In this document: one piece after another, positions 1-64,000 of the stretch | Layout: each line of letters opens with the position of its first letter | Position numbering within the stretch: the stretch's first letter is position 1 | NCBI GenBank assembly: GCA_013289695.1 | Contig: JABCZK010000001.1 | Coordinates: forward strand, 1-64,000 | Direction: 5' to 3' | Source of the DNA: Acidobacteriota bacterium | Lineage (GTDB): Bacteria; Acidobacteriota; Terriglobia; Acidiferrales; UBA7541 | DNA: 64,000 bases | Notes under the pieces: generated by a model | Seen by the model: only the letters and a program-made list of their open reading frames with translations | Databases searched by the model: none | Told to the model about the DNA's origin: nothing | Program-made: the position numbers and the translations under genes

Positions 1-274
1 TGCTCTAAATCGGCCAACGAAGGTGCCATATAGCCTCCAGTGTACTGCCTAGCGTAATACTACGCTAGGCACGGAGGCTCAGAGAACAAAATTCCTCAAC
101 CTCTCACTCTTATGTCGCACACCCACCCCGCTTCGCTAGCTTGACTTCGCCCCACAGCCCGAGTACTCTTCCGCCGATCCCAGCCAATTTATGTTTTCGC
201 GTGCGGGGATCTCCGTTCGGCCCTTCCCTGCTAGTAGTCCGCTCACATGTCTCCGCCGAGGAGGTCGGCACAAA

Positions 275-1141
275 ATGAAAAGAGTTGTGACCCTATTGGT
301 TGGCACCTGTCTATGTTTCAGCGTCGCCACCGTCGCCGTGGCGCAGAACAACGGCGGAATCAGCACGCCGCCGAAAGTCCTCGTGATCAACCGTGAAGTA
401 TTGAAACCCGGCAAGGGCGGCGCCCCGCACCAGAAGACCGAAAGCGCTTTCGTGCGCGCCATGGCCGCCGCGAAAGATACGACATACTATCTCGGCATGG
501 ATTCTCTCAGTGGCCCCAGCCGTGCGCTCTTCTTCACCGGTTACGATTCCTTCGCCGACTGGGAAAAGGACGCGATGACTACGCAGAACAACGCCACGCT
601 TTCCGCCGCTCTCGATCGCGCCGAAGTTGCCGACGGCGACCTCCTGCAATCATACGAGACCAGCGCCTTCGTCCTGCGCGACGATCTCAGCCTCAATGCC
701 GCGACCGATCTCGCGCACGACCGCTACTTCGAAATCGGCGTCTTCCACGTCAAGCCCGGACACGATGAGGACTGGAGCGCCATCATGAAGTTGGTCAAAG
801 ACGCCTACTCGAAAATTCCCGAAGTCCGATGGGCCATGTACCAGCGCGCCTACGGCGGCTCCGAAGGCTACTTCATTTACATCACTCCGCTGAAATCCGC
901 CGCGGAGATAGACCGCAATTTCGCCAACGGTCCGAAATTTGTGGAAGCCATCGGCAAAGAGGGAATGCAGAAGCTCAACGAGCTGATGTCTGCCTCGGTT
1001 GACCAGGCCGAAATTAATCTCTTCGCCCTGAACCCAGCCATCAGCTACGTCGGCCCGGAAATGATCAAGGCCGATCCCACGTTCTGGAAGGCCGCGCCAA
1101 CCGGCGAGCCCAGGAAGAAAGCCGAAAAGGCTGCGCAGTAA
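275..1141 (+). CDS. Exported protein of unknown function
   Basis: The protein has 288 residues. A GAGGAGG ribosome site at 258-264 supports ATG 275 over an in-frame upstream start at 191. The first 25 or so residues form a signal peptide (Lys-Arg, hydrophobic core, then Val-Ala-Gln), so the product should be periplasmic or secreted. The body is soluble-looking, with two similar halves that each contain a Phe/Tyr-rich segment; this is reminiscent of duplicated ferredoxin-like (Dabb/NIPSNAP-like) folds, but that is a guess. The Lys/Glu-rich C-terminus is probably disordered. A 13-bp perfect hairpin follows the stop codon. Confidence 0.75.
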   Translation: MKRVVTLLVGTCLCFSVATVAVAQNNGGISTPPKVLVINREVLKPGKGGAPHQKTESAFVRAMAAAKDTTYYLGMDSLSGPSRALFFTGYDSFADWEKDAMTTQNNATLSAALDRAEVADGDLLQSYETSAFVLRDDLSLNAATDLAHDRYFEIGVFHVKPGHDEDWSAIMKLVKDAYSKIPEVRWAMYQRAYGGSEGYFIYITPLKSAAEIDRNFANGPKFVEAIGKEGMQKLNELMSASVDQAEINLFALNPAISYVGPEMIKADPTFWKAAPTGEPRKKAEKAAQ

Positions 1142-1173
1142 CCCACAATTAGCCGAAGATCACCAAACAGGGT

Positions 1174-1207
1174 GCCCCATCCGTCCCGCGTGCCGGACGG
1201 ATGGGGC
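1174..1207. repeat. Perfect 13-bp inverted repeat between convergent genes
   Basis: The arms GCCCCATCCGTCC (1174-1186) and GGACGGATGGGGC (1195-1207) are exactly complementary around an 8-nt loop. It lies between the stop at 1141 and the 3' end of the minus-strand pseudogene at 1224, so it may serve as a two-way terminator or RNA stabiliser. There is no U-tract on either strand, so it is not a textbook intrinsic terminator. Confidence 0.5.
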
Positions 1208-1223
1208 GCTCGCTGCCTTGCGG

Positions 1224-1779
1224 TTACTGCACTTGTATCACCGCATCTCCGGAAGTAATGGGTATGCTCCGCTGCTGGGAGTCCTGCGGGCTCGCTTCTG
1301 TAATCTGTATTCGCGTGTCGCCTGCACCCACGGCCTTCACCACCAAACCCAGAATCGTTCCGCTGCCATTCACTCCAGGCGTGTGCGGTCCGCGCGTGCA
1401 CGAAATCATCACTTCGCCTTTCTGCGCATAAATGCGCTGCACGATCGCCACCGCCTGCGTGCCGCCGGAAAGAAACCCTCCATCGCGCGCTTCCACAATC
1501 TGAATCACGGCAGGGTCGTACTTCAACAGCATCGGAATCGAGAGAAGGTCGCTCAAGCCTGCGACGGACACACACCCACGATTTCTGATTCGCCACTCTT
1601 CAACGTCACCCGCTCGGGATTGAAACGAATCTGCGCCACCGCGGCTGCCCCTCGATATTCACGCCCACATTAATGTACTTAAACTGCGTATTCACCAGCG
1701 AGCTGAGCGCCGCTGAGGCAGCGACCCCCGTCGCGGCCTGCGTGCTCCCCGTCGCCACGGGCACGAGCTGACCCGCCTG
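1224..1779 (-). pseudogene. Remnant of a GspD-like secretin with C-terminal cohesin-type domain
   Basis: Three reading frames on the minus strand give consecutive pieces of one protein. Positions 1779-1660 read through a Phe-Lys-Tyr-Ile-Asn-Val-Gly-Val-Asn-Ile-Glu segment, typical of the secretin core of type II secretion protein D. Positions 1630-1565 read IRFNPERVTLKSGES in another frame. Positions 1571-1224 read a third frame with LLKYDPAVIQIVEARDGGFL and a Gly-Val-x-Gly-x-Gly-Thr segment, typical of the cohesin-like tail found on acidobacterial GspD proteins. At least two frame disruptions and loss of the protease-resistant secretin core make it non-functional. It starts after an in-frame stop near 1780, so the N-terminal half is missing. 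Confidence 0.6.
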
Positions 1780-1921
1780 TTAGCCTGGAAACCAACGCGA
1801 AATTTTCATAAGGTCGCAAGCCGGGGGAATTCCTTTCAGGTTGGCGTGCGTCTAAGATTCACGCGCGCACCCACGACCTGAGCGGTGTGGCGGCTTTCGC
1901 GTGAGCAAGCGGGAATCTTTG

Positions 1922-1947
1922 TAGGTCGTGGCGTTAGCCACGACCTA
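1922..1947. repeat. Perfect 11-bp hairpin
   Basis: TAGGTCGTGGC (1922-1932) and GCCACGACCTA (1937-1947) form an uninterrupted stem with a GTTA loop. A partial copy of one arm (CCACGACCT) lies at about 1871-1880. It sits just downstream of the DUF5996 gene on the minus strand and resembles a REP-like element rather than a terminator, as no U-tract follows. Confidence 0.5.
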
Positions 1948-2036
1948 AACGCAACGAGATATGTGCGGCCCCAGCTGCTGAAGTACGGGTTGTGCGACTG
2001 TCAACCAGATTTGTTGTTCCGCGAGATGCTGCGTCG

Positions 2037-2957
2037 CTACGTTGCGGCTCTCTCAAGTTCCTTGCGGTCCCACTGGGCAAGGTTCGCCGCTGCTTCGTAA
2101 GTGCTCTGCAAAAACTCCAACAAAGCCGCGCGCGGAGAAGCGGCCGTCCGCACATCGTCATACATCAGCAAAAATTCTTTCAGCTGCGGATGATAGTAAG
2201 CCTGCGAAGGCCGCACCGGCACTTGCCCGAACCCCGCTGGCTCCGGTGCCGCATACGCATAGAACGCCGCATCCTTGATCTCACCACCTCCGGGCCAGAA
2301 TCCCGCGCTGCTCACCTCGTGCGAATATGCTTCCCGCGTCACCGCATCCGCCCCGGGACGCTCCGGCGCCCTCCGCCCCGAAAATCGCGTCGCCGCCAGA
2401 TCGAAGCTACCCCAGAAGAAATGCACCGGGCTCGCCTTTCCGATAAACCGCGCGCGGAATTCCGTGAAAATCTTCTCGCTGCTCGCCAAAATCCTCCAAA
2501 AGCGGTTGGCGTACTCTGCGTCGTAGGAAGCGTGCTGCGTATCTTCGTCAAATGCGATCGGATTCGGAATCTCCACCGGCATCCGCCAGATTTTCACCGC
2601 GATGCCCAGCGAAGCCAGCGCCGCCATAAATTCCTGGTAAAAATCCGCCACCGAACGAGGCCTCAAGCCCACCGTCGCCACCGTGTTCTGATTGGTCTTG
2701 ATCGTCAGCCGGTGATGGATGAAGTCGAATTCGATCTCGAAAATTCCGTCAGGGTAGGGAATCGCTGAAGTGGTCAGCCCGTTCGCGCTCACGTACAGCG
2801 GCACTTCCCACCAATGATTGATCCGCGGGCTCAGCGCCAGCCGTACCTTGCCCACAATCTGCGACCACATGTGCAGCGTTGCGTAGGTGTCCTGCCAAGC
2901 CTCGAGCGGCAGCTCCGGCCAATCCTCCTGCGTGTCACGCGCCATCGTTGCGCTCAT
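2037..2957 (-). CDS. DUF5996 family protein
   Basis: The protein has 306 residues from ATG 2957, chosen because a GGGGAGGT site lies just upstream; in-frame extension to 2999 is possible. The N-terminal segment with LPLEAWQDTYATLHMWSQIVGK followed by Ser-Pro-Arg-Ile-Asn-His-Trp-Trp is the hallmark of DUF5996. It is a soluble protein rich in aromatic residues, with conserved His-Trp pairs and no signal peptide. The family has no established function. It stands alone, with hypothetical genes on both sides, so context gives no hint. Confidence 0.85.
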   Translation of the reverse strand: MSATMARDTQEDWPELPLEAWQDTYATLHMWSQIVGKVRLALSPRINHWWEVPLYVSANGLTTSAIPYPDGIFEIEFDFIHHRLTIKTNQNTVATVGLRPRSVADFYQEFMAALASLGIAVKIWRMPVEIPNPIAFDEDTQHASYDAEYANRFWRILASSEKIFTEFRARFIGKASPVHFFWGSFDLAATRFSGRRAPERPGADAVTREAYSHEVSSAGFWPGGGEIKDAAFYAYAAPEPAGFGQVPVRPSQAYYHPQLKEFLLMYDDVRTAASPRAALLEFLQSTYEAAANLAQWDRKELERAAT

Positions 2958-3139
2958 CGTACCTCCCCGAAGTCCATCAATCCCCGGCCTATAATCCATC
3001 CTCTAAATCGCAGATCGGAAAGGCGGCCGCCGTTGCATTAGGTGTGGACTTGGTAGGGGCGCTGCTTGCTGCGCCCCAGCTTGCCACGATTTCGGCCACC
3101 TTGACCCATCAGCCGTTCAAGACCCTTGTGAACGAGTTC

Positions 3140-3346
3140 CTAGTGCGGGGCGTAATTGCCAAATCCCATCAGCACCACCACCGACTTGCCGTAAGAAACC
3201 GACGCGGAATTCTGGCTCATGCCGATCACCCGATAGCCCTTGCTCGCAAAACGATTGATCTCGTCCTGATGTTCCTGCTCGGCGTCGCCGCTAACAAAAA
3301 CATACGGCGTCGGATTCTTCTCGTCAACTTCGCTGGCGGTAGTCAT
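3140..3346 (-). CDS. Small hypothetical protein
   Basis: This 68-residue protein has a good ribosome site (GAGGA about 5 nt before ATG 3346). The sequence reads as a compact alpha/beta unit: an acidic helix (AEQEHQDEINRFASKGYRV) followed by a strand-rich tail. The pattern Asn-Arg-Phe-Ala-Ser-Lys-Gly-Tyr-Arg-Val resembles DUF4177-like small proteins, but too little is present to assign it. No signal peptide or membrane segment is seen. Confidence 0.55.
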   Translation of the reverse strand: MTTASEVDEKNPTPYVFVSGDAEQEHQDEINRFASKGYRVIGMSQNSASVSYGKSVVVLMGFGNYAPH

Positions 3347-3607
3347 CGGAGTCCTCTGCTCGAAGACTATACCGCCACCATTACCCGTTCAACAACTGCG
3401 CCCGCTCGGGTGCCTGCAGTGAGTCAAACATTTTGAACGTCGCTTCTCTCCGTGGAAGCAGTCAACCGCGCGCACCGCCGAATTTTTCGCGGCACATACT
3501 GGCACGAAGCTCTGTGGCAGCCGACGTGACAGCATGTATAATTCGCGCGGCATGAATGTCTAAGGTCGCTCGCAACATCAATAAGCGAGTCCCCTTAGGA
3601 GGGCTAT

Positions 3608-5374
3608 TTGCAAAGACAAGGTGCGCTGCTCATAACGCTGCTCCTGACTTCACAGTTTGCCGCGCCCATCCCCACGCACGCCGATTCGAAACCGGTGCAC
3701 GCTCCGCACGCTATCGTCGTCAGCATTGACGAGCTCGCATCCCAAGCCGGCGTCGAAGTAATGCGCGAAGGCGGCAATGCCATAGACGCCGCAGTCGCCA
3801 CCGGCTTCGCGCTCGCAGTCGTCTATCCCCAAGCGGGCAATCTCGGCGGCGGCGGTTTCATGCTACTCCGCATGGCCGACGGCAAAACTCATTTCATAGA
3901 TTTCCGCGAAGCAGCTCCAGCCGCCGCCACAGCCGGAATGTATCTCGACGCACAAGGCAACGTAATCGATGGCGCCAGCGAATATGGCTACAAAGCGATC
4001 GGTGTCCCTGGCTCCGTAGCGGGCCTGGTCCACGCAGAGAAAAAATACGGCAAGCTGACGCTCCCGCAAGTAATGGCCCCGGCAATCCGCCTCGCCCGCG
4101 AAGGCTTCGCATTGCAATGGCAAGAAGCGCGCGATCTGCGCGAAGACTCGCACCTCTCTGAGTTTCCCGAATCGCGCCGACTTTTCCAGCGCAACGGCAA
4201 TTACTACAAGCAGTACGAAATCTTCCGCCAGCCCGAACTAGCCCGCACGCTAGAACGCATCGCTGAAAATCCCGATGATCTTTATCACGGCGCCATGGCC
4301 CACGAACTGGCGGCATCCATCCAGAAGGGCGGGGGACTACTCACCGCGGAGGACCTCGCACATTACCAAGTAAAGGAGCGCGAACCGGTGCGCGGCACCT
4401 ATCGCGGCTACGAAGTAATCAGCGCGCCGCCGCCTTCCTCGGGCGGAATCGTGCTGATCGAAACGCTGAATATTCTGGAAGGTTACGACCTTGCGAAATC
4501 TGGCAGCCGCTCCGCCGAATCCGTCCATCTCACTGCAGAAGCTTTCCGCCGCGCCTTCTTCGACCGCGCTGAATTCCTCGGCGATCCCGATTTCACCAAG
4601 CTTCCGATGGCCCAGCTCACCGACAAAAAATACGCCGAAGCCTGGCGCACCTCAATTGAACCCGACCACGCCACGGCGAGCAAAGATCTCCGGCGTCCCG
4701 TGATTTTCAACACCCTCGCGCGAGCGGGCACTCAGCAACCGCAGCAGTCTCCCGCCCCGCCGCGCGAATCCCCGCACACCACGCACTACTCCGTCGTGGA
4801 CGCCGACGGCAACGCAGTATCGGTCACCACAACTATCAACGACTGGTTCGGCTCGCGGGTCACCGCCGCCGGCCTCGGTTTCTTGCTCAACGACGAGATG
4901 GACGATTTCTCCGCGAAGCAGGGCGCGCCGAACGCCGACGGCCTAATCCAAAGCGCAGCCAATTCCATCGGACCCGGCAAGCGCCCGCTCTCTTCGATGA
5001 CGCCGACCATCGTCCTGAAAGACGGCAAGCTGTTTCTCGTCCTCGGCTCGCCCGGGTCTTCGCGCATCATCACCACGGTAGCGCTCGCCATCATGGGGGT
5101 GGTGGACTACGGCATGAATATTCAGGAAGCCGTCAACGCCCCGCGCTTCCACAATCAATGGATGCCAGACGTCCTCAGTGTCGAAGGGTGGTTCGCCCCA
5201 GATGCAGTCCACGCACTAGAAAAAATGGGCTACAAGATCATCATCGGCCAACACGAGGACACATCATGGTCGCCCTATTGGAGCGACGCCGAATGCATTG
5301 CCGTAGATCCGCAAACCGGTGAACGCCTGGGTGCCAGCGACGGCCGTAACAGCGGCAAACCCGTCGGCTATTGA
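3608..5374 (+). CDS. ggt: Gamma-glutamyltransferase (glutathione hydrolase)
   Basis: This periplasmic N-terminal-nucleophile hydrolase cleaves the gamma-glutamyl bond of glutathione and related peptides. The start is TTG 3608, five nt after AGGAGGG, followed by a signal peptide of about 25 residues. The large subunit has the Gly-rich GGNAIDAAVATGFALAVVYP and NLGGGGFMLLR segments. The autoprocessing and catalytic site TTHYSVVD begins at Thr391, the expected position for the family, and LGSPGSSRIIT of the small subunit is present at about 478. Length (588 aa) is normal, and nothing suggests inactivation. Gene neighbours are unrelated. Confidence 0.95.
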   Translation: MQRQGALLITLLLTSQFAAPIPTHADSKPVHAPHAIVVSIDELASQAGVEVMREGGNAIDAAVATGFALAVVYPQAGNLGGGGFMLLRMADGKTHFIDFREAAPAAATAGMYLDAQGNVIDGASEYGYKAIGVPGSVAGLVHAEKKYGKLTLPQVMAPAIRLAREGFALQWQEARDLREDSHLSEFPESRRLFQRNGNYYKQYEIFRQPELARTLERIAENPDDLYHGAMAHELAASIQKGGGLLTAEDLAHYQVKEREPVRGTYRGYEVISAPPPSSGGIVLIETLNILEGYDLAKSGSRSAESVHLTAEAFRRAFFDRAEFLGDPDFTKLPMAQLTDKKYAEAWRTSIEPDHATASKDLRRPVIFNTLARAGTQQPQQSPAPPRESPHTTHYSVVDADGNAVSVTTTINDWFGSRVTAAGLGFLLNDEMDDFSAKQGAPNADGLIQSAANSIGPGKRPLSSMTPTIVLKDGKLFLVLGSPGSSRIITTVALAIMGVVDYGMNIQEAVNAPRFHNQWMPDVLSVEGWFAPDAVHALEKMGYKIIIGQHEDTSWSPYWSDAECIAVDPQTGERLGASDGRNSGKPVGY

Positions 5375-5546
5375 CGCTGCGGGTCGCCGCTCCCGCTCGG
5401 TCGGCGCGAAAATATAATGCGCGTCATCCCGAACGAAGTCCCGCGTTTTTTCTTTCCCGTCCCGCAACTGCGCTACGGGCGCGGGACGCAGACAGGGATC
5501 TGCTTTTCGCAGTCAAGTTCGCGAAGCGCGCGCGTCTCGTCCACTG

Positions 5547-6023
5547 CTACTTGTCCGTATTGAATATGTCCGCTGCGACTTTCCACGTGGGGCCGACTTT
5601 CCGCCAGGTCACCACATACTTGCCGGGAATATCCATCGGGGTTCCTTGCGCGTCGTTCACCCTCAGCTCGAAAGTGCCGATTTCCCAGGCCATGTCGCCG
5701 GCTGATGCAACCTCAATTTTCGCGGGGACGAAAGTCAGCGAGAAGCCCGGCTTGGCCATCAGCGCCGCCCAGGTCTTTCGAATCGCGTCGGTTCCCGTGG
5801 CGATCGGCGCGCCGAACGGAAGCATGGAGGCGTCTTCGGCGTACGGATACACCGCGCCTTCCAGGTCCTTGTCATCGGCGGCCTTAGACCACAGCGCGTC
5901 AATCCTGCGGATCAGCGCCTCGTTGTTGGAGTGATTGTCAGCGTGAAGATTCCCGCGTGCCACGGCTGGAACCATACCGCCTGCCAGAAATCCAATGAGT
6001 ACAGCATAACGGAGTAACTTCAC
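5547..6023 (-). CDS. Exported SnoaL/DUF4440-like protein
   Basis: The protein has 158 residues from GTG 6023, preceded by AAGGAGG. A signal peptide covers about residues 1-22. The rest fits the NTF2-like fold of DUF4440: an N-terminal helix with alternating Asn/Glu/Arg (NEALIRRIDALWSKAADDKD), an acidic helix, then strands ending in KYVVTWRKVGPTWKVAADIFN. Members of this fold include ketosteroid isomerase and many proteins with no known ligand. The export signal points to a periplasmic role. Confidence 0.8.
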   Translation of the reverse strand: MKLLRYAVLIGFLAGGMVPAVARGNLHADNHSNNEALIRRIDALWSKAADDKDLEGAVYPYAEDASMLPFGAPIATGTDAIRKTWAALMAKPGFSLTFVPAKIEVASAGDMAWEIGTFELRVNDAQGTPMDIPGKYVVTWRKVGPTWKVAADIFNTDK

Positions 6024-6223
6024 GTGTGCCTCCTTCGTGATATGTTTGCGGAGACTGGGTGGTTCTCGAGATGCAACTTACTTATAGCAAATTGTCGCGC
6101 AGGCGAAAGCTCATTTACACGCAATTAATAGCGCTGCGGCCTTTGACGCCCCTGGCGGACTCCGGTGTAAACTCTTTCGATGGTAAAATCGTATAAAGTG
6201 TAAACAACCGGGGGGCAACAATC

Positions 6224-6475
6224 ATGACCGAACCAACCAAAGAAGAATTGCTAGCGCGCATCGCCGAACTAGAAAAGAAAGCCGCCGGCCCCAAACGCAG
6301 CGGCGCTCTTGAATTTCGCGTAGGAGAGAAGGGCGGCGTCAGCGTCTACGGCCTCGGCCGTTTCCCAGTCACTCTGTATTACGAACAATGGATTCGTCTG
6401 CTCAACGTCGCCGACGGCCTGCGCGCCTTCCTCGAAGAAAATAAATCGCGCCTGAAGCTGAAGCCCACCGAATAA
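6224..6475 (+). CDS. Small conserved-looking hypothetical protein
   Basis: This 83-residue soluble protein follows a G-rich ribosome site. It begins with a charged helix (KEELLARIAELEKKAAG) likely to form a coiled coil, followed by a basic segment and a short strand pair (KGGVSVYGLGRFPVTLYYEQWIRLL). The second half is Tyr/Trp-rich. No known domain was recognised, but the strongly protein-like sequence makes it a likely real gene. It converges with the small membrane gene at 6487-6714. Confidence 0.7.
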   Translation: MTEPTKEELLARIAELEKKAAGPKRSGALEFRVGEKGGVSVYGLGRFPVTLYYEQWIRLLNVADGLRAFLEENKSRLKLKPTE

Positions 6476-6486
6476 CAACTACTGGC

Positions 6487-6714
6487 TCACGAACCCCGCT
6501 GCCGCGACTGAAACCACTCATAATTCGCGGAAGCGATCGCGATAAACAAAAACAAAAGCGCAGCATCCAAAAAGCTCCGGACGTCAATGGTGTTGCCCTT
6601 CGTAAATATGCGCACAAAAGCGATTCCCAGCGCGTCGCAAATCCGCCCCACCACCGCCACCAGCGCGCACACCACCCCCAGCCAGTAGCTCCCGACCGCG
6701 ATATATTTCACCAT
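6487..6714 (-). CDS. Small two-helix membrane protein
   Basis: This 75-residue protein has a strong AGGAGG site 5 nt before ATG 6714. Two hydrophobic stretches (about residues 8-30 and 48-65) are separated by a short polar loop containing Lys-Gly-Asn-Thr. The C-terminus carries a Trp-Phe-Gln-Ser-Arg-Gln-Arg anchor, predicted to face the cytoplasm. The function is unknown and no family was recognised. Confidence 0.65.
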   Translation of the reverse strand: MVKYIAVGSYWLGVVCALVAVVGRICDALGIAFVRIFTKGNTIDVRSFLDAALLFLFIAIASANYEWFQSRQRGS

Positions 6715-7070
6715 GCAGCCCTCCTCTCCCGCTCTCGTTGCTGAATTTGGTCTCGCCGCCGCAACACAACGCGCTGAAATTACATCGCCAGGCCAGCAGA
6801 GTCAACGCCGCGCGCCGTCAGCGAAGCGCTCGAAGAATCCGCGGCACCGCCGCTCGGGTTCCGGCGCCCGCTGCTCCAAGAAATCCCGCCATAATAAACC
6901 AGTGACAACGCTCCGCATTTCGTTATCATTGAGATCTTCGTCGTGCCAGCACCTGGGCCTTTGTGGGCGGAGTAGCGCTTCTGCAGACGATGTGTTCGCT
7001 CTGAATTTAAAATCAACCAACAACGCAACGCCGGACCGCTCTACCGTGGTTCGGGCGTGTAAGGGAAACG
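6715..7070. other. Intergenic region with possible gene remnant
   Basis: No intact gene was found in these 356 bases. A short segment at about 6985-7010 resembles part of the small exported gene at 11159-11449: GATGATGTGTTCGC in that gene matches GACGATGTGTTCGC here. The minus strand reads FRANTSSAEALL where the gene at 11159 reads VEANTSSAVVRQ. This may be a decayed second copy. The ribosome site of the desaturase (AAGGGAAACG) is at the right end. Confidence 0.3.
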
Positions 7071-8099
7071 ATGGCCGCAACGGCGAGCGACGAATTTCGC
7101 GACTTATTAATGCTGGTGCGGCAAAGCGGCCTGTTAGCCAAGCAGCCCGCCTATTACCTGCGGAAAATTCTTCTCAACGTCGCCATGTTTGTCGGCGCCT
7201 TCGTGCTCATCGCCAAATTTCATAATCCCTGGATCGAACTTTGCAACGCCGCTTTCCTCGCTTTCGTTTTCACCCAACTCGGTTTCATCGTGCACGACGC
7301 CGGCCATCAGGAAATTTTCCGCGCCCCTGCCGGCAATGAAGCTCTGGGCCTGCTGCACTCCAATCTCCTGCTGGGATTCAGCTACAGCTGGTGGCTCGAC
7401 AAGCACAATCATCATCACTGCTCGCCGAACCACATCACCGCCGACCCCGACGTCGATTTAATTCCCTTCGCATTCTCGAAAGACCAGGCGGCAGGGAAGC
7501 ACGGCCTCGCGCGCCTCTCGGTGAAATACCAGCACTTCTCTTTTTTCCCGTTGTCCATGCTCGAGGCCTTTGTCCTGAAATACGACAGCATTCGTTTCCT
7601 GCAGCGCAATAAGGTCGCGCATCCCGTCCTCGAAGTAAGTTTCCTGATCGTCCACGCCGGCTGGTATCTCGGCCTCCTGATTTTCCTCCTCGGCTGGCCG
7701 CACGCCATTCTCTTCGTCATCGCTCATCAAGCGTTCCTCGGTCTGTATCTCACTTTGATCTTCGCGCCCAATCATCAGGGCATGCCACTGCAGCAGGGCA
7801 ACACGGCGGTAAATTTTCTCCGGGAACAGGTGCTTACCAGCCGCAACATCAAGAACCACCCCGGAATTGACTTCTGCACCGGCGGCCTCACCTGCCAGAT
7901 CGAACACCACCTTTTTCCCACTATGCCCGCCAACAAACTCCGCCAAGTTCAGAAAATCGTCCGCAACTACTGCCGCTCGCATGACGTCCCCTACCACGAG
8001 ACTTCGCTCTTCCAATCCTATCGCGAAATCTACCAAAATCTCCGCGAGGTCAGCCTCCTGGTAGGAAAAGAAGCCGACGCCAACTCCTCCGCCGATTGA
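7071..8099 (+). CDS. Membrane fatty acid desaturase
   Basis: The protein has 342 residues and belongs to the di-iron membrane desaturases, which introduce double bonds into acyl chains using O2. All three histidine boxes are visible: HDAGH at about 74-78, HNHHH at about 111-115, and QIEHHLFP at about 276. The spacing and the QIEHH box suit the acyl-lipid or linoleoyl-CoA desaturase branch (front-end type), but substrate and regiochemistry cannot be told from sequence alone. Hydrophobic pairs around residues 28-60 and 170-225 form the membrane domain. The gene stands alone; a partial DUF2846-like fragment lies downstream. Confidence 0.88.
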   Translation: MAATASDEFRDLLMLVRQSGLLAKQPAYYLRKILLNVAMFVGAFVLIAKFHNPWIELCNAAFLAFVFTQLGFIVHDAGHQEIFRAPAGNEALGLLHSNLLLGFSYSWWLDKHNHHHCSPNHITADPDVDLIPFAFSKDQAAGKHGLARLSVKYQHFSFFPLSMLEAFVLKYDSIRFLQRNKVAHPVLEVSFLIVHAGWYLGLLIFLLGWPHAILFVIAHQAFLGLYLTLIFAPNHQGMPLQQGNTAVNFLREQVLTSRNIKNHPGIDFCTGGLTCQIEHHLFPTMPANKLRQVQKIVRNYCRSHDVPYHETSLFQSYREIYQNLREVSLLVGKEADANSSAD

Positions 8100-8243
8100 C
8101 CAGCCTTGTAAGTTCGCAAACGAATTGATGGAGCCCGGTTTTGGTCGCACATACACGATTGCCATCCAGCGGCGGGGGCGTGTACCACGAAGGGCCAGAA
8201 AAACCACCGGTTAGGATGGGTCGCTGTTGTTTGTTTCAATCGT

Positions 8244-8465
8244 GTGAATAACTATTTCTACTTTACGCTTGAACCCGGTCCGCACTACTTCTGCTCGCAG
8301 GAGTCCGACACTCAGAGCCTTCTGAGCCTCGTCGTGGAAGCAGGTAAAACCTATTACCTGCAACAGAACATGGCGATGTCGGCGGAATTGCAGCTCCTGG
8401 ACGAAGAGGAAGGGAAGCAGGGGCTGGCAAAATGCAAGTTGAGCGTATTCGAAGAGAAAAAATAG
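8244..8465 (+). CDS. Partial DUF2846-like protein
   Basis: The 73 residues begin directly at YFYFTLEPGPHYFCSQESD and continue with a strand-rich segment containing KTYYLQQNM. This matches the C-terminal half of DUF2846-type lipoproteins, which normally start with a lipobox signal and a Tyr-Arg-Pro motif. No signal peptide or upstream half was found in any frame between 8100 and 8243. It is therefore probably a truncated remnant, although the remaining frame is open. Family assignment is tentative. Confidence 0.4.
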   Translation: MNNYFYFTLEPGPHYFCSQESDTQSLLSLVVEAGKTYYLQQNMAMSAELQLLDEEEGKQGLAKCKLSVFEEKK

Positions 8466-8617
8466 AGCCCACCCGTTAGCATTTTCAGCGGCGCGCTTCA
8501 GTGCGCCTTCGCCATCGGAGCACTCGCCGATGGCGGTCCACCCTTCATCCCGCAGCAGCGAGATGAAGGGCAAAGAATCCCCGCCAAAGAATGCTCCGGC
8601 AGTCGAACTTCCCTCCG

Positions 8618-9457
8618 TTACGCCGTGGCGCTTCGCTGCGCTTTGAAGAATGCCAGCAACTCAGCGTTAACCAGGTCTGGATGGGTCGCGGGCATGCCAT
8701 GCGGAAGGTCTTTATAGACCTTGAGCGTTGCATGCTTGAGTAGCTTCGCGGCCGCGGGACCCGCTGCGGCGATGGGCACAATCTGATCGTCTTCGCTGTG
8801 CATCACCAGCACGGGAATATCAATCTTCTTCAGGTCTTCAGTCGTATCGGTCTCCGAGAAAACCCTGATGCAGTCGTGATGGGCCTTGATGCTTCCCACC
8901 ATGCCCTGCAGCCACCAGTGCTCGCGTATGCCCTCGGAAATTTTCGCTCCCGGACGGTTGTATCCGTAAAACGGCATGGTGATGTCCTTATAAAATTGTG
9001 GCCGATTCGCCGCCAGAGCCGCACGTAGACCGTCGAAGACTTCGACGGGCGATCCCAGCGGATTCTTTTCCGTCTTCAGCATCAGCGGAGTGATGGCGCT
9101 GATCAGCGCAGCCTTCGCGACGCGCTTCGTGCCGTGGCGTCCCAAATAGCGCGCCACTTCGCCGCCGCCGGTCGAATGCCCCACCATGATTGCATCCTTC
9201 AGATCCAGCTTTTCGAACAACGCCGCGAGATCGTCCGCGTACGTGTCCATGTCGTTGCCGCCCCAGGTCTGGTCCGAGCGCCCGTGGCCGCGCCGGTCGT
9301 GCGCGATCACGCGATAGCCAAGGTTCCCGAAATACAGCATCTGCCCGTCCCAGTCGTCCGCGCTGAGGGGCCAGCCGTGGCTGAAGACAATCGCCTGTCC
9401 CGTTCCCCAATCCTTGTAGAAAATCGTCGTGCCGTCTTTGGTAGTGATCGTAGCCAT
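8618..9457 (-). CDS. Alpha/beta hydrolase, non-heme chloroperoxidase/arylesterase type
   Basis: The protein has 279 residues from ATG 9457 (AAGGAG upstream). Catalytic features are a nucleophile elbow GHSTGG with Ser95, an acidic residue in HSEDDQIVP (Asp223/224) and a His in LPHG (His253). The oxyanion segment [11 protein letters not shown] is typical of cofactor-free bromo/chloroperoxidases, which hydrolyse esters and form peracids from acetate. It is cytosolic, with no signal. The natural substrate cannot be assigned. Confidence 0.9.
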
Positions 9458-9609
9458 CAGGTGTGCTCCTTAAACGTTGTCGTGTAGTCGCGCAGGGTTA
9501 GAGTCCGCGCGCGTCGCCCGCGTTTCATCTAACTAAACCAATCAGCGCAACGCCGCGCGGGTTGCGAGCGCAAGCTCTCTGTGGTGCGTGCCCAATCTTT
9601 CCGCGCGCG

Positions 9610-9852
9610 TTACTTGCCAGTCTCGGCGCCATGCGTGTTCGCGGGCGCAGTCTTATACCACTCCACCTTGTTGGCGGAGAGGAAGCACACGTCCACTTCC
9701 ACGCCGGAATAATCGCAGCCGCCCAGAAACTCCGCGAGCTTGCCGCCCTGTATCCAGAATCCAGCGCGATTGCGGTGCAACAGCGTCGCCTGCATCGGCG
9801 CCTGCCCAAACAATTTAAAAGTCGCGCGCGCGTTCGTTTTCGTCTGATGCAT
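9610..9852 (-). CDS. Small hypothetical protein
   Basis: The start is ATG 9852, 6 nt after GGAG; the frame is open upstream to 9936. The 80 residues contain a protein-like core, FKLFGQAPMQATLLHRNRAG followed by FWIQGGKLAEFLGGCDYSGVEVD, ending in a polar tail. No family was recognised. Low similarity to noise and a consistent strand pattern suggest a real gene, but support is moderate. Confidence 0.45.
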   Translation of the reverse strand: MHQTKTNARATFKLFGQAPMQATLLHRNRAGFWIQGGKLAEFLGGCDYSGVEVDVCFLSANKVEWYKTAPANTHGAETGK

Positions 9853-9959
9853 TTGGCTCCGTTTTTTTCTCGAGGCCATGACGTGGGCACGGCTGGCCAG
9901 CAATCTATACCCATGCGCGCTAAAAATAAAGCGCAAGATTTCGCCAACACACTAGGCTG

Positions 9960-10045
9960 CGGTTGTAGCGGCGGGCTTCAGACCGCCAGCCTTTGAACTG
10001 ATGGATCGCGCTGCACGGCGATTCACCGCGAGATCTCGCCGAGCG
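9960..10045. repeat. Interspersed GC-rich repeat, CGATTCA-type
   Basis: On the minus strand this reads GGTGAATCGCCGTGCAGCGC, then TTCAAAGGC and CCGCTACAACC. Similar blocks occur near 30011-30070 and 61388-61476. It lies between the small gene at 9610 and the XRE regulator at 10162. Confidence 0.4.
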
Positions 10046-10161
10046 AAGCCGCCGCAACGGTGGCGGCCATTTTGCAATCGCTCGCGCAGTCCGTTGCGCG
10101 CCATCCGCATCCTGCTCCCCGTACCCACGACGCTGCTCCGGGTTGAACGCTTGCGCACGAT

Positions 10162-10539
10162 TCATTTTCGGGTTGACGACGCTTTCTTTTGAGCCATCTT
10201 TTGGGCCAGGTGTAAGAGCAAAGTTTGGTTACCCTTATTCATTCGGCCCATTAGTTTGCGAAAGCGATGCAACGTCCGCGCATCACGGCGCGAACTGCCC
10301 CAACCTGCAGCACCGGACTGCAGAAGTTGCGACGCGGGTGGTTCGGCCTCATAGAAGAGCACGTAGATCGGTACTTCCATCGCGCGCGCCAGTTTTTCAA
10401 TCGTCTCGATTGAGGGAACCGTATGGCCGTTCTCGACACGCGAAATGTAACAGCGCAGAAGCCCGGTGCGCTTCTCGACGTCGCCTTGTGACATGTCCTT
10501 CTGTTCCCGAAGCGCCTTCAACCTTTCACCTATTTCCAT
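10162..10539 (-). CDS. XRE-family transcriptional regulator
   Basis: This 125-residue protein starts at ATG 10539, after AGGAGA. Residues 5-65 form a Cro/CI-type helix-turn-helix: LREQKDMSQGDVEKRTGL, then CYISRVENGHTVPSIETIEKLARAM. The C-terminal 60 residues are Arg/Lys-rich (RFRKLMGRMNKGNQTLL) and may contribute to DNA binding or dimerisation. It is not next to a toxin-like gene. Target genes are unknown. Confidence 0.85.
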   Translation of the reverse strand: MEIGERLKALREQKDMSQGDVEKRTGLLRCYISRVENGHTVPSIETIEKLARAMEVPIYVLFYEAEPPASQLLQSGAAGWGSSRRDARTLHRFRKLMGRMNKGNQTLLLHLAQKMAQKKASSTRK

Positions 10540-11094
10540 GGCTATTCTCCTGATTTCTGAGATAGGTACGCCACGCCCCTACATTGCCGCCAATCCAAGC
10601 AGTACGTCCCGAGGCGGATAGACGCCAAGCAGCGCGCGGATACCGAAAACGCATCAATTCAGCGTCCATTCTGGTTTAGACGCAGCGACTTCGTTATCGC
10701 CGAATTGCACTCAAAATAACGCAGAAGGGAAGCGACCCGGGTTGCTTTCGGGCCGCTGTCCAGTCGAGTGGATGCTCATCTGTGAGCTTTCACCTGTGAA
10801 TTCGGGCGCGGTCAATCGGGGTGACTGCCCAACGATCGTCCCGCACCTTGTCGAGAGGCGGCTGGATCCACATCAGCATTTCGATGAGCAGATCCGATTG
10901 TTTCGGCTGTTTCGCTTCGCAAGCCAAGTCGTAGAGAAAATCCGCCAAGGCTTGTGCATCATTTCCATGGGAAAAAGACCTCATTTTTCACCTGCCTCCT
11001 GCCGGTCTTTGATCCCGGCCGTTTGTCGGGTGAGACCCGATCGTTCAGGACGGGTCGCCGGGAGATTCCGCGTGATGTTCTGTCGAAATCCGTC
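10540..11094. other. Gene-poor region
   Basis: Only the doubtful small ORF at 10790-10984 lies here. The sequence is otherwise ordinary in composition. Its right end borders the terminator serving the gene at 11159-11449. Confidence 0.4.
10790..10984 (-). CDS. Possible small hypothetical protein
   Basis: The 64 residues start at ATG 10984, with GCAGGTGA upstream. The N-terminal 40 residues could form amphipathic helices (ALADFLYDLACEAKQPKQSD, then LLIEMLMWIQPPLDKV). No domain was recognised. The gene is reported because the sequence looks protein-like and the ribosome site is plausible, but it could be a chance ORF. Confidence 0.4.
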   Translation of the reverse strand: MRSFSHGNDAQALADFLYDLACEAKQPKQSDLLIEMLMWIQPPLDKVRDDRWAVTPIDRARIHR

Positions 11095-11117
11095 AAAAAA
11101 ATCCCGGTATCTACCGG
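11095..11117 (-). terminator. Intrinsic terminator
   Basis: Read on the minus strand, CCGGT-AGAT-ACCGG forms a 5-bp stem with a tetraloop followed by GA and seven T residues. It lies about 40 nt past the stop of the gene at 11159-11449, which transcribes in this direction. Confidence 0.65.
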
Positions 11118-11158
11118 CAACAAAGGAAAAAATGGACGGAACTTTGAAGGCCGCGGTT

Positions 11159-11449
11159 CTATGTTCTTATGACGCAGAGGACGTGGATAAGATCGTTGGT
11201 GGTGTTAGCAGGGCCGGAAATATCGGGGCGAACCCTCGGCTGCTGGCTCGGAATTGGTGCGGGAACAGTATTCGGTTGCGAATCAAGGGATTGGCGGACA
11301 ACAGCTGATGATGTGTTCGCCTCAACGTTCAAGAGTGAGAAGTCATTCGAGGTGTCGTCGGCAAGCCTGAGAAATTCGCCGGTCTCAAGCGTCGCCAGAC
11401 TGCAAAATAGCAGTCCCACCACGACGAAGAAGATGAGTTTTGGTTGCAT
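11159..11449 (-). CDS. Small exported protein of an acidobacterial type
   Basis: The 96-residue product starts at ATG 11449; upstream in-frame codons to 11560 lack support. A hydrophobic N-terminus (PKLIFFVVVGLLFCSLATLE) is either a signal peptide or a membrane anchor. It is followed by EFLRLADDTSNDFSLL and a C-terminus of the pattern Asp-Leu-Ile-His-Val-Leu-Cys. Proteins with an Asp-Asp-Thr-Ser-Asn-Asp-Phe motif and such a tail are, from memory, frequent in Acidobacteria and unassigned. An intrinsic terminator follows at 11095-11117. Confidence 0.6.
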   Translation of the reverse strand: MQPKLIFFVVVGLLFCSLATLETGEFLRLADDTSNDFSLLNVEANTSSAVVRQSLDSQPNTVPAPIPSQQPRVRPDISGPANTTNDLIHVLCVIRT

Positions 11450-11708
11450 TTCAGAGTCCGACGATACGCGGGATTTATACAACAAATGAACGCTGAACTC
11501 AACAACAACGCGGGAGCACGTGGAGATCAAGACGCGCGACGGAAAGTGGCGCGCGAGCACAAGAACCGGAAAGGGCGGCGAGCCCGGATCGCATACATCT
11601 GGAGTTCAGTTGGGTCGTGTGGGAGGCCACCCACAAAACCCGGAGCTGCTGCCAAATTGATGGCCGGAAGGATTCCATGGAAATGTTCATCCGCGAGACA
11701 TTTCCAGC

Positions 11709-13826
11709 CTAGGGCGTCGAACCCACTGCCAACGGACGGCAGTCGCGTCCTATACCGGATTTAAGTAGCTCGGTAAATTGTTCGGCGACTACAGGCGGAC
11801 TGAAATAATAGCCTTGTCCCTCGTCGCAGTGGCGGTCCTGAAGAAATGTGAACTGTTCGTGCGTTTCCACTCCCTCCGCGGTTACGCGGAGTTTGAGGCT
11901 TTGGCCCATGCCGATAACTGCCTCTATAATTGAGGCGTTATTTGCGTCGCCGGTGATCTCTTGCACGAACGATCTGTCAATCTTGAGCGTGTCGATCGGA
12001 AATCGCCTGAGGTAGCTAAGACTTGAGTACCCCGTGCCGAAATCATCGAGCGCTAACCGCACACCTATCGCTTTCAGGGCCTGGAGTATAGATGCCGTGG
12101 TCTGGGAATGCTGCATCAGGACGGTTTCGGTCAGTTCAATTTCAAGATAACGAGGCTCCAAGCGAGCATCCGTCAGGATAGCTTTCAGGTCTGCAATGTA
12201 GTCACCGTTCCGAAACTCTGCAGCGGAAATGTTCACCGCCACGGGCACCGCCGGAAAACCGGCATCCATCCATGCCCGGGCTTGCGTACATGCAGCGCGC
12301 GTGACCCATTGCCCGATCGGCACCATGAGGCCACATTCTTCTGCAATGGGCAGGAACTGACCGGGAGGAACCAGGCCGCGATCGGGATGCAGCCAACGTA
12401 TGAGCGCCTCGGCGCCCGTAATGGCACAGGTCTCCAGATTTATCTTCGGCTGGTAATGCACCACAAACTCTTGGCGCTCCAGGGCGCGCCGCAGGCTGCT
12501 TTCGAGGGATTGTCGCTCGCGGGCGTGTACATTCATGTCGTTTCTGAAGAATTGGTAATTGTTGCGCCCCTGTTTCTTCGCGTCCGAGGTCGCCGTGTCC
12601 GCGGCCTTCAGCAGCGCCTCCGCATCCTCGAAGTCATCGGGATAGATGCTGATACCAATGCTGGCCGTAACAGCAAGATTGTGATGGTCGATTGAATAGG
12701 GCACCATGAGGTCGCTGAGAATCTTCTTTGCGACTTCGGCCGCGTGGTCCACGCCCCGGATGTCTGAAAGCATTACGACAAATTCATCCGCGCCCTCGCG
12801 GCTCACTATATCTGAGGTGCGGAGACAGGCCACTAAACGTGCGGCAACCATTTTAAGGAGTCTGTCACCCACGACGTGTCCCAAGGCCTCATTGATGTTC
12901 TTAAAGCGGTCCAAATCCAGAAACAACACGGCCAGTCGGTAGTCGTGACGCCGGGCTAGCGCCGTCGCCTGCGTGAGCAGCACCTTGAGTAGTGTTCGGT
13001 TCGGCAAATCCGTAAGGCAGTCATGTTGCGACAGATGGGACATCTGTAGCGCCAGCGCTCGCGCCACACTCACGTCATGGAAAACCATCACGCCGCCGGT
13101 AACGTGGCCCTCCCGATTGTGGATGGGCGCGGAGGAATCTTCGATGCCAGATTCATAGCCGTCACGCCGCACAAGAATACAGTTCGTGGCCATCCCAACA
13201 GTCCTGTTTTCCTGGATGGCCAGTTCCACGGGGTTTCGCGAGGATTCACGCGTTGAACCGTCGATAATTTTGAGTATTTCGGTGGCCGGGCGTCCTGCCG
13301 CCTCTTTCCACGGCCACCCGGTCATCGCTTCAGCTACCCCGTTGAGATAGGTTACATTGCCCGACACGTCGGTGCTGAGCACGGCGTCACCGATGGAGTT
13401 CAGCATCACCTGGGCGCGTTCCTTTTCCAAGAACAACGCCTCTTTCAATATCTTTCGCTCGACCATGTTGCGCAGGGCTCGGGGCAGCCAATAGCGGTCC
13501 AGATGCTTCTTCAGGACATAATCCTGCGCTCCCCGCTGTAAACATTGCGCGGAAAGGTCTTCACGTTCCGAGTCACTCAGGATCAAGATCGGGATATGCG
13601 GCGCCGTTGCAAATACCTCGTCAAATGTCGTGATACCTTGACTATCGGGCAGGAACAGATTGAGCATCACCGCACCTACGCCTCTCCGACTCAGCCGTTC
13701 GAGCCCGTCGGAGCGTTGCCGAACCCATTCCACCTCGACCGGAACGGTGGCAAGAATCGACCGGATCACACTCGCATCGGCGGGATCGTTCTCAATGAGA
13801 AGTACGCAGTCATGGTTATCGTTCAC
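11709..13826 (-). CDS. REC-PAS-GGDEF-EAL protein, probable c-di-GMP phosphodiesterase
   Basis: The start is GTG 13826, 7 nt after CAGGAGA; the frame opens at 13862. Order of domains over 705 residues: receiver (about 1-120), PAS (about 130-250), GGDEF-like (about 265-430) and EAL (about 440-695). The receiver reads AVMLNLFLPDSQG, so the phosphoacceptor Asp is Asn56. The cyclase motif is GADEF rather than GGDEF, so diguanylate cyclase activity is doubtful. The EAL domain keeps its acidic and metal residues: EALIRW, VNIS, EIELTET, LDDFGTGYSS, LKIDRSF, AEGVE and GQGYYFS. It is therefore expected to hydrolyse c-di-GMP in the cytoplasm, controlled by the PAS domain or by protein contacts rather than by phosphorylation. 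Confidence 0.88.
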   Translation of the reverse strand: MNDNHDCVLLIENDPADASVIRSILATVPVEVEWVRQRSDGLERLSRRGVGAVMLNLFLPDSQGITTFDEVFATAPHIPILILSDSEREDLSAQCLQRGAQDYVLKKHLDRYWLPRALRNMVERKILKEALFLEKERAQVMLNSIGDAVLSTDVSGNVTYLNGVAEAMTGWPWKEAAGRPATEILKIIDGSTRESSRNPVELAIQENRTVGMATNCILVRRDGYESGIEDSSAPIHNREGHVTGGVMVFHDVSVARALALQMSHLSQHDCLTDLPNRTLLKVLLTQATALARRHDYRLAVLFLDLDRFKNINEALGHVVGDRLLKMVAARLVACLRTSDIVSREGADEFVVMLSDIRGVDHAAEVAKKILSDLMVPYSIDHHNLAVTASIGISIYPDDFEDAEALLKAADTATSDAKKQGRNNYQFFRNDMNVHARERQSLESSLRRALERQEFVVHYQPKINLETCAITGAEALIRWLHPDRGLVPPGQFLPIAEECGLMVPIGQWVTRAACTQARAWMDAGFPAVPVAVNISAAEFRNGDYIADLKAILTDARLEPRYLEIELTETVLMQHSQTTASILQALKAIGVRLALDDFGTGYSSLSYLRRFPIDTLKIDRSFVQEITGDANNASIIEAVIGMGQSLKLRVTAEGVETHEQFTFLQDRHCDEGQGYYFSPPVVAEQFTELLKSGIGRDCRPLAVGSTP

Positions 13827-14572
13827 GTTCAGTCTCCTGACAGTAAACCAACCTGACACCACATCAACGGAAACTCAACTTAAATTCACACAATTGATGA
13901 CGAACACTTCTTTGGCAATACTCACAGGAGAAGTTGAAGGACAGTAACCCCCGCAACCACGCTACAGTTCGAAGGGGACTTGAGTCTATGCTGGCGGCAC
14001 AAGGGGGGCGCACTGGGTTTAAAAGTAGATGTCCAATAGATTACGTGCAACCGGGCTAATTCCGTTCCGGGCGGTTTGCGAACCGCCCCATCAAACGCGC
14101 ATCGTGGGCGGCGAGGAAATCGAATGTGCGGCACCGGATCAACGCAAATTCAAATGCGAAGTCAAAATCGCCCAGCTGAAGGGTGGCCGCTACAAAACCA
14201 AGAGCTACGTCAAAGGCGACTGAGCCGGCGGGACGCCGGCGCTACGAAATTCGTCGGTGCCCGCTTGCTCTTCGAACCGGCACCGCCGGTTCTCAATATT
14301 CGACTCGGCTTAGGAGGCTGTTACGGCCTCTTGTCGCAGCGCTCTCCGCAGAGGTTGCGCGACGACGCTGGCGGGCGCTGCGGGGCTTGGTGCGCGGCGG
14401 ATTGCAAGGCACTGCGGGTGCGATTTGCAGGCGTCATGCGCCTCCATTCGCGGATTCGCTCGGGCTTGAATATCTTGACGTTTCATCACGCTCGGGCCTA
14501 TCGTGTCACTCGGACAGGACGCGAGCGGGAGCGTGCTGAAAATCATCGGGGGAGGAATTTCGTCTTGCATGT
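13827..14572. other. Gene-poor region containing an interspersed repeat
   Basis: No convincing gene was found in 746 bases. A block at about 14185-14250 (GGTGGCCGCTACAAAACC, then CCGGCGGGACGCCGGCGCTAC) belongs to the window's interspersed repeats. A GGAGG at 14550-14554 lies a little too far upstream (18 nt) to serve the SDR start at 14573 well. Confidence 0.4.
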
Positions 14573-15289
14573 ATGGCAGAGAGAAAAACAGCAATCGTTA
14601 CGGGAGCGTCAGGGGGAATCGGCGGCGGTTTGGTCAAAGGCTTCCTAAAGCAGGGTTATAACGTCGTCGCAACATCGTTCAACACCCGCCAAACGTTGCG
14701 TGCTACACCTAGCCTGGTTCTCCTCGCAGGCGATCTCGGCAAGCCGGAGACTGCCGTCAAAACAGTGGACGCGGCGATCGAGCGCTTCGGACGCATAGAC
14801 GTGCTGGTGAATAACGCGGGAATTTTCCGCACCAAGGCGTTCACGGAGTTTACTAGCGAGGACTTCAACGCGTTAGTCTCGATCAATCTGCTGGGATTCC
14901 TCTACATCACTCAGCTCGCCGTGAAGCAAATGCTGAAACAGAAATCGGGGAACGTGGTGACCATCTCCGCGTCACTTGTGGATCAGCCTTTCACCGGCAT
15001 GAAAGCATCCGTATCGATGATTACTAAGGGTGGCCTGAACGCAGTGACGCGGAGCCTCGCGATCGAGTACGCACAAGAAGGCATCCGCTTCAATGCCGTA
15101 GCTCCTGGCGTCGTGGATTCACCAATGCACAAGGATGAACCGAAAGACGCGCTCAGAACGTTTCAGCCGATGGGCAAAATCGTAGAGATAAAAGACGTGG
15201 TCGAGGCCGTTCTCTACCTCGCCGAGGCTGGTCAGGTAACTGGTGAGGTACTTCACGTCGATGGCGGAGCTCACGCCGGACGTTGGTAA
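14573..15289 (+). CDS. Short-chain dehydrogenase/reductase family protein lacking the usual Tyr
   Basis: The protein has 238 residues and a Rossmann fold with TGASGGIG (10-17) and NNAG (80-83), so it should bind NAD(P)H. The catalytic Ser region is ISASLV at 131-136. In the YxxxK motif the Lys is Lys152, but position 148, where Tyr is expected, is Ser. Some SDR-like families share such a change, and from memory they include enzymes annotated as reductases of unknown substrate. Activity may be lost, altered, or assisted by another residue. The C-terminus (GEVLHVDGGAHAGRW) is typical. It is monocistronic. Confidence 0.85.
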   Translation: MAERKTAIVTGASGGIGGGLVKGFLKQGYNVVATSFNTRQTLRATPSLVLLAGDLGKPETAVKTVDAAIERFGRIDVLVNNAGIFRTKAFTEFTSEDFNALVSINLLGFLYITQLAVKQMLKQKSGNVVTISASLVDQPFTGMKASVSMITKGGLNAVTRSLAIEYAQEGIRFNAVAPGVVDSPMHKDEPKDALRTFQPMGKIVEIKDVVEAVLYLAEAGQVTGEVLHVDGGAHAGRW

Positions 15290-15349
15290 TTCACATGCGG
15301 CGTGCTGTGGCGTGTCGCTCGCAGCGGGAGGGATGGCGCACGCGGCCAC

Positions 15350-15455
15350 GGAGCGAACCCTTCGAACTTGCCGCTGGCAAGCTCTCTGGGTAAACCCTTC
15401 GCATCCGCCGCAGGCGGATTCTCAGGATAAATCGCGCATTCGCGCGATTCAGAGG
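15350..15455. repeat. Interspersed GC-rich repeat
   Basis: This block includes CCCTTCGCATCCGCCGCAGG followed by TCTCAGGATAAATCGCGC and a terminal GCGATTCA. The order CCCTTCG, then TCTCAGGAT, then a palindromic GCGCGATTC matches the blocks at 30011-30070 and 61417-61476. It separates the SDR gene from the convergent gene at 15460. Confidence 0.5.
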
Positions 15456-15459
15456 GGGG

Positions 15460-16029
15460 TTAGTTTGCATATCCGTAAAACTGGGCTTCGTCGTCGGCCT
15501 GGCGTCTGGTTTTTACAATCCACAAGCCGGCGGCATTGGTGGCGTAGATCAAGCCGTGGGCCTTGTCTTTTACAAAGGCGGTGACGTCGGGAAGGGCGCG
15601 GATTTCCTTGGGGGCGGCCGATGCGACGGATTCCGCGGCGGAGGTGCCGAAGAGCGTGAGAGTGTCGGCGACGACTTTCAGCTCGGCGGCGGGCGCGCCG
15701 GCAGCTCCTGCGACGGTGTCGAGGGTGCGCGGCTGGCTGGGTTCGCTGACGTCCACTGCGACCGCATGCGCGGCCGAATCGAGGCCTAGCACGAGAAATT
15801 CTTTGCCGTTCTTCTTGAGCAACAACATGCGAGTTACGGGGCCGCCTGCGATTTCGACATGGGCGACGACGTTGGCTTGGCCGTCGGAGTTTTTGTTGGA
15901 GTTTGGCGCGGCTTCGGCGGCTGGCGTTGCGGTGATGCTCATGGCGGCCATCGCCAGCGTGATCGCGAACGCGGTTTTGATGGTGAAATGGCGAAAAGAT
16001 TGCGAATTACGGTTCGATGTTTCTCGCAT
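15460..16029 (-). CDS. Exported hypothetical protein
   Basis: The protein has 189 residues from ATG 16029, preceded by AGGAGG. A long N-terminus with a hydrophobic segment (about residues 18-40, ending Ala-Glu-Ala-Ala) looks like a signal peptide with an extended basic start. The mature part reads like part of a beta-propeller: MLLLKKNGKEFLVLGLD, then AVAVDVSEPSQPRTLDTV and HGLIYATNAAGLWIVKTRR. These resemble LVIVP repeats. Too few repeats are present for a full propeller, so it may pair with another protein or be a truncated member. Confidence 0.65.
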   Translation of the reverse strand: MRETSNRNSQSFRHFTIKTAFAITLAMAAMSITATPAAEAAPNSNKNSDGQANVVAHVEIAGGPVTRMLLLKKNGKEFLVLGLDSAAHAVAVDVSEPSQPRTLDTVAGAAGAPAAELKVVADTLTLFGTSAAESVASAAPKEIRALPDVTAFVKDKAHGLIYATNAAGLWIVKTRRQADDEAQFYGYAN

Positions 16030-16229
16030 TGTCGTTCCTCCTGGGAACATGGCAGCCAGGGTGCGGTGTGGCGTTGGCTTGCTTTGTTCATATGGGTAGA
16101 CCCGAGAGGGGGTGAGTTTATTCCCGGGGTTTACTGTGGCGGGGGAGAGGGAGTTACTTTGTCGGAATTTGTGGAGCGCTCAGAAACTCAACGCCGCAGA
16201 AGGGCGCGCCAAGTACGTGCGAAAACCCC

Positions 16230-16400
16230 AGAGGGATCCTTCACCCGTTATCGCGGGTTCTCTTCGCAAAATCGCTCAGGGCAGGCAGGATGACGGAGCC
16301 ACCGTTCGAACCGGCACTGCCGGCTCGAAGGGTGAATCGCGCTTTCGCGCGGTTCAGAAGGAGCACAGGCGGGATTGCCTGACGACTGCAGGCAGGCCTA
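16230..16400. repeat. Interspersed GC-rich repeats
   Basis: The segment combines GATCCTTCACCCGTTATCGC, then CTCAGGGCAGGCAGGATGACG and GAATCGCGCTTTCGCGCGG. Part of it (CTCAGGGCAG, then CAGGATGACG) recurs at 59427-59446. It fills the space upstream of the ABC-F stop codon. Confidence 0.45.
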
Positions 16401-16412
16401 TGCCAAGAATCA

Positions 16413-18038
16413 CTATGAGGCTTTTTCTTCTGCGGCGGCGACGAACTCGGAGTAGGGGCCTTTGAAGTCTTCGATTTTTCCGGAGTGGAAATGCCAGATG
16501 CGGGTGGCGACTTCGTCGATTACGTCGTGGTCGTGGGTTACGAGCAGGACTGTGCCGTCGTATTTCTGCAGCGCGATGTTGAGCGCGTTGATGGATTCCA
16601 GGTCGAGGTGGTTGGTGGGCTCATCGAGGACGAGGACGTTGGGCTTCTGCAGCATGAGGCGGCAGAAAATCAAGCGAGCGGATTCGCCGCCGGAGAGCGC
16701 TGCGGTTTGCTTGAGGGCTTCTTCGCCGCTGAAAAGCATTTGGCCGAGGACCGCGCGCAATTCTTCCTGCGTGGCTTGCGGTTTGAATTGATGCAGCCAC
16801 TCGATGGCGTCCATGCCGTGAGTGATGGATTCGCTGTGGTCTTGCGCGAAGTAGCCGACGGCGACGTTGTGGCCCCAGATGACTTGGCCGCCGTCCACGG
16901 GGAATTGGCGCTCGGAGTCGTCAATGAAGCCGGTGGCGTTGCGCAGCAGGGAACGGAGGAGCGTTGTTTTGCCGGTACCGTTGCGGCCCATGAGCGCGAT
17001 TTTTTCGCCGCGCGCGACGCTGCCGGAAAAAGGCGACCAGACTTTTAAGCCGTCGTAGGATTTCGCGACGCTCTTGATTTCGAGCGGATGACGGCCGGAA
17101 TGCTGGTCCATCTGAAATCGGATGTAGGGACGGGCGATGTTGGAACGGGCTAGCTCGGTGGTCTGCAGGCGCTCGACTTCTTTTTTGCGCGAAGTGGCTT
17201 GCGCGGAACGCGTGCCGGCGGAAAAGCGCGCGATGAATTCGTTCAGTTGCGCGATTTTCTTTTCGCGCTGGGCGTTTTCAGATTCGATGCGCGAGCGGAT
17301 CGACGTTTTGGCCATGACCATGTCGTCGTAGCCACCGTTGTACATGATCACGGTTTCGTAATCGATGTCCGCGGTGTGGGTGCAGACGCTATTCAGGAAA
17401 TGGCGATCGTGCGAGATGACGATCAGGACGCCTTCGTACTCGAGCAGGTAGTCCTGCAGCCAGTGGACGGAATCGAGATCCAAGTGGTTGGTAGGCTCGT
17501 CAAGGAGCAGGGCAGGAGGACTGCCGAAGAGCGCTTGCGCGAGCAGGACGCGGACTTTTTGACCGCCTTGTAGTTCGCGCATCTTGCGATCGTGCAGCGG
17601 CTCTTCGAGGCCGAGGCCGTCGAGGAGAATAGCGGCGTCGGCTTCGGCGGTGTAGCCGCCTTCTTCGCCGACGATGCCTTCGAGTTCGCCGAGGCGCATA
17701 CCGTCGGCGTCGGTGAGCTCATCGTGCGGTTTGGCGTAGAGAATTTCGCGTTCCTGGAGAGCTTTCCAGAGCGGGCGATTGCCCATGATTACGGTGTCAA
17801 TGACGCGGTGCTCGTCGAAGGCGAACTGATCCTGGCTCAAGATGCCGAGCTTTTTTGGGCGCGTGACGTCGCCCTTGGTCGGCTCGATTTCGCCGGTCAA
17901 GATCTTCATCAGCGTGGATTTACCGGCGCCGTTGGGGCCGGTGATGCCGTAGCGGCGTCCTGCGAAGAAGGTCGTGCTGACGTCTTCGAACAAGACTCTG
18001 GCGCCGAAGCGCATCGTGATGTTGTTAACGGAGAGCAA
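16413..18038 (-). CDS. ABC-F family ATPase, YbiT type
   Basis: The protein has 541 residues from a TTG codon at 18038, matching the usual N-terminus of this family. ABC-F proteins act on ribosomes rather than in membranes. There are two ATPase cassettes: Walker A GPNGAGKST (about 34) with LLLDEPTNHLD, and GRNGTGKTTLL with LVLDEPTNHLD. The linker is Arg/Lys-rich (SAGTRSAQATSRKKEVERL). No transmembrane domain is present. The first signature motif is LQGGQ rather than LSGGQ, while the second is LSGGES. Length and linker match YbiT more closely than EttA or Uup. The neighbouring genes do not suggest antibiotic resistance. Confidence 0.9.
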   Translation of the reverse strand: MLSVNNITMRFGARVLFEDVSTTFFAGRRYGITGPNGAGKSTLMKILTGEIEPTKGDVTRPKKLGILSQDQFAFDEHRVIDTVIMGNRPLWKALQEREILYAKPHDELTDADGMRLGELEGIVGEEGGYTAEADAAILLDGLGLEEPLHDRKMRELQGGQKVRVLLAQALFGSPPALLLDEPTNHLDLDSVHWLQDYLLEYEGVLIVISHDRHFLNSVCTHTADIDYETVIMYNGGYDDMVMAKTSIRSRIESENAQREKKIAQLNEFIARFSAGTRSAQATSRKKEVERLQTTELARSNIARPYIRFQMDQHSGRHPLEIKSVAKSYDGLKVWSPFSGSVARGEKIALMGRNGTGKTTLLRSLLRNATGFIDDSERQFPVDGGQVIWGHNVAVGYFAQDHSESITHGMDAIEWLHQFKPQATQEELRAVLGQMLFSGEEALKQTAALSGGESARLIFCRLMLQKPNVLVLDEPTNHLDLESINALNIALQKYDGTVLLVTHDHDVIDEVATRIWHFHSGKIEDFKGPYSEFVAAAEEKAS

Positions 18039-18229
18039 GGAGCTTTAATTGTAGCATGGTTGCGATTTGCGTGCAGAATGCGGCGCGATTCGAAATGCGA
18101 CAGGTGGATTGAGTGCTGCGGGCCGCGGGCTTGGCGCGTTCCGGGGTTTCTAAGATTGTCTTAATGCTTTCCGAGCGGAGGCCGATGAAGCCTATGTAGG
18201 AGCGGTCCAGCCTTAGGGGGTAAAGGACA

Positions 18230-18508
18230 ATGAGTATTGCAATAAGCGGAGTAGCAGCAGTCGGCTCGGCTGCAGCGGTGCCGACGATCGATGCGCAGCC
18301 GAAAGCGGTGGAAGTGCAGCAGCAGGCCGCAGCGCAGCAAGTGCCGCAGCCGTTGTCGGTCCAGGTGCGGGCGCTGCATAATCAAGGCCAGTCCATCCCG
18401 CAAATCACGACGAAACTGTCGATCCGTCCGAGCTCGGTGCAAACCGATTGGGGAACACCCGCGGCGACGCCGCAGGGGCAGCACGCACCGCGTGATCGCG
18501 CCGGGTAA
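18230..18508 (+). CDS. Small hypothetical protein with HTH-like core
   Basis: The 92 residues begin at ATG 18230 after AAAGGACA. The first 45 residues are Ala/Gln/Val-rich and low in complexity. Residues 46-72 (VRALHNQGQSIPQITTKLSI) could form a helix-turn-helix of the kind seen in small Sigma-70-like or resolvase-like domains. No family was recognised. A Pro-rich tail follows. Confidence 0.5.
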   Translation: MSIAISGVAAVGSAAAVPTIDAQPKAVEVQQQAAAQQVPQPLSVQVRALHNQGQSIPQITTKLSIRPSSVQTDWGTPAATPQGQHAPRDRAG

Positions 18509-18550
18509 GCTTCATGAACTCGCGCTGGACGGGAACTGCGCGCGTCGGCG

Positions 18551-18799
18551 TCAGTGGATTTGATCTTTTTTCGGCGACGGGGAATTGTCTTCTTCGTCGA
18601 GCTCGTGCTCGGCTTCGAGCCAGTCTTCCAGCGTGTATCCGCCGTAGATTCCGCCGTGGCGCTCGTGGATGCGGTACGCGCGGCGCTGAACCTCATTCAA
18701 TGTGTGAGTGTGTTCGTGTTTGGAACTACTTTCGGGATCGCGCAGGGTGAAAGTGGTCTGGAAGAGCTCAGAATTTACAACCTCAGTGATTTCCTTCAT
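18551..18799 (-). CDS. DUF2934 domain-containing protein
   Basis: This 82-residue protein contains RRAYRIHERHGGIYGGYTLE followed by WLEAEHEL, the typical short DUF2934 signature (a Tyr-rich helix then Asp-Trp-Leu-x-Ala-Glu). The His-rich and acidic flanks are probably disordered. DUF2934 proteins are common in Acidobacteria and Proteobacteria and have no known function. AAGAAGG precedes ATG 18799. Confidence 0.8.
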   Translation of the reverse strand: MKEITEVVNSELFQTTFTLRDPESSSKHEHTHTLNEVQRRAYRIHERHGGIYGGYTLEDWLEAEHELDEEDNSPSPKKDQIH

Positions 18800-18993
18800 A
18801 TCGGGCCTTCTTTCTGTACTGCGTAGCCCTTTTTCCGGCTACATTCGATTAGACGAGGCATCGGGCCGCGCGGTTGCCGGAAAAACGCGCGATCGTCAGC
18901 AGAATAATTTTCATGATCAAAAGCGATGGAAGCAAAGATAATGTCGTGGGGTGACTCGCCGGTCCGGGGCGAGTCAGGAGGCCTGGTTGGAAT

Positions 18994-20337
18994 ATGCGTA
19001 AGCGAAATTGGTTGAGCGCGTTGCGATTCGTTTTTCTTGCTTGGGTGTTCAGCGCGGCGGGATTGGCGCCGGCTATCACGCAGGGCCAGTTGCCGGCAAG
19101 TCAGCACACAAGCGCGCCGATTACGGTTGAGCATGGGCCGAATACGGCGGCGCAGCAGGCGAAGCCTTACGTGATATTGGTTTCGCTGGACGGATTTCGA
19201 TACGACTATCCTCGAATTTACCGCTCGCCGAATCTGGATGCATTGGGGGCGCGGGGAGCAAGCGCGCCTGAGGGGATGATTCCCGCGTATCCTTCGATCA
19301 CATTTCCGAACCACTACACGATCGTGACCGGGCTTTATCCCGAACACCATGGGATCGTGGCGAACGCGTTTTACGATCCGGTGCGCAAGCAGGTGTACAG
19401 CTACAAGGATCCGCAGACGGAGGCCGACGGAACGTGGTACGGCGGAACTCCTCTGTGGGTGCTGGCTGAACAGCAGGGGATGCGTGCGGCTTGTTTTTTC
19501 TGGCCGGGATCGGAAGCGGACATTCAGGGCGTCCGGCCCACGTATTACATGAAATACGACAACAAGTTTCCGAATGCACAGCGCGTGGCGCAAGTTCTGA
19601 CCTGGTTGCAATTGCCGCCCGCCGAGCGGCCGCACTTCATTACGTTGTATTTCAGCGATGTGGATAGTGCCGGGCACGCGCATGGGCCGGACAGCCCGGA
19701 AGTCGGGGTTGCGGTGCATGAAGTGGACGACGAAATCGGGAGACTGGTGGCGGGGCTCGGGAAATTGAATTTGCCGGTGGATCTGATCGTGGTGGCGGAT
19801 CATGGAATGGTGAAAGTGGACGGGGATTGGATGAACCTTGGCCAGTATTTCGATACGGGGCTGCTGGAGAAATCGCTGGAAGGTTTCATGTACCCGCGGT
19901 CGGAGGCGGCGGCTGAGCAAGTTTTCGCTGCGTTGGATGGTAAGAGCGACAAGTTTAAGGTCTATCGCAATGGCTCCGTGCCGGCGGGGTTGCGTTTCGA
20001 TGGGAATTTGCGTGAGGGCGATCCGGTGGTGGTTCCTACCGGGCCGTATTTGATACGTGTGAATGTGCCGCCGGCTGGTGCGGGGGATGCGATGCATCCT
20101 TCGGGCCCGCCTGTGGGGATGCACGGTTACGATCCGGCGCATATGCCGGAGATGAAGGCGATTTTTTTCGCGGCGGGGCCGGATATTCGTGCGGGGGAAA
20201 AATTGGCGCCGTTTGAGAATGTGAATTTGTATCCGTTGATCGCGCACATTTTGGGTTTGGATATTTCGCATTTGACGACGGGGCATGTGGATGGGGATTT
20301 GAAGGTGTTGCGGGGGATTTTGGATAAAGCCCACTAG
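18994..20337 (+). CDS. Ectonucleotide pyrophosphatase/phosphodiesterase-like exported protein
   Basis: The protein has 447 residues with an N-terminal signal peptide (about 1-30). It belongs to the alkaline phosphatase superfamily, type I phosphodiesterase/nucleotide pyrophosphatase branch. The metal and nucleophile residues are visible: VSLDGFRYDY, PSITFPNHY with the Thr nucleophile, FSDVDSAGHAHGP and VADHGM. It likely hydrolyses nucleotide pyrophosphates or phosphodiesters in the periplasm. It ends 15 bp before yceH; co-transcription is possible but a functional link is not evident. Confidence 0.88.
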   Translation: MRKRNWLSALRFVFLAWVFSAAGLAPAITQGQLPASQHTSAPITVEHGPNTAAQQAKPYVILVSLDGFRYDYPRIYRSPNLDALGARGASAPEGMIPAYPSITFPNHYTIVTGLYPEHHGIVANAFYDPVRKQVYSYKDPQTEADGTWYGGTPLWVLAEQQGMRAACFFWPGSEADIQGVRPTYYMKYDNKFPNAQRVAQVLTWLQLPPAERPHFITLYFSDVDSAGHAHGPDSPEVGVAVHEVDDEIGRLVAGLGKLNLPVDLIVVADHGMVKVDGDWMNLGQYFDTGLLEKSLEGFMYPRSEAAAEQVFAALDGKSDKFKVYRNGSVPAGLRFDGNLREGDPVVVPTGPYLIRVNVPPAGAGDAMHPSGPPVGMHGYDPAHMPEMKAIFFAAGPDIRAGEKLAPFENVNLYPLIAHILGLDISHLTTGHVDGDLKVLRGILDKAH

Positions 20338-20352
20338 CGGTGGAGGTTTTTG

Positions 20353-21024
20353 ATGACTGCGGAGATTCGGTTGAGTGAGATAGCGGCGCGGGTGTTGGGG
20401 GCGTTGGTGGAGAAGGAGATTACTACGCCGGAATATTATCCGCTTTCTTTGAATGCGCTCGTGAATGCGTGCAACCAGAAGACGAATCGCGAGCCGGTGA
20501 TGAATCTCGACGAAGAGGAGGTGACGACGGCGCTGCGCGGCCTGAGCGATTTGGACTTGGCTGGCGCCGCCGATACGAATGATAGCCGGGTGCGGAAGTA
20601 CGAGCATCGTTTGCAGGAGGTTTTTAATTTTACGCGGCCGGAGACGGCGGTTTTGTGCGTCTTGTTGTTGCGGGGAGCACAGACTCCGGGGGAGATACGA
20701 GGGCGGGGGGAGCGGCTGCATCATTTTGAGGAGTTGAGCGACGTGCAGGCGGGGCTGCAGAAATTGATGCAGAGGGAGCCGGCTTTGGTGAAGGTGCTAG
20801 CGCGGCAGCCAGGGACCAAGGAGTCGCGCTATGTGCATTTGCTTTGCGGGGACGTGGAAGTTGCGACGGCGGACGGGGCGCGCGAGGCTGTTGGCGCGGT
20901 TTCTAGTGGTCAGGTGGTGGACGATGGAAGGATTGCGCGGTTGGAGGGCGAAGTTGCGGCGTTGCAGAGTGAGGTTGCGGAGTTGAGATTGCAGTTGGCA
21001 CAGTTTCGGAAGCAGTTTGAGTAG
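20353..21024 (+). CDS. YceH family (DUF480) protein
   Basis: The product has 223 residues from ATG 20353, 6 nt after TGGAGG. It is made of two winged-helix domains characteristic of YceH: VLGALVEKEITTPEYYPLSL, NACNQKTNREPVMNL and a second unit around RPETAVLCVLLLRGAQTPGE. A C-terminal coiled coil (about 195-223) with repeated Leu/Val heptads follows. The family's function is not established, though the fold suggests nucleic-acid or protein binding. It directly follows the phosphodiesterase gene. Confidence 0.9.
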   Translation: MTAEIRLSEIAARVLGALVEKEITTPEYYPLSLNALVNACNQKTNREPVMNLDEEEVTTALRGLSDLDLAGAADTNDSRVRKYEHRLQEVFNFTRPETAVLCVLLLRGAQTPGEIRGRGERLHHFEELSDVQAGLQKLMQREPALVKVLARQPGTKESRYVHLLCGDVEVATADGAREAVGAVSSGQVVDDGRIARLEGEVAALQSEVAELRLQLAQFRKQFE

Positions 21025-21059
21025 AGCGCCGTTTCCGTTGTGCGAGCGTGGTGGCGGGG

Positions 21060-21235
21060 ATCGACCAAAGATTTGACACCGAGGGCACGGAGGAACACCG
21101 GAGAGAAATCTGAGAAGGATAACGGCGTTTACCGCAGAAACGCGGAGGGCGCAGAGAAAAGTGGGGAGAGATCCTTCGCTGCGCTCAGATAACGACGCGC
21201 AAATCTGAGGACGCAGAGAAATTCAACACCGGAAT
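21060..21235. repeat. Interspersed repeat, GAGATCC-type
   Basis: The block contains GAGATCCTTCGCTGCGCTCA at 21168-21187, which recurs exactly at 62183-62202. It is preceded by GCAGAAACGCGGAGGGCGCA, a form also seen near 25565-25590 and 62130-62150. It sits past the yceH stop and before the propeller gene. Confidence 0.55.
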
Positions 21236-21253
21236 CACCGACTAATGATTTGT

Positions 21254-22267
21254 TTACGGGCGGAACGACCAAGCTAGGCCGTCGGGGCCTTGGCCTGTGG
21301 AGATTTTGCCGGTGACTTCGAGCGTATGCAGATCGATCACGGCTACGGCGTTGTCGCCGGCTAGGGCTACGTAGGCGCGGGAGCCGTCTGGGACGATGAG
21401 GATGCCGCCGGGGTTGCGGCCCGCGTGCAGCGTTTTTGTGATTTTTCTGGTGGCGGTGTCCACCATTACCAGTTCGTTGGTTTCGGGGTCGGAGATCAGG
21501 GCTAGCTTGCCGTCGGGCGTGAATTTCAGACGATTGGAATGCTTGGTGCGGACGTCGAAGGTCTGAATCACTTTGCTGGTGGCGGTATCAATGACGGAGA
21601 CCGAGCCGTCGCCGGAATTGGCGGCCCAGACTTCTTTGTCGTCGGGCGAGATGTCTATGCCTTCGGGGCCCTTACCTACTGCGATCGTGGTTTCTTTCCA
21701 GCCAGAGGGATCGGAACTTTTTTCTATGGCGGTGATGGTGTTGGAGTCCACGTTGGAGGCGAAGAATTCATTCAGGTATTTGGTGCGGACGAGCATGTGC
21801 GTGCGATTTTGGCCGACGCCTAGGAGCCAGTCGAGTTTGTTAGTGGCTGGATCGTAGCGGGCGATGAGTTTGTTGAGCTCGACGGTAAAGTAGGCTTGGC
21901 CGTCGGCGAAGAGGATGCCGTGGGGGCGTCCCAGAGGCCCGAGATCCACGCGATGGATTTCGGTTTGCGCGGCGAGATCAATTACGGAGAGAGAGTGGCC
22001 GGGGGTTTGGGCGCCGTAATTGGTGACGACGGCTAGTTTGCCGTCGGCGGAGGCGGCGATTTCGTGGGGGCCTTCGCCGGTGGGGATGCGGGCGATCATT
22101 TTTTGGGTGGCCGGATCGACGATGGCCAGGGAGTTTTCGGATTTGTTGAGGACGAGCAGAGCGGGGCAGGGAGTTGGGGTTTTTGTTTGCGCCTGACTGA
22201 TCGGGGCGCAGAGGATTGGCACGAGGAGTGCGGTGGAAATTGCGCTGGCTATGGACTTTGATTTCAT
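21254..22267 (-). CDS. Exported YVTN beta-propeller protein
   Basis: The protein has 337 residues with a signal peptide of about 26 residues; ATG 22267 follows GGAGC. It shows about seven repeats with the pattern Val-x-Asp-x-Ala-Thr-x-Lys-x-Ile plus Pro-x-Gly (SLAIVDPATQKMIARIPTGE, SVIDTATSKVIQTFDV, AVIDLHTLEVTGKISTGQ), typical of YncE-like YVTN propellers. Periplasmic members often bind proteins or small ligands, but no active-site residues can be named. It is on its own between repeats. Confidence 0.88.
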   Translation of the reverse strand: MKSKSIASAISTALLVPILCAPISQAQTKTPTPCPALLVLNKSENSLAIVDPATQKMIARIPTGEGPHEIAASADGKLAVVTNYGAQTPGHSLSVIDLAAQTEIHRVDLGPLGRPHGILFADGQAYFTVELNKLIARYDPATNKLDWLLGVGQNRTHMLVRTKYLNEFFASNVDSNTITAIEKSSDPSGWKETTIAVGKGPEGIDISPDDKEVWAANSGDGSVSVIDTATSKVIQTFDVRTKHSNRLKFTPDGKLALISDPETNELVMVDTATRKITKTLHAGRNPGGILIVPDGSRAYVALAGDNAVAVIDLHTLEVTGKISTGQGPDGLAWSFRP

Positions 22268-22369
22268 TGCGGTGCTCCGATTAAAAATTACGGTGGAATG
22301 ATAGCACTGGATAATCGGCGGAGTGAAATTGTAGGAGTGCGCGCGGTGGTGGTGCGGCGAAACTCAAAG

Positions 22370-22399
22370 ACGCCCGCCTAAAAAGCAGGCGGCCGCTAC
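22370..22399. repeat. Interspersed repeat, AAAAAGCAGGC-type
   Basis: The 30-base segment here differs at one base from the one at 61388-61417. Its core is CCCGCCT-AAAA-AGCAGGCGG, a small hairpin. It lies upstream of the propeller gene's promoter region. Confidence 0.6.
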
Positions 22400-22544
22400 A
22401 AAGTCAACAGCAAGACTCGTGTGGCAATAATCGCGCCGCACAGCCAAGAGTGTGGCTGTGCCACGAATGCGAAGCGTGGCGTTGTGGCAGTAGAGCGCCG
22501 ATCGAGAGATTGGCATTCCCGGGATGGCGTTCGCGCGCCTGCGG

Positions 22545-23162
22545 TTAGTCCGTGCCTTTGGTTTCGATGTAAACGAGTTGAAAGGTTGTGCCGGTGCCGT
22601 TGGGCTCGATGCCTACGGCGTGCTGTTTTTCTTTGGTGCCGGCTTTCAGAGAGATTTCGTTGGCTTTTGGTTTTTCGTCTTCGCAGGCTAGCTTTTTCGA
22701 GGACTTGTCTTCAGTCGAGCTGGTGGCGGAAGAGGCGGAGCTACAGTCGAGGACTGTGCCGTATTTGGCCAAGGCTTTGCGGTAGAAGGCCGCGACTTTT
22801 TCTGGCGCATCCGCCGTTTCCATTTTGAGGACGAAGAGTTTGAAGCCTGTCGCGCCGCCCCAGAGGCCCATGTTCAGGGCCGAGTTGTCGTTGGTGTCGT
22901 CTTTATGGCGGCGGGCGCCCGGATAGATGGGGAGGCCGACGTCTTTGGCGCTGGCGTTTTTGCCGAGGTTGAAGCCGATGCTGTCGTTGTCGCTGGAGGA
23001 TTGCTGGGAGTTGGAATCTTTCCTGTCCTGTGCTGCGACTGGCAAAGCTGCGGCTAGCAGTAGGAAGAAGAGTGCGGCCTGTAGCGCGCAGCATCGGAGC
23101 GCGGAAGGAGGTGATGATCTCTCGGTGGTGGTCGCATCTTGCATGGTACGAGATATGTTCAT
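22545..23162 (-). CDS. Exported hypothetical protein
   Basis: The product has 205 residues from ATG 23162 (GGAGA upstream); a longer frame to 23357 exists but is Pro/Arg-rich and unlikely. Residues 18-47 are a signal peptide (CALQAALFFLLLAAALPVAA). The mature protein is polar with a Ser/Asn/Asp-rich start, a GLPIYPGARR segment typical of exported proteins with a Tyr-Pro-Gly-Ala motif, and a Cys pair. The VWFA gene is divergent, starting 146 bp away, so the two may share a regulatory region. Confidence 0.7.
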   Translation of the reverse strand: MNISRTMQDATTTERSSPPSALRCCALQAALFFLLLAAALPVAAQDRKDSNSQQSSSDNDSIGFNLGKNASAKDVGLPIYPGARRHKDDTNDNSALNMGLWGGATGFKLFVLKMETADAPEKVAAFYRKALAKYGTVLDCSSASSATSSTEDKSSKKLACEDEKPKANEISLKAGTKEKQHAVGIEPNGTGTTFQLVYIETKGTD

Positions 23163-23307
23163 TTCATTCTCCGTGTGCCGACGATTATACATACGCGGGG
23201 GGGCGCGTGAATGTTCGATCGGCAGCGCGAGTGGGTGACCACGACGAGATTGAGATCTTGGCGGGGGCAACAGCAGAGAGCGGGACGGAATCACATTCCG
23301 CAGCGGA

Positions 23308-24453
23308 ATGGGGCGAGTGATCAGACGCGGCGGGTTCGGCGGGCACGGCGGCATCATCGTGGTGTGTTTTACGTTACTGCCGGTTTATGCGCTGGCTCAA
23401 ACCACGACGCCCGCGGGCGCGGCGCAGACGCAAAATAAAATTCAGGTGCATACCGAGGAGGTGATTGCTCCGGTCACGGTGCTCGACAAGCAGGGCGCGC
23501 CGGTGCTGGACCTGACGCAGAAGGATTTTCATGTGTTCGACAACGGCGTCGAGCAAACGATTGATCATTGGGACTTGGGTGGCGACCCGCTGGCGGTGGC
23601 GCTGGTGATCGAGACGAGTTCGCATATAGAAATGATGGCGCCGGTGATTCGCGGCATGGGGAGCATCTTCACGGAAACGGTGATGGCGCTGAACGGCGAA
23701 GCTGCGGTGATCACTTACGACAGCACGGTGGACGTGCGGCAGGCGTTCACACACGATCATGACGACGTGCAGCAGGCGATCTCGGCAGTGAATTTCGAGG
23801 CGCCGGAGATGCGGTTGTACGATGCGATGGCGGACGCGGTGGAGCAGCTGAAAACGCGGCCGATTAATTATCGGCGCGTCATGCTCGTAGTGGGAGAGTC
23901 GCAGGATATTGCGAGCGATGCAAAACTCGGGCTTGTCTTGCGCGATGCGCAGCTGGCGAATATCGCGATTTACGCGGTGGGGCCTAGTAGCAGTACAGCG
24001 GATCTGCGTTTTGGAGAGAAGCCTCCGAGCCGGGGAATCAAATATCCGCCTGGAGTGTTTAGCGGACCGACGCGTCCAGGAGCGCTGCAGATACCGGGGA
24101 ACGGAGGATCGCCGGGCGGTACACTTGATCTGATGCCGGTGGCGATCTGGCTGATTACGCGCGGGACCAATGAAATAAAAAATCATCAGCTGGCGGTGGC
24201 TGCGGCGGCGACGGGAGGAGTGCATTATCGCGTGCTGCGCGATCGCGCGCTGCGCACCGCGCTGGATCAGATCGGCAGCGAATTGCACGCGCAATATATT
24301 GTGAGCTATGCGCCGTCTGGCGAACGTACAACAGGGTTCCACGAGATCAAAGCTACGGTCAGTCGGCCGAATGTGACGGTGCGAACGCGGCTTGGTTATT
24401 TTGTGGCGGCGCCACGCGATGCGGCTGACACGGTTGCAAAACCGGGACCGTGA
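23308..24453 (+). CDS. VWFA-related exported protein (acidobacterial type)
   Basis: The protein has 381 residues with a basic N-terminus and a hydrophobic segment (about 15-30). The region from Val-Thr-Val-Leu-Asp-Lys to DFHVFDNGVEQTIDHWDLGG, then ALVIETSSHIEMM, is typical of the VWFA-related domain named for Acidobacteria. The metal-site Asp of the usual Asp-Thr-Ser-x-Ser is Glu here (ETSSH), so metal binding may be weakened. A Gly/Pro-rich insert (about 240-275) and a C-terminal beta-sandwich-like segment (YIVSYAPSGERTTGFHEIKA) follow. The role in these bacteria is unknown; surface protein interactions are a reasonable guess. Confidence 0.85.
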   Translation: MGRVIRRGGFGGHGGIIVVCFTLLPVYALAQTTTPAGAAQTQNKIQVHTEEVIAPVTVLDKQGAPVLDLTQKDFHVFDNGVEQTIDHWDLGGDPLAVALVIETSSHIEMMAPVIRGMGSIFTETVMALNGEAAVITYDSTVDVRQAFTHDHDDVQQAISAVNFEAPEMRLYDAMADAVEQLKTRPINYRRVMLVVGESQDIASDAKLGLVLRDAQLANIAIYAVGPSSSTADLRFGEKPPSRGIKYPPGVFSGPTRPGALQIPGNGGSPGGTLDLMPVAIWLITRGTNEIKNHQLAVAAAATGGVHYRVLRDRALRTALDQIGSELHAQYIVSYAPSGERTTGFHEIKATVSRPNVTVRTRLGYFVAAPRDAADTVAKPGP

Positions 24454-24535
24454 GGTGGGAAATTCTGTGTCGGACTGCGGCGCCGCGGAACTGCTGACGC
24501 CCTACCAGGGCTGCGCAGCGAAGTGGTGGCGGGCG

Positions 24536-24631
24536 GCGGACGAGGCAAGCCTCGCCTAGATCGTGTTGTCGCAGTTCATTGGGCTTCGGCGAAAGCGGCG
24601 GCAAGCCGCCGCACTCCATATCAATCGCGCC
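24536..24631. repeat. Interspersed repeat, GGCGGCAAGCCGCC-type
   Basis: A GCGAGG-type hairpin at 24540-24556 is followed at 24590-24627 by a 38-base block that differs at one base from 62281-62318. The core GGCGGCAAGCCGCCGCACTC forms a hairpin. The same order of the two hairpins occurs at 62225-62318. Confidence 0.65.
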
Positions 24632-24670
24632 ACATGAGCCAACCGCAGTAGCGCCCAACGTTTGAAACAT

Positions 24671-25447
24671 TTATTTTTCGGGGCAGGCGAAGATGGGGCC
24701 TGCGTAGCCTTGCAGGGCGCTGGCGGCGTTGTGATCTTGGCATTCGGCGTAGGGGCAGGTGTTGTCGGCGAAGGCTTGGTCGTATTTGCCGGATTTGATT
24801 TCGGGGACCAGTTTGGCGCCCAGGGTTTGGGCGTCGCGGTCTTGTTCGGGGGTGAGGCGGGCCAGGGAGAAATCGTCGCCGAAGGTGCGGGCTTCTACTG
24901 TCGCGGCAAGATTCCAGAGTGCGGCAAGGTGCGTATCGGCGAGGCTCAGGCCGTCGAAACGCAGAGTCGCTTGATCGGGAAGCTCGAAGAGTCTTTGTTT
25001 GTCACCACAGCGGGCGACGATGGTTTGGGAGGCGAAGTCGTCGTCGGAGGTGGCGGAGGATTTGCGTTTGGCCGCCTGGATCATGGATTCGACGTCATCT
25101 TCGGTGAAGGCGCAGAGGTCGAAGTGGGCGGCTACTTTTTTTACGGTGGTGTTGGGGAGTGCGCGTTCGATGGCGCGGACGGTGACGTGGCGGGGACAGG
25201 TGGGATGGAGCGGGGCGATGCGAATTTCGCGGACTCTTACACTTTCTTGTTCGGGACGAACTTCCAGGATGTGATCTACCCATTTTGGATCGGTGTGGAA
25301 GCTGGCCTGGGTTACTACGTAGAAATTTTCCAGGGGCGGTTTGGGTTTGGGGTGATCGGTCGCGGCGAGTAGGGTTGCGGCAATTAAAATCGATGCGATG
25401 AGTGCGAGTTTCAAGTGGCGTTGAGGGACTTCGGGGCGATGCGCCAT
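24671..25447 (-). CDS. Exported or membrane-anchored hypothetical protein
   Basis: This 258-residue protein has one N-terminal hydrophobic segment (LALIASILIAATLLAATDH), either a signal peptide or an anchor. The rest is soluble with six Cys, including TCPRH and NTCPYAECQ, which suggests disulfides or a metal site in the periplasm. No family was recognised. ATG 25447 lacks a clear ribosome site, so the start could be downstream. Confidence 0.6.
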   Translation of the reverse strand: MAHRPEVPQRHLKLALIASILIAATLLAATDHPKPKPPLENFYVVTQASFHTDPKWVDHILEVRPEQESVRVREIRIAPLHPTCPRHVTVRAIERALPNTTVKKVAAHFDLCAFTEDDVESMIQAAKRKSSATSDDDFASQTIVARCGDKQRLFELPDQATLRFDGLSLADTHLAALWNLAATVEARTFGDDFSLARLTPEQDRDAQTLGAKLVPEIKSGKYDQAFADNTCPYAECQDHNAASALQGYAGPIFACPEK

Positions 25448-25499
25448 TGGGTGAGTATAAGCCAGGCGTGGGGATGTGGCACCTCGGACGGCAACTTCG

Positions 25500-25640
25500 A
25501 AAGATTTAACACAAAGGGCACCAAGAAAGGCGGAGAGAAATCTGAGAAAGACAGAGGCGTGTTAGCGCGGAGACGCGGAAGGCGCAGAGAGAGGCGGGGA
25601 GAGATCCTGCGGCCGGCTTGAAACAAAGGCGCCGTCCTCA
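25500..25640. repeat. Interspersed repeat, GAGATCC-type
   Basis: It contains GCGGAGACGCGGAAGGCGCA and then a 36-base block at 25601-25636 (beginning GAGAGATCCTGCGGCCG) that matches 59372-59407 with about three mismatches. Confidence 0.55.
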
Positions 25641-25665
25641 CAGAATGACGATGCTCATCGCGTCG

Positions 25666-27258
25666 TCAGCGGAAGGTGGGGAGTTTGTTGAAGAGTTTGC
25701 CGAAGAGGCTTTTTGTGACGCTGGTCTTGCGGTCGCGGCTGCCGTTGTGGGCGGTGAAGTCGCGGCCGGGGACGCGAGTGGGGTCGGCGGCGTGCGGCGC
25801 GGCGGTTTTTTCGACGTGCTCGGGCAGAGGCGCAAGCAGCCGGACAATGTGGCCGAGGCGTTCTTGCTTGTAGGGCTTGGCCATGCAGACGATGGCGCCG
25901 AGAGTGTGGGCGCGGGAATAATCGCTGGGGTAAGCGGAGACGGTGGTGAGGACTACGGGAACGTGGCGGAGGCGTGGAGTGGCTTTGACGTAGCGGCAGA
26001 GGTCATAACCGGGGTTGGCTTCGCCTTCGATTTCGGCGACGAGCAGGGAAGGCGTGAAGAGATCGAGAACTTCGCGAGCATCGGCGGCGCTGCTGACGGC
26101 GATGACGTCGTAACCCTCGTTCTCGAGGAACATTTTCAGGGTTTCGCGGAGTTGGGGGTCGGAGTCCACGGCGAGGACCATGGGTTTTTTGGTGCTGACG
26201 ATTTCCGGCGCGGCGGCGGGGGCTTGAGTTTGCTGGCGAGCGTGTGCCGTGGCGAAATCTTCCGAGGGCGCTGCCGTAAAAGTAATGGCGACGCCGCGGA
26301 GTCCGTCGCCGAGCTCGGTGATGCGTACGACGCGGCCCGTCTGCTCGGTGTGGATAGCTTTGGGCGATTTGCTGAAGGGGAATACGACGGCGACTTGCAT
26401 GCCGCGGGAATAACAATCGAGCTGGGTATGGAACAGGATGCCAGAGCGCGAAACGTCGAAGGTGGTGGCGATTTCCTGGGAGCCGCTGGATTCGGCCTCG
26501 ACGGTGCGGACGCGAATGGGCGCAGAGATCAGGGCGCGGCGTTTTACACGGCGGTCCTGCGGGCGCTCGTGAGCGGAAGGTCCCGAGGCCGGCGGAGCGT
26601 GATGGCGCTGTTCGGCGACAAACTCCTCGGCTACCGCATTCATTTCCGCGACAACTTGTTTGTTGGCGACTTCGGAGGCGCACGGTTCTTCGCCGCTCGC
26701 GAACGCCGAAGAATCTTCTGACGCGGCGGTCGCGGATTCGCGGGCTGAGGCAGCGATGGTTTCCAGGTCCATCACCTCGGTGAGAAATGGCGCGGGCGGG
26801 CGGACGGCGGCGACCGGTTTCTCGACGATGAAGAGTTCGGCGCGACGTGAGTCCGCCGATGACGAGCTGATTATCGCGGACTCGTCCGAGAAGAGCGCGG
26901 CGACGACGGCGGCGGCGGTGCCGAAATCTTGACTCTGTGCGGCGGAGTCTATGGTTTGAAGCAGGACGGCCAGCACGTCGTCGGTGTCTGCGATTTCACC
27001 AGCGGATTTCGGGCTGAAGCTGAGGAGCGCGTGATTATCGGAGACTGCGTCGGATTGGCCGGCAAAGGGAGCAGCGGGATTCATTCCCGCTTGGACTTCG
27101 TCGAGGAACGCGCCGGTGGATGAGTTGTACAAGGCGGCAAGGCAGGCGCTGAGATCGGCTTCGCCGAACGTGGGGTAATCCAGATCGGCGACCGGCTGCA
27201 CGGCCAGATTTGCCGCCTGGTTCGACCTAGAACGAAACATTCTGGACGGCTTATTCAT
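25666..27258 (-). CDS. PilZ domain plus non-canonical receiver protein
   Basis: The protein has 530 residues. Residues 1-225 form a low-complexity Ala/Asp/Ser-rich N-terminus. The PilZ domain covers about 233-330 with RRVKR (236-240) and DVSRSG (268-273), the two c-di-GMP binding motifs. A receiver domain follows (about 358-478) with the acidic pocket Asp365/Asp367, Thr438 and Lys461. Its phosphoacceptor position is Glu409 (LLVAEIEGEANPG), which may mimic a phosphorylated state. The gene is a paralog of the one at 50525-51397. It is downstream of the CpxRA-like pair, separated by 244 bp, so it may be affected by the same signals. Confidence 0.85.
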   Translation of the reverse strand: MNKPSRMFRSRSNQAANLAVQPVADLDYPTFGEADLSACLAALYNSSTGAFLDEVQAGMNPAAPFAGQSDAVSDNHALLSFSPKSAGEIADTDDVLAVLLQTIDSAAQSQDFGTAAAVVAALFSDESAIISSSSADSRRAELFIVEKPVAAVRPPAPFLTEVMDLETIAASARESATAASEDSSAFASGEEPCASEVANKQVVAEMNAVAEEFVAEQRHHAPPASGPSAHERPQDRRVKRRALISAPIRVRTVEAESSGSQEIATTFDVSRSGILFHTQLDCYSRGMQVAVVFPFSKSPKAIHTEQTGRVVRITELGDGLRGVAITFTAAPSEDFATAHARQQTQAPAAAPEIVSTKKPMVLAVDSDPQLRETLKMFLENEGYDVIAVSSAADAREVLDLFTPSLLVAEIEGEANPGYDLCRYVKATPRLRHVPVVLTTVSAYPSDYSRAHTLGAIVCMAKPYKQERLGHIVRLLAPLPEHVEKTAAPHAADPTRVPGRDFTAHNGSRDRKTSVTKSLFGKLFNKLPTFR

Positions 27259-27502
27259 GCGATGCGAGCCCCATATCGGAAAGCCTCTCCGACCGGTCGA
27301 GAATACGAGGTGGAGCAGAATGGCGCACTAGGGTAAAGGTCACATTCGTATAGTACTTCAGGGAGAAGAGGTTTTAGTACCATGTCTATGTGTTTGTATC
27401 TAATTGATAATGAATACCTTGTTAGGACCCAAGGAAGGGCATTTTGACGCACTTCATGAGACGACGAGTGATCGTGGCTTGCGGAAATTTTAGCCGGGTA
27501 GG

Positions 27503-28936
27503 CTAGCGGCTCACGCGGCCGTCTGTGGTCAGGTCGCGTTCCTTCTTTTCTGTGGGCTTGAGGTCCAATGGCAAGCGGAGCTCGACGGCCAGGCCACCGT
27601 CGGGGCAATTCTCGGCCGTTACGGTGCCGCCGTGCAGGCGAACGGCGCGGTCGGTGATGGAAAGTCCGAGACCGGAACCACCGGAGGAGCGATCGCGCGA
27701 ATCGCCGACACGATAGAAGGGCAGGAAGATGTCGCCGAGCGAATTTTCCGGCACGCCTTGACCGTGATCGCGCACACGAACGACGGCGAAGCCAGAGTTG
27801 TTGCCAGTGCCATTTTCGACCGTGACGTGCACGGATGTGTCTTCTGGAGTGTAACCGACGGCGTTGCGAATAACGTTTTCGATGGCGCTCGCGAGCAGCT
27901 GGCGGTTCCCGGAAGTGCTGCAGGAGTCCATGCGGAGCAGGCGAACGTGGCGTTGCAGGCTCTGGGCTTCAAATTCGGCGTCGGCAACGACGTCGCGGAC
28001 CAAGGCTCCCAAATCGAACGATTCGTGGCCGATGTTTTCGCTGCCACTTTCGAGGCGCGCGAGGCGGAGCAGGCTTCCAATGAGGCCGTCCAAGCGGCCA
28101 GCTTCGAGTTCGATGCGGTCGAGGCCACTGACGGATTCGGGATTGGCGCGGAGGCGGGTGAGGCCAAGCGCGACGGTCAACCGGGCGAGCGGCGAGCGCA
28201 ATTCGTGGGAGATGTCTGCGATGAGCCGGCGTTGGGAGGAGATGAGCGCTTCGATCTGCTCGGCCATGTGATCGAATTCCCGGCTAAGGTCGGCGAGCTC
28301 GTCGCCACGATTGGCAGCGCTGCCGCCGACGCGAGCGCCCAGATGCCCTGCGGCGAGGCGATGAGTGGCCGCTCGAATATGACGAATGGGGGCGGTGATG
28401 TGGCGGGCGAGCCAGAAGCAAACGAGTCCTGCGATGAGAAAGACCACCGCGGCGCGGACGAACTGAGTTTCCAGCGGAGCGCGCAGAGCGTCGGCGGCGG
28501 ACTCGACGGCGGTTCCCATGACCAAAACGTAGCGGCTGCCGGTGGAGCCGATGGTTCTTCTGGCTACGAATTTTTTGCCATGGGTGATGAGGACCTTGGT
28601 GTCGTCGGTTTGCAGGGCGGTTTGGGCGAGAGCTTCGGCTTCGGGAGGCGCGGGCTGCGAGAGGATTTCCTTGCCTTCGTCATCGAAGAGGTAGGCCTGG
28701 GCGTGCAGGGTGGTATCGAGGGAGGCGAGAAAATCCGAGAGGGCGCCCATGCCGTGATCGTCCAAGACGTCAGCGGCGCGTGCGGCGACCAGCGGAGTGA
28801 TGGTGCGGTCGGATTGCGCGGCGCGGCTAGCGGTGAACTGCGATTGGGTGGTGACGACGGACAAAATGAGGGTGCCGCTGACAAGCACCATCGCGAGCCA
28901 AAACCAGAGAAAAATCTTCAGGAACAAAGTGCGCAA
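27503..28936 (-). CDS. Sensor histidine kinase (CpxA-like)
   Basis: The product has 477 residues from TTG 28936, only 14 nt downstream of the regulator's stop. TM1 is about residues 7-28 and TM2 about 161-178. The periplasmic sensing domain (about 30-160) is flanked by them. HAMP follows (about 179-232), then HisKA with SHELRSPLARL (His244) and HATPase with DHGQGVPENSLGDIFLPFYR and GGSGLGLSI. It should phosphorylate the response regulator encoded just upstream. Length and domain order match CpxA-type kinases, but the stimulus is unknown. Confidence 0.9.
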   Translation of the reverse strand: MRTLFLKIFLWFWLAMVLVSGTLILSVVTTQSQFTASRAAQSDRTITPLVAARAADVLDDHGMGALSDFLASLDTTLHAQAYLFDDEGKEILSQPAPPEAEALAQTALQTDDTKVLITHGKKFVARRTIGSTGSRYVLVMGTAVESAADALRAPLETQFVRAAVVFLIAGLVCFWLARHITAPIRHIRAATHRLAAGHLGARVGGSAANRGDELADLSREFDHMAEQIEALISSQRRLIADISHELRSPLARLTVALGLTRLRANPESVSGLDRIELEAGRLDGLIGSLLRLARLESGSENIGHESFDLGALVRDVVADAEFEAQSLQRHVRLLRMDSCSTSGNRQLLASAIENVIRNAVGYTPEDTSVHVTVENGTGNNSGFAVVRVRDHGQGVPENSLGDIFLPFYRVGDSRDRSSGGSGLGLSITDRAVRLHGGTVTAENCPDGGLAVELRLPLDLKPTEKKERDLTTDGRVSR

Positions 28937-28950
28937 ATGCGGTTCACCCG

Positions 28951-29703
28951 TTAATACGAATTTCCCGGCAAGGCATAAATATAACCGATATTGCGGATGG
29001 AACGGATGCGTTCCGAACCATCGGGCGCCGGGCCCAATTTCTTGCGGAGATTGCTGATGTGCACGTCGAGCTTGCGATCAGAGCGGAGGAAGTGGTTGCC
29101 GAGGACGCGTTTGCCAAGTTCATCGCGGGGAATCACCTGGCCCGGCAACTTCGAGAAAGCGGCCATGAGCTCAAATTCGACGGAGGTCAACGGGACGGCG
29201 CGGCCATTGTGGCGCACGAGGCGGGCGCGAGAATCCACTTCGAGGTCGCCGAGAATTGTGCAATCGGGAGAGGGTGCGGCGGCGGGATTGGTGGGAGCGG
29301 AAGAAGTGCGACGCAATACGGCGTGGATACGCGCAGCGAGTTCGCGCGGGTTGAAGGGCTTGGAGAGGTAGTCATCAGCGCCGATTTCAAGGCCGACGAT
29401 GCGGTCCACGTCGTCACCGTGCGCGGTGAGCATGACGACAGGGATCGTGGAGGTTGCGCGGATCTTGCGGAGAACTTCGAAGCCGCGCATGCCGGGAAGC
29501 ATAACGTCGAGAACGATGAGGGAGTAGGCGCCGGAGAGAGCGCGGCCGAGACCGACACTGCCGTCATGGACGGCCTCGGCGCGCAGGCCCTGAGAAACGA
29601 GGTATTCCGAGACGAGTTCGCACAACTCGACATCGTCATCCACGATCAGAATGCTGGCGTCGAGCGCCGGGGTTGCATTGTCCGACGGCATCGGAAGCGT
29701 CAT
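28951..29703 (-). CDS. OmpR-family response regulator (CpxR-like)
   Basis: The protein is 250 residues from ATG 29703 (a GTG at 29718 is possible). The receiver domain has the acidic pocket VDDD, phosphoacceptor Asp66 in LDVMLPG, Thr in MLTAHGD and Lys in SKPF. A winged-helix domain follows with FELMAAFSKLPGQVI and RKLDVHISNLRKKLG. It is the partner of the kinase at 27503-28936, and the pair should be co-transcribed. Unlike the window's other receivers, this one has its phosphorylation site intact. Confidence 0.92.
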   Translation of the reverse strand: MTLPMPSDNATPALDASILIVDDDVELCELVSEYLVSQGLRAEAVHDGSVGLGRALSGAYSLIVLDVMLPGMRGFEVLRKIRATSTIPVVMLTAHGDDVDRIVGLEIGADDYLSKPFNPRELAARIHAVLRRTSSAPTNPAAAPSPDCTILGDLEVDSRARLVRHNGRAVPLTSVEFELMAAFSKLPGQVIPRDELGKRVLGNHFLRSDRKLDVHISNLRKKLGPAPDGSERIRSIRNIGYIYALPGNSY

Positions 29704-29984
29704 AGCGCCTGTCACCACGGTAAAAGCCGGAACCGGGGTGAGGGATCCCGGCTCACAATTTTAGACGATTTTGCTGGGGGCGCAACTGGAAGTAGGGAGG
29801 CGATGCGGGAGTAGGCGCAGAGCGACGCGAGGGCGGAGAGGGAAAGCCAACGAATAACGCAGCAGGTGATTGACAGGGTAGATACTGGCGGAGAGAATGC
29901 GGCAGCGAACCCTGCAGGATTGCGGGGCGTGAAGCGAGCAGTCGAAGTGGACCTTTAGAACGGCGAGGCGGTGACGGCTGCCCG

Positions 29985-30088
29985 GTTCGATGAGCCCGAA
30001 GCGGCCCCTACCCTTCGATCCCGCGCAGCGCGGTCTCAGGATGAATCGCCCTGCGGGGCGATTCACAAATTCAAAGGCAACAACGCGG
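29985..30088. repeat. Interspersed repeat, CCCTTCGA to CGATTCACAAAT type
   Basis: The 60-base block at 30011-30070 aligns without gaps to 61417-61476 with about nine differences. Its shared ends are CCCTTCGA and GGCGATTCACAAAT. CCGGTTCGATGAGCCCGAA upstream also has a counterpart at 61331-61350. Confidence 0.65.
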
Positions 30089-30098
30089 TGAGGGCACG

Positions 30099-31829
30099 AT
30101 GCTGGGTGACAAGAGATGGAATTGGATGGTGCGTTCGGCGGTGGCGGGGAGTCTTCTGCTACTGACCGCTGAGGCAGACGCACAAGCCAGGGCGGGCGCG
30201 AGGGACCTGGCAAAAGTGTCCGCTCCGTCTGCAACAACGCCAGCACAAACGCAAACGCCCGCTCAAACAACCTCGGAGCAGAAACCCGACCACATCGTGT
30301 GCCCGGTGACGGCGGTGACGAACCCGCCGCTTTCGGCTGCGCTCGAGAGCGCGCAAACGCTGTACCGCACCGGAAAATTTGATGAGGCGATCGGCGCATA
30401 CAACGCCGTCGTGCCCAGCGGCGGCAGCGAGGCTGCCGCGGCTTATGCGGGACTGGCGCGTGTCTACCTGAAAGGGCACAAGGTAACGGAAGCGCACGAC
30501 GTGGCGATGAAGGCAGTGGCGCTGGCGCCGGATCGCGCGCCGGCGTTGGTGGCGTTGGGCGAGGTGTATTACCGGCAGGGAAAGCTGGGCGAGGCGGAAG
30601 AACTCTTTTACAAGCCGCTGCGGAAATGCAATTTGGACGCGCGCGCTTTTCTGGGGCTCACGCACATTTACTGGATCACGTTGAATTTCAAGCGCGCCAA
30701 GGACAACATCGATCAAGCCTATAAGATCGATCCGAACGACCCGGACATTCGCAGGGCATACATGCGGACGCTGAGTGGCGCGGAGCGAGTGAAATTTTTG
30801 AAGGATTACCTGGCGGGCGCCAGCAATGACGACGCGGAAACGCGGCTCAATTTCGAGCGCGAGCTGAGCATGATCGAAAACGAAAGCAACGCGCAGGAGC
30901 ACAACTGCCGGCTGGTGACAAGCGTCGCAAAAACCGAAACGCGCATGGAGCCACTGCTTTACGATCCGCGGAACATTCGTGGTTACGGCTTGGCGGTGAA
31001 GCTCAACGGAGTTTCTTCACGGCTGATGCTGGATACTGGCGCCAGTGGAATTATCGTGGACAGCAAGATCGCAGCGAAGGCGGGTATCAAGCCGATCGTA
31101 GATGAAAAGATCCAGGGCATTGGGGATAAAGGAGCGATGGTGGGGTTCGTCGGCTATGCCGAGAAAATTCAGATTGGCGAGCTGGAATTTCAAGGCTGCA
31201 TCGTCGAGGTGGCTGCCGGGCGGTCGGTGCTGGGGGATGACGGGCTGATCGGCGCGGACGTATTCCGGCATTTCCTGGTGGATATGGACATGCCAAACGG
31301 CAAATTCAAGTTGAGTCCGTTGCCAGCCATCCCGGACGAGCCGACGGCGACGACGAGCCTCGATACCAAGTCCGTGGGCGTGCGACACTTCCGCGACCGT
31401 TACATTCCGCCCGAGATGAAGGAGTACACACCCATATTTCTGTTTGGACACGACATGCTGATACCCACGCGGGTAAACGATTCGGCGCCGAAGTTGTTTT
31501 TGATCGATACGGGATCGTTTGACGATACGCTCTCGCCGGCCGCAGCGAAGGAAGTGACGAAAATCGATCGCGACGCAGGCACACAGGTGAAGGGGCTGAA
31601 TGGCAGCGTGAAAGAGGTGTATCGCGCGCGCAATGCGAAGCTGCAGTTTTCGCATTTTTACCAGAAACGGCAGGATCTGGTGACGTTTGACCTGACGAGT
31701 ATCAGTAATGGGAACGGCACGGAAGTTTCCGGGGTGCTGGGTTTTGCGATGCTGGTGCTGCTGGACATGAAGATTGATTACCGCGACGGATTGGTGGATT
31801 TTACGTACGGCGGGGAGCGGCTGCATTGA
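30099..31829 (+). CDS. Exported TPR protein with two aspartyl-protease-like motifs
   Basis: The protein has 576 residues. A signal peptide (about 1-30) leads to a Thr/Pro/Gln-rich linker and TPR-like helices (about 75-235: AAAAYAGLARVYLKGHKVTE, ALVALGEVYYRQGKLGEAEE). The C-terminal half has two retropepsin-like motifs: LMLDTGASGIIVD (Asp about 311) and FLIDTGSFDDTLS (Asp about 470). Two motifs on one chain can make a pseudo-dimeric active site. Such proteins are known in Acidobacteria, and the motif strength suggests a periplasmic peptidase, although activity is not demonstrable here. Confidence 0.8.
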   Translation: MLGDKRWNWMVRSAVAGSLLLLTAEADAQARAGARDLAKVSAPSATTPAQTQTPAQTTSEQKPDHIVCPVTAVTNPPLSAALESAQTLYRTGKFDEAIGAYNAVVPSGGSEAAAAYAGLARVYLKGHKVTEAHDVAMKAVALAPDRAPALVALGEVYYRQGKLGEAEELFYKPLRKCNLDARAFLGLTHIYWITLNFKRAKDNIDQAYKIDPNDPDIRRAYMRTLSGAERVKFLKDYLAGASNDDAETRLNFERELSMIENESNAQEHNCRLVTSVAKTETRMEPLLYDPRNIRGYGLAVKLNGVSSRLMLDTGASGIIVDSKIAAKAGIKPIVDEKIQGIGDKGAMVGFVGYAEKIQIGELEFQGCIVEVAAGRSVLGDDGLIGADVFRHFLVDMDMPNGKFKLSPLPAIPDEPTATTSLDTKSVGVRHFRDRYIPPEMKEYTPIFLFGHDMLIPTRVNDSAPKLFLIDTGSFDDTLSPAAAKEVTKIDRDAGTQVKGLNGSVKEVYRARNAKLQFSHFYQKRQDLVTFDLTSISNGNGTEVSGVLGFAMLVLLDMKIDYRDGLVDFTYGGERLH

Positions 31830-31925
31830 GGCGGGAGGAGCGACGGGGCGGTGGGGAGGGTGGTAGAAGAGAGCTGATCGTGAGGAGGCGCGGTACTGAC
31901 GCGGTGATTCGAGTGTTTTTAGTAC

Positions 31926-31971
31926 TTGTACGAATTCGTACAAATTAGTAGAATTGTACGAAATCGTGCAA
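31926..31971. promoter_or_regulatory. Paired 18-bp palindromes upstream of the SatD-like gene
   Basis: Site 1 is TTGTACGAATTCGTACAA (31926-31943), a perfect palindrome. Site 2 is TTGTACGAAATCGTGCAA (31954-31971). They are separated by 10 bases and repeat every 28 bases. Site 2 ends right at the ribosome site, 11 nt before ATG 31982. A second pair with the same geometry precedes the next gene. The arrangement suggests operators bound by a dimeric or tetrameric repressor. Confidence 0.8.
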
Positions 31972-31981
31972 GGTGGGAAAA

Positions 31982-32626
31982 ATGAAGCAGGACCGGTACG
32001 CAGTGTTGATCGCGGATGTGGTGGGATCGAGGACGCGGCGGAATTTGCGGGCGGTGCTGGGGCAGCGACTGGAGATGGCGTCGCGCGCGCATTTGCGAGG
32101 GAAGTACATCCGGCTGCCGTACGCAATCACGGCGGGAGATGAGTTCCAAACGATCGTGCGATCCTATGCGCGGCTGCCGGAGCTGATTTTCGATTTGCGG
32201 GAGCGGCTGTGGCCATTGCGGCTGCGGATGGGGATCGGCATCGGGAAAGTGCCGGGGCGACTGCGCGCGCCAGTGAACCGGCTGGGAGGGGAGGCATTCC
32301 AGTTCGCACGCACGGCGCTGGAGGGGGTGAAGAGAGGCGAAGGAAATAAATTCAAGGTCTTGACGGGGTTTAAGACAAAGGATGCGGTGTTCGATTCGAC
32401 GGCCAATCTGATTTATGCTTTGCAGGATACGTTGCTGCTGAGGATTACGGAGAAGCAGTGGCAAACGATCGCTGTGTTTCGGAAGAATCGTCGGTTGCAG
32501 GCGACCGCGAAGGCGATGGGTTTGGATATGTCGACGGTGTCGCGGAATTTGAAGCGGGGATATTTCTGGCAAGTGGGACGGACGATGAAGGGGATGAAGA
32601 TATTGATGGAGGAACGCTGGGGGTAG
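31982..32626 (+). CDS. SatD family protein with cyclase-like motifs and a C-terminal HTH
   Basis: The product has 214 residues from ATG 31982, 5 nt after GGTGGG. It fits the SatD family, named for a secretion and acid-tolerance locus, of no known biochemical role. The N-terminal domain shows LIADVVGS (Asp12), AITAGDEFQTIV (Asp53) and LRMGIGIGKV, then LGGEAFQFARTALEG. These resemble, in order and spacing, the metal-binding and dimer motifs of class III nucleotide cyclases. The C-terminal part, RLQATAKAMGLDMSTVSRNL, reads as a helix-turn-helix. The working model is a nucleotide-responsive regulator that binds the flanking palindromes; none of this is demonstrated. The next gene starts 60 bp on. 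Confidence 0.8.
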   Translation: MKQDRYAVLIADVVGSRTRRNLRAVLGQRLEMASRAHLRGKYIRLPYAITAGDEFQTIVRSYARLPELIFDLRERLWPLRLRMGIGIGKVPGRLRAPVNRLGGEAFQFARTALEGVKRGEGNKFKVLTGFKTKDAVFDSTANLIYALQDTLLLRITEKQWQTIAVFRKNRRLQATAKAMGLDMSTVSRNLKRGYFWQVGRTMKGMKILMEERWG

Positions 32627-32627
32627 T

Positions 32628-32673
32628 TTGTACGAAAACGTGCAAGATAGGAAAGTTGCATAAAAACGTGCAA
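32628..32673. promoter_or_regulatory. Paired 18-bp palindromes upstream of the DUF3307 gene
   Basis: Site 3 is TTGTACGAAAACGTGCAA (32628-32645), and site 4 is TTGCATAAAAACGTGCAA (32656-32673), again with a 28-base repeat and a 10-base spacer. The pair begins 1 nt after the SatD-like stop codon and ends 13 nt before ATG 32687. Site 4 deviates in its left half. Sites 2 to 4 share the half-site CGTGCAAG. Confidence 0.8.
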
Positions 32674-32686
32674 GTGGCGGAATGAG

Positions 32687-33472
32687 ATGGAAATTCTGAC
32701 GAGAACGGTGCTGACGCTCTTGCTGGGGCATTTGCTGGCGGCTTTTGTGTTTCAGACAAACACGCTGGTGCAGCAGAAAAAGAGCGGGCGCGCAGCGGGA
32801 TATGTGAAGCACGGAGCGGTTTATTTTGCGTGCGCGGCGGTGTTGACGGGATTCTTTGTGCCAGCGATTGCGTATTCGTGGCGTTTTCTGGGGGTGCTGC
32901 TGGGATTGACGCTGCTGCACCTGGCGATTGACGGGAGCAGGATACGGTTGGCGCGGCGAACGCCGCTGGCGGAAGGGACTGCGGCATTCGCGGTGGATCA
33001 GGTGATGCATTTCTTGACGATTGTGGTGGCGGCGTGCTGGATCGCGCGCGTGGAGCCCTCCGGGATTTTGCTGCACGGTTTGAATCGGATGCAGACACCG
33101 AGCAATCGCGTGCTGTTGGCATTGGTGGTGTACGTGGGGGTGATTTTTGGCGGGGGATACTTGATCCGGTTCATGACCAGGCCGCTGCTGAAGCATCTGC
33201 AGACGGGCGAATCGCGAGCGGAATTGAGCAATGCGGGAATGTACATCGGGTGGTTGGAGCGGTTCCTGGTTATGACCGCTTTATTTCTGCATTCGCCGGC
33301 AACTGCGGGATTGATTCTGGCGGCGAAGTCAATCGCGCGGTATCCGGAGTTCAAACGCGAGCGGTTCGCAGAATATTTTTTGATTGGCACGCTTTTGAGC
33401 ATCTCGGCGGCGACGGCTGGGGGAGTGATCCTGCTCAAAGCATTTTATGGGAGTTCGGCATTGCCTCAATAG
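32687..33472 (+). CDS. DUF3307 family membrane protein
   Basis: The protein has 261 residues and about six to seven membrane segments. Conserved polar residues are embedded in them: LLLGHLLAAFVFQTN, VKHGAVYF, LLHLAIDGSR and VDQVMHFLTI. This His/Gln/Asp pattern is the DUF3307 signature. From memory, DUF3307 and SatD genes are often adjacent in other bacteria. The function is unknown; the intramembrane His and Asp residues could bind metal or carry protons. It is probably controlled with satD through the four palindromic sites. Confidence 0.85.
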   Translation: MEILTRTVLTLLLGHLLAAFVFQTNTLVQQKKSGRAAGYVKHGAVYFACAAVLTGFFVPAIAYSWRFLGVLLGLTLLHLAIDGSRIRLARRTPLAEGTAAFAVDQVMHFLTIVVAACWIARVEPSGILLHGLNRMQTPSNRVLLALVVYVGVIFGGGYLIRFMTRPLLKHLQTGESRAELSNAGMYIGWLERFLVMTALFLHSPATAGLILAAKSIARYPEFKRERFAEYFLIGTLLSISAATAGGVILLKAFYGSSALPQ

Positions 33473-33879
33473 AGGCGGAGGCAAGCCGGGTGGTGGGATG
33501 AGACAAAACGAGCGAGGCCGCGGTTTGTGGCCGCGATTGCGGATGTGACAACGGATGCGATTGATGTAAGATGATTGCCGGTTTACGGGGTGCGGGGCTC
33601 GTGGAATAAGCAATTGACGTGCAACCGAATCTTGCGCGCTTACCTCTAAGCATTGGAACTTTTTCTATCGGCACGGGAATCATAGAATCGACGTGTGTGT
33701 CCAGGAACGATGTGCTGGATGCGACGGAGGGGAAGAGCGGGCCGAGGCAGATGACCAGACTACGGAACGGGAATCGGGTGATGGACACGACGGCGGGAGT
33801 TGAAGTCTCACGGACGGAAAACGAACTGGCGCGCAGAGACGGATCATACGGGACTGAGGCACGAAGGGAAGGTAACTCG

Positions 33880-36066
33880 ATGCGGAAGGGAATTTGCGGA
33901 CTGTTGCTAATGTCCGTGGCGCTTGTGGGGCTGCTGGGCATTTCGTCTTGCGGCGGCCCCGCCGTGGGCACTGTGACAGCGATAACGATTTCGCCGGCCG
34001 CGGCGACGGTGCAAATTAACGAGACGGCGGAATTCACGGCACAGGTGTCGGTAGCAAGTTCTTCGACTTCGACTACGACGACGATCGTGACGTGGTATGT
34101 GAACGGAGTGGCGGGCGGGAGTCCGACTACAGGAACGATCGGGACTTCGACGATAGATGCGCTGGTGGGAGTTTACACCGCTCCGGCGATAGTACCGAAC
34201 ATCAACAGCGGGCAGGTGAACATTACGGCGACGACTCCGCAGGTTCCAGGTTCGACGACGAACGTCAACTTGGTCACCTCGAATACGGCGATTGCGACCA
34301 TCGGCATCGGGACGGGGCTGTCCGTGAGTCCGCTGACCGCGCCCGTTCCAGCTGGTGGTGCTCAGCCATTTTCCGCGATTCTGAATAACGTGACCACCAC
34401 TCAGGGCGTTACCTGGTCGGTGTCCTCGAGCGAGGGTGGAAACATCGGCACGATCAGTCCCACTGGACTTTACACGGCACCGCCGTCGCCGCCGCCGGGT
34501 GACACGGTTACTATCACTGCGACCGACGGAACGACAACCGCGACGGCTACCGCGACAATTCTGTTTTCAAATGCATCCTTGACCGGGCCGTTTACGTTTT
34601 CTTATTCCGGCAACAACAGCGCGGGTTTTGTAGCGGTGGCGGGAAGTTTTCAGGCAGATGGGAACGGCAATATCGTGAGTGGCGTAGAAGACAGTGACAG
34701 TTTTTCGACGGGCGTGGCGACGCAGGTGCCGATCATCGGAACATACGTGGTAGGCCCGGATGGCCGCGCGACGGTGAACCTCAATGTGGGTTCGGGCTCT
34801 GGGGCCGGTCAGGGGACGGTGCAGACGTTGCAATTAGCGATGGCAAATTTCCAGCATGGCGTGCTGACGCGCTTCGACGCCCGAAACACGGGAAGCGGAA
34901 CGGTGGATCAGCAGAATCTGAATGGTCTGACCACTGCGCTGACGACGCTCCATGGTCCTTACGTATTCAGCGTCGCCGGAGCTGACGCGGCATTTTTCCC
35001 GCAGGGAATGGCGGGAAAGTTCTCGGCGAATGGCGCGGGGCAAATCACCGGCGGAAGTCCGATTCTGGACGTCAACAACAGCAGCAACCCGGCGGGCGGA
35101 GTTTCGACCGAAGACCGGAGCCTGGCGGGAACATACACGATGGACGCGAGTTTTCCGGGGAGCGGACGGGGAACGCTGACGCTTTCCAGTACGACAACGG
35201 GTTCAATTCAGTATGCTTTTTACATCGTGAACACGACGGCTTCCGAGCAGACCACGCAGTTGCATTTGGTGGAAATCGACAACAACAACTACCTGGGCGG
35301 CGACGCGTACGCGGCGCCCACGGGAAGCTCGTTCAATGCTGCGAGTCTTCCCAGCGGCAACTATCCGTTCACGGCCGGCGGCACATCGCCGACCGGCGCC
35401 TACGCGGCCGGGGGAGTGTTCGTCTCGAGCGGCAGTGGCGGGACGAGCGGGGTTATCGACAGCAACGACGCCGGGACGGTGACGTCGGACACGACGCTGG
35501 GCACTTGCACTTACACTGTGGATCCGACCAGCGGGCGGATTGATCTGCGGCTGAGTACCGCGAGCGGGACGTGTGTTGCGGGGCCGAGTTCGACGACTCA
35601 GGAATTTGCGATGTATCAGTCGGAGCAAGGACCCGCGGTAATGCTGGAACTGGACGCGACGGCGATTTCGACGGGCTCGGCTTTCGTCCAATCAACGATA
35701 CCGACCGGCTTGACGGGAAGTTTTGCGTTTGCATTGGCGGGGCAGGGAATCTTTCACGACGCGACGGCAAAATATCAGCAGAATTTATCGGGGCAGCTGA
35801 CGTTGAACGGACTTGCTTCCGTTTCAGGAACGATTGATATCAACAATTTCAGCGCGGTGTTCCGCACTAATCCGATCTTTGTGACGAATACGAAACTCAA
35901 TAGCGCGCCCGATACGACCAGCGGGCGCGGCACGGCCGTGATACAGGGAATGAACCCGAACGTGACCTACAATGTGACTTGCTATGTCGTGAGCGCGGAT
36001 ACGATTCTGCTCTTTGATTCAGACACGACGCGCGTGCTGATCGGAACGATCAGTTCGCAATTTTAG
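33880..36066 (+). CDS. Large Ig-like repeat lipoprotein
   Basis: The product has 728 residues from ATG 33880 (AAGGGAAGG upstream); the frame opens at 33619 but the extra N-terminus has no signal. The start is a lipoprotein signal with lipobox Ile-Ser-Ser-Cys24. Thr/Ser/Gly-rich beta repeats follow, including AITISPAAATVQINETAEFT and GLSVSPLTAPVPAGG (Ig-like big-domain type). After about residue 230 the sequence has repeated FTFSYSGNNSAGFVAVAGSF-type units with Gly-Asn-Gly, seen four or so times. Such proteins are common on acidobacterial cell surfaces; adhesion is a guess. Confidence 0.78.
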   Translation: MRKGICGLLLMSVALVGLLGISSCGGPAVGTVTAITISPAAATVQINETAEFTAQVSVASSSTSTTTTIVTWYVNGVAGGSPTTGTIGTSTIDALVGVYTAPAIVPNINSGQVNITATTPQVPGSTTNVNLVTSNTAIATIGIGTGLSVSPLTAPVPAGGAQPFSAILNNVTTTQGVTWSVSSSEGGNIGTISPTGLYTAPPSPPPGDTVTITATDGTTTATATATILFSNASLTGPFTFSYSGNNSAGFVAVAGSFQADGNGNIVSGVEDSDSFSTGVATQVPIIGTYVVGPDGRATVNLNVGSGSGAGQGTVQTLQLAMANFQHGVLTRFDARNTGSGTVDQQNLNGLTTALTTLHGPYVFSVAGADAAFFPQGMAGKFSANGAGQITGGSPILDVNNSSNPAGGVSTEDRSLAGTYTMDASFPGSGRGTLTLSSTTTGSIQYAFYIVNTTASEQTTQLHLVEIDNNNYLGGDAYAAPTGSSFNAASLPSGNYPFTAGGTSPTGAYAAGGVFVSSGSGGTSGVIDSNDAGTVTSDTTLGTCTYTVDPTSGRIDLRLSTASGTCVAGPSSTTQEFAMYQSEQGPAVMLELDATAISTGSAFVQSTIPTGLTGSFAFALAGQGIFHDATAKYQQNLSGQLTLNGLASVSGTIDINNFSAVFRTNPIFVTNTKLNSAPDTTSGRGTAVIQGMNPNVTYNVTCYVVSADTILLFDSDTTRVLIGTISSQF

Positions 36067-36166
36067 CAGAGAGCGTAGCACAGTGATCGGCTGGGCCGCT
36101 CTGGCTACTCGTGGGCACTGCTCGAAGCCATCTCATGAAAATCGAGCCACGACAGAAAACCGCAGC

Positions 36167-36222
36167 TTCAGGGGACTGAAGCCCCTGAATTGGCGAGCTT
36201 CTCGGCGGGGCTGAAGCCCCGC
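36167..36222. repeat. Two tandem hairpins between convergent genes
   Basis: TTCAGGGG (36167-36174) pairs with CCCCTGAA (36182-36189), and GCGGGGC (36205-36211) pairs with GCCCCGC (36216-36222). Both carry CTGAAG in the loop region. They lie 3' of both the lipoprotein gene and the flotillin gene, so they could end transcription on both strands, but there is no U-tract. Confidence 0.5.
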
Positions 36223-36253
36223 CCGTCCGGATCTGCCGTTTATTAGACGGCTG

Positions 36254-38287
36254 CTACTCTTTCCCGGGCTTTGCTGTCGGGCTGCCTGGCAACGAGCCGG
36301 CCTTCGACTCGGTGGGTTTGACGGCCGCAGTGGCGGCGCCATTGCCGCCGTTTCCTGCGAGATAACGCATCGCGGTGGCCGCCAGGCCATCTAGAGCGCC
36401 ACCGCCATTCGAGCCGCTGGTGACGAGGATGTCCGGAACGAATTTCGAGGTGCCTTCCGAGAGCGCGGCGATGACGTTGACGAGCGCCGTAGCATTCGAT
36501 CCGAGCGCGCGCACCTGTGCTTCATAGCCGCGGGCGCGTGCGAGTCCGACCGCTTCGACCTCCGCGCCGCGCGCGGTACCCGTCTGACGAATGAATTCCG
36601 CCTCGCCGCGCGCTTCTTCGGTGCGAGCATTGGCGTTATTCGTCTTGATGTCCACCCCTACTTTGGATTTTGCGAGATCGGCCTGCATTTCGGCAGTGCC
36701 TTTGGCGTTTTCCATGGAGATGCGTTCATCCTGGGCGGAGCGTTGCATGCGGTAGGTGTTAATTTCCTGGTTGGCGATTTCGCGTTGGGTTAGGACCTTG
36801 ACGAGATCTTCCGGCAGGATGACGTCTTGGATGTAAACGCCGCGCGTTTCGACGCGATATTGATCGAGCTGGTCTTTGATGTGCTTGAACGCCTCTTCCT
36901 GCACCTGCTGTCGCGTTTCGATGAAACGAACCGCGGGCATGCTTTGCAGCTTGTCGCGGAAATGATTGCCCACGGCGGCTTGCAGTACCTCATTCACGAG
37001 GTTGATCATGGTGCCCACCATGGAAATCACGCGAGGGGCGTTCGTGTCCGGGACATGGATTTGGACTTGGAGGTCAATTTTGAAGACGAAGCCTTCATTG
37101 CTTTTCGCAACGATCTGCGAGAGCTGCGAATCGAGGTTGTGCGCTTGCGAAACAGCCTCGGCCCAGTTGAGCGTGAGGATAGACGTCGGCACGATCTCCG
37201 CCTGATAGCAACGGGGATTGAGCGGATATTTTCCGGTGCGCAGCGGTTCCTCCCATATACCGCGGTGACCGGGACGCACGAGCGAGCCGAATTTGAAATC
37301 GGTGCCGGACATATCCTGCGTCGGCAGACCGACGTACGCTTTGATCACGGCGACCTGGCCCTGTTGTACGACCAACATTCCAACCATTTCGACGCCGACC
37401 AGGAAGGGATTGAGGGCGTAGGCGCCGTAGAGCAGCGGGTCGTGCTGCAAGCCGATGCGGCCGCCGTTGTCGAGGAACGCCTGAAAATCCTGATAATTGT
37501 TGTGCAGATTATTTTTGTTGCCGAGGAGCACTTCGATGACGTCGCCGTCGGTGGCTTTGTCCTTCTCCATTTTGTCTATATCGGCGAAGCCGCCGAGGCG
37601 GCTGGCAATGTCGCCGGAGGGCAGAGGATCTCCTTCGTAAGTGGTGACAATGCCGACCAGGTCCATCAGGGCGGCGTCTTTGCCGCAGGGTTTCGGCTCG
37701 ATGCGCAGCAATTCGAGTTGCTCGGGCCGGAGGCCGAACGCCTCGGGAGTCAGCCTCCCGATTTTGCTTGAGCGCGAGCGTAGCTCGGGTGAAATCGGGA
37801 GACCGTACGCCTGACTCTTGGTGACGACGAGAAAACCGACGGGATGAATGGGCCCGAGCGTCCCGGGAGAAAATACGGGGCGCTGGACACCCTTTTGCCC
37901 GCCCCCCGTGATGAAGGAGCGCAGGTCCGCGAAATTTCCGAAGGACTTTTTATACACCGCCGACTTTGCGCCAATCGGCAAGGACGAACCTACTTGCGCG
38001 ATGACGACTCCGATTTCTCCGGCGGGAATCTGGACCCAGGGAAACTTTTGGACTTCGTAGAGCAGCCAAGGTTTCCAGCGGAGGCCGGGCAGCAGCAAAT
38101 CGGCTTGATATCCCGCTTCGCCCTGGAAAGCGATCACGTTGTCTCCGGACAGTTTGCGCGCGGAGACGCGCTTAAGGACCAAGCCGACTTCGGACGGTCC
38201 GACACGATGGAAGGACAGCAAGATGTAGGCGACGGTCAGAACGATGCCGACAAAGATCCAGGTAACAACCGGGATACCAAGTAACAT
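36254..38287 (-). CDS. Flotillin-like SPFH/Band 7 membrane protein
   Basis: The protein has 677 residues from ATG 38287, 8 nt after GAGGAG. One TM segment lies at about residues 5-25. An SPFH domain extends over about 28-430, with an insert of about 100 residues, longer than usual. Helical coiled-coil regions follow with Ala/Glu/Arg-rich heptads (about 505-610: EISMENAKGTAEMQADLAK and the flotillin-like RGEAEFIRQTGTARGAEVEA). The C-terminus is Gly/Asn-rich. Flotillins organise membrane microdomains and oligomerise. No NfeD-like partner is adjacent. Confidence 0.88.
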   Translation of the reverse strand: MLLGIPVVTWIFVGIVLTVAYILLSFHRVGPSEVGLVLKRVSARKLSGDNVIAFQGEAGYQADLLLPGLRWKPWLLYEVQKFPWVQIPAGEIGVVIAQVGSSLPIGAKSAVYKKSFGNFADLRSFITGGGQKGVQRPVFSPGTLGPIHPVGFLVVTKSQAYGLPISPELRSRSSKIGRLTPEAFGLRPEQLELLRIEPKPCGKDAALMDLVGIVTTYEGDPLPSGDIASRLGGFADIDKMEKDKATDGDVIEVLLGNKNNLHNNYQDFQAFLDNGGRIGLQHDPLLYGAYALNPFLVGVEMVGMLVVQQGQVAVIKAYVGLPTQDMSGTDFKFGSLVRPGHRGIWEEPLRTGKYPLNPRCYQAEIVPTSILTLNWAEAVSQAHNLDSQLSQIVAKSNEGFVFKIDLQVQIHVPDTNAPRVISMVGTMINLVNEVLQAAVGNHFRDKLQSMPAVRFIETRQQVQEEAFKHIKDQLDQYRVETRGVYIQDVILPEDLVKVLTQREIANQEINTYRMQRSAQDERISMENAKGTAEMQADLAKSKVGVDIKTNNANARTEEARGEAEFIRQTGTARGAEVEAVGLARARGYEAQVRALGSNATALVNVIAALSEGTSKFVPDILVTSGSNGGGALDGLAATAMRYLAGNGGNGAATAAVKPTESKAGSLPGSPTAKPGKE

Positions 38288-38475
38288 GGGAGTCACTCCT
38301 CAGGAATGCGTGGCCATCCTGCGCTTGACGCTTCGGCGTTGTCAAGCGGGTCGCGGCGACGATGCGGTCGCGCGACATCGAGTCATGCTGGGGGGATTGC
38401 GGGGAGGGGTGAAACGTGGTAGCATGGGGTTGCGTTTGTTGCTCTATGATTCGTTTTTGACGCGCGCGAGGAATG

Positions 38476-38508
38476 GCTGCCGGGCAAACGTCCGACGGCT
38501 TTTTTTTT
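38476..38508 (+). terminator. Intrinsic terminator-like hairpin in the cold-shock gene leader
   Basis: GCTGCCGGGC (38476-38485) pairs with GTCCGACGGC (38490-38499), nine of ten positions including two G-U, around AAAC, and nine T follow at 38500-38508. No plus-strand gene ends upstream, since flotillin points away. It therefore lies inside a likely 5' leader of the cold-shock gene 83 nt downstream. A second perfect 7-bp hairpin (38548-38564) precedes the ribosome site. Confidence 0.55.
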
Positions 38509-38590
38509 GCGCGGGGCAATGCGAGCGGGGCGATAAGCAGCTTTCCGGGTGGCTAAGAGCCACCTTATGAATAATTTAGGAGCAGTTTCC

Positions 38591-38797
38591 GTGAGCAGAG
38601 AGCAAGGTACAGTGAAGTGGTTCAATGCGGCCAAGGGCTATGGGTTTATCCAGCGCCAATCGGGCGAGGATGTATTCGTGCATTTCTCCGCGATCCAGTC
38701 CGAGGGCTACAAGTCCCTCAACGAGGGTCAGGCCGTGGAGTTTGAAGTAAAGCAGGGGCCGAAGGGTCTGCAGGCGGAGAACGTAGTCGGCCTGTAG
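38591..38797 (+). CDS. Cold-shock domain protein (CspA family)
   Basis: The 68-residue product begins at GTG 38591, chosen because TAGGAG lies 8 nt before it and the N-terminus then matches the family. RNP1 KGYGFIQ and RNP2 VFVHFSAI are intact, as are the aromatic residues Trp/Phe in VKWFN. It binds single-stranded nucleic acid and acts as an RNA chaperone. The leader contains a terminator-like hairpin and a second hairpin, so temperature-dependent leader control is plausible. Confidence 0.92.
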
Positions 38798-39156
38798 GTC
38801 TGCCGAAGTCTTCAGATCGAGGTTTGGGTTTTGGCCGGCACTGGGATGGACAACCGGCGGTGCGCTGGTTTGGTGGGCTGCGAAGCGCAACGGTTGCCGA
38901 CTGCTGCCGGGCCTACGAAGCGCAAGTCCCGCGCCGTCGCTGGATGTGTTTTGCTTTTTTTGCCCGGATGCGCATGCACGCAGCTCGTGGCGCGCTTGGC
39001 GCAGTGAAACGATTCTGAAAGGGACGGACCCAGCCGCTGTCCTTTTCGGGAGCAATCGCAGGACAAACTTCTGGTAGGACGTTGCGGCGGGCGGAAGCGC
39101 GTCGCGACGGTGCGGTTTTTTTTGCATCGAAGTCATAATCATCCACGGAGGGAGCT
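38798..39156. other. Intergenic region
   Basis: No gene was seen in 359 bases. A hairpin with arms AAAGGGAC (39018-39025) and GTCCTTTT (39039-39046) and a T8 tract at about 39114-39121 are the only notable elements; either could end the cold-shock transcript. GGAGGGAGCT at its end is the ribosome site for the gene at 39157. Confidence 0.4.
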
Positions 39157-39372
39157 GTGCAGACACTGGTCGAAGGGCAGTCCATACGTCACGAGCAGTA
39201 CGGAATGGGAGTGGTGACCGAGTCGAACACCGAGCGCACTACGATTGATTTTGACGATCATGGTGTGAAGAAGTTTGTTACTGCAATTTGGTCCGCTGAG
39301 CTGGTGGGTGAGCCACCCGCCACGCCGCCTACAAAGCGCCGTGGACGCCGTAAGTCCGTCAAGAGGGCTTAA
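39157..39372 (+). CDS. Small hypothetical protein, possibly DUF3553-like
   Basis: The 71 residues start at GTG 39157 with GGAGG-type site. The first 45 residues form a small beta fold: IRHEQYGMGVVTESNTERTT, then DFDDHGVKKFV. This resembles DUF3553-type or SH3-like domains found at the tails of helicases. The C-terminus is strongly basic (TKRRGRRKSVKRA), so it could bind nucleic acid. The csp gene lies upstream on the same strand. Confidence 0.65.
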   Translation: MQTLVEGQSIRHEQYGMGVVTESNTERTTIDFDDHGVKKFVTAIWSAELVGEPPATPPTKRRGRRKSVKRA

Positions 39373-39400
39373 TAAAATTAGAAAACTTTGAACATCGCTT

Positions 39401-39418
39401 CCGGGCCGATTGGCCCGG
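39401..39418. repeat. Perfect 7-bp hairpin
   Basis: CCGGGCC-GATT-GGCCCGG forms a stem-loop 28 bases past the stop of the preceding gene. No U-tract follows, so it is only terminator-like. Confidence 0.4.
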
Positions 39419-39512
39419 GGGCGGTGGTGTATTCGGTTGCGTTTTGCGGGCTCGGAGGATTGGTGAATTTGCTTGCCGAGAGGCTGTAGGGGCTCTGGGG
39501 CTTTTCTAAGCA

Positions 39513-39811
39513 TCAACCCTTCTGGAGAAACGCAGCAGGACTGTGCTTCGCGATGCTGAAAAGTTGGAGAGCGATGCCGCGAAGACGACGCTTTGCTTGC
39601 TCCCAGCCCCGCACTGCACTAACCTCGCGCCCACTCGTTTGGCGAAAACCAGTTGGTTTACGCCCCATTTGACGCGGATACTGCGTATCTCGGCGGGTGT
39701 GAGTTTCTTCGGTCGTCTAACGCGATCTACACGCAACACCCTCGCGCCCTTACGGTAGTCGGCGGCGTCGCGAACGCTTTCTTGGAATTCCGCGAACAGT
39801 GTCTCTCTCAT
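39513..39811 (-). pseudogene. HigA/XRE-type antitoxin with frameshift
   Basis: The N-terminal part (from ATG 39811) reads a helix-turn-helix: LTPAEIRSIRVKWGVNQLVF, then AKRVGARLVQC. After about 39615 the frame is lost, and a different frame continues the family sequence: WEQAKRRLRGIALQLFSIAK, then HSPAAF, ending at TGA 39513-39515. The expected join is VQCWEQ. A change of one or a few bases near 39600-39615 explains it. No toxin gene precedes it on the minus strand, so this is an orphan, inactive copy. Its product, if made, would have the first helices only. Confidence 0.65.
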
Positions 39812-39936
39812 AGCCGCTCCTAATCATACCAGGCGAAAGGCAAGCTCCAGGCCGGTTGCGCATTCTTAAGGGCTTCTTTTTGGCGCGGGATGCTGGCACA
39901 CTCGATGAGAGACGAGGCGTAAGGAGTGCAGGCGAA

Positions 39937-40899
39937 ATGAAGGTTGGACTAAGCGAATGGATGCGAGCTTTGGCGGCTGCGGGAGTGCTGTTGGCTTGGG
40001 GCACGATGGCGCGGGCAACCGGGGCGCAGGCATCGGCGGGCGCGGCAGCTGGTGAAAGCGCGGCGCGGTTGATCGAGCACGGGATCACCAATGGAGTATC
40101 GATAGAGCTGCCAGTGGCGTGGACTGAATTCAAACCTGGTGACGCGCCCGTGGCGCTGGCTCCTTATTCGCCGCCGTTTCATCTGGGCGGAATACTGGCA
40201 CTGCAGAATTTGCAAACGAGCGCGATCATGCAGTTTGCGACTTCGGACAATCCGCTGCTGGGCCACGATGCCAACTGGCTGGACGGACAGATGCACATGC
40301 CCAGCGGTTCGGGGATGAGCATGATCGATCTTCTGTTCTATTATTTTTTTCCGCCGTCGGCATCTTGTATTAATGAAGCGATGGCGAACAATACGCGCGC
40401 CAGCTTCGCGCCGGCGCCCAATAGTGCTTCGAGCGATGCACCTCCGGTATTACAGGTGTCCTACGCTTGCCGGCATGAAGTGACGCTGGAGGGATTTTTC
40501 GGAGCACAGGTGAGCTCCGGGATTACCTTTGTGCAGACGAACGAAGGGCCGCGCGCGTATGGAACGACGGCGCAGTTCTATTTGGCGCCGATGGAGCGCG
40601 TCACGTCGCCGGGGATGAATTGGTACGTGTTCTCGGCGCAGCGCGTGAGCCCCGTCACGCCGGGCGCCTCGGCGCATTTTAATTTGCCGGCGAACCTGCA
40701 GGGAGCGCAGGCAGAGTTTTACTGGGCGATTGGCGCGGCGGGTCCGTTTCCGTGGGTGTACGATGGCGGGCGCGCGAACCAGCAATTGATTCACATGGCT
40801 TACGCGGGCGTTGGATTGGGCGGGAACAAGCGCGCGGAATTTATGGCTTTGCTGCAGAAGGTCCAGGCACGGGGTGCGGGTTCCGGGGCCGCACAATAG
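39937..40899 (+). CDS. Exported hypothetical protein
   Basis: The product has 320 residues from ATG 39937 (AAGGAG upstream), with a signal peptide ending about residue 30 (Ala-Arg-Ala). The mature protein is beta-rich with many aromatic residues: SIELPVAWTEFKPGDAPVAL, DLLFYYFFPPSASC and MNWYVFSAQRVSPVTPG. Two Cys (in SASCINEA and SYACRHE) could form a disulfide. No family was recognised. Confidence 0.65.
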   Translation: MKVGLSEWMRALAAAGVLLAWGTMARATGAQASAGAAAGESAARLIEHGITNGVSIELPVAWTEFKPGDAPVALAPYSPPFHLGGILALQNLQTSAIMQFATSDNPLLGHDANWLDGQMHMPSGSGMSMIDLLFYYFFPPSASCINEAMANNTRASFAPAPNSASSDAPPVLQVSYACRHEVTLEGFFGAQVSSGITFVQTNEGPRAYGTTAQFYLAPMERVTSPGMNWYVFSAQRVSPVTPGASAHFNLPANLQGAQAEFYWAIGAAGPFPWVYDGGRANQQLIHMAYAGVGLGGNKRAEFMALLQKVQARGAGSGAAQ

Positions 40900-41042
40900 G
40901 GTTATTCACCGAGTGAGGCTCGGCATTGCATCCCGGTGGGATTTTTGTGCATCCGTATTGGCAGGCTGGTGAAGGAGTGCGACCGAGTGCATTTGAGGTT
41001 ATGGCGAATATTCGGTCCGGGCCGATAATTCAAAGCGCGAGG

Positions 41043-41909
41043 ATGCGTAAGGCGATGAGAACGACGAGGATATTGAATTCGACCAGGAACGCAAACTGGA
41101 CTCTGACGCGAACTGTCGCGCTTGGCGCGATTCTTTGCGGCGCGTGCGCGGCATTTTCAGGTGGTGCTGCGGCGCAGGCGCCCGCCGGGCCGATCCGGCC
41201 GGCCGCGGATTCCGGCGACTCGCATGCGGGGTCATCCGGGCCGGCCGTGCAGCCGGAGATGGTGGTTCCGGATAAGAAGCAGCTTTTTGCGTCGTGGAAG
41301 TTCGACCTGGAGCAGAGTGACGACGCGCAGGACAAAATGCGGGAAGCGCGCGGAACCAACGCTGACAACCCGGCGAATCCGCGAGGCGGTGGTGGGAACG
41401 GGACCGGAATTCACATGGGCGGAATCGGATCGCCGTACCCCGGCGGCGGAGGCGGCAATGGTGGGGGTAATGGCGGCGGCAACCCTAGAAACGGCGGGAG
41501 CAAGAACGCGGACAGCGATTATGACCGGCAGCAGTTGCAGGAACTAATGAACCCCGCAGGATCCATCACGCTGGCGATGAAAGACACCCCGGACGCCAAA
41601 AACGGTGAAGTGCTGTTGACCGATGATTCGGGCCGGCAGCGCGCGTTCTATACCGATGGCCACAAAGTACAGAAATCCAAGGATGATAAATACCAGGAAT
41701 TCGACGCGCACTGGGAAGACTATCGCCTGGTTGCGGATCAGGGTGGCAGTCACGGGCCGCAGATAACGCGTTCGTTCGAGCCGGCGCCTGGTGGGAAACA
41801 GCTTTATGAGATCGTGCGTCTGGAAAGGACGCGCTCGAACGGGCCTGTAGAGATTCGCTTCGTGTATGACCTCGTTGGCGAGAGCAACCTTCCTGTAAAA
41901 AAACCTTAA
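41043..41909 (+). CDS. Exported glycine-rich hypothetical protein
   Basis: The product has 288 residues if it begins at ATG 41043; 41055 is an alternative and the frame opens at 40926. A signal peptide (residues about 18-42, ending Ala-Ala-Ala-Gln) is followed by a proline/serine-rich linker and a Gly/Asn-rich low-complexity run (about 115-165). The C-terminal domain is beta-like: ITLAMKDTPDAKNGEVLLTD, then FDAHWEDYRLVADQGG and LYEIVRLERTRSNGPVEIRF. The function is unknown. The gene precedes the TauE gene by 57 bp. Confidence 0.65.
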   Translation: MRKAMRTTRILNSTRNANWTLTRTVALGAILCGACAAFSGGAAAQAPAGPIRPAADSGDSHAGSSGPAVQPEMVVPDKKQLFASWKFDLEQSDDAQDKMREARGTNADNPANPRGGGGNGTGIHMGGIGSPYPGGGGGNGGGNGGGNPRNGGSKNADSDYDRQQLQELMNPAGSITLAMKDTPDAKNGEVLLTDDSGRQRAFYTDGHKVQKSKDDKYQEFDAHWEDYRLVADQGGSHGPQITRSFEPAPGGKQLYEIVRLERTRSNGPVEIRFVYDLVGESNLPVKKP

Positions 41910-41966
41910 GATGATAGAATCTCGCCGCCGACGCGGAGTTGCGTTCGGAATCGAGAGCTTCTCCCA

Positions 41967-42803
41967 TTGAACACGCTGGAATTTACACTGGTGGTCGCGC
42001 TGGGATCGTTTCTGGCGGGCATGCTTGGGTCGCTGACGGGCTTGGGCGGCGGAGTGGTAATTGTGCCGCTGCTGACACTGGTGTTTGGCGTGGATATCCG
42101 ATATGCGATTGGTGCATCACTGGTTTCGGTGATTGCCACTTCTTCGGGGGCGGCCGCGGCGTATCTTCGAGAAGGGTACTCAAATATGCGTGTGGGAATG
42201 TTTTTGGAAATTGCAACCACCGTTGGGGCGGTTTGCGGTGCGTTTCTCGCCGGATATTTGCATACCTCGATTATTGCGATTGTCTTTGGCGTGGTGCTGC
42301 TGTACTCAGCTTACGCTTCGACGCACACGTTGGCTGATCCCCCGGCGGATATGGCGCCGGATCGAATTGCGACGATTCTGCGGCTGGACGGTTCCTATCC
42401 CACTTCGGATGGCCTGAAGTCCTACCATGTACGGCGCGTACCGCTGGGATTCGGATTGATGTATGTGGCCGGGGTGCTCTCGGGATTGCTGGGGATAGGT
42501 TCGGGCGCGGTGAAAGTGCTGGCGATGGATCAGGCGATGAAGATTCCGTTCAAGGTTTCGACGACCACCAGCAATTTTATGATCGGTGTAACTGCGGCGG
42601 CCAGCGCGGGAATTTATCTGCGGCGAGGTTACATTGATCCGGGATTGGCGATGCCCGTGATGTTGGGCGTGCTGGCGGGGGCGCTGGTGGGTGCGAAGAT
42701 TCTGCCGGGAGCGAAAGTGCGAACTTTGCGGATTGTGTTTGGCGTGGTGATCGCGGCACTGGCGATCGAAATGATATTCCAGGGCGTGCGGGGGAAACTG
42801 TGA
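41967..42803 (+). CDS. TauE/SafE family permease
   Basis: The protein has 278 residues beginning at TTG 41967, although the ribosome site is poor. About eight membrane helices are visible, including the Gly-rich GSLTGLGGGVVIVPLLTLVF and GVLSGLLGIGSGAVKV signatures of the two repeats. Family members export sulfite, sulfoacetate or related anions, but the substrate cannot be determined here. The stop codon overlaps the start of the next gene (TGATG), so translation is probably coupled. Confidence 0.88.
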   Translation: MNTLEFTLVVALGSFLAGMLGSLTGLGGGVVIVPLLTLVFGVDIRYAIGASLVSVIATSSGAAAAYLREGYSNMRVGMFLEIATTVGAVCGAFLAGYLHTSIIAIVFGVVLLYSAYASTHTLADPPADMAPDRIATILRLDGSYPTSDGLKSYHVRRVPLGFGLMYVAGVLSGLLGIGSGAVKVLAMDQAMKIPFKVSTTTSNFMIGVTAAASAGIYLRRGYIDPGLAMPVMLGVLAGALVGAKILPGAKVRTLRIVFGVVIAALAIEMIFQGVRGKL

Positions 42804-43213
42804 TGACCGACGCGGACGGCGGTGCTGCTGTCGGCGGAAAAGTGGACGACAAAAGCGTTGAAGTATTCTTGGGGAAACTTCTGCGTTGGGGAGTGCTGCT
42901 GGCGGCGCTGGTGGTTTTCGTGGGTGGCATGTGGTTCTTGGTTGAGTCATACGCTGTGGAGCAGAACTATCGAACTTTTCGCGGTGAGCCTGCGGAATTG
43001 CGGGGAGTGCCGCAGATTGTGCATCAGGCGATGGCACTCGATCCGTTGGGGCTGATTCAGTTTGGATTGCTGCTGCTGATTGCGACTCCGGTGGCGCGGG
43101 TGTTGTTTTCGGTGCTGGGCTTCGCATTGGAACACGACTGGATGTACGTGGTTTTGACATTGTTGGTTCTGGCGCTGCTGGTTTATACCTTGACGAGCGG
43201 AAGTGGGATTTGA
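42803..43213 (+). CDS. DUF1634 family membrane protein
   Basis: The 136-residue product from ATG 42803 overlaps tauE by one base. It has three membrane helices: about 28-50, 80-105 and 112-130. The Asp/Gly-rich N-terminus, the VEQNYRTFRGEPAELR loop and the LDPLGLIQFGLLLLIATPV segment are typical for DUF1634. This family frequently sits next to TauE permeases and may be an accessory subunit; this rests on the recurring gene pairing, not on biochemistry. Confidence 0.88.
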   Translation: MTDADGGAAVGGKVDDKSVEVFLGKLLRWGVLLAALVVFVGGMWFLVESYAVEQNYRTFRGEPAELRGVPQIVHQAMALDPLGLIQFGLLLLIATPVARVLFSVLGFALEHDWMYVVLTLLVLALLVYTLTSGSGI

Positions 43214-43312
43214 CGCGCAGTGCGCCAATCAGGAGATTGGCGTTCCCAGGATCCGGTTACAATTTGATTGAAGCTGGTGTCGCGCGTGGCGCGATTGGGG
43301 AGGGTGGAGGGC

Positions 43313-44581
43313 TTGGCGACGGCTGATTCCGGGGAAGGGAGGTTGGCGGGGCGAGCAGCGTTTAGGTATCCGGCGTTCAGGCTGTATGAAGCGGCGCGAC
43401 TTTTCACTGTGGTCGCAATGGAAATGATCTCGGTGGCGGTCGGCTGGCAGATTTATGCAATCACCCACAGTAAGTTCGATTTGGGCTACGTAGGACTAGC
43501 GCAGTTCCTGCCGGGCATTCTGCTGTTTTTGGTTTCCGGGCACGCCGCGGATCGTTTCAACCGCAAGAAACTCTTGATGCTCTGTTACACGGCATTTGGG
43601 GTGTGTGCGGCGCTCTTCCTGCTGGTGTCGCTGCGCCACTCCCATTCCATCGGGCCGATTTACGCGGTGCTGGTGCTGCTGGGAGTGGTGCGCTCGCTGA
43701 ACGGCCCGGTGAGCCGCGCGTTGCTGCCGCAGCTGGTTTCTGAGGAACACTTTCAGAATGCGGTAGCCTGGCACTCGACCATCTTTCAGGTGGGCACAAT
43801 TATGGGTCCATCGGTGGGCGGACTGGTCTACGCACTGTTCCGCGGGCCGACTGCGGTGTACGCGACGGCGCTCGCGTGCTACATCACCGCGGTAGTGTGC
43901 ACGATCGGCATCCATTTTCAGCCGAAAGCGCGGGACCGCGAACCGGTCAGTCTGCAGACGGTTCTGGCGGGACTCGCCTACATCTGGAAACAAAAAGTTG
44001 TGCTGGGTTCGATCTCGCTCGATTTGTTTGCGGTGCTGCTGGGCGGGGCGGTGGCGCTGCTGCCGGCGTATGCGCAGGATATTTTGCATACGGGGCCTTG
44101 GGGGCTCGGGCTGCTGCGAAGCGCGCCGGCCGTGGGCGCGGGCGCCATGGCCATTCTGCTGGCATATCGCCCGTTGCGGCGGCGCGTGGGCGGGACGATG
44201 TTATGGTGCGTCGCAGCGTTCGGCATTTTCACGATTGTGTTCGGAATTTCCCGCAGCTTGACGCTGTCTTTGGCAGCGTTGGCGCTCACGGGCGCGGCAG
44301 ACATGGTGAGCGTGGTGATTCGGGTCACGCTCGTGCAGGTGGCGACGCCGGATCAGATGCGCGGACGCGTGAATGCGGTGGACATGATTTTTATCGGCGC
44401 CTCGAACGAGCTGGGGCAATTCGAATCGGGGCTGACGGCGGGCTGGTTCGGAACCGTGCCCGCGGTGATTCTGGGCGGGATTGGCACGCTGGTTGTTACG
44501 GCGCTCTGGGCTTGGTGGTTTCCGGCGTTGCGGCGCGCGGACAATTTTTCGGTTGATGCGGATCCTGATCCGGCCAGTTAG
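43313..44581 (+). CDS. MFS transporter, EntS-like
   Basis: The product has 422 residues from TTG 43313, 8 nt after GGGGAGGG; the frame opens at 43268. About twelve membrane helices are present. The loop between helices 2 and 3 has GHAADRFNRKKLLM, the MFS signature. The motif around DQMRGRVNAVDMIFIGASNE and the overall layout match enterobactin exporter-like MFS proteins (MFS_3). It probably exports small molecules; the substrate is unknown. It is not near any biosynthetic cluster. Confidence 0.85.
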   Translation: MATADSGEGRLAGRAAFRYPAFRLYEAARLFTVVAMEMISVAVGWQIYAITHSKFDLGYVGLAQFLPGILLFLVSGHAADRFNRKKLLMLCYTAFGVCAALFLLVSLRHSHSIGPIYAVLVLLGVVRSLNGPVSRALLPQLVSEEHFQNAVAWHSTIFQVGTIMGPSVGGLVYALFRGPTAVYATALACYITAVVCTIGIHFQPKARDREPVSLQTVLAGLAYIWKQKVVLGSISLDLFAVLLGGAVALLPAYAQDILHTGPWGLGLLRSAPAVGAGAMAILLAYRPLRRRVGGTMLWCVAAFGIFTIVFGISRSLTLSLAALALTGAADMVSVVIRVTLVQVATPDQMRGRVNAVDMIFIGASNELGQFESGLTAGWFGTVPAVILGGIGTLVVTALWAWWFPALRRADNFSVDADPDPAS

Positions 44582-44609
44582 CCGTCGCGCCGGCGCGAGT
44601 GGCGCGTTT

Positions 44610-44735
44610 CAGAACGCCATCGGGTGTTGCCACGCCACCGTTGGCGCACTGGAGTGCGTTGCTACCCTTCAATCCCGCATAGCTGGATCTCAGGCTGAAC
44701 CGCCCAGTCGCGTGATACCCGAAGACCACGTCAAA
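44610..44735. repeat. Interspersed GC-rich repeats
   Basis: Blocks GTTGGCGCACTGGAGTGCG, CTACCCTTCAATCCCGCAT and GATCTCAGGCTGAACCGCCC are found here, all with counterparts at 61265-61476. They separate the MFS gene from lgt. Confidence 0.5.
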
Positions 44736-44808
44736 GGCGCCCCCGCGTCGCGTGATCCGTTGTTTCGTCATCTCCTCCTGACCCTGTCCAAATCTGGTCA
44801 ATCGGCAT

Positions 44809-45660
44809 TCACTGTTTTCTGCGTACCCATCCCCACAAGACAGCTCCCACGATAACTGAAGCCGCCGCGGCAGTTTGCGCGTTGGACATTCCCAGGAACG
44901 AGCGGGGATTGATGCGGATGAACTCGACGAGAAATCGAGCAGCGCCACTTAGGACCAGATAGGCCGCAAAAACCTCGCCGGGCTGTCTGCTGGAAGCGAC
45001 GAATGCGTTCGTGCCATTGTCCATGTTTTGCGAGACGCGTTCTTTAGCGCGGGCGCTGCCTTCACCGGGCGCGCCCATGTGCCAGAGCCACCATGCTATG
45101 GCGCACGCTACGATGAACTCATAGATGGGAGTGGGGTGAACGCGCTCGACGGTGGGGACCAGCCCGTTCGGAAAGCTCATGCCCCAGGGTAGGGAAGTTG
45201 GAATGCCGTAATCACCGTCGCCGGAAAGGAGGCAGCCGATGCGGCCAATCCCGTATCCGAGGGCGGCGGCAGAAGAGCCTGCGTCGAAAATTGAGAGGAG
45301 AGAGACGGGACGACCGGCGGCTGCATTATGCCTGATGATGCGCCAGGCGACAAACGCGAAGGCGGCGAACCCCGCGAGCAGACCGCCGAACCATGCAAAT
45401 CCATAAGGGCTGAAGAGCAAATGCACCGGGTCGGCGAAGAAGTCCGCGGGAGATTCCAGCAAATGGTACAACTTCGCGCCGACAAACCCGGCCAGGCAAG
45501 GAAAGGAAATCAGGGCTTCGGCCTCGCCCGAATGTTTAGCTGCGATACTGCGACGAGCCAAGTCGGCGCGCAGCACAAAATACGCGGTGAGCATCGCGCA
45601 AGCGACCATCAGGCCGAAGGTAGGTATAGCGAAAGGACCGATGTGAAGGAACGGGATCAT
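44809..45660 (-). CDS. lgt: Prolipoprotein diacylglyceryl transferase
   Basis: This inner-membrane enzyme attaches diacylglycerol from phosphatidylglycerol to the lipobox Cys of prolipoproteins. The protein has 283 residues from ATG 45660 (frame opens at 45837), starting MIPFLHIGPFAIPTFGL. About seven membrane helices are present. The family core is visible as GYGIGRIGCLLSGDGDYG and VHPTPIYEFIVAC, and the C-terminal part RFLVEFIRINPRS includes catalytic-region Arg residues. The lipobox protein at 33880 would be one of its substrates. Confidence 0.9.
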   Translation of the reverse strand: MIPFLHIGPFAIPTFGLMVACAMLTAYFVLRADLARRSIAAKHSGEAEALISFPCLAGFVGAKLYHLLESPADFFADPVHLLFSPYGFAWFGGLLAGFAAFAFVAWRIIRHNAAAGRPVSLLSIFDAGSSAAALGYGIGRIGCLLSGDGDYGIPTSLPWGMSFPNGLVPTVERVHPTPIYEFIVACAIAWWLWHMGAPGEGSARAKERVSQNMDNGTNAFVASSRQPGEVFAAYLVLSGAARFLVEFIRINPRSFLGMSNAQTAAAASVIVGAVLWGWVRRKQ

Positions 45661-45871
45661 CGGAGACAGTATAACGTCAATGTGATGCGCGGTTAGGCGG
45701 CTGGCCGAGGGTGATTTGTAACATGATTGTAACTTGGGGAAACCCCAGCGAGCAGAAGGGCGTCCAATTGTGTAGAATGCACAGTAAAGTGGTGGACGGA
45801 GCGGTAGTAATCGAAGCAGCGGTAGACGTAGCAGCACCCTTCAGTCGCCCGCCCGGGTGGAGGGATACAAA

Positions 45872-47110
45872 ATGACCAAGACTTCTCAGCAGTTTCGAGT
45901 TCCGCAGGAAAGCAAGACGGCAATTATTCGTTCTCATGGTCCGACGATTTGCAGAGTTGCCGCGGCCGTGGTGTTTGCCTTTGGGTTAGCTCTGGCGCCT
46001 GTTCCCCTACTCGCTCAACATGGTGGCGGCGGTGGGGGCGGCGGTTCGCACGGAGGAGGCGGGGGCGGCGGGTCACATGGCAGTTTTGGCGGCGGTGGCG
46101 GGAGCGCGCCGTCGTCTGGTGGCGGCGGATCTCACGCGAATGGCGGCAGCGGCGCTGGTAGAAGCAATAGTGGTAGCAGCGGCGGACATTGGTGGAATCC
46201 GTTCCACAGCGGTTCCACGAATTCGGCAGCGCCTGCCAAAGGCGCGAATTCAGTGGCTGCAGGAAACATCAAGTCGGAGTCCAGCGCGAGCGCGGCTTCA
46301 GAACGATTTGCAGCGGGGAACAACACCTGGGAGGAGCCGCCAAGCGCATCGGCGCGGGCAGCGGCACGCGTAAATTACTACGCGCCTGCGAACGTGAATG
46401 CGTCGCGGCCGTTCGTGCCCCTTGCAACTACGACGCGCGCGCCGATTACTTCGGCGCATGGCGCGGCGGTGGTTGCTGCTGCGCAGCATCCATTTCAGCC
46501 ACGACGTCCGGGTGGTCCCTTCTTTCCCTTCTTCCCGAATTTCGGTTACAACCCTTTTTTCGGGGGATTTGGTTTCGGGTTTGGCGGCTTCGGGCCGTGT
46601 GATCCTTTCTGGGGATGCTACGGGTACGGATTTGGCTACGGCTTCGGCGGAGGCCTCGGGTATTTCGGCGGAGTTGGGTCCTACGGCGGCTATTCGAGCG
46701 GTTACGGACCGGGCTGGACGGACGCGTCATCGGAAGGGTCGGCAAACGTGACGTCTCCCGATAACGTCAATTCGTATTTGTATGCGGTGCCCGGCACGGG
46801 CAGCGCGCAAGCACCGGATTCCTCGGACGCGATGCAGGCGACGCCTGCTGATTTGGCTCCGCAACAGCCGTATGTTTTGCTGTATCTCAAGGACGGCTCA
46901 AGTTTCGCAGTGAGCGATTACTGGATGACGGGCGGGAAGCTTCACTACCTCACGTCATACGGTGGTGAGAATGCGGTTGATGAAGGCCAGATCGACCTGC
47001 AACGCACTGTAAATGAGAATGCTGCGCGAGGCGTGGACTTTAGTTTGCGTCCAGAGCGGGAACGGACTGGCGACGCGGCTACACAGAATCCTGAACCGCA
47101 GAAACCGTGA
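45872..47110 (+). CDS. Exported Gly/Phe/Tyr-rich hypothetical protein
   Basis: The 412 residues start at ATG 45872, 8 nt after GGTGGAGGGA. A long signal peptide region (about 25-50, ending Leu-Ala-Gln) is followed by a Gly/His/Ser-rich stretch (about 50-110) and a Ser/Ala-rich part (about 110-165). A Phe/Gly/Tyr-rich segment (about 220-295) repeats Gly-Phe-Gly-Phe-Gly and Gly-Tyr-Gly units. The C-terminal domain (about 320-412) is ordered: LLYLKDGSSFAVSDYWMTGG, then HYLTSYGG. The C-terminal unit resembles a small beta fold often found in Acidobacteria after low-complexity linkers. It may form or bind surface material. Confidence 0.75.
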   Translation: MTKTSQQFRVPQESKTAIIRSHGPTICRVAAAVVFAFGLALAPVPLLAQHGGGGGGGGSHGGGGGGGSHGSFGGGGGSAPSSGGGGSHANGGSGAGRSNSGSSGGHWWNPFHSGSTNSAAPAKGANSVAAGNIKSESSASAASERFAAGNNTWEEPPSASARAAARVNYYAPANVNASRPFVPLATTTRAPITSAHGAAVVAAAQHPFQPRRPGGPFFPFFPNFGYNPFFGGFGFGFGGFGPCDPFWGCYGYGFGYGFGGGLGYFGGVGSYGGYSSGYGPGWTDASSEGSANVTSPDNVNSYLYAVPGTGSAQAPDSSDAMQATPADLAPQQPYVLLYLKDGSSFAVSDYWMTGGKLHYLTSYGGENAVDEGQIDLQRTVNENAARGVDFSLRPERERTGDAATQNPEPQKP

Positions 47111-47555
47111 CGAGAGGAGACGCAGCCGTTAGGGTATTCGGGTGGGCAACTTGCTTTCGAGAGCCTGGTTCCTGTTCGCGCTTTTTGGTTCGCCGCAACT
47201 CCAACAGAGTGTGCATGGCTTGGATTATTTTCATGTATACACACAACGACTTGACAAAGTTATGAAGTGAGCGTCTAAACCCAGTCGTTAACCTCGAAAA
47301 GTGTAGAGCGCAGCGAGCGGTTCGCCTGCGCTTTTTAGTCCCAGGCGATTCGTAACCCGCCCGTCTCTCCATGACTTACGCACAGGTAGTGGTGTGCCTG
47401 GTGATAGGCGGCCGCGGTCATGGGTGCGCGTATGCTAACGCTGACTAAATGCCGAAGATAGATTAATTCCCATTCGTGACGGTTTATAATTCGTACCGCG
47501 CCGCATGCGCGGCTAGGACAGCCAGAAACGCAGGTCCTTCAGGAGACGCCCGACG
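47111..47555. other. Region without a clear gene
   Basis: A promoter-like TTGACA at 47251-47256 with a weak TCTAAA at 47274-47279 is the only regulatory-looking element. Small open frames here lack protein-like composition. Confidence 0.35.
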
Positions 47556-47923
47556 ATGCCGCACGATAACGCGCAGGTCCCTCCGTACTCGATCTTTCCT
47601 GGCGATGTTGCTCTTGCATTCAACAATGAAGCTCCGGGGGCAGGCGAGCCAGCAGTTTGCGTTGCCCAGCTATGCCAGTTTTTTGGGAGAATGGCCGCAC
47701 AATTCGCTGGCAGATCAGTTTCGCTAGGGCTCTGACTTCGGTGAACATCCAGTTGCAAACCGCAATCAACGACGCGGACCAACAGTACGCGCGACCTACG
47801 GGCGCCGCAAATATGAGCTCCACGCCGACGACGGGAGACACTCTAGTCGCTACCGGTGTGCGCGCGAATTTTGTGCGGGCGAAGGTCATGCGATCGAGCG
47901 TTACGGTGCAAATTCTCGTCTAG
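47556..47923 (+). pseudogene. Phage-like structural protein remnant, frameshifted
   Basis: The first frame (ATG 47556, with AGGAGA upstream) reads 59 residues, SIFPGDVALAFNNEAPGAGE and onwards, and stops at 47735. An overlapping frame from about 47690 reads ISFARALTSVNIQLQTAIND, then DADQQYARP and ATGVRANFVRAKVMRSSVTV, ending at 47923. Together they look like one beta-rich protein of the type found among phage structural genes, with a frame change near 47690. The assignment rests on sequence style and on the neighbouring phage-like pieces, so it is tentative. Confidence 0.4.
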
Positions 47924-48068
47924 GATTGCGGGGCGGAGTGCTGCAATCGGCGTCGGGCGAGAATTTTCCGCGCGGGGCTTCCGGACAGTACACCCGCGAT
48001 GATAACGTGAGAGATATGCGCGCCTGGCTACCGTGCGGTAATTTCGCCGCCGCCAAGGGGAAGTATCG

Positions 48069-48623
48069 TTGAGGGATCGTCGGGAGTACCGAATCATTCT
48101 CGCGGTCGTGTTGCTTTTGGCGGCACGAGGGACTTCCGTTGGCGCAGCAGTTGCCAGCGCCGGAGTGAATCGCGGTGCGGCGGCAGGCGGCGTAGTCTGG
48201 CAGCAGCAAGCAACGGCGGGGCAATCGAGCGCCGCGCCACAATCGTCCGGCACGCAACAGGGGCCGAATCCGGCGCCGAGCGGATCGGCGATGCACAGCA
48301 TCACCGTCCAGTTCGATTATGACTTCACGAAGACCCCGGCGTGCTCGACGAAAGTAACGACCGCGTGCGCGAAGACATTTGATGTTTACGACATTTCCGG
48401 CGACAAACCGTATTTCCTGTTTTCCATTCCCGTGCCGCAGAATGCGCAAGGCGTGATGAAGGGGATTACGGCTACCAGTCCGCGGATGTTGTTCGCGATC
48501 GGAAGGCATCGCATTGGGGTTTCAGCGCAGATGCCCAATGGCGAGAAATCGCCGCCGCGCGATTGCAAGGTAATCATCGAAATTAAGGCGGATAATCCGC
48601 CGAACCCACCCGCCTCTCACTGA
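48069..48623 (+). CDS. Exported hypothetical protein
   Basis: The 184-residue product starts at TTG 48069, after AAGGGGAAG. A signal peptide (about 1-28) is followed by a Gln/Ser/Ala-rich stretch and a C-terminal beta domain: ITVQFDYDFTKTPACSTKVT, then FDVYDISGDKPYFLFSIPVP and SPPRDCKVIIEIK. Three Cys are present. It resembles an immunoglobulin-like fold; no family was recognised. Confidence 0.6.
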   Translation: MRDRREYRIILAVVLLLAARGTSVGAAVASAGVNRGAAAGGVVWQQQATAGQSSAAPQSSGTQQGPNPAPSGSAMHSITVQFDYDFTKTPACSTKVTTACAKTFDVYDISGDKPYFLFSIPVPQNAQGVMKGITATSPRMLFAIGRHRIGVSAQMPNGEKSPPRDCKVIIEIKADNPPNPPASH

Positions 48624-49102
48624 GAATCGCGCGCTGTTGAATTCGATTTTGCGCATTGCGGGTGTGCCTCCGATTGTGGTGCTTGCGGATGAAGGTGTCG
48701 CTCCGGTGACGGTTGCGTTCGTCGCGCGCGTTCACCGGGAGGCGGTTCAGCCTGACCAAGGCGGGCACGGATTCGTGCAGAGCGCAGCAAGCGGAAACTC
48801 CATCGGGTCCGGTGAGGCGCAACGAGCGCGGTTCGCGTCGTGGCGATCGCCGCGAGCAGGGCAGGTGCCGACGGCGGGGAATGCGTCACGGCCGGAGACA
48901 GACGTGCTCGCCGACCATCATGATTTGGTCAACTTCTTGCATGATGAGTTTGCGAAATCTTGCAGATGCGGTTAGGGAGGACCAGTGCGCGGCACCGCCG
49001 CGATTTTATTGGGGTCCGATCAGTGGATCTAATGCGAAGATTCGCGCGGGCGCGCGGGCTGGTCTAGAATAATGGTCAGCAGCTAGCGGTTGTGAAGCGA
49101 GG
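48624..49102. other. Region without a convincing gene
   Basis: Open frames on both strands (for example 48637-48975 plus) have no ribosome site or domain. Base composition is similar to the neighbours. It may hold remnants too degraded to recognise. Confidence 0.35.
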
Positions 49103-50116
49103 ATGGGATTGACGATTTGGGATACGCCGAGCGGGCGGGATCGCCGCTGGTTAAGACGCAAGAGCGGGTATACGCCGGCGCCAATGTACGCGCGCGTGGC
49201 GGTGGTGTCGCTGGCGATGGCGCTGATGGCGACACTAGCATGGCAAGGCGCGCAGCGATTGTTGGATCCGGCGCGGATGGCGGGCAACGACGCGCCTCAT
49301 TTCTTGGCAAGGCCGCCGAGCGACAGGCCGGGGGTGGCGGCGTGGCAAACGGCTTTGTTGAACGCTTTGGAACAGGCGGTCGCGCAGGGAGTAGGCGGCA
49401 ACATCACAGCGGCCGAAATGCAGGCGGATCGCGTGGCGACGATACTGATGACCGCGCGAATGCGGGCGGAAACGGCCGCGCCTGAATTTTTTGAGCACAC
49501 GGTTCGCGAGCTGGATCGTGTCCTGCAGACGCATCCTGACAACGCGCGATTGGTCGAGCATGTAACGCTGGCACGGATTGAACTGGCGCAATTGCGCTCC
49601 GCGCAACCGGTTATGCCTGAAGCAGGTGGCGGGGGTGAGGGTGCAGCGCCAAAGACTGAAAATGCCGCTCAGATGGGGACGCAGAATTCCGGGCCTGATG
49701 TAGGACCGGGAGTCCAGGCGGCCCACGCCGTGAATATTCCAGGGCACGTGATTTTGGCGGCGCCGCGGGCGCTGGGCGCCAACGAATTGCTGGATCCCAC
49801 AGCGTTGCGCGGCAACTACATCGATGCGACGCTGATGCCGGATGCTTCGGAAATCCTGCTGCCGCCCTCGACGCGGGTGATGGCGGATGGCGTGCGCGTA
49901 GATGGATTGACGATCGCGGGGGCTGCGCAAACGCTGGATGGCATTCGTTGGAAGAACGTGACGTTTATTGGTTCGCGGCTGCGCTACGAAGGTGGCGAGG
50001 TTTCGCTGCAAAATGTGCGCTTCACGAATTGCACTTTTGGATTTTCGGCCGACGAGCGTGGAGCACGACTGGCTGACGCGATCGCGTTGGGCCAGCGATC
50101 GTTCGTACTGCAATAG
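49103..50116 (+). CDS. Membrane-anchored hypothetical protein
   Basis: The protein has 337 residues. A single TM segment lies at about 30-48, preceded by an Arg-rich cytoplasmic tail. A helical region (about 75-175) follows, then a linker rich in Gly/Ala/Pro, then a beta-rich C-terminus with DGIRWKNVTFIGSRLRY and SLQNVRFTNCTFGF. The latter has the look of right-handed beta-helix or pentapeptide-like rungs. No family was recognised. Confidence 0.6.
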   Translation: MGLTIWDTPSGRDRRWLRRKSGYTPAPMYARVAVVSLAMALMATLAWQGAQRLLDPARMAGNDAPHFLARPPSDRPGVAAWQTALLNALEQAVAQGVGGNITAAEMQADRVATILMTARMRAETAAPEFFEHTVRELDRVLQTHPDNARLVEHVTLARIELAQLRSAQPVMPEAGGGGEGAAPKTENAAQMGTQNSGPDVGPGVQAAHAVNIPGHVILAAPRALGANELLDPTALRGNYIDATLMPDASEILLPPSTRVMADGVRVDGLTIAGAAQTLDGIRWKNVTFIGSRLRYEGGEVSLQNVRFTNCTFGFSADERGARLADAIALGQRSFVLQ

Positions 50117-50299
50117 CTGACGGCCGCTGTTTCGCGCGTGACGATGTAATTTCTGTAGTCGACCCGTTTTTCTCCGCCCGATTCAATGCCGTGAACGCGT
50201 TTTCGGTTGGTGTGTGCGTAGTTGTGCGTGTGTCGTCGCGGATGCCGTCCGTGGCCGGCTAAAGACCACCATCATCAGCAGCGCAAGCGAGGACAGTGC

Positions 50300-50461
50300 A
50301 TGCCCACGCAGAAATCATCTTCACAAGCCGATCCGGCGATTGTGCTGGTGGAAGGACCGGTGTTGAGCAAAGGAAACGCGACGTCCGACTGGGAAGGCAA
50401 GCGGGGGTCGCGGGCGGCGGCACAGACCAATCCCTACGGTCCGAACAACTGGTACTTCTAG
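50300..50461 (+). CDS. Small hypothetical protein
   Basis: The 53-residue frame starts at ATG 50300 with GAGGACA upstream. It ends with QTNPYGPNNWYF, an aromatic tail, and is otherwise polar. It is listed as a plausible small gene of unknown function. Its position just before the accessory cluster makes a mobile origin possible. Confidence 0.4.
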   Translation: MPTQKSSSQADPAIVLVEGPVLSKGNATSDWEGKRGSRAAAQTNPYGPNNWYF

Positions 50462-50524
50462 TTCATGCTGCGGTTTCGCTCGAAATTAACTCTCGGTAAT
50501 GCTAGGGGCGGATGTAGCGAACGC

Positions 50525-51397
50525 TCATATCGCGCGTTCGATTGAGCCGCTGGAGTAACGCGAGGCGCCGTAGGCGCTTCTGGCGCTTGGCGGTGGAGCG
50601 ACCAAGCGGACGACATGCAGTAGCCGCTCTGGTTTGAAGGGTTTTGCCATACAGACGACTGCGCCGAGCTGGTGGCTGGCGGAGTAGTCGGTGGGGCGCG
50701 CCGATTTCGTTAACAGGATTACAGGCACCCGCTGCAGCCGTTCGTTGCGCTTGATAATCAGGCAGAGGTCGTGGCCGCTCATGTCTGTCGCCTCCACTTC
50801 AGCGAGAAACACGGCCGGGACGGTGTTGCGTAGGATGTCCAGAGCTTGCTGTGCCGTGGGGACGATGATGACGGTGTAGCCGTCATTTGAAAGAACACTG
50901 CGCATGATTTCGGCGGTCTTCGGGTCGGATTCGACTGCGAGCACGACCGACTGCTGTTTGGTTTGCGTAGACGTGGGCGGCGCGGTGACACCGGCAACTG
51001 AGGGATCGCGCCCGGCGGCGTCCTTTGCATCGGAATCGGACTTCGCATTGATGAATTGCAATGCGACCGCGTAGCGGCCGTCTTGTTCGGCGACGCGCAC
51101 CACTTCGGCGGCTTGCGAGGAATTGAGCGCGGCGGCTGCTGTGGAATACGGGAATGTAACGTCGAGTCGCTGGCCCTTCCAGTATCCTGCGCGCGCAGCG
51201 GTGACCAGAAGTCCGTCACGCGACACGTCCACACTCTTGCAGATCTCTTCGAAGGGTTCGGGCGTATTCACTCCGCGCATGTGAACTTGCGCGGTGATTT
51301 TCGCGCGCTTGCGGCGCCGGCGTTCAATGCCCACCGGTGAGTTAGACGATCCAAAGTTTGTGCTAGCTAGTGCGGAGGCGATCGGCGGCGCGCTCAT
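50525..51397 (-). CDS. PilZ domain plus non-canonical receiver protein (paralog)
   Basis: The product has 290 residues. PilZ lies at about 22-118, with RRRKR (27-31) and DVSRDG (57-62), the c-di-GMP motifs. The receiver lies at about 150-268: VESDP (Glu156/Asp158), Thr230 in VILLT and Lys252 in MAKPFKP. The phosphoacceptor position is Glu200 (VFLAEVEATDMSG). GAVVCMAKPFKPERLLHVVR matches GAIVCMAKPYKQERLGHIVR of the paralog at 25666-27258. This one lacks the long N-terminal extension of the other. Both should respond to c-di-GMP and be insensitive to phosphotransfer. Confidence 0.87.
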   Translation of the reverse strand: MSAPPIASALASTNFGSSNSPVGIERRRRKRAKITAQVHMRGVNTPEPFEEICKSVDVSRDGLLVTAARAGYWKGQRLDVTFPYSTAAAALNSSQAAEVVRVAEQDGRYAVALQFINAKSDSDAKDAAGRDPSVAGVTAPPTSTQTKQQSVVLAVESDPKTAEIMRSVLSNDGYTVIIVPTAQQALDILRNTVPAVFLAEVEATDMSGHDLCLIIKRNERLQRVPVILLTKSARPTDYSASHQLGAVVCMAKPFKPERLLHVVRLVAPPPSARSAYGASRYSSGSIERAI

Positions 51398-51650
51398 CGG
51401 TGTTACCTCAGTTATTTGCAGGGCCTGCCGCGTCCTCCTGGACTAACGTACAGCTCCCCCTGCTGCTTCTAGATGTACAAGAGAGATGCCGAAGCGGGAA
51501 TAGTACTGTAGTTTCATTGTGGAAAACTCCAAGGAGAACAGGCGTCCCGATCGCGTAAGTGGCTTAGGTACAGCAGAATAGCGTGGGGTGATTGTGGATA
51601 GGCCAGGTGCATATCGGCACACGATTGGAAACTAGGGCGGCGAACAGGGT

Positions 51651-51899
51651 ATGGGCGCAAACACGATTACTCCGCCGCCGGTTTTGAATCGCAATTCCAG
51701 CGACGACGAAATACTTGGACTGCTGCCGCAGGCGCCGCGCAGAACTGCTCGTCGTGAGGCGAATGGCGAACGGCGCGATCCGAGCGCGCAGGATTCGGCG
51801 GCGCGGACGAACGAACAATTGGCCATGGATTTTGGCCAGGAGGAAGTTCAGCGGGGCGCAGCCGAGCTTCCGCGGCGGACGCGGGAGCGTCGGGCGTGA
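51651..51899 (+). CDS. Phage-like small protein
   Basis: The 82 residues are polar and charged (SSDDEILGLLPQAPRRTARR, then NEQLAMDFGQEEVQRGAAEL). It overlaps the start of the next gene by four bases (51896), an arrangement typical of a phage operon. No family was recognised; the assignment depends on neighbours. Confidence 0.45.
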   Translation: MGANTITPPPVLNRNSSDDEILGLLPQAPRRTARREANGERRDPSAQDSAARTNEQLAMDFGQEEVQRGAAELPRRTRERRA

Positions 51900-52366
51900 G
51901 CGCCACGGGGCAACTCGAATCGGAACAGTTGCGCGCGGCGCTGGAAGCGAATCCCGAATTGCGCGATGCGTGGCAAGAAGCGAGTGCTTACCGCGAAACA
52001 TTTGCGACACCCGAAGCGGCGCGCGCGGCGACAGCGTTGGTCGGAGATAGGAACCGGATGGATGCGCTTTTTTTTGCGGCGTCGGGAAGACCACGCGGAA
52101 TTGGCGCGCGCGGTTCCGAAATTGGATCCTGAGGCGTTTGCATCGCTGGCGCGGTGGCCCTGGCATCCGGAACGGCCACCGTGACGTTTCCCACGGCTTA
52201 CAATTCCGCCCCGGTGTGCACGGCGAATAATACATCCGCCATCGCCACGGTGCGCGTGCAGACCACCGCGACCGCATTGACGCTATCGCAATCGAACTCG
52301 CGACTCAGGCTCCCAGTGCGCCGACTCGAGCGATCGCGCGAGCGAGTTTACGCGCGGCTCAATTAG
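51896..52366 (+). pseudogene. Phage scaffold-like gene, frameshifted and joined to a tail-like fragment
   Basis: From ATG 51896, the frame reads EQLRAALEANPELRDAWQEA, then AYRETFATPEAARAATALVG, like a phage scaffold/capsid-assembly protein. At a run of eight T (52068-52075) the frame is lost; in the next frame RREDHAELARAVPKLDPEAF continues the same protein. About 30 residues on, a third frame (52154-52366) reads ASGTATVTFPTAYNSAPVCT, resembling a phage tail-tip or lectin-like domain. Both a frameshift and an internal deletion are implied. Nothing functional is expected. Confidence 0.5.
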
Positions 52367-52758
52367 GCCTCAGGTTTCACGGCGATGGCCTGAATTTCGA
52401 AGTGCGCGCCAAAGAGTAGTGGGCCGGAGCCAATGAACGCGCGGGCCGGGAATGGCGCGCGCACGTATGTACGATAGACCGAGTTGAATCGCTCGTACAG
52501 CGAAAGCTCGGGGCAAAATATTGTCAGCGAAACCAGATCCTGCATAGTCAAGCCGCAGCGGGTGAGCGTGTCGCGTAGCGCTTCGAGCACGAAGCGTGCC
52601 TCGTGTTCGATATCATCCGGAAGTTTTCGCGTGGCAGGATCGAAGCCAATGTGTCCGGCGAGATAAACGGTGTTACCGGCGATCACTGCGTTGCTGAACG
52701 GCAGATCACCCATGCCACCGGGCGGCGAAATGTACTGGCGTTTGTCGTTTGCTGCCAT
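52363..52758 (-). CDS. RidA family protein
   Basis: The product has 131 residues from ATG 52758, after AAGGAGA. It contains LPFSNAVIAGNTVYLAGHIG, LEALRDTLTRCGLTMQDLVS, YERFNSVYRTY, FPARAFIGSGPLLFGAHFEI and AIAV. The signature Arg near residue 108 and Glu near 120 are in place, so deaminase activity on reactive enamine/imine intermediates is likely. It lies between two phage-like remnants and is on the opposite strand, so it is probably a host gene. Confidence 0.9.
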   Translation of the reverse strand: MAANDKRQYISPPGGMGDLPFSNAVIAGNTVYLAGHIGFDPATRKLPDDIEHEARFVLEALRDTLTRCGLTMQDLVSLTIFCPELSLYERFNSVYRTYVRAPFPARAFIGSGPLLFGAHFEIQAIAVKPEA

Positions 52759-52856
52759 TGGTTCTCCTTTTTTGCACGTCTGCTCAAGGTATTGCGAATC
52801 ATCCTAACGCAAATCACAGCGATCGGAACCAGCGTGTCAAAACACGGGAGGAACCA

Positions 52857-53163
52857 TGCCCGTTCTACCCACAACGGCGTATTCGCAAGCGGAAGACGCA
52901 CTGACGCTGGCGCGCGCGCTGGTGAATGACACCTCGGGCGCGGCGTTCACCCCGATACGCTGTTGATACCGCCACCGATGCGCCGGGATACGCGACAGCG
53001 GCCCTGGCGGCGCGGTCGCGCGGGGCGAGGGCGCTCGCCGTGGATCTGCTGGGCGCGGCGCAGCCGGCTATCGAGAATTTGATCAATCGTTATGTGCGTC
53101 CGGAGCAGACGACCGGCCGGCGACGAAAGCCCTATGGATACCGGCGGGGAATCGTATGCCTAT
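52857..53163 (+). pseudogene. Phage connector-like gene, frameshifted
   Basis: The frame from ATG 52857 (AGGAACC upstream) reads MPVLPTTAYSQAEDALTLAR and onwards with ALVNDTSGAAFTP, and then stops at 52966. The neighbouring frame gives TPDTLLIPP, where an intact protein would continue. A further piece (ARSRGARALAVDLLGAAQPA, then IENLINRYV) reads in another frame to 53163. An N-terminus of this type is familiar from phage head-tail connector-like proteins of acidobacterial phages. At least one frameshift near 52955 is needed. Confidence 0.45.
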
Positions 53164-53229
53164 AGAATCGTCCGGATCGTCACCAGGGATTACGCGCGTC
53201 ACGCTAGCGTGACGTAAAGACACCGAAGC

Positions 53230-55509
53230 CTAGTTGTCGACGACGAGTGTCATCGTAAAACCACGTGAGGCATTTTGTACAAAACCGTGCACAGTGAGCG
53301 TGAACGTGCCCGTTGGGGTGAAGGGGGTGACGCTGGCGGCTGAGTTGTAGCTATGGCAGCCGCCCAGAATGGCGCTAATCGCGATGGCCAGCGTGACCGC
53401 GAGAACTGGGACCACGCGCCGTAAACGCGTTTGACGGGCGAGCCAAACCAATATGCAGAATATTGCGGCAAGTAACAAAGCCGCCGCTAACTCACCTGCG
53501 TCTTGATTTCGCGGGCCGCGAGAACCTCCCGAGCCAGCAGATCCGCCGGATGTCGAGGAGAAAAACCCGGCGATGGCGCCCAGCCGTCTCGCCGCGGCAG
53601 CCGCAGCGGCGGGGAACTGTTTACCGCTGGTTGTTGTTGTTTGGAATGTGACATTGAAGGGTACCGCAGTTCCGGCGGTCACCGGCAACGTGAGCGTGTT
53701 GGCTAGCGGCAGGCTGACAGTGGTGCCGGCCGAAATGCCGCAAGTGGTGGGATTTCCTGCACTACCCGCCGGCGCGGAAGGCAGATTTGTCGGGCAGTTC
53801 AGCGTCACGGAACCGCTAAACGTGTCGTCGGGCACAATCTGCAGTTGAAACGTCGCGGGGAAGCCTTGCGAGATCGTAATTTCATACGGTGCGCCATTCG
53901 ATGGCGGCGGGCAGGTGAACGTCATAGTGGTCATGCACGTAATTTCGAAATCATCGGCGACACCGGTGGCTTCGGCAGAGAGCGGCGCTGTTGCGCCGGT
54001 ATAGTTGACCGTAAACGTCGCGCAGCGAATGTTCGACCCGGCTCCGCCAGGGCACCCGGAGACAACGTTTGCGGCAGGCGTAAATGCGACGTTATACGCG
54101 CAGCTGCCGTTCGCGGCCAGTGAAGTGGCGCAGGACGAATTGGCAATCGTGAAGTCGCTGGTGTTGCCCGCAGTGAAGCCCGCGGTGATTCCCGTGATCG
54201 CGCTGCTGTTGTTGTTGAATAGCTCGTAAGCGAGCGTCGGGCTGGTGCCGCCGATTACTTGGTCGCAAAATACCGTCGCCGTGGTACACGGTGTCGGCGG
54301 CAGCAGTGTCACACCGGTGGCCGGAACTCCCATCGCGTTGAATTTCAAAACTTCGCGCATACCCTGGTTGGCGACGAACAAGTCGCCGTGTGCGTCGAAG
54401 GAAATATTGCCAGGGGCGCTCAAGCCCCGTGCGGCGACAGTCAATTTGGACGAGATGGCATCGAGACGCAAAATCTGGTCGGAATTGCCCCCTGCCGCAG
54501 TGTAGGCGATGAATAGGTTGCCGCCGCCGTCCGCGGCTAGGCCCTGGGGCACGATGCGCGCACCGTTCGAGCGCGCGAGCGAGGCAGCGAACAGCGGCGC
54601 GGCGTTTACTCCGGCGCTGCGCAGCGCATGCGTTTGCGTGTTGATCGCCACGATCACGCCGGTGTCAGGCGAGGCGGCGAAAACAGTGTTGCCATCGGGC
54701 GTGACCGCGACGTCGGCGGGCGAAACCATGTGCGCGAGCACTTCTAGCTGGCCGGCTTTGGGAGAAGCGGCACCAAAGAGTTCAACGACCGCATTTGCGC
54801 CATGGTCCGCGATATATAAATTTCCAGCGCGATCGAGCGTCACTCCCAATGGCTCGGTGAGCTCGACGTTTTGGCGTGGTGCCCAACGTCCTGCGACGCT
54901 GCGGATGATGAACGGCTCACTGGTCGCGGCTCCGGCGACGGTGCGGACCGTGGCGTTGCCAGTGTCCGCAATGAAGAGCGTGCCGTCAGAAGCTACTGCG
55001 ACTTCGCTGCGCATGCTGAAGTCATTCAGGGCGAGATCGAGCTCGGCGGCACTGGCTGCGCCACCGTCGCCGATCGAGCCGACCGCGCCCACTCCGGCGG
55101 CTGTCGTGGCGAGGAGTTTGGCAGCATTGGCAGGCGCCACATTCGGCGCAGCGTGAACGATGTACGAAAACACCTGATCGGGGCGGTCAATATCAGTGAC
55201 GTACAACTGCGTAAATGACGCCGCCGCGCCGCTCGCGACCGCGGTCTCAGAAGGTTGCGCCGCAACTGCCAAGGTGCGGATGCCGACATTCGATGCCACC
55301 AGGGTCGCGGGCGCGCCGCTGGACGACACCGGATTGGCGGTTGACGCCGCCGCCGAAGAATTAGATCGTGCGGGCGCGGCGGTACTCGCGTGAATTTCGA
55401 TCTGGTTTTGGGCGTGGGAGCGATTCGCAGGGTCTCTAAGCGCCATGCCCAGCGCGAGCGCCGCAAATCCAATCACCACCAGCACACAGAGAATTCTCAG
55501 TAACCGCAC
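53230..55509 (-). CDS. Exported NHL-type propeller protein with C-terminal membrane anchor
   Basis: The protein has 759 residues from GTG 55509, 8 nt after a GAGGGG site. A hydrophobic N-terminus (about 1-25) anchors or exports it. The central region (about 100-400) reads as NHL-type propeller blades: AVASDGTLFIADTGNATVRT, VTLDRAGNLYIADHGANAVV and VTPDGNTVFAASPDTGVIVA. Beta-sandwich Ig-like domains follow (about 420-630). Near the C-terminus there are two hydrophobic stretches (LAAALLLAAIFCILVWLA and VVPVLAVTLAIAISAILGGC) and a short beta tail. It sits inside the phage-remnant region but is intact and host-like. Confidence 0.8.
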   Translation of the reverse strand: MRLLRILCVLVVIGFAALALGMALRDPANRSHAQNQIEIHASTAAPARSNSSAAASTANPVSSSGAPATLVASNVGIRTLAVAAQPSETAVASGAAASFTQLYVTDIDRPDQVFSYIVHAAPNVAPANAAKLLATTAAGVGAVGSIGDGGAASAAELDLALNDFSMRSEVAVASDGTLFIADTGNATVRTVAGAATSEPFIIRSVAGRWAPRQNVELTEPLGVTLDRAGNLYIADHGANAVVELFGAASPKAGQLEVLAHMVSPADVAVTPDGNTVFAASPDTGVIVAINTQTHALRSAGVNAAPLFAASLARSNGARIVPQGLAADGGGNLFIAYTAAGGNSDQILRLDAISSKLTVAARGLSAPGNISFDAHGDLFVANQGMREVLKFNAMGVPATGVTLLPPTPCTTATVFCDQVIGGTSPTLAYELFNNNSSAITGITAGFTAGNTSDFTIANSSCATSLAANGSCAYNVAFTPAANVVSGCPGGAGSNIRCATFTVNYTGATAPLSAEATGVADDFEITCMTTMTFTCPPPSNGAPYEITISQGFPATFQLQIVPDDTFSGSVTLNCPTNLPSAPAGSAGNPTTCGISAGTTVSLPLANTLTLPVTAGTAVPFNVTFQTTTTSGKQFPAAAAAAARRLGAIAGFFSSTSGGSAGSGGSRGPRNQDAGELAAALLLAAIFCILVWLARQTRLRRVVPVLAVTLAIAISAILGGCHSYNSAASVTPFTPTGTFTLTVHGFVQNASRGFTMTLVVDN

Positions 55510-55781
55510 CAGGTTCCCCCTCTTGGACTTTGGATAGAACTTCGACGCTTAGGATTCAACTGCAGGCTTTAGGGTTGCGTCACGAATTGAACATCATAGC
55601 AGTGAACAGCGAGGTTTTGTAGCGAGTGTCTAAAGACCGTTGTGCGACTAAACCTGAAACAGGCAGGTCGCGGGGACACGCTAGACGTAAGTCAAACGCA
55701 AGATTCTTCAACCGCCGGAGCCCAGGCCGAACGCAGACAGCTCCAGAGGCTCAGCGCGGCGCCGGACTAATTGGAGGAAAC

Positions 55782-56134
55782 ATGGCACTCACATTCTCGG
55801 TTGTATACACTTGGGATGACGGGAAGCGCATCCACGTAAGCGGCACGGTTGCAGCGACGGGAAATTACACCAGCAGCGGAGCCATGCACGATCTCTCGCA
55901 AGTTCCGCTAATTGCTTCGGATCAGCCGCCCGTTCAAGGCACGGCCTGGCTGGACGGGCTGGCCGGCTACGATTACGTGTTTTATCCCGGTGCAGCGATG
56001 AATTCCAACAAATAAAAATATTTCAGCAGGGAAGCGCCGCCGGCGCGTTTTCAGAACTCGCGGCGGGAGCCCATCCGGAAACGATCACCTCGGATACGAT
56101 CACGTTCTACGGGATCTTTAAGAAATTGCAATAG
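55782..56134 (+). pseudogene. Phage-like structural protein, single-base frameshift
   Basis: ATG 55782 follows GGAGGAAAC and reads 77 residues: ALTFSVVYTWDDGKRIHVSG, then TAWLDGLAGYDYVFYPG and AMNSNK, and stops at 56015. The +1 frame continues without a break as IFQQGSAAGAFSELAAGAHP and ETITSDTITFYGIFKKLQ to TAG 56134. One missing A in the A-rich stretch 56009-56018 would restore a 117-residue protein. A protein with this N-terminus is, from memory, part of acidobacterial phage modules and is followed there by tail-like genes. Confidence 0.6.
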
Positions 56135-56218
56135 CCGCTTGCTTTTTTCCCGCCGCTCGTTCGATGAGACCAGCTATGCGTTGTCCGGAAGGGCAGTGCC
56201 ACGAAGGCTCAACAAGCC

Positions 56219-56575
56219 ATGTCCATTGAATCCTTTTCTCCATTGCCGTTGAACGTCTTCGGCACCTGGGTGACTCTCCTCGATCCCTCAGACGTGCCGG
56301 CGGGAATGTCGCCGAGCCTGGGAGACGTGGAGTTTTTCCCCGGCGGAGTCCGGACGCGTCCAAGGCTGGCGTCGCAATTTCCCGTGCTCGCCGGCGCACC
56401 GCAAATCAAAGGCGTGAAAACTTACGCGACGACCAACCTCATTCAGCGATTTCTCGCATTGGATTCACACGGCGATCTTTACAAAGAATCGACGCCGGGC
56501 GTGTTGTGGCGCACTCCGACGCGAGCATTCTCGATGTTCCAGCGATTTATCGATGGAACGGCGTCCGCTTTGTAG
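56219..56575 (+). pseudogene. Phage tail-like protein, N-terminal fragment
   Basis: The frame from ATG 56219 reads FSPLPLNVFGTWVTLLDPSD, then VPAGMSPSLGDVEFFPGGVR and TRPRLASQFPVLAGAP, a start found in large phage proteins of this type. It ends after 118 residues, while intact proteins are several hundred residues long. The last 15 residues are probably foreign, since the following sequence in another frame belongs to something else. So the gene is cut by a deletion near 56520. Confidence 0.5.
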
Positions 56576-56829
56576 AAGACAGTAGATCGCACGCAGCCTA
56601 TTACCAACAACTACTGGCCGAAGATCGTCGCACACTTCCAGAAAATGCAAGCGGAGTGGTTCTGGTAAATCTATCTCGCATCGCGATCCTTGCCGGCGAC
56701 CGCAGCGGCGCGCGTACGATACTAAATGACGCGCTTGCCACCGAACACAGCAAAGGCGACGCGGCAGACAAGGAAACCGTTCGGCTCATCAGCCAAGCTT
56801 TGCGCACCCTGGCGCCCGCCACTCGATAG
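56506..56829 (+). pseudogene. Fragment of an unrelated protein
   Basis: The frame reads VPAIYRWNGVRFVEDSRSHA, then YYQQLLAEDRRTLPENASGV and GDRSGARTILNDALATEHSK. It has the look of the C-terminal part of a host protein with a Tyr-Arg-Trp-Asn-Gly motif, joined after a deletion to the tail fragment before it. It has no start of its own that is well supported. It ends at 56829, 3 nt before the next frame. Confidence 0.4.
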
Positions 56830-56831
56830 CT

Positions 56832-57395
56832 GTGCACATTCGTGCGTACGCTGACGCTGGCCTTGACACGCTTCGTCTCGCGCACGCGAGCCAAGGATTC
56901 GACTATCAATTTCCGGATCTGTGCGATCCGATTTTTGTGTCGAAACTGGTGCTGGAGGACGATGCCAGACGCGTGGTGATGGCATCACTCGCGCGCCTGA
57001 CGTGCGAGCTGTATCTGCTGCTGGACCGCGATGCAGAAAAGATCTCCGCAGCAGGGAATCCACGGGAACGTTACACGCGATTGCTAGCGCTGCGTAGAGC
57101 CGGCGAGCAGGATCTGCTGGCACGTGGGCTCGATGACGCTCACGAATGGCTGCCGCCGCTGATCGCCAGGCGCTTGGGGCGCAGGCTTACGGCCTTGGGT
57201 TGGTTCCGCGACGACGCGTCGACGCCCTACTGCTTCCGCCTGCGAGCAAATCAAGGTAACAGTCCGCCGCACACAGAAGTTCGTCGTCACACACAGTTAA
57301 TATTTTGCCGGGCCCGGCCTAACTGGAACGCATCACAAATCTATTGTCCAGTAGTGCAGTTCCACTCCGAAACGTTTCTTCAACCATCAAAATAA
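56832..57395 (+). CDS. GNAT-like phage-associated protein
   Basis: The product is 187 residues from GTG 56832. The first 140 residues are coherent: HIRAYADAGLDTLRLAHASQ, GFDYQFPDLCDPIFVSKLVL and EWLPPLIARRLGRRLTALGW. A protein with this pattern (a degenerate acetyltransferase fold ending in Gly-Arg-Arg-Leu-x-x-Leu-Gly-Trp) occurs in acidobacterial phage modules next to a lysozyme gene. The last 45 residues are out of character, so the C-terminus is probably altered by a frameshift. Confidence 0.45.
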   Translation: MHIRAYADAGLDTLRLAHASQGFDYQFPDLCDPIFVSKLVLEDDARRVVMASLARLTCELYLLLDRDAEKISAAGNPRERYTRLLALRRAGEQDLLARGLDDAHEWLPPLIARRLGRRLTALGWFRDDASTPYCFRLRANQGNSPPHTEVRRHTQLIFCRARPNWNASQIYCPVVQFHSETFLQPSK

Positions 57396-57766
57396 TTTGC
57401 TCGATTTCCTGGGGACTGCTGCAGGTGATGGGTCAGGTGGCGCGCGAACACGGTTTCCAAGGGCATTTTCTCAGCGCGCTGAGTGATCCGGCAGTGGGTC
57501 TGGCGATTGGATGCGCGGTCCTGGCAGCGAAGCTGGCCGCAGGGGGCGGCACTGTGCCGCGCGGGCTCGCGCTCTGGAACGGCGGCGGAAACCCGTACGT
57601 GCTTCGCGCGCTACACGTGGGCACGCCTGCATGCATTACCCGAAGCCACGCAGCCGAATCGCGACCAGAACGTCGTGCGTTCCGCGATGTCACAATCCTC
57701 GTCTCAACGTCGCACTCCGTTCGGACGACCGCGCTTTGGCAGCCACGGCCCCAGCAGCATGAGTAG
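57395..57766 (+). pseudogene. Lysozyme/transglycosylase-like fragment
   Basis: A frame at about 57395-57605 reads ISWGLLQVMGQVAREHGF, LSALSDPAVGLAIGCAVL and LALWNGGGNPY, diagnostic of the C-terminal half of SLT-type lytic transglycosylases and phage lysins. The preceding part with the catalytic Glu is not readable. The sequence after 57605 is unrelated to the family. It lies downstream of the GNAT-like gene, as in phage modules. Confidence 0.6.
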
Positions 57767-58259
57767 AGCAGTCGATTGCTCGCCAAGCGGGCCGAATCAT
57801 CTAGTCTTTTCGCGGCCCTGGTATCCTATGTCCGACCCCCGCGGAACCATCCCATCCCGACCTCCGTTACCCATTGACTTCCGGGAATGGGTATTATGTT
57901 GCTTCGACGCGAACAGGATTGGCTTTGCTTGCTGCGCGTTATTTTTACGGGTTGAGGCGCGCGGTCTTGCAGATACTTTGGGAGTTCCGGCGTTCGGAGG
58001 CGGGGCGGGAGCCTTGTGCACGCCTGGAGTTGCGGGGTTGCAGCGAAGTTGCGTCTTCATAGGAGCGCGACTTTCCCGCAGGCTGTTTCTTCGCGGAGTT
58101 GCCACGATCCACTGCGCGTGGGGTTGTGTATTGGGCGAACTTCTTCCGAGTCGGCCGAGCTTCCGTATCAGTGGGATTGGTCTCAGAAACGCTTTGCGGT
58201 CCGCACAATTTCTGGGAATTAGGCCGTTTGGCCGGGGCCACACCGTTTACGGATTGCCT
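57767..58259. other. Region without a recognised gene
   Basis: A 148-codon minus frame (57797-58243) is Pro/Arg/Asn-rich and has no ribosome site or domain; it is judged a chance frame. No attachment-site-like direct repeat was noticed. Confidence 0.35.
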
Positions 58260-59171
58260 CTAGTGGCGGCTAGGAGGGGTGGCTGAAGCGGCGGACGAGA
58301 GTTCGTATTTTATGTATTGCTCCAGCGTTGGTTTGTCGCCGCCTATCAGGGGATGCCCGTTTACGAAGACCGTGGGGGTGCTGGTGATGCTGAGGGCTTC
58401 GCCTTCGTGGTGGTTGGCGTCTACGGCGGCTTTGGCTTCGGGGGAGGACATGCAGGCTTTGAAGGCGTCGGGGTTTAGGCCTGCGTGCTGGGCGTAGGAG
58501 ATGAGCTTTTCCCAGATATTTTCGGCTGAGAGCAGGTCTTGTTCGGCGAAGATCTGTTCCTGGAGCGGCGCGTAGGCTTTTGGGGATTGCATAAAGGCGC
58601 AGCGGGCGCCGATGGCGGCGCTTTCGGCCCAGGGGTGAATCTGGGTTAGCGGGAAATCTTTGTAGATGAAGCGGACTTGAGGATATTCAGGGATTACTGT
58701 GGCTAGGATGCCGGCTAGTTCGCGGCAGTGGGGGCATTGGAAGTCACTGAAGATGACTACTGTGACGCGGGCGTCGGCAGGGCCCACGGTTGGATTCCCT
58801 TCTGTGTGGAGCTTCGCGAGATTGTCGGCAAAGGGGTTGGAGGCGATGTCAAACATTTCGCCGCGGAGGAAAGTCTTGCCGTCTTTACTGACGAAGACTG
58901 TGCCTTTGTCGGTCTGTCCGTTGACGGTTACTTCGATGGGCACTGTGTAGAAATAGGCGGAGGGCGAGGGGGCGAGCGGGCCGGTCTTGACCTTGAAGTC
59001 GGCGCCCCAGGCGAAGAGTTCGCGTACGAAGGCTTCGGTATTTTTCAGAATTTGAGATTCTTCGGCGGGCGGAATATTAACTGATGCTGCGGTGGATGCG
59101 GACTGCGCGGATGTAATGTTTGGTGCGGTGAATACTATCAGGGCGATCAGTAGGTACGACACGCGATTCAT
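58260..59171 (-). CDS. DsbA-like thioredoxin-fold oxidoreductase
   Basis: The protein has 303 residues from ATG 59171 (GGAGCC upstream). A signal peptide (about 1-22) leads to a periplasmic protein. FSDFQCPHCRELAGIL holds the Cys146-Pro-His-Cys149 motif typical of DsbA, and STPTVFVNG provides the cis-Pro. The N-terminal 120 residues are an extension like that in DsbA-type and BdbD-like proteins with an additional beta domain. It most likely oxidises or isomerises periplasmic thiols. The nearest neighbours are unrelated. Confidence 0.9.
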   Translation of the reverse strand: MNRVSYLLIALIVFTAPNITSAQSASTAASVNIPPAEESQILKNTEAFVRELFAWGADFKVKTGPLAPSPSAYFYTVPIEVTVNGQTDKGTVFVSKDGKTFLRGEMFDIASNPFADNLAKLHTEGNPTVGPADARVTVVIFSDFQCPHCRELAGILATVIPEYPQVRFIYKDFPLTQIHPWAESAAIGARCAFMQSPKAYAPLQEQIFAEQDLLSAENIWEKLISYAQHAGLNPDAFKACMSSPEAKAAVDANHHEGEALSITSTPTVFVNGHPLIGGDKPTLEQYIKYELSSAASATPPSRH

Positions 59172-59321
59172 GTTTTCGGCTCCAGGTATTTTTGCGCAAC
59201 GGCGTGTGCATGTTTGCGCGTAGTGATACGTGTTAGGACAGCAAAAGCGTTGGGATTGTAATTCTTTGTGGGCGGGCGGCGAAGTGAATTCAGAGCGTGG
59301 GGACCAGGAAAGTCAAAGGCT

Positions 59322-59510
59322 TTACGCAAGAGGGCACAGAGGAAAGGCGGAGGTAAGTCTGAGGACGACGGGAGAGATCCTTCGGCCGACTTGAAGCAAA
59401 GGCGCCGACCTCTCTTCGCAAATTCACTCAGGGCAGCAGGATGACGAGCTAAACAAGGAGCACCGGCAAGGTTGCCCTCCAAAGGCGGACAGGCCAATGC
59501 GACCGCTACA
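59322..59510. repeat. Interspersed repeat, GAGATCC-type
   Basis: This block contains the 36-base match to 25601-25636 (here 59372-59407), followed by CTCAGGGCAG-CAGGATGACG as at about 16270-16300. It lies between the DsbA-like and nadE genes. Confidence 0.55.
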
Positions 59511-61143
59511 CTGAGAATTTTTGGGCTAGGGGGAAGCGGCGGCCTACGCTGAACGCTTTGCTCGTGACTTTTAGGCCTGGAGGGGCTTGCTTGCGTTTGT
59601 ACTCGTTTTGGTCAACGCGGAGGGCTACGGAGCGGACGAGGTCTAACGGGAGATTGTAATGATCGGCGATTTCTTCCGGGCTGCGGACGTCTTCGACGTA
59701 GGCTTTCAGGATGCGGTCGAGGATGGCGTAGTCCGGCAGGGTATCCTGGTCTTTTTGATTGGGGCGGAGCTCCGCGGACGGGGGCTTTAGCAACGTTTCG
59801 CGGGGGATCAGTTCCCTGTTGCGATTCACGAATTTCGATAGTTCGTAGACTACCGTTTTGGGTACGTCGGAAATCACGGCGAGGCCGCCGGCCATGTCAC
59901 CGTACAGAGTGCAGTACCCTACCGCCATTTCGGATTTGTTCCCCGTGCTGAGGACCAGCGAACCGAATTTATTGGAAAGCGCCATCAGGAAATTGCCGCG
60001 AATGCGCGCCTGGATGTTTTCCTCGGTGACATCCTCAGAGAGTCCTGCAAATGTTCCGGCGAGCGTCTGGCGATAACTGGCGAAGGCTTCGGTGATGGGC
60101 AACGTGAGAAACTCGATGCCGAGATTTAGGGCTAGTTGACGGGCGTCGCGGCAACTGCCTTCCGAGGAATATGGGCCGGGCATTGCGACTCCTGTTACGT
60201 TCTGGGCGCCGAGGGCTTCGGCCGCAATGGCGGCCACGAGCGCGGAGTCAATGCCGCCGCTGAGTCCGACGACGACTTTGCGGAAGCTGCATTTGCGGAC
60301 GTAATCGCGCGTGCCGATGACCAGGGCGCCGAATGCGGCTTCGTGTTCGTCTTCGATTAATGGACGGATATCGCCTTCGCCCGTGACGCTGTCGAACAGG
60401 ACCAGGTCTTCTTCGAAGGATTTGGCGCGGGCTGCGACGCGGCCGTCGGGCATGAAGGCTACGCTGGAGCCGTCGAAGATGAGGCTGTCGTTGCCCCCGA
60501 CTTGATTTACGTATACCACCGGTACGCGATGTTCGCGGGCGATGGTCTGCAGCATGTCGTGACGGAGCGAGCGCTTGTCGATTGTATAGGGTGAGGAGGA
60601 GAGATTCAGAAGCAGGCTACTTCCCTTCCCGACGATTTCCGCGACGGGATCGCGGTCGTAGAGGCGGTAGGGCCAGAAGCGTTCGTCGTTCCAACAATCT
60701 TCGCAGATGGTGATGCCGAGTTGTTCGGCGTTGAAGGGGAAAATTAGCTGGCTGCTTGCGGGCTGGAAGTAGCGCGATTCGTCGAAGACATCATACGTGG
60801 GGAGGAGCATTTTGCGTTGCTCGAAAAGAATTTTGCCATTGGCGATGAGCGCGGCGGAGTTGGCGACGGGTTTGCCGGTTTTGTCCATCGCGTCGCCTAC
60901 GAAGCCGACTAGAGATGGGAGTGGGATGGCTTTTGCTAGGCGCACTAGCTCTTGCTGATTGCGTTCCACGAAGGACGGGCGCTCGACGAGGTCTTGCGGA
61001 GGATAGCCGCAGACGCAGAGTTCGGAGAAGACGGCGAGTTCGGCGCCGCGGGACTTGGCTTCGGCGGCGAGTTCGAGGATGCGTTTGGAGTTCCCTTCGA
61101 AGTCGCCGACGGTGGGGTTGAACTGGGCTAGGGCGATTTTCAT
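59506..61143 (-). CDS. nadE: Glutamine-dependent NAD+ synthetase
   Basis: The product has 545 residues from ATG 61143. The N-terminal glutaminase (nitrilase fold) has the triad Glu41 (SELCVCGYPP), Lys111 (EQRKMLLPTYD) and Cys147 (ICEDC). The C-terminal synthetase has the PP-loop SGGIDSALV and the STGNKSEMAVGYCTLYGDM motif. It amidates deamido-NAD using ammonia released from glutamine, in the cytoplasm. Length matches the family, and the gene is monocistronic. Confidence 0.95.
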   Translation of the reverse strand: MKIALAQFNPTVGDFEGNSKRILELAAEAKSRGAELAVFSELCVCGYPPQDLVERPSFVERNQQELVRLAKAIPLPSLVGFVGDAMDKTGKPVANSAALIANGKILFEQRKMLLPTYDVFDESRYFQPASSQLIFPFNAEQLGITICEDCWNDERFWPYRLYDRDPVAEIVGKGSSLLLNLSSSPYTIDKRSLRHDMLQTIAREHRVPVVYVNQVGGNDSLIFDGSSVAFMPDGRVAARAKSFEEDLVLFDSVTGEGDIRPLIEDEHEAAFGALVIGTRDYVRKCSFRKVVVGLSGGIDSALVAAIAAEALGAQNVTGVAMPGPYSSEGSCRDARQLALNLGIEFLTLPITEAFASYRQTLAGTFAGLSEDVTEENIQARIRGNFLMALSNKFGSLVLSTGNKSEMAVGYCTLYGDMAGGLAVISDVPKTVVYELSKFVNRNRELIPRETLLKPPSAELRPNQKDQDTLPDYAILDRILKAYVEDVRSPEEIADHYNLPLDLVRSVALRVDQNEYKRKQAPPGLKVTSKAFSVGRRFPLAQKFSV

Positions 61144-61224
61144 GAGCGGTGGTGAGGGTGCGCAAAACACATCGTGTTCATGGTCCTCGAACGGTCGTAA
61201 ACAGTTTGCGAGAAACCGCGCGAC

Positions 61225-61490
61225 AGTTGTGCGGCTGCCGGCTTCGCGCTCTGATCGGTTGCTTGGTGCGTCGCCAATGGCGCACTGAAGTGCGCCGCTA
61301 CGAAAGCTAATTCAAAACCAACGTCAAGGGTTGCCCGGTTCGATCAAGCCGAACCGCCCGCTACAAGTGGAAAAGCAGATTCAACTACGCCCGCCTAAAA
61401 AGCAGGCGGCCACTACCCTTCGACCCCGCACTGCGGCATCTCAGGATGAAGCGCCCTGAAGGGCGATTCACAAATCGAACGGCAACGTCA
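61225..61490. repeat. Cluster of interspersed GC-rich repeats
   Basis: Three block types stand in tandem: a hairpin of GCGCACT-GA-AGTGCGC (61276-61293), the AAAAAGCAGGC block (61388-61417, also at 22370-22399) and the CCCTTCGA to CGATTCACAAAT block (61417-61476, also at 30011-30070). This is the richest example in the window and shows that the blocks combine as modules. Confidence 0.65.
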
Positions 61491-61516
61491 CAACCTGAGC
61501 CTGCGAGCGACTGGGC

Positions 61517-61550
61517 AAAAAAAACTCCCGAAGGATGGGGCCTTCGGGAG
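61517..61550 (-). terminator. Intrinsic terminator of the ErpA/IscA-type gene
   Basis: On the minus strand, CTCCCGAAGG and CCTTCGGGAG form a perfect 10-bp stem with a 6-nt loop, then eight T residues. It starts 67 bases after the stop codon of the gene at 61618-61944 and is the clearest terminator in the window. Confidence 0.9.
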
Positions 61551-61617
61551 CTATGCTTGTCTGCACATGAACAGGCTCAAGTTCGGCGGTGCGCAGTTGC
61601 CCGCGCAGCGAGCGTGA

Positions 61618-61944
61618 TTAAACGCTGAAAGAGCTGCCGCAGCCGCAGGTGCTCTTGACGTTCGGGTTGTTGAACTTGAAGCCCGAACCTTCGACTGTCT
61701 CGATGTAATCAATCTGCACGCCGTCGAGATACATTTCGCTCATCTGATCGACGAGAACCTTCAGCCCGTCGAATTCATAGACGTTGTCGCTGTTCTGATT
61801 GACCTGATTCTCGAAAGCCATGTGATAGCTGAAACCCGAGCAACCGCCACCCACGACGGCGACGCGCAGGCCGGTGGGAGAGGGATTTTGCTGCGTCAGG
61901 ATTTCCTTCACTTTGGTGATGGCTACTGGCGTTAACTGGACCAT
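61618..61944 (-). CDS. A-type iron-sulfur carrier (ErpA/IscA-like)
   Basis: The product has 108 residues from ATG 61944, 8 nt after GGAGG. The three Cys ligands are Cys35 (GGGCSGF), Cys100 and Cys102 (STCGCGSSF), as in ErpA and IscA. It carries Fe-S clusters and delivers them to apo-proteins. A strong terminator follows. It is not next to isc or suf genes, which suits ErpA-like use, but this is not proof. Confidence 0.92.
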   Translation of the reverse strand: MVQLTPVAITKVKEILTQQNPSPTGLRVAVVGGGCSGFSYHMAFENQVNQNSDNVYEFDGLKVLVDQMSEMYLDGVQIDYIETVEGSGFKFNNPNVKSTCGCGSSFSV

Positions 61945-62117
61945 TCTCGGTTCCTCCACAAGATGTCCGGGTCAGGCCCGGGGCACAATTGCAAGTACAT
62001 TGTATCAGATTCCTGGGGGCGTGGGATGGTTGCGACAGATTTCGAGTTGGTTAGTTGAGAACCCCTTTGATTCTGTTGAAATCCGCGGCTTTGAGAAGGA
62101 GCGAAATCGCGGGGCGG

Positions 62118-62325
62118 GAGTATATAGCGCAGCGACGCGGAGTGCGCAGAGAAACGCCACAGCCATGCGGCGCGCCAGAACAGAGATCCTTCGCTGCGCT
62201 CAGGATGGCGAGGCGCAAATACAAGGGCGGGCGAGGTAAGCCTCGCCCGGCTCGTTTGGTTGCCGGAAATCGGGGTTCAACGAAAGCGGCGGCAAGCCGC
62301 CGCACTCCATATAAATCGTGGCGCG
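62118..62325. repeat. Interspersed repeats, GAGATCC and GGCGGCAAGCCGCC types
   Basis: GAGATCCTTCGCTGCGCTCA at 62183-62202 repeats 21168-21187 exactly. GCGAGG-type hairpin and the 38-base block 62281-62318 repeat the elements at 24540-24627 in the same order. Confidence 0.6.
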
Positions 62326-62355
62326 CCATAGGATTGGCTCGCGGCGCGATGTGCG

Positions 62356-62928
62356 TTACGGCTGGGCCAGGAATTTTTCGAGGGGCTCCCAGTAGTTTTT
62401 GTTCCAGCCATCGAGGAGGCTTTGGCCGTCGCCATCGGGAAAGCCTCTGTGGTCGAGCGTGAGTTTGGTGCCGGAGCCGTTGGCCGCGAGTTCGAACTTT
62501 ACGATTGAGTAGACGCCGGGGTTCCAGTACATCGGACGCCAGGCTTGGACGATTCTTTGGCCCGGGAGCAGTTCGATTTGCCTACCGGTGACGATGCCAC
62601 CGAACATGGAGAAAGTGCCGCCGGCTTCCTGGCTGATTTGCACGGGCGGCGCTCCGGAGGGCATGCGCGTCTTCATGGCGCTGCTGAGTTCGACGACGCG
62701 CTGAAACTGTTTCGCGTTGGTGAGAGCTTCGTAAACACGCTTGGGGCTGGCCGCGAAGGTGACCTCCTGGTGAATGGATTCGGTGGTATGAGAAATAGGG
62801 TCGTCCGCGTTCGCATGAGCCTGGGTTGAGCCGAGGATGAGTCCGCTGACGGCCATCGCTACGCCAGCGAGGACTTGGCGACGCGCAGGGCCCCTGGGTA
62901 GCGCCGCCAAATCGGTGTTGTCGCTCAT
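62356..62928 (-). CDS. Exported SRPBCC (AHSA1-like) protein with Tat-like signal
   Basis: The protein has 190 residues from ATG 62928 (GGAGG upstream). The N-terminus contains ARRQVLAGVAMAVSG, a twin-Arg signal-like sequence. The mature part has the START/SRPBCC pattern: HQEVTFAASPKRVYEALTNA, then QEAGGTFSMFGGIVTGRQIE, WRPMYWNPGVYSIVKFELAA and a C-terminal helix with WNKNYWEPLEKFLAQP. This fold binds hydrophobic ligands; here it would act outside the cytoplasm. The ligand is unknown. Confidence 0.82.
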   Translation of the reverse strand: MSDNTDLAALPRGPARRQVLAGVAMAVSGLILGSTQAHANADDPISHTTESIHQEVTFAASPKRVYEALTNAKQFQRVVELSSAMKTRMPSGAPPVQISQEAGGTFSMFGGIVTGRQIELLPGQRIVQAWRPMYWNPGVYSIVKFELAANGSGTKLTLDHRGFPDGDGQSLLDGWNKNYWEPLEKFLAQP

Positions 62929-63004
62929 TATGTTCCTCCGGAGCGCTGCTGGATTCGTGCGCTCGACCACGGCTGCTGGCATGAAATGGAAACCCGAAGA
63001 GGCG

Positions 63005-63370
63005 CTATTTGTTCGGAGCGATTAAACCGGTTCTCCGGTATTGATCGAAGGCCGCAAGGCACAGGCCCGACATCATCAGCAACGCCGACACCCGGATGTG
63101 AGGGCTGTCTAGGCGTCCAATCACGATTAAAGCGAATGCAACCCACCTTGGCCCGCTGCGCCGTGATTTTGGCTCAGCATCGTCGCCAGAGATTAGCAAA
63201 GAGAGCTTTGGTCGCGATGTAAGTAAGTACAAATCGAAACAAATCAGCAAACTGGACACGCCCACGAACAATGTCCACCACCGCCTGCTGTCCGTGATGA
63301 AGACGAACTCCAAGCCAGCGAAGAGAACCGCCAGCGCCAACCATCGGACTGCGCTAAATTTATCGCTCAT
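63005..63370 (-). CDS. Membrane hypothetical protein
   Basis: The 121-residue protein (ATG 63370; a longer frame from GTG 63391 is possible) has about four membrane helices: roughly 9-25, 32-52, 76-90 and 94-110. Its loop SGDDAEPKSRRSGPR is charged. No family was recognised. The next gene upstream is the dehydrogenase at 63530, divergent. Confidence 0.55.
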   Translation of the reverse strand: MSDKFSAVRWLALAVLFAGLEFVFITDSRRWWTLFVGVSSLLICFDLYLLTSRPKLSLLISGDDAEPKSRRSGPRWVAFALIVIGRLDSPHIRVSALLMMSGLCLAAFDQYRRTGLIAPNK

Positions 63371-63529
63371 GTTTGATTTCGCGGCCTTCACTGACCGCCG
63401 CGCCAGATATTAACTAAGCGTGACTGTAAATGCCAGCCTGTGTGCGCGGGAGTTCCGTATCAATCAAGAATTAAGCGGTACCGCGCTCGTGTACAAGCTG
63501 CGGGGATTCCCCTAAAATGAAAAGCGGCT

Positions 63530-64000
63530 ATGAAACATACAATTACTTTGATTCCCGGCGACGGGATTGGTCCGGAAGTATCGCACGCGGTGCAGCAGAT
63601 CATTGGCGCAGCGGGAGTGGACATTGCGTGGGAAGAAATTCCGGCGCGGGCGGAGATCGAGCGGCGGGGGCAGGACTTCATGCATTCGGGAGTGCTGGAA
63701 TCGATCCGCAAGAACCGGGTGGCCTTAAAGGGGCCTCTGGCGACGGCGGTGGCTGGCGGGCCGCCGAGCATTAACGTGGGATTGCGGAAGGCGTTGGATT
63801 TGTATGCGAATTTGCGGCCGGTAAAGAATTTGGAGGGCGTGCAGTCGCGGTATCTGGGCGTGGATATTGTGCTGATCCGCGAGAACACCGAGGATCTTTA
63901 CGCGGGGCTGGAGCACACTGTGGTTCCGGGCGTCGTCGAGAGCTTGAAAATTATTACGGAGAAGGCTTCGACGCGGGTGGCGAAGTTTGCGTTTGAATTT
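63530..64000 (+). CDS. Isocitrate/isopropylmalate dehydrogenase family, partial
   Basis: The gene runs off the end of the window; 157 residues are visible. It begins MKHTITLIPGDGIGPEVSHA, typical of the family's dinucleotide-binding start. The substrate-binding region is present in ALKGPLATAVAGGPPSINVG, LDLYANLRPVKNL and VLIRENTEDLYAGLEH. The Ser in SINVGLRK and the Asn-Leu-Arg-Pro-Val order suit NAD-dependent isocitrate dehydrogenase rather than LeuB, but the distinguishing C-terminal half is missing. Confidence 0.85.
   Translation, partial: MKHTITLIPGDGIGPEVSHAVQQIIGAAGVDIAWEEIPARAEIERRGQDFMHSGVLESIRKNRVALKGPLATAVAGGPPSINVGLRKALDLYANLRPVKNLEGVQSRYLGVDIVLIRENTEDLYAGLEHTVVPGVVESLKIITEKASTRVAKFAFEF

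Follow-up and report, generated by a model that had tools for sequence, protein, structure and literature searches.

Descriptions of SatD start from the streptococcal sat operon, the acid-tolerance operon after which the protein is named and whose SatD belongs to the same Pfam family as the protein described here. In the SatD and sat literature searched, which is thin in subscription journals and outside which earlier work may exist, no mechanism is given for SatD and no operator, DNA-binding assay or structure was found. One table in a study of Streptococcus suis names satD a DNA-binding protein, and that study reports a small RNA that binds satD mRNA in gel retardation, as a direct target (PMC12005413); SatD may therefore be under RNA control there, by another route than the one considered below. 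The closest relatives in architecture are the PucR/CdaR-type regulators, such as MabR (Rv2242, PDB 9f80) and BAD_0249 (PDB 3onq), which, like SatD, carry a palm/GGDEF-like domain and a C-terminal helix-turn-helix (HTH). MabR is reported to form dimers and tetramers, and its GGDEF-like domain to have lost the motif, reading HGTWL instead (PMC11617747). Related palm domains occur in the class III nucleotidyl cyclases (Rv1900c, 1ybt/1ybu; Ma1120) and in GTP cyclohydrolase III (2qv6), from which SatD differs in that its palm domain is fused to an HTH.

The satD gene considered here is located on the forward strand at 31982..32626 of a 64,000-nucleotide stretch of an Acidobacteriota genome (contig JABCZK010000001.1, hereafter the window). 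Its product scores 34.5 bits against the SatD family PF16264 in a Pfam scan (curated cut-off 29) and belongs to that family; it consists of a palm-fold (nucleotidyl-cyclase-like) domain and a C-terminal HTH with helices at residues 172-179 and 183-192. Foldseek and VIA matches of the AF2 model (pLDDT 94.2) to solved palm domains assign the N-terminal domain to the nucleotidyl-cyclase/palm fold; the matches cover this domain only, reach TM-scores of 0.30-0.45 when normalised by query length, and include 3onq (E 5.7e-5) and 9f80 (E 3.3e-4). Unlike the PucR-type regulators, SatD is accompanied by a recurrent membrane partner, and the window SatD has no match to the PucR GGDEF-like (PF17853) or HTH (PF13556) models at E up to 1, bearing in mind that HMMER filtering discards most hits with E beyond about 0.1. 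A phage or virus origin was rejected, the window SatD being unmatched in 50,697 phage records and none being confirmed in viral contigs (one peptide pattern); a defence system was likewise rejected, with PADLOC returning only weak matches of the HTH region to CARF models (E 0.005 and 0.0068).

Unlike MabR, in which the motif is described as lost, SatD retains GDEF and both metal-binding aspartates: D12 is kept in 126 of 127 aligned SatDs and D53 in 127 of 129, and D12 together with D or E at position 53 in 126 of 127. Arg110 is found in 113 of 131. Since the modelled cyclase fold keeps both metal ligands, the signal to which SatD responds may be a nucleotide. Position 106, which we take to be that of the class III cyclase transition-state Asn after placing the motif by eye, is Phe, Leu, Trp or Tyr in 129 of 131 sequences, and cyclase activity of SatD is therefore doubtful.

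Four palindromes surround this gene, none of them assigned to a strand. Operator 1 (31926..31943, TTGTACGAATTCGTACAA) is the only perfect palindrome among them, and the TTGTAC of its left arm (31926-31931) can be read as a -35 element; operator 2 (31954..31971, TTGTACGAAATCGTGCAA) lies over the expected transcription start. Operator 3 (32628..32645, TTGTACGAAAACGTGCAA) starts 1 nt past the satD stop codon (32624-32626), and operator 4 (32656..32673, TTGCATAAAAACGTGCAA) lies just 5' of the start of the partner gene. An earlier sequence-only reading had described two pairs with one 28-bp period and 10-bp spacers, the second pair beginning 1 nt after the stop, and the coordinates bear this out. 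Its statement that each pair ends 11-13 nt before the next ATG is nearly right: the distance is 13 nt from site 4 to the ATG at 32687, and 10 nt, outside that range, from site 2 to the ATG at 31982. With up to three mismatches, the window gives six matching rows against 0.04 expected from shuffles; five of them are the four sites, site 1 matching on both strands, and the sixth is an isolated match at 53275. That one-mismatch site (53275-53292) is inside a 759-aa reading frame and probably due to chance. In the whole genome (4.5 Mb, 87.4% complete) a degenerate site pattern has four matches, all at the satD locus, and the exact twin pattern (two sites at a 28-bp period) occurs twice, both times at that locus, with no other exact pair. 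A slightly different pattern with one mismatch finds 13 places, namely the four sites and nine isolated singles, the reversed control finding five. A global SatD regulon was rejected on the absence of a further exact pair and on these nine singles against five in the control.

The first pair coincides with what appears to be the satD promoter. Read by eye, TTGTAC, a 17-bp spacer and a probable -10 element TAGAAT (31949..31954, forward strand) form a sigma-70 type promoter with its start within site 2; the -10 element occupies the spacer of this pair, and its last base is the first base of site 2. Among the 29 usable loci of the same bacterial family (30 were listed, and L044, without the search motif, was left out of the site, promoter and junction counts), a TTGYAY arm is followed 16-18 bp downstream, mostly at 17 bp, by TAnnnT in 24; the -35/-10 pair is absent in five. 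The second pair is arranged differently. In the 20 family loci with a downstream pair, site 3 immediately follows the stop codon of satD in 15, the ATG of the partner falls inside site 4 in 18 (in the window it lies 13 nt beyond), and a -10-like hexamer is present in the spacer of two and absent from 18. An ordinary second promoter is thus unlikely here; the pair could act as a roadblock or provide fine control of partner expression.

In the family as a whole, SatD was found in 31 of 89 genomes and the twin pattern in 28, with both in 26: the pattern is present in 26 of the 31 SatD-bearing genomes but in 2 of the 58 others, and its reversed version in none of the 89. A pair 27-29 bp apart is located upstream of satD in 27 of the 29 usable loci, downstream pairs are found in 20, and of the 62 gaps from one site to the next, 59 measure exactly 28 bp. 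The palindromes and their spacing, on whose conservation upstream of orthologous genes the sequence-only reading had made its proposal depend, are thus clearly conserved. The exact twin pattern is missing from five genomes with SatD (G019, G004, G063, G082 and G025); in G025 the SatD copy (L013) is broken by two in-frame TGA codons. The two genomes with the pattern and without SatD are G075 (L163:1736) and G107 (L164:2239). In the 4.5 kb around each lone pattern no SatD was found; the patterns may be remnants or targets in trans.

Beyond the family, the layout was followed with an open-period scan of the 215 bp upstream of satD, in which palindromic windows of 20-21 bp with at least six of ten pairs were combined at periods of 20-45 bp; the scan was written after 28-bp pairs had been noticed in some of the loci. 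SatD matches (E up to 0.001) were present in 79 of 395 sampled genomes of Bacteroidota and in 69 of 398 of Bacillota. The 30 best-scoring loci of each of these two groups were taken, and all matches were used for Actinomycetota and Acidobacteriota; group names follow the named record used as the centre. Before counting, 15 loci were left out as overlapping window copies, duplicate stretches or the stop-broken G025 copy. The 144 loci submitted all had a SatD hit and came down to 131 distinct ones. Fragmentary hits (for example L084, whose stretch is overlong, L135 and L159) were kept among the 131, and none of them has 28 or 29 as its best period.

The best period is 28 bp in 43 loci and 29 bp in 35, together 78 of the 131 (128 scorable, three without a scorable pair), as against 84 of 1,225 scorable tiles among 1,343 real flanking control tiles, which are mostly coding sequence. 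In 1,310 shuffles of the upstream sequences, which preserve the composition of the upstream region, the best period is 28 in 41 cases and 29 in 59, not above other periods. Scores of 20 or more occur in 69 of the 131 loci (63 with a best period of 28/29) and in 69 of the 1,343 tiles (five at 28/29). Broken down by group, loci that peak at 28/29 make up 24 of 31 in the own family (with L046 counted provisionally), 8 of 12 other Acidobacteriota, 3 of 3 Rokubacteria, 10 of 31 Bacillota, 23 of 31 Bacteroidota, 10 of 20 Actinomycetota and 0 of 3 WOR-3. Outside the family this amounts to 54 of 100 loci or, with one locus per identity cluster, to 31 of 61, 13 of 29 and 10 of 21 at 50%, 40% and 35% identity. 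When the 63 best loci were extended by a looser rule, they showed two, three and four sites in 34, 24 and 5 cases; the array of Pedobacter sp. BMA (L054) has four sites at exactly 28 bp, and in Streptococcus agalactiae (L053) satD is preceded by a 28-bp pair. The three SatD matches in 72,556 plasmid records all come from haloarchaea, and each has a 29-bp pair. In two of these plasmids (L161, L162) one or two more related palindromic sites are located nearer the start codon than the pair. By comparison of these sequences, the layout is real and widespread, its spacing being kept in distant bacteria and archaea while the sequence of the sites changes. The unit that had been read as a SatD-DUF3307 pair in one genome is wider in layout, being shared by a large part of the SatD family in several phyla and in archaea.

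DUF3307 is not the constant part of the partner. In the window the membrane partner gene (32687..33472, forward strand) encodes an N-terminal DUF3307 domain, a member of PF11750 at 56.6 bits (cut-off 23), and a C-terminal constant motif region at residues 184-238 (33236..33400, forward strand), defined in alignments A5/A6 of 15 sequences; the AF2 model is all-helical (pLDDT 89). The motif comprises G184, E191, R192, K214, R218, E229, Y230, G234 and S238, in the form LER...AAK...R...EYxLxGT. Outside the family 90 downstream ORFs were found (L049-L154), and of the key residues G, E, K, R and G, four or all five are kept in 69 of the 76 aligned, a proportion favoured by the removal by eye of three near-duplicates (L111, L113, L114) and of eleven others that seemed spurious or whose locus had its partner in another place (L136, L138, L139, L144-L146, L152, L155-L158). 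PF11750 matches 29 of the same 76 at E up to 0.001. Many Bacteroidota partners, of 105-115 residues, contain little besides the motif. Judged from these alignments, the constant partner of SatD is the C-terminal membrane motif rather than DUF3307. The Pfam scan shows no model for this motif and none common to the partners without DUF3307, a domain that covers only the N-terminal half of those that have it; a PHROG membrane family also matches the N-terminal half. Foldseek found no PDB match for the partner at E up to 0.001, which does not in itself show a new fold. In six Bacillota loci (L124, L134, L136-L139) the partner is located 5' of satD; within 480 bp around the partner start, a 28-bp pair is located at the head of the operon in two of them (L124, L137) and none in the other four.

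The sequence of the sites seems to follow the recognition helix of SatD, including in haloarchaea and in paralogs of one genome. With classes picked by eye, a STVSRNLKRG helix goes with the half-site TTGYAC; QNVxKR with CACC in Pyrinomonadaceae, Rokubacteria, Bacillota and Actinomycetota; VSExL with TCGG/TTCGSC in Bacteroidota, Acidobacteriota and haloarchaea; and RQA(V/I)SK with CAACC in one haloarchaeon and in Acidobacteriota paralogs. L146 is a misfit, its QNISKQ helix occurring with GTTGAA, outside the CACC class. Mean operator similarity is 0.37 at helix identities below 0.30, 0.34 at 0.30-0.45, 0.60 at 0.45-0.60 (23 pairs) and 0.70 above (19 pairs), the 42 pairs of high helix identity coming from few loci and having higher N-domain identity as well. 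In the formal test, over 1,796 cross-group pairs from 69 loci, the correlation is weak, with a partial r of 0.09 that 2 of 300 within-group permutations attain. The best natural control for a site that follows its protein is provided by G066, G068 and G077, where the family-type SatD has TTGYAC arrays and a divergent second SatD (L165, L166 and L167) has its own 29-bp array with another half-site; the divergent copies of G066 and G068 are close relatives, and in G077 one of two divergent matches was read.

Taken together, we are confident, if short of certain, that SatD is a DNA-binding autoregulator on these arrays, binding as dimers, filling the sites cooperatively, repressing its promoter and responding through its palm domain to a nucleotide. 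The C-terminal HTH of a SatD dimer would bind each palindrome, and neighbouring dimers would be located 28-29 bp apart, or about 2.7 helical turns at 10.5 bp per turn. At this distance the dimers would probably touch, and a row of two to four sites could therefore be filled cooperatively. Pair 1 would overlay the satD promoter, with the -35 element in site 1, the -10 element in the spacer and the start in site 2, so that its filling would repress the operon; SatD is most likely an autorepressor. Pair 2, at the junction of satD and its partner, would block or tune transcription into the membrane gene. The palm-fold domain would probably bind a nucleotide and thereby alter DNA binding. Part of the sequence-only reading survives in this scheme: comparative evidence backs the SatD-family protein, through its C-terminal HTH, as the probable binder, and also cooperation suggested by the fixed spacing, autoregulation and the presence of another array by the partner gene. 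Its further suggestion, action at the level of RNA, does not.

Under that suggestion, the palindromes would fold into hairpins in the mRNA, both in its leader and between the two genes, acting by attenuation or by masking of the start codon. The location of the sites near gene starts, and of the partner ATG within site 4 in most family loci, would agree with this. However, asymmetric substitutions freely break the RNA pairs in the 107 family sites: the combinations that break pairing, C4/A15 (27 sites) and C6/A13 (30 sites), are as common as, or commoner than, those that keep a wobble pair, T4/G15 (24) and T6/G13 (9), and A7/C12 is present in 33. RNA pairing is therefore not the conserved property, and since site 1 holds the presumed -35 element it would not be transcribed from that promoter. 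The RNA leader hairpin was rejected on the substitutions, and we regard it as having scarcely any chance of being correct.

It could also be that SatD is an activator and that the upstream arrays recruit polymerase. One genus (g5) offers an arrangement of this kind, as in 9 of its 17 three-site loci a promoter-like pair starts in the last site, with two sites upstream (five have no such pair). In the window and in the other two-site family loci, however, the sites cover the presumed -35 element and the start, and pair 2 is located inside the operon, both of which fit repression better; activation is accordingly judged improbable. Alternatively, another transcription factor could bind the arrays with SatD as a mere neighbour, as the two genomes with a lone twin pattern might indicate. 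Against such a factor, the exact pairs of the own genome are confined to the satD locus, the twin pattern in the family accompanies SatD, divergent SatD paralogs have arrays with another half-site at nearly the same step, and SatD possesses an HTH whose helix classes, picked by eye, match the half-site classes. There is little probability that a different factor is responsible, and the protein that binds the arrays is very probably SatD itself.

More tentatively, and with the balance of our judgement against it as a complete account, SatD and the membrane partner might form a patchily spread cassette that crosses domains, in which a nucleotide is sensed or made, SatD winds round the DNA over two to four operators as a short filament of 8/3 turns per dimer, and a potentially harmful membrane protein is kept under antitoxin-like control. 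With such a role, satD would be essential where present yet missing from many strains. In one study satD is reported to be essential, yet present in only 178 of 249 Streptococcus pyogenes genomes (PMC11323703); an essential and yet accessory gene fits the control of a harmful partner, or a toxin-antitoxin module, as a hint only. For a family named after an acid-tolerance operon, an array whose spacing is fixed while its sequence changes offers a direct handle on the targets of SatD, on its DNA code and on its ligand. A transcription factor with a palm domain and intact metal ligands would join nucleotide signalling and gene control in one small protein.
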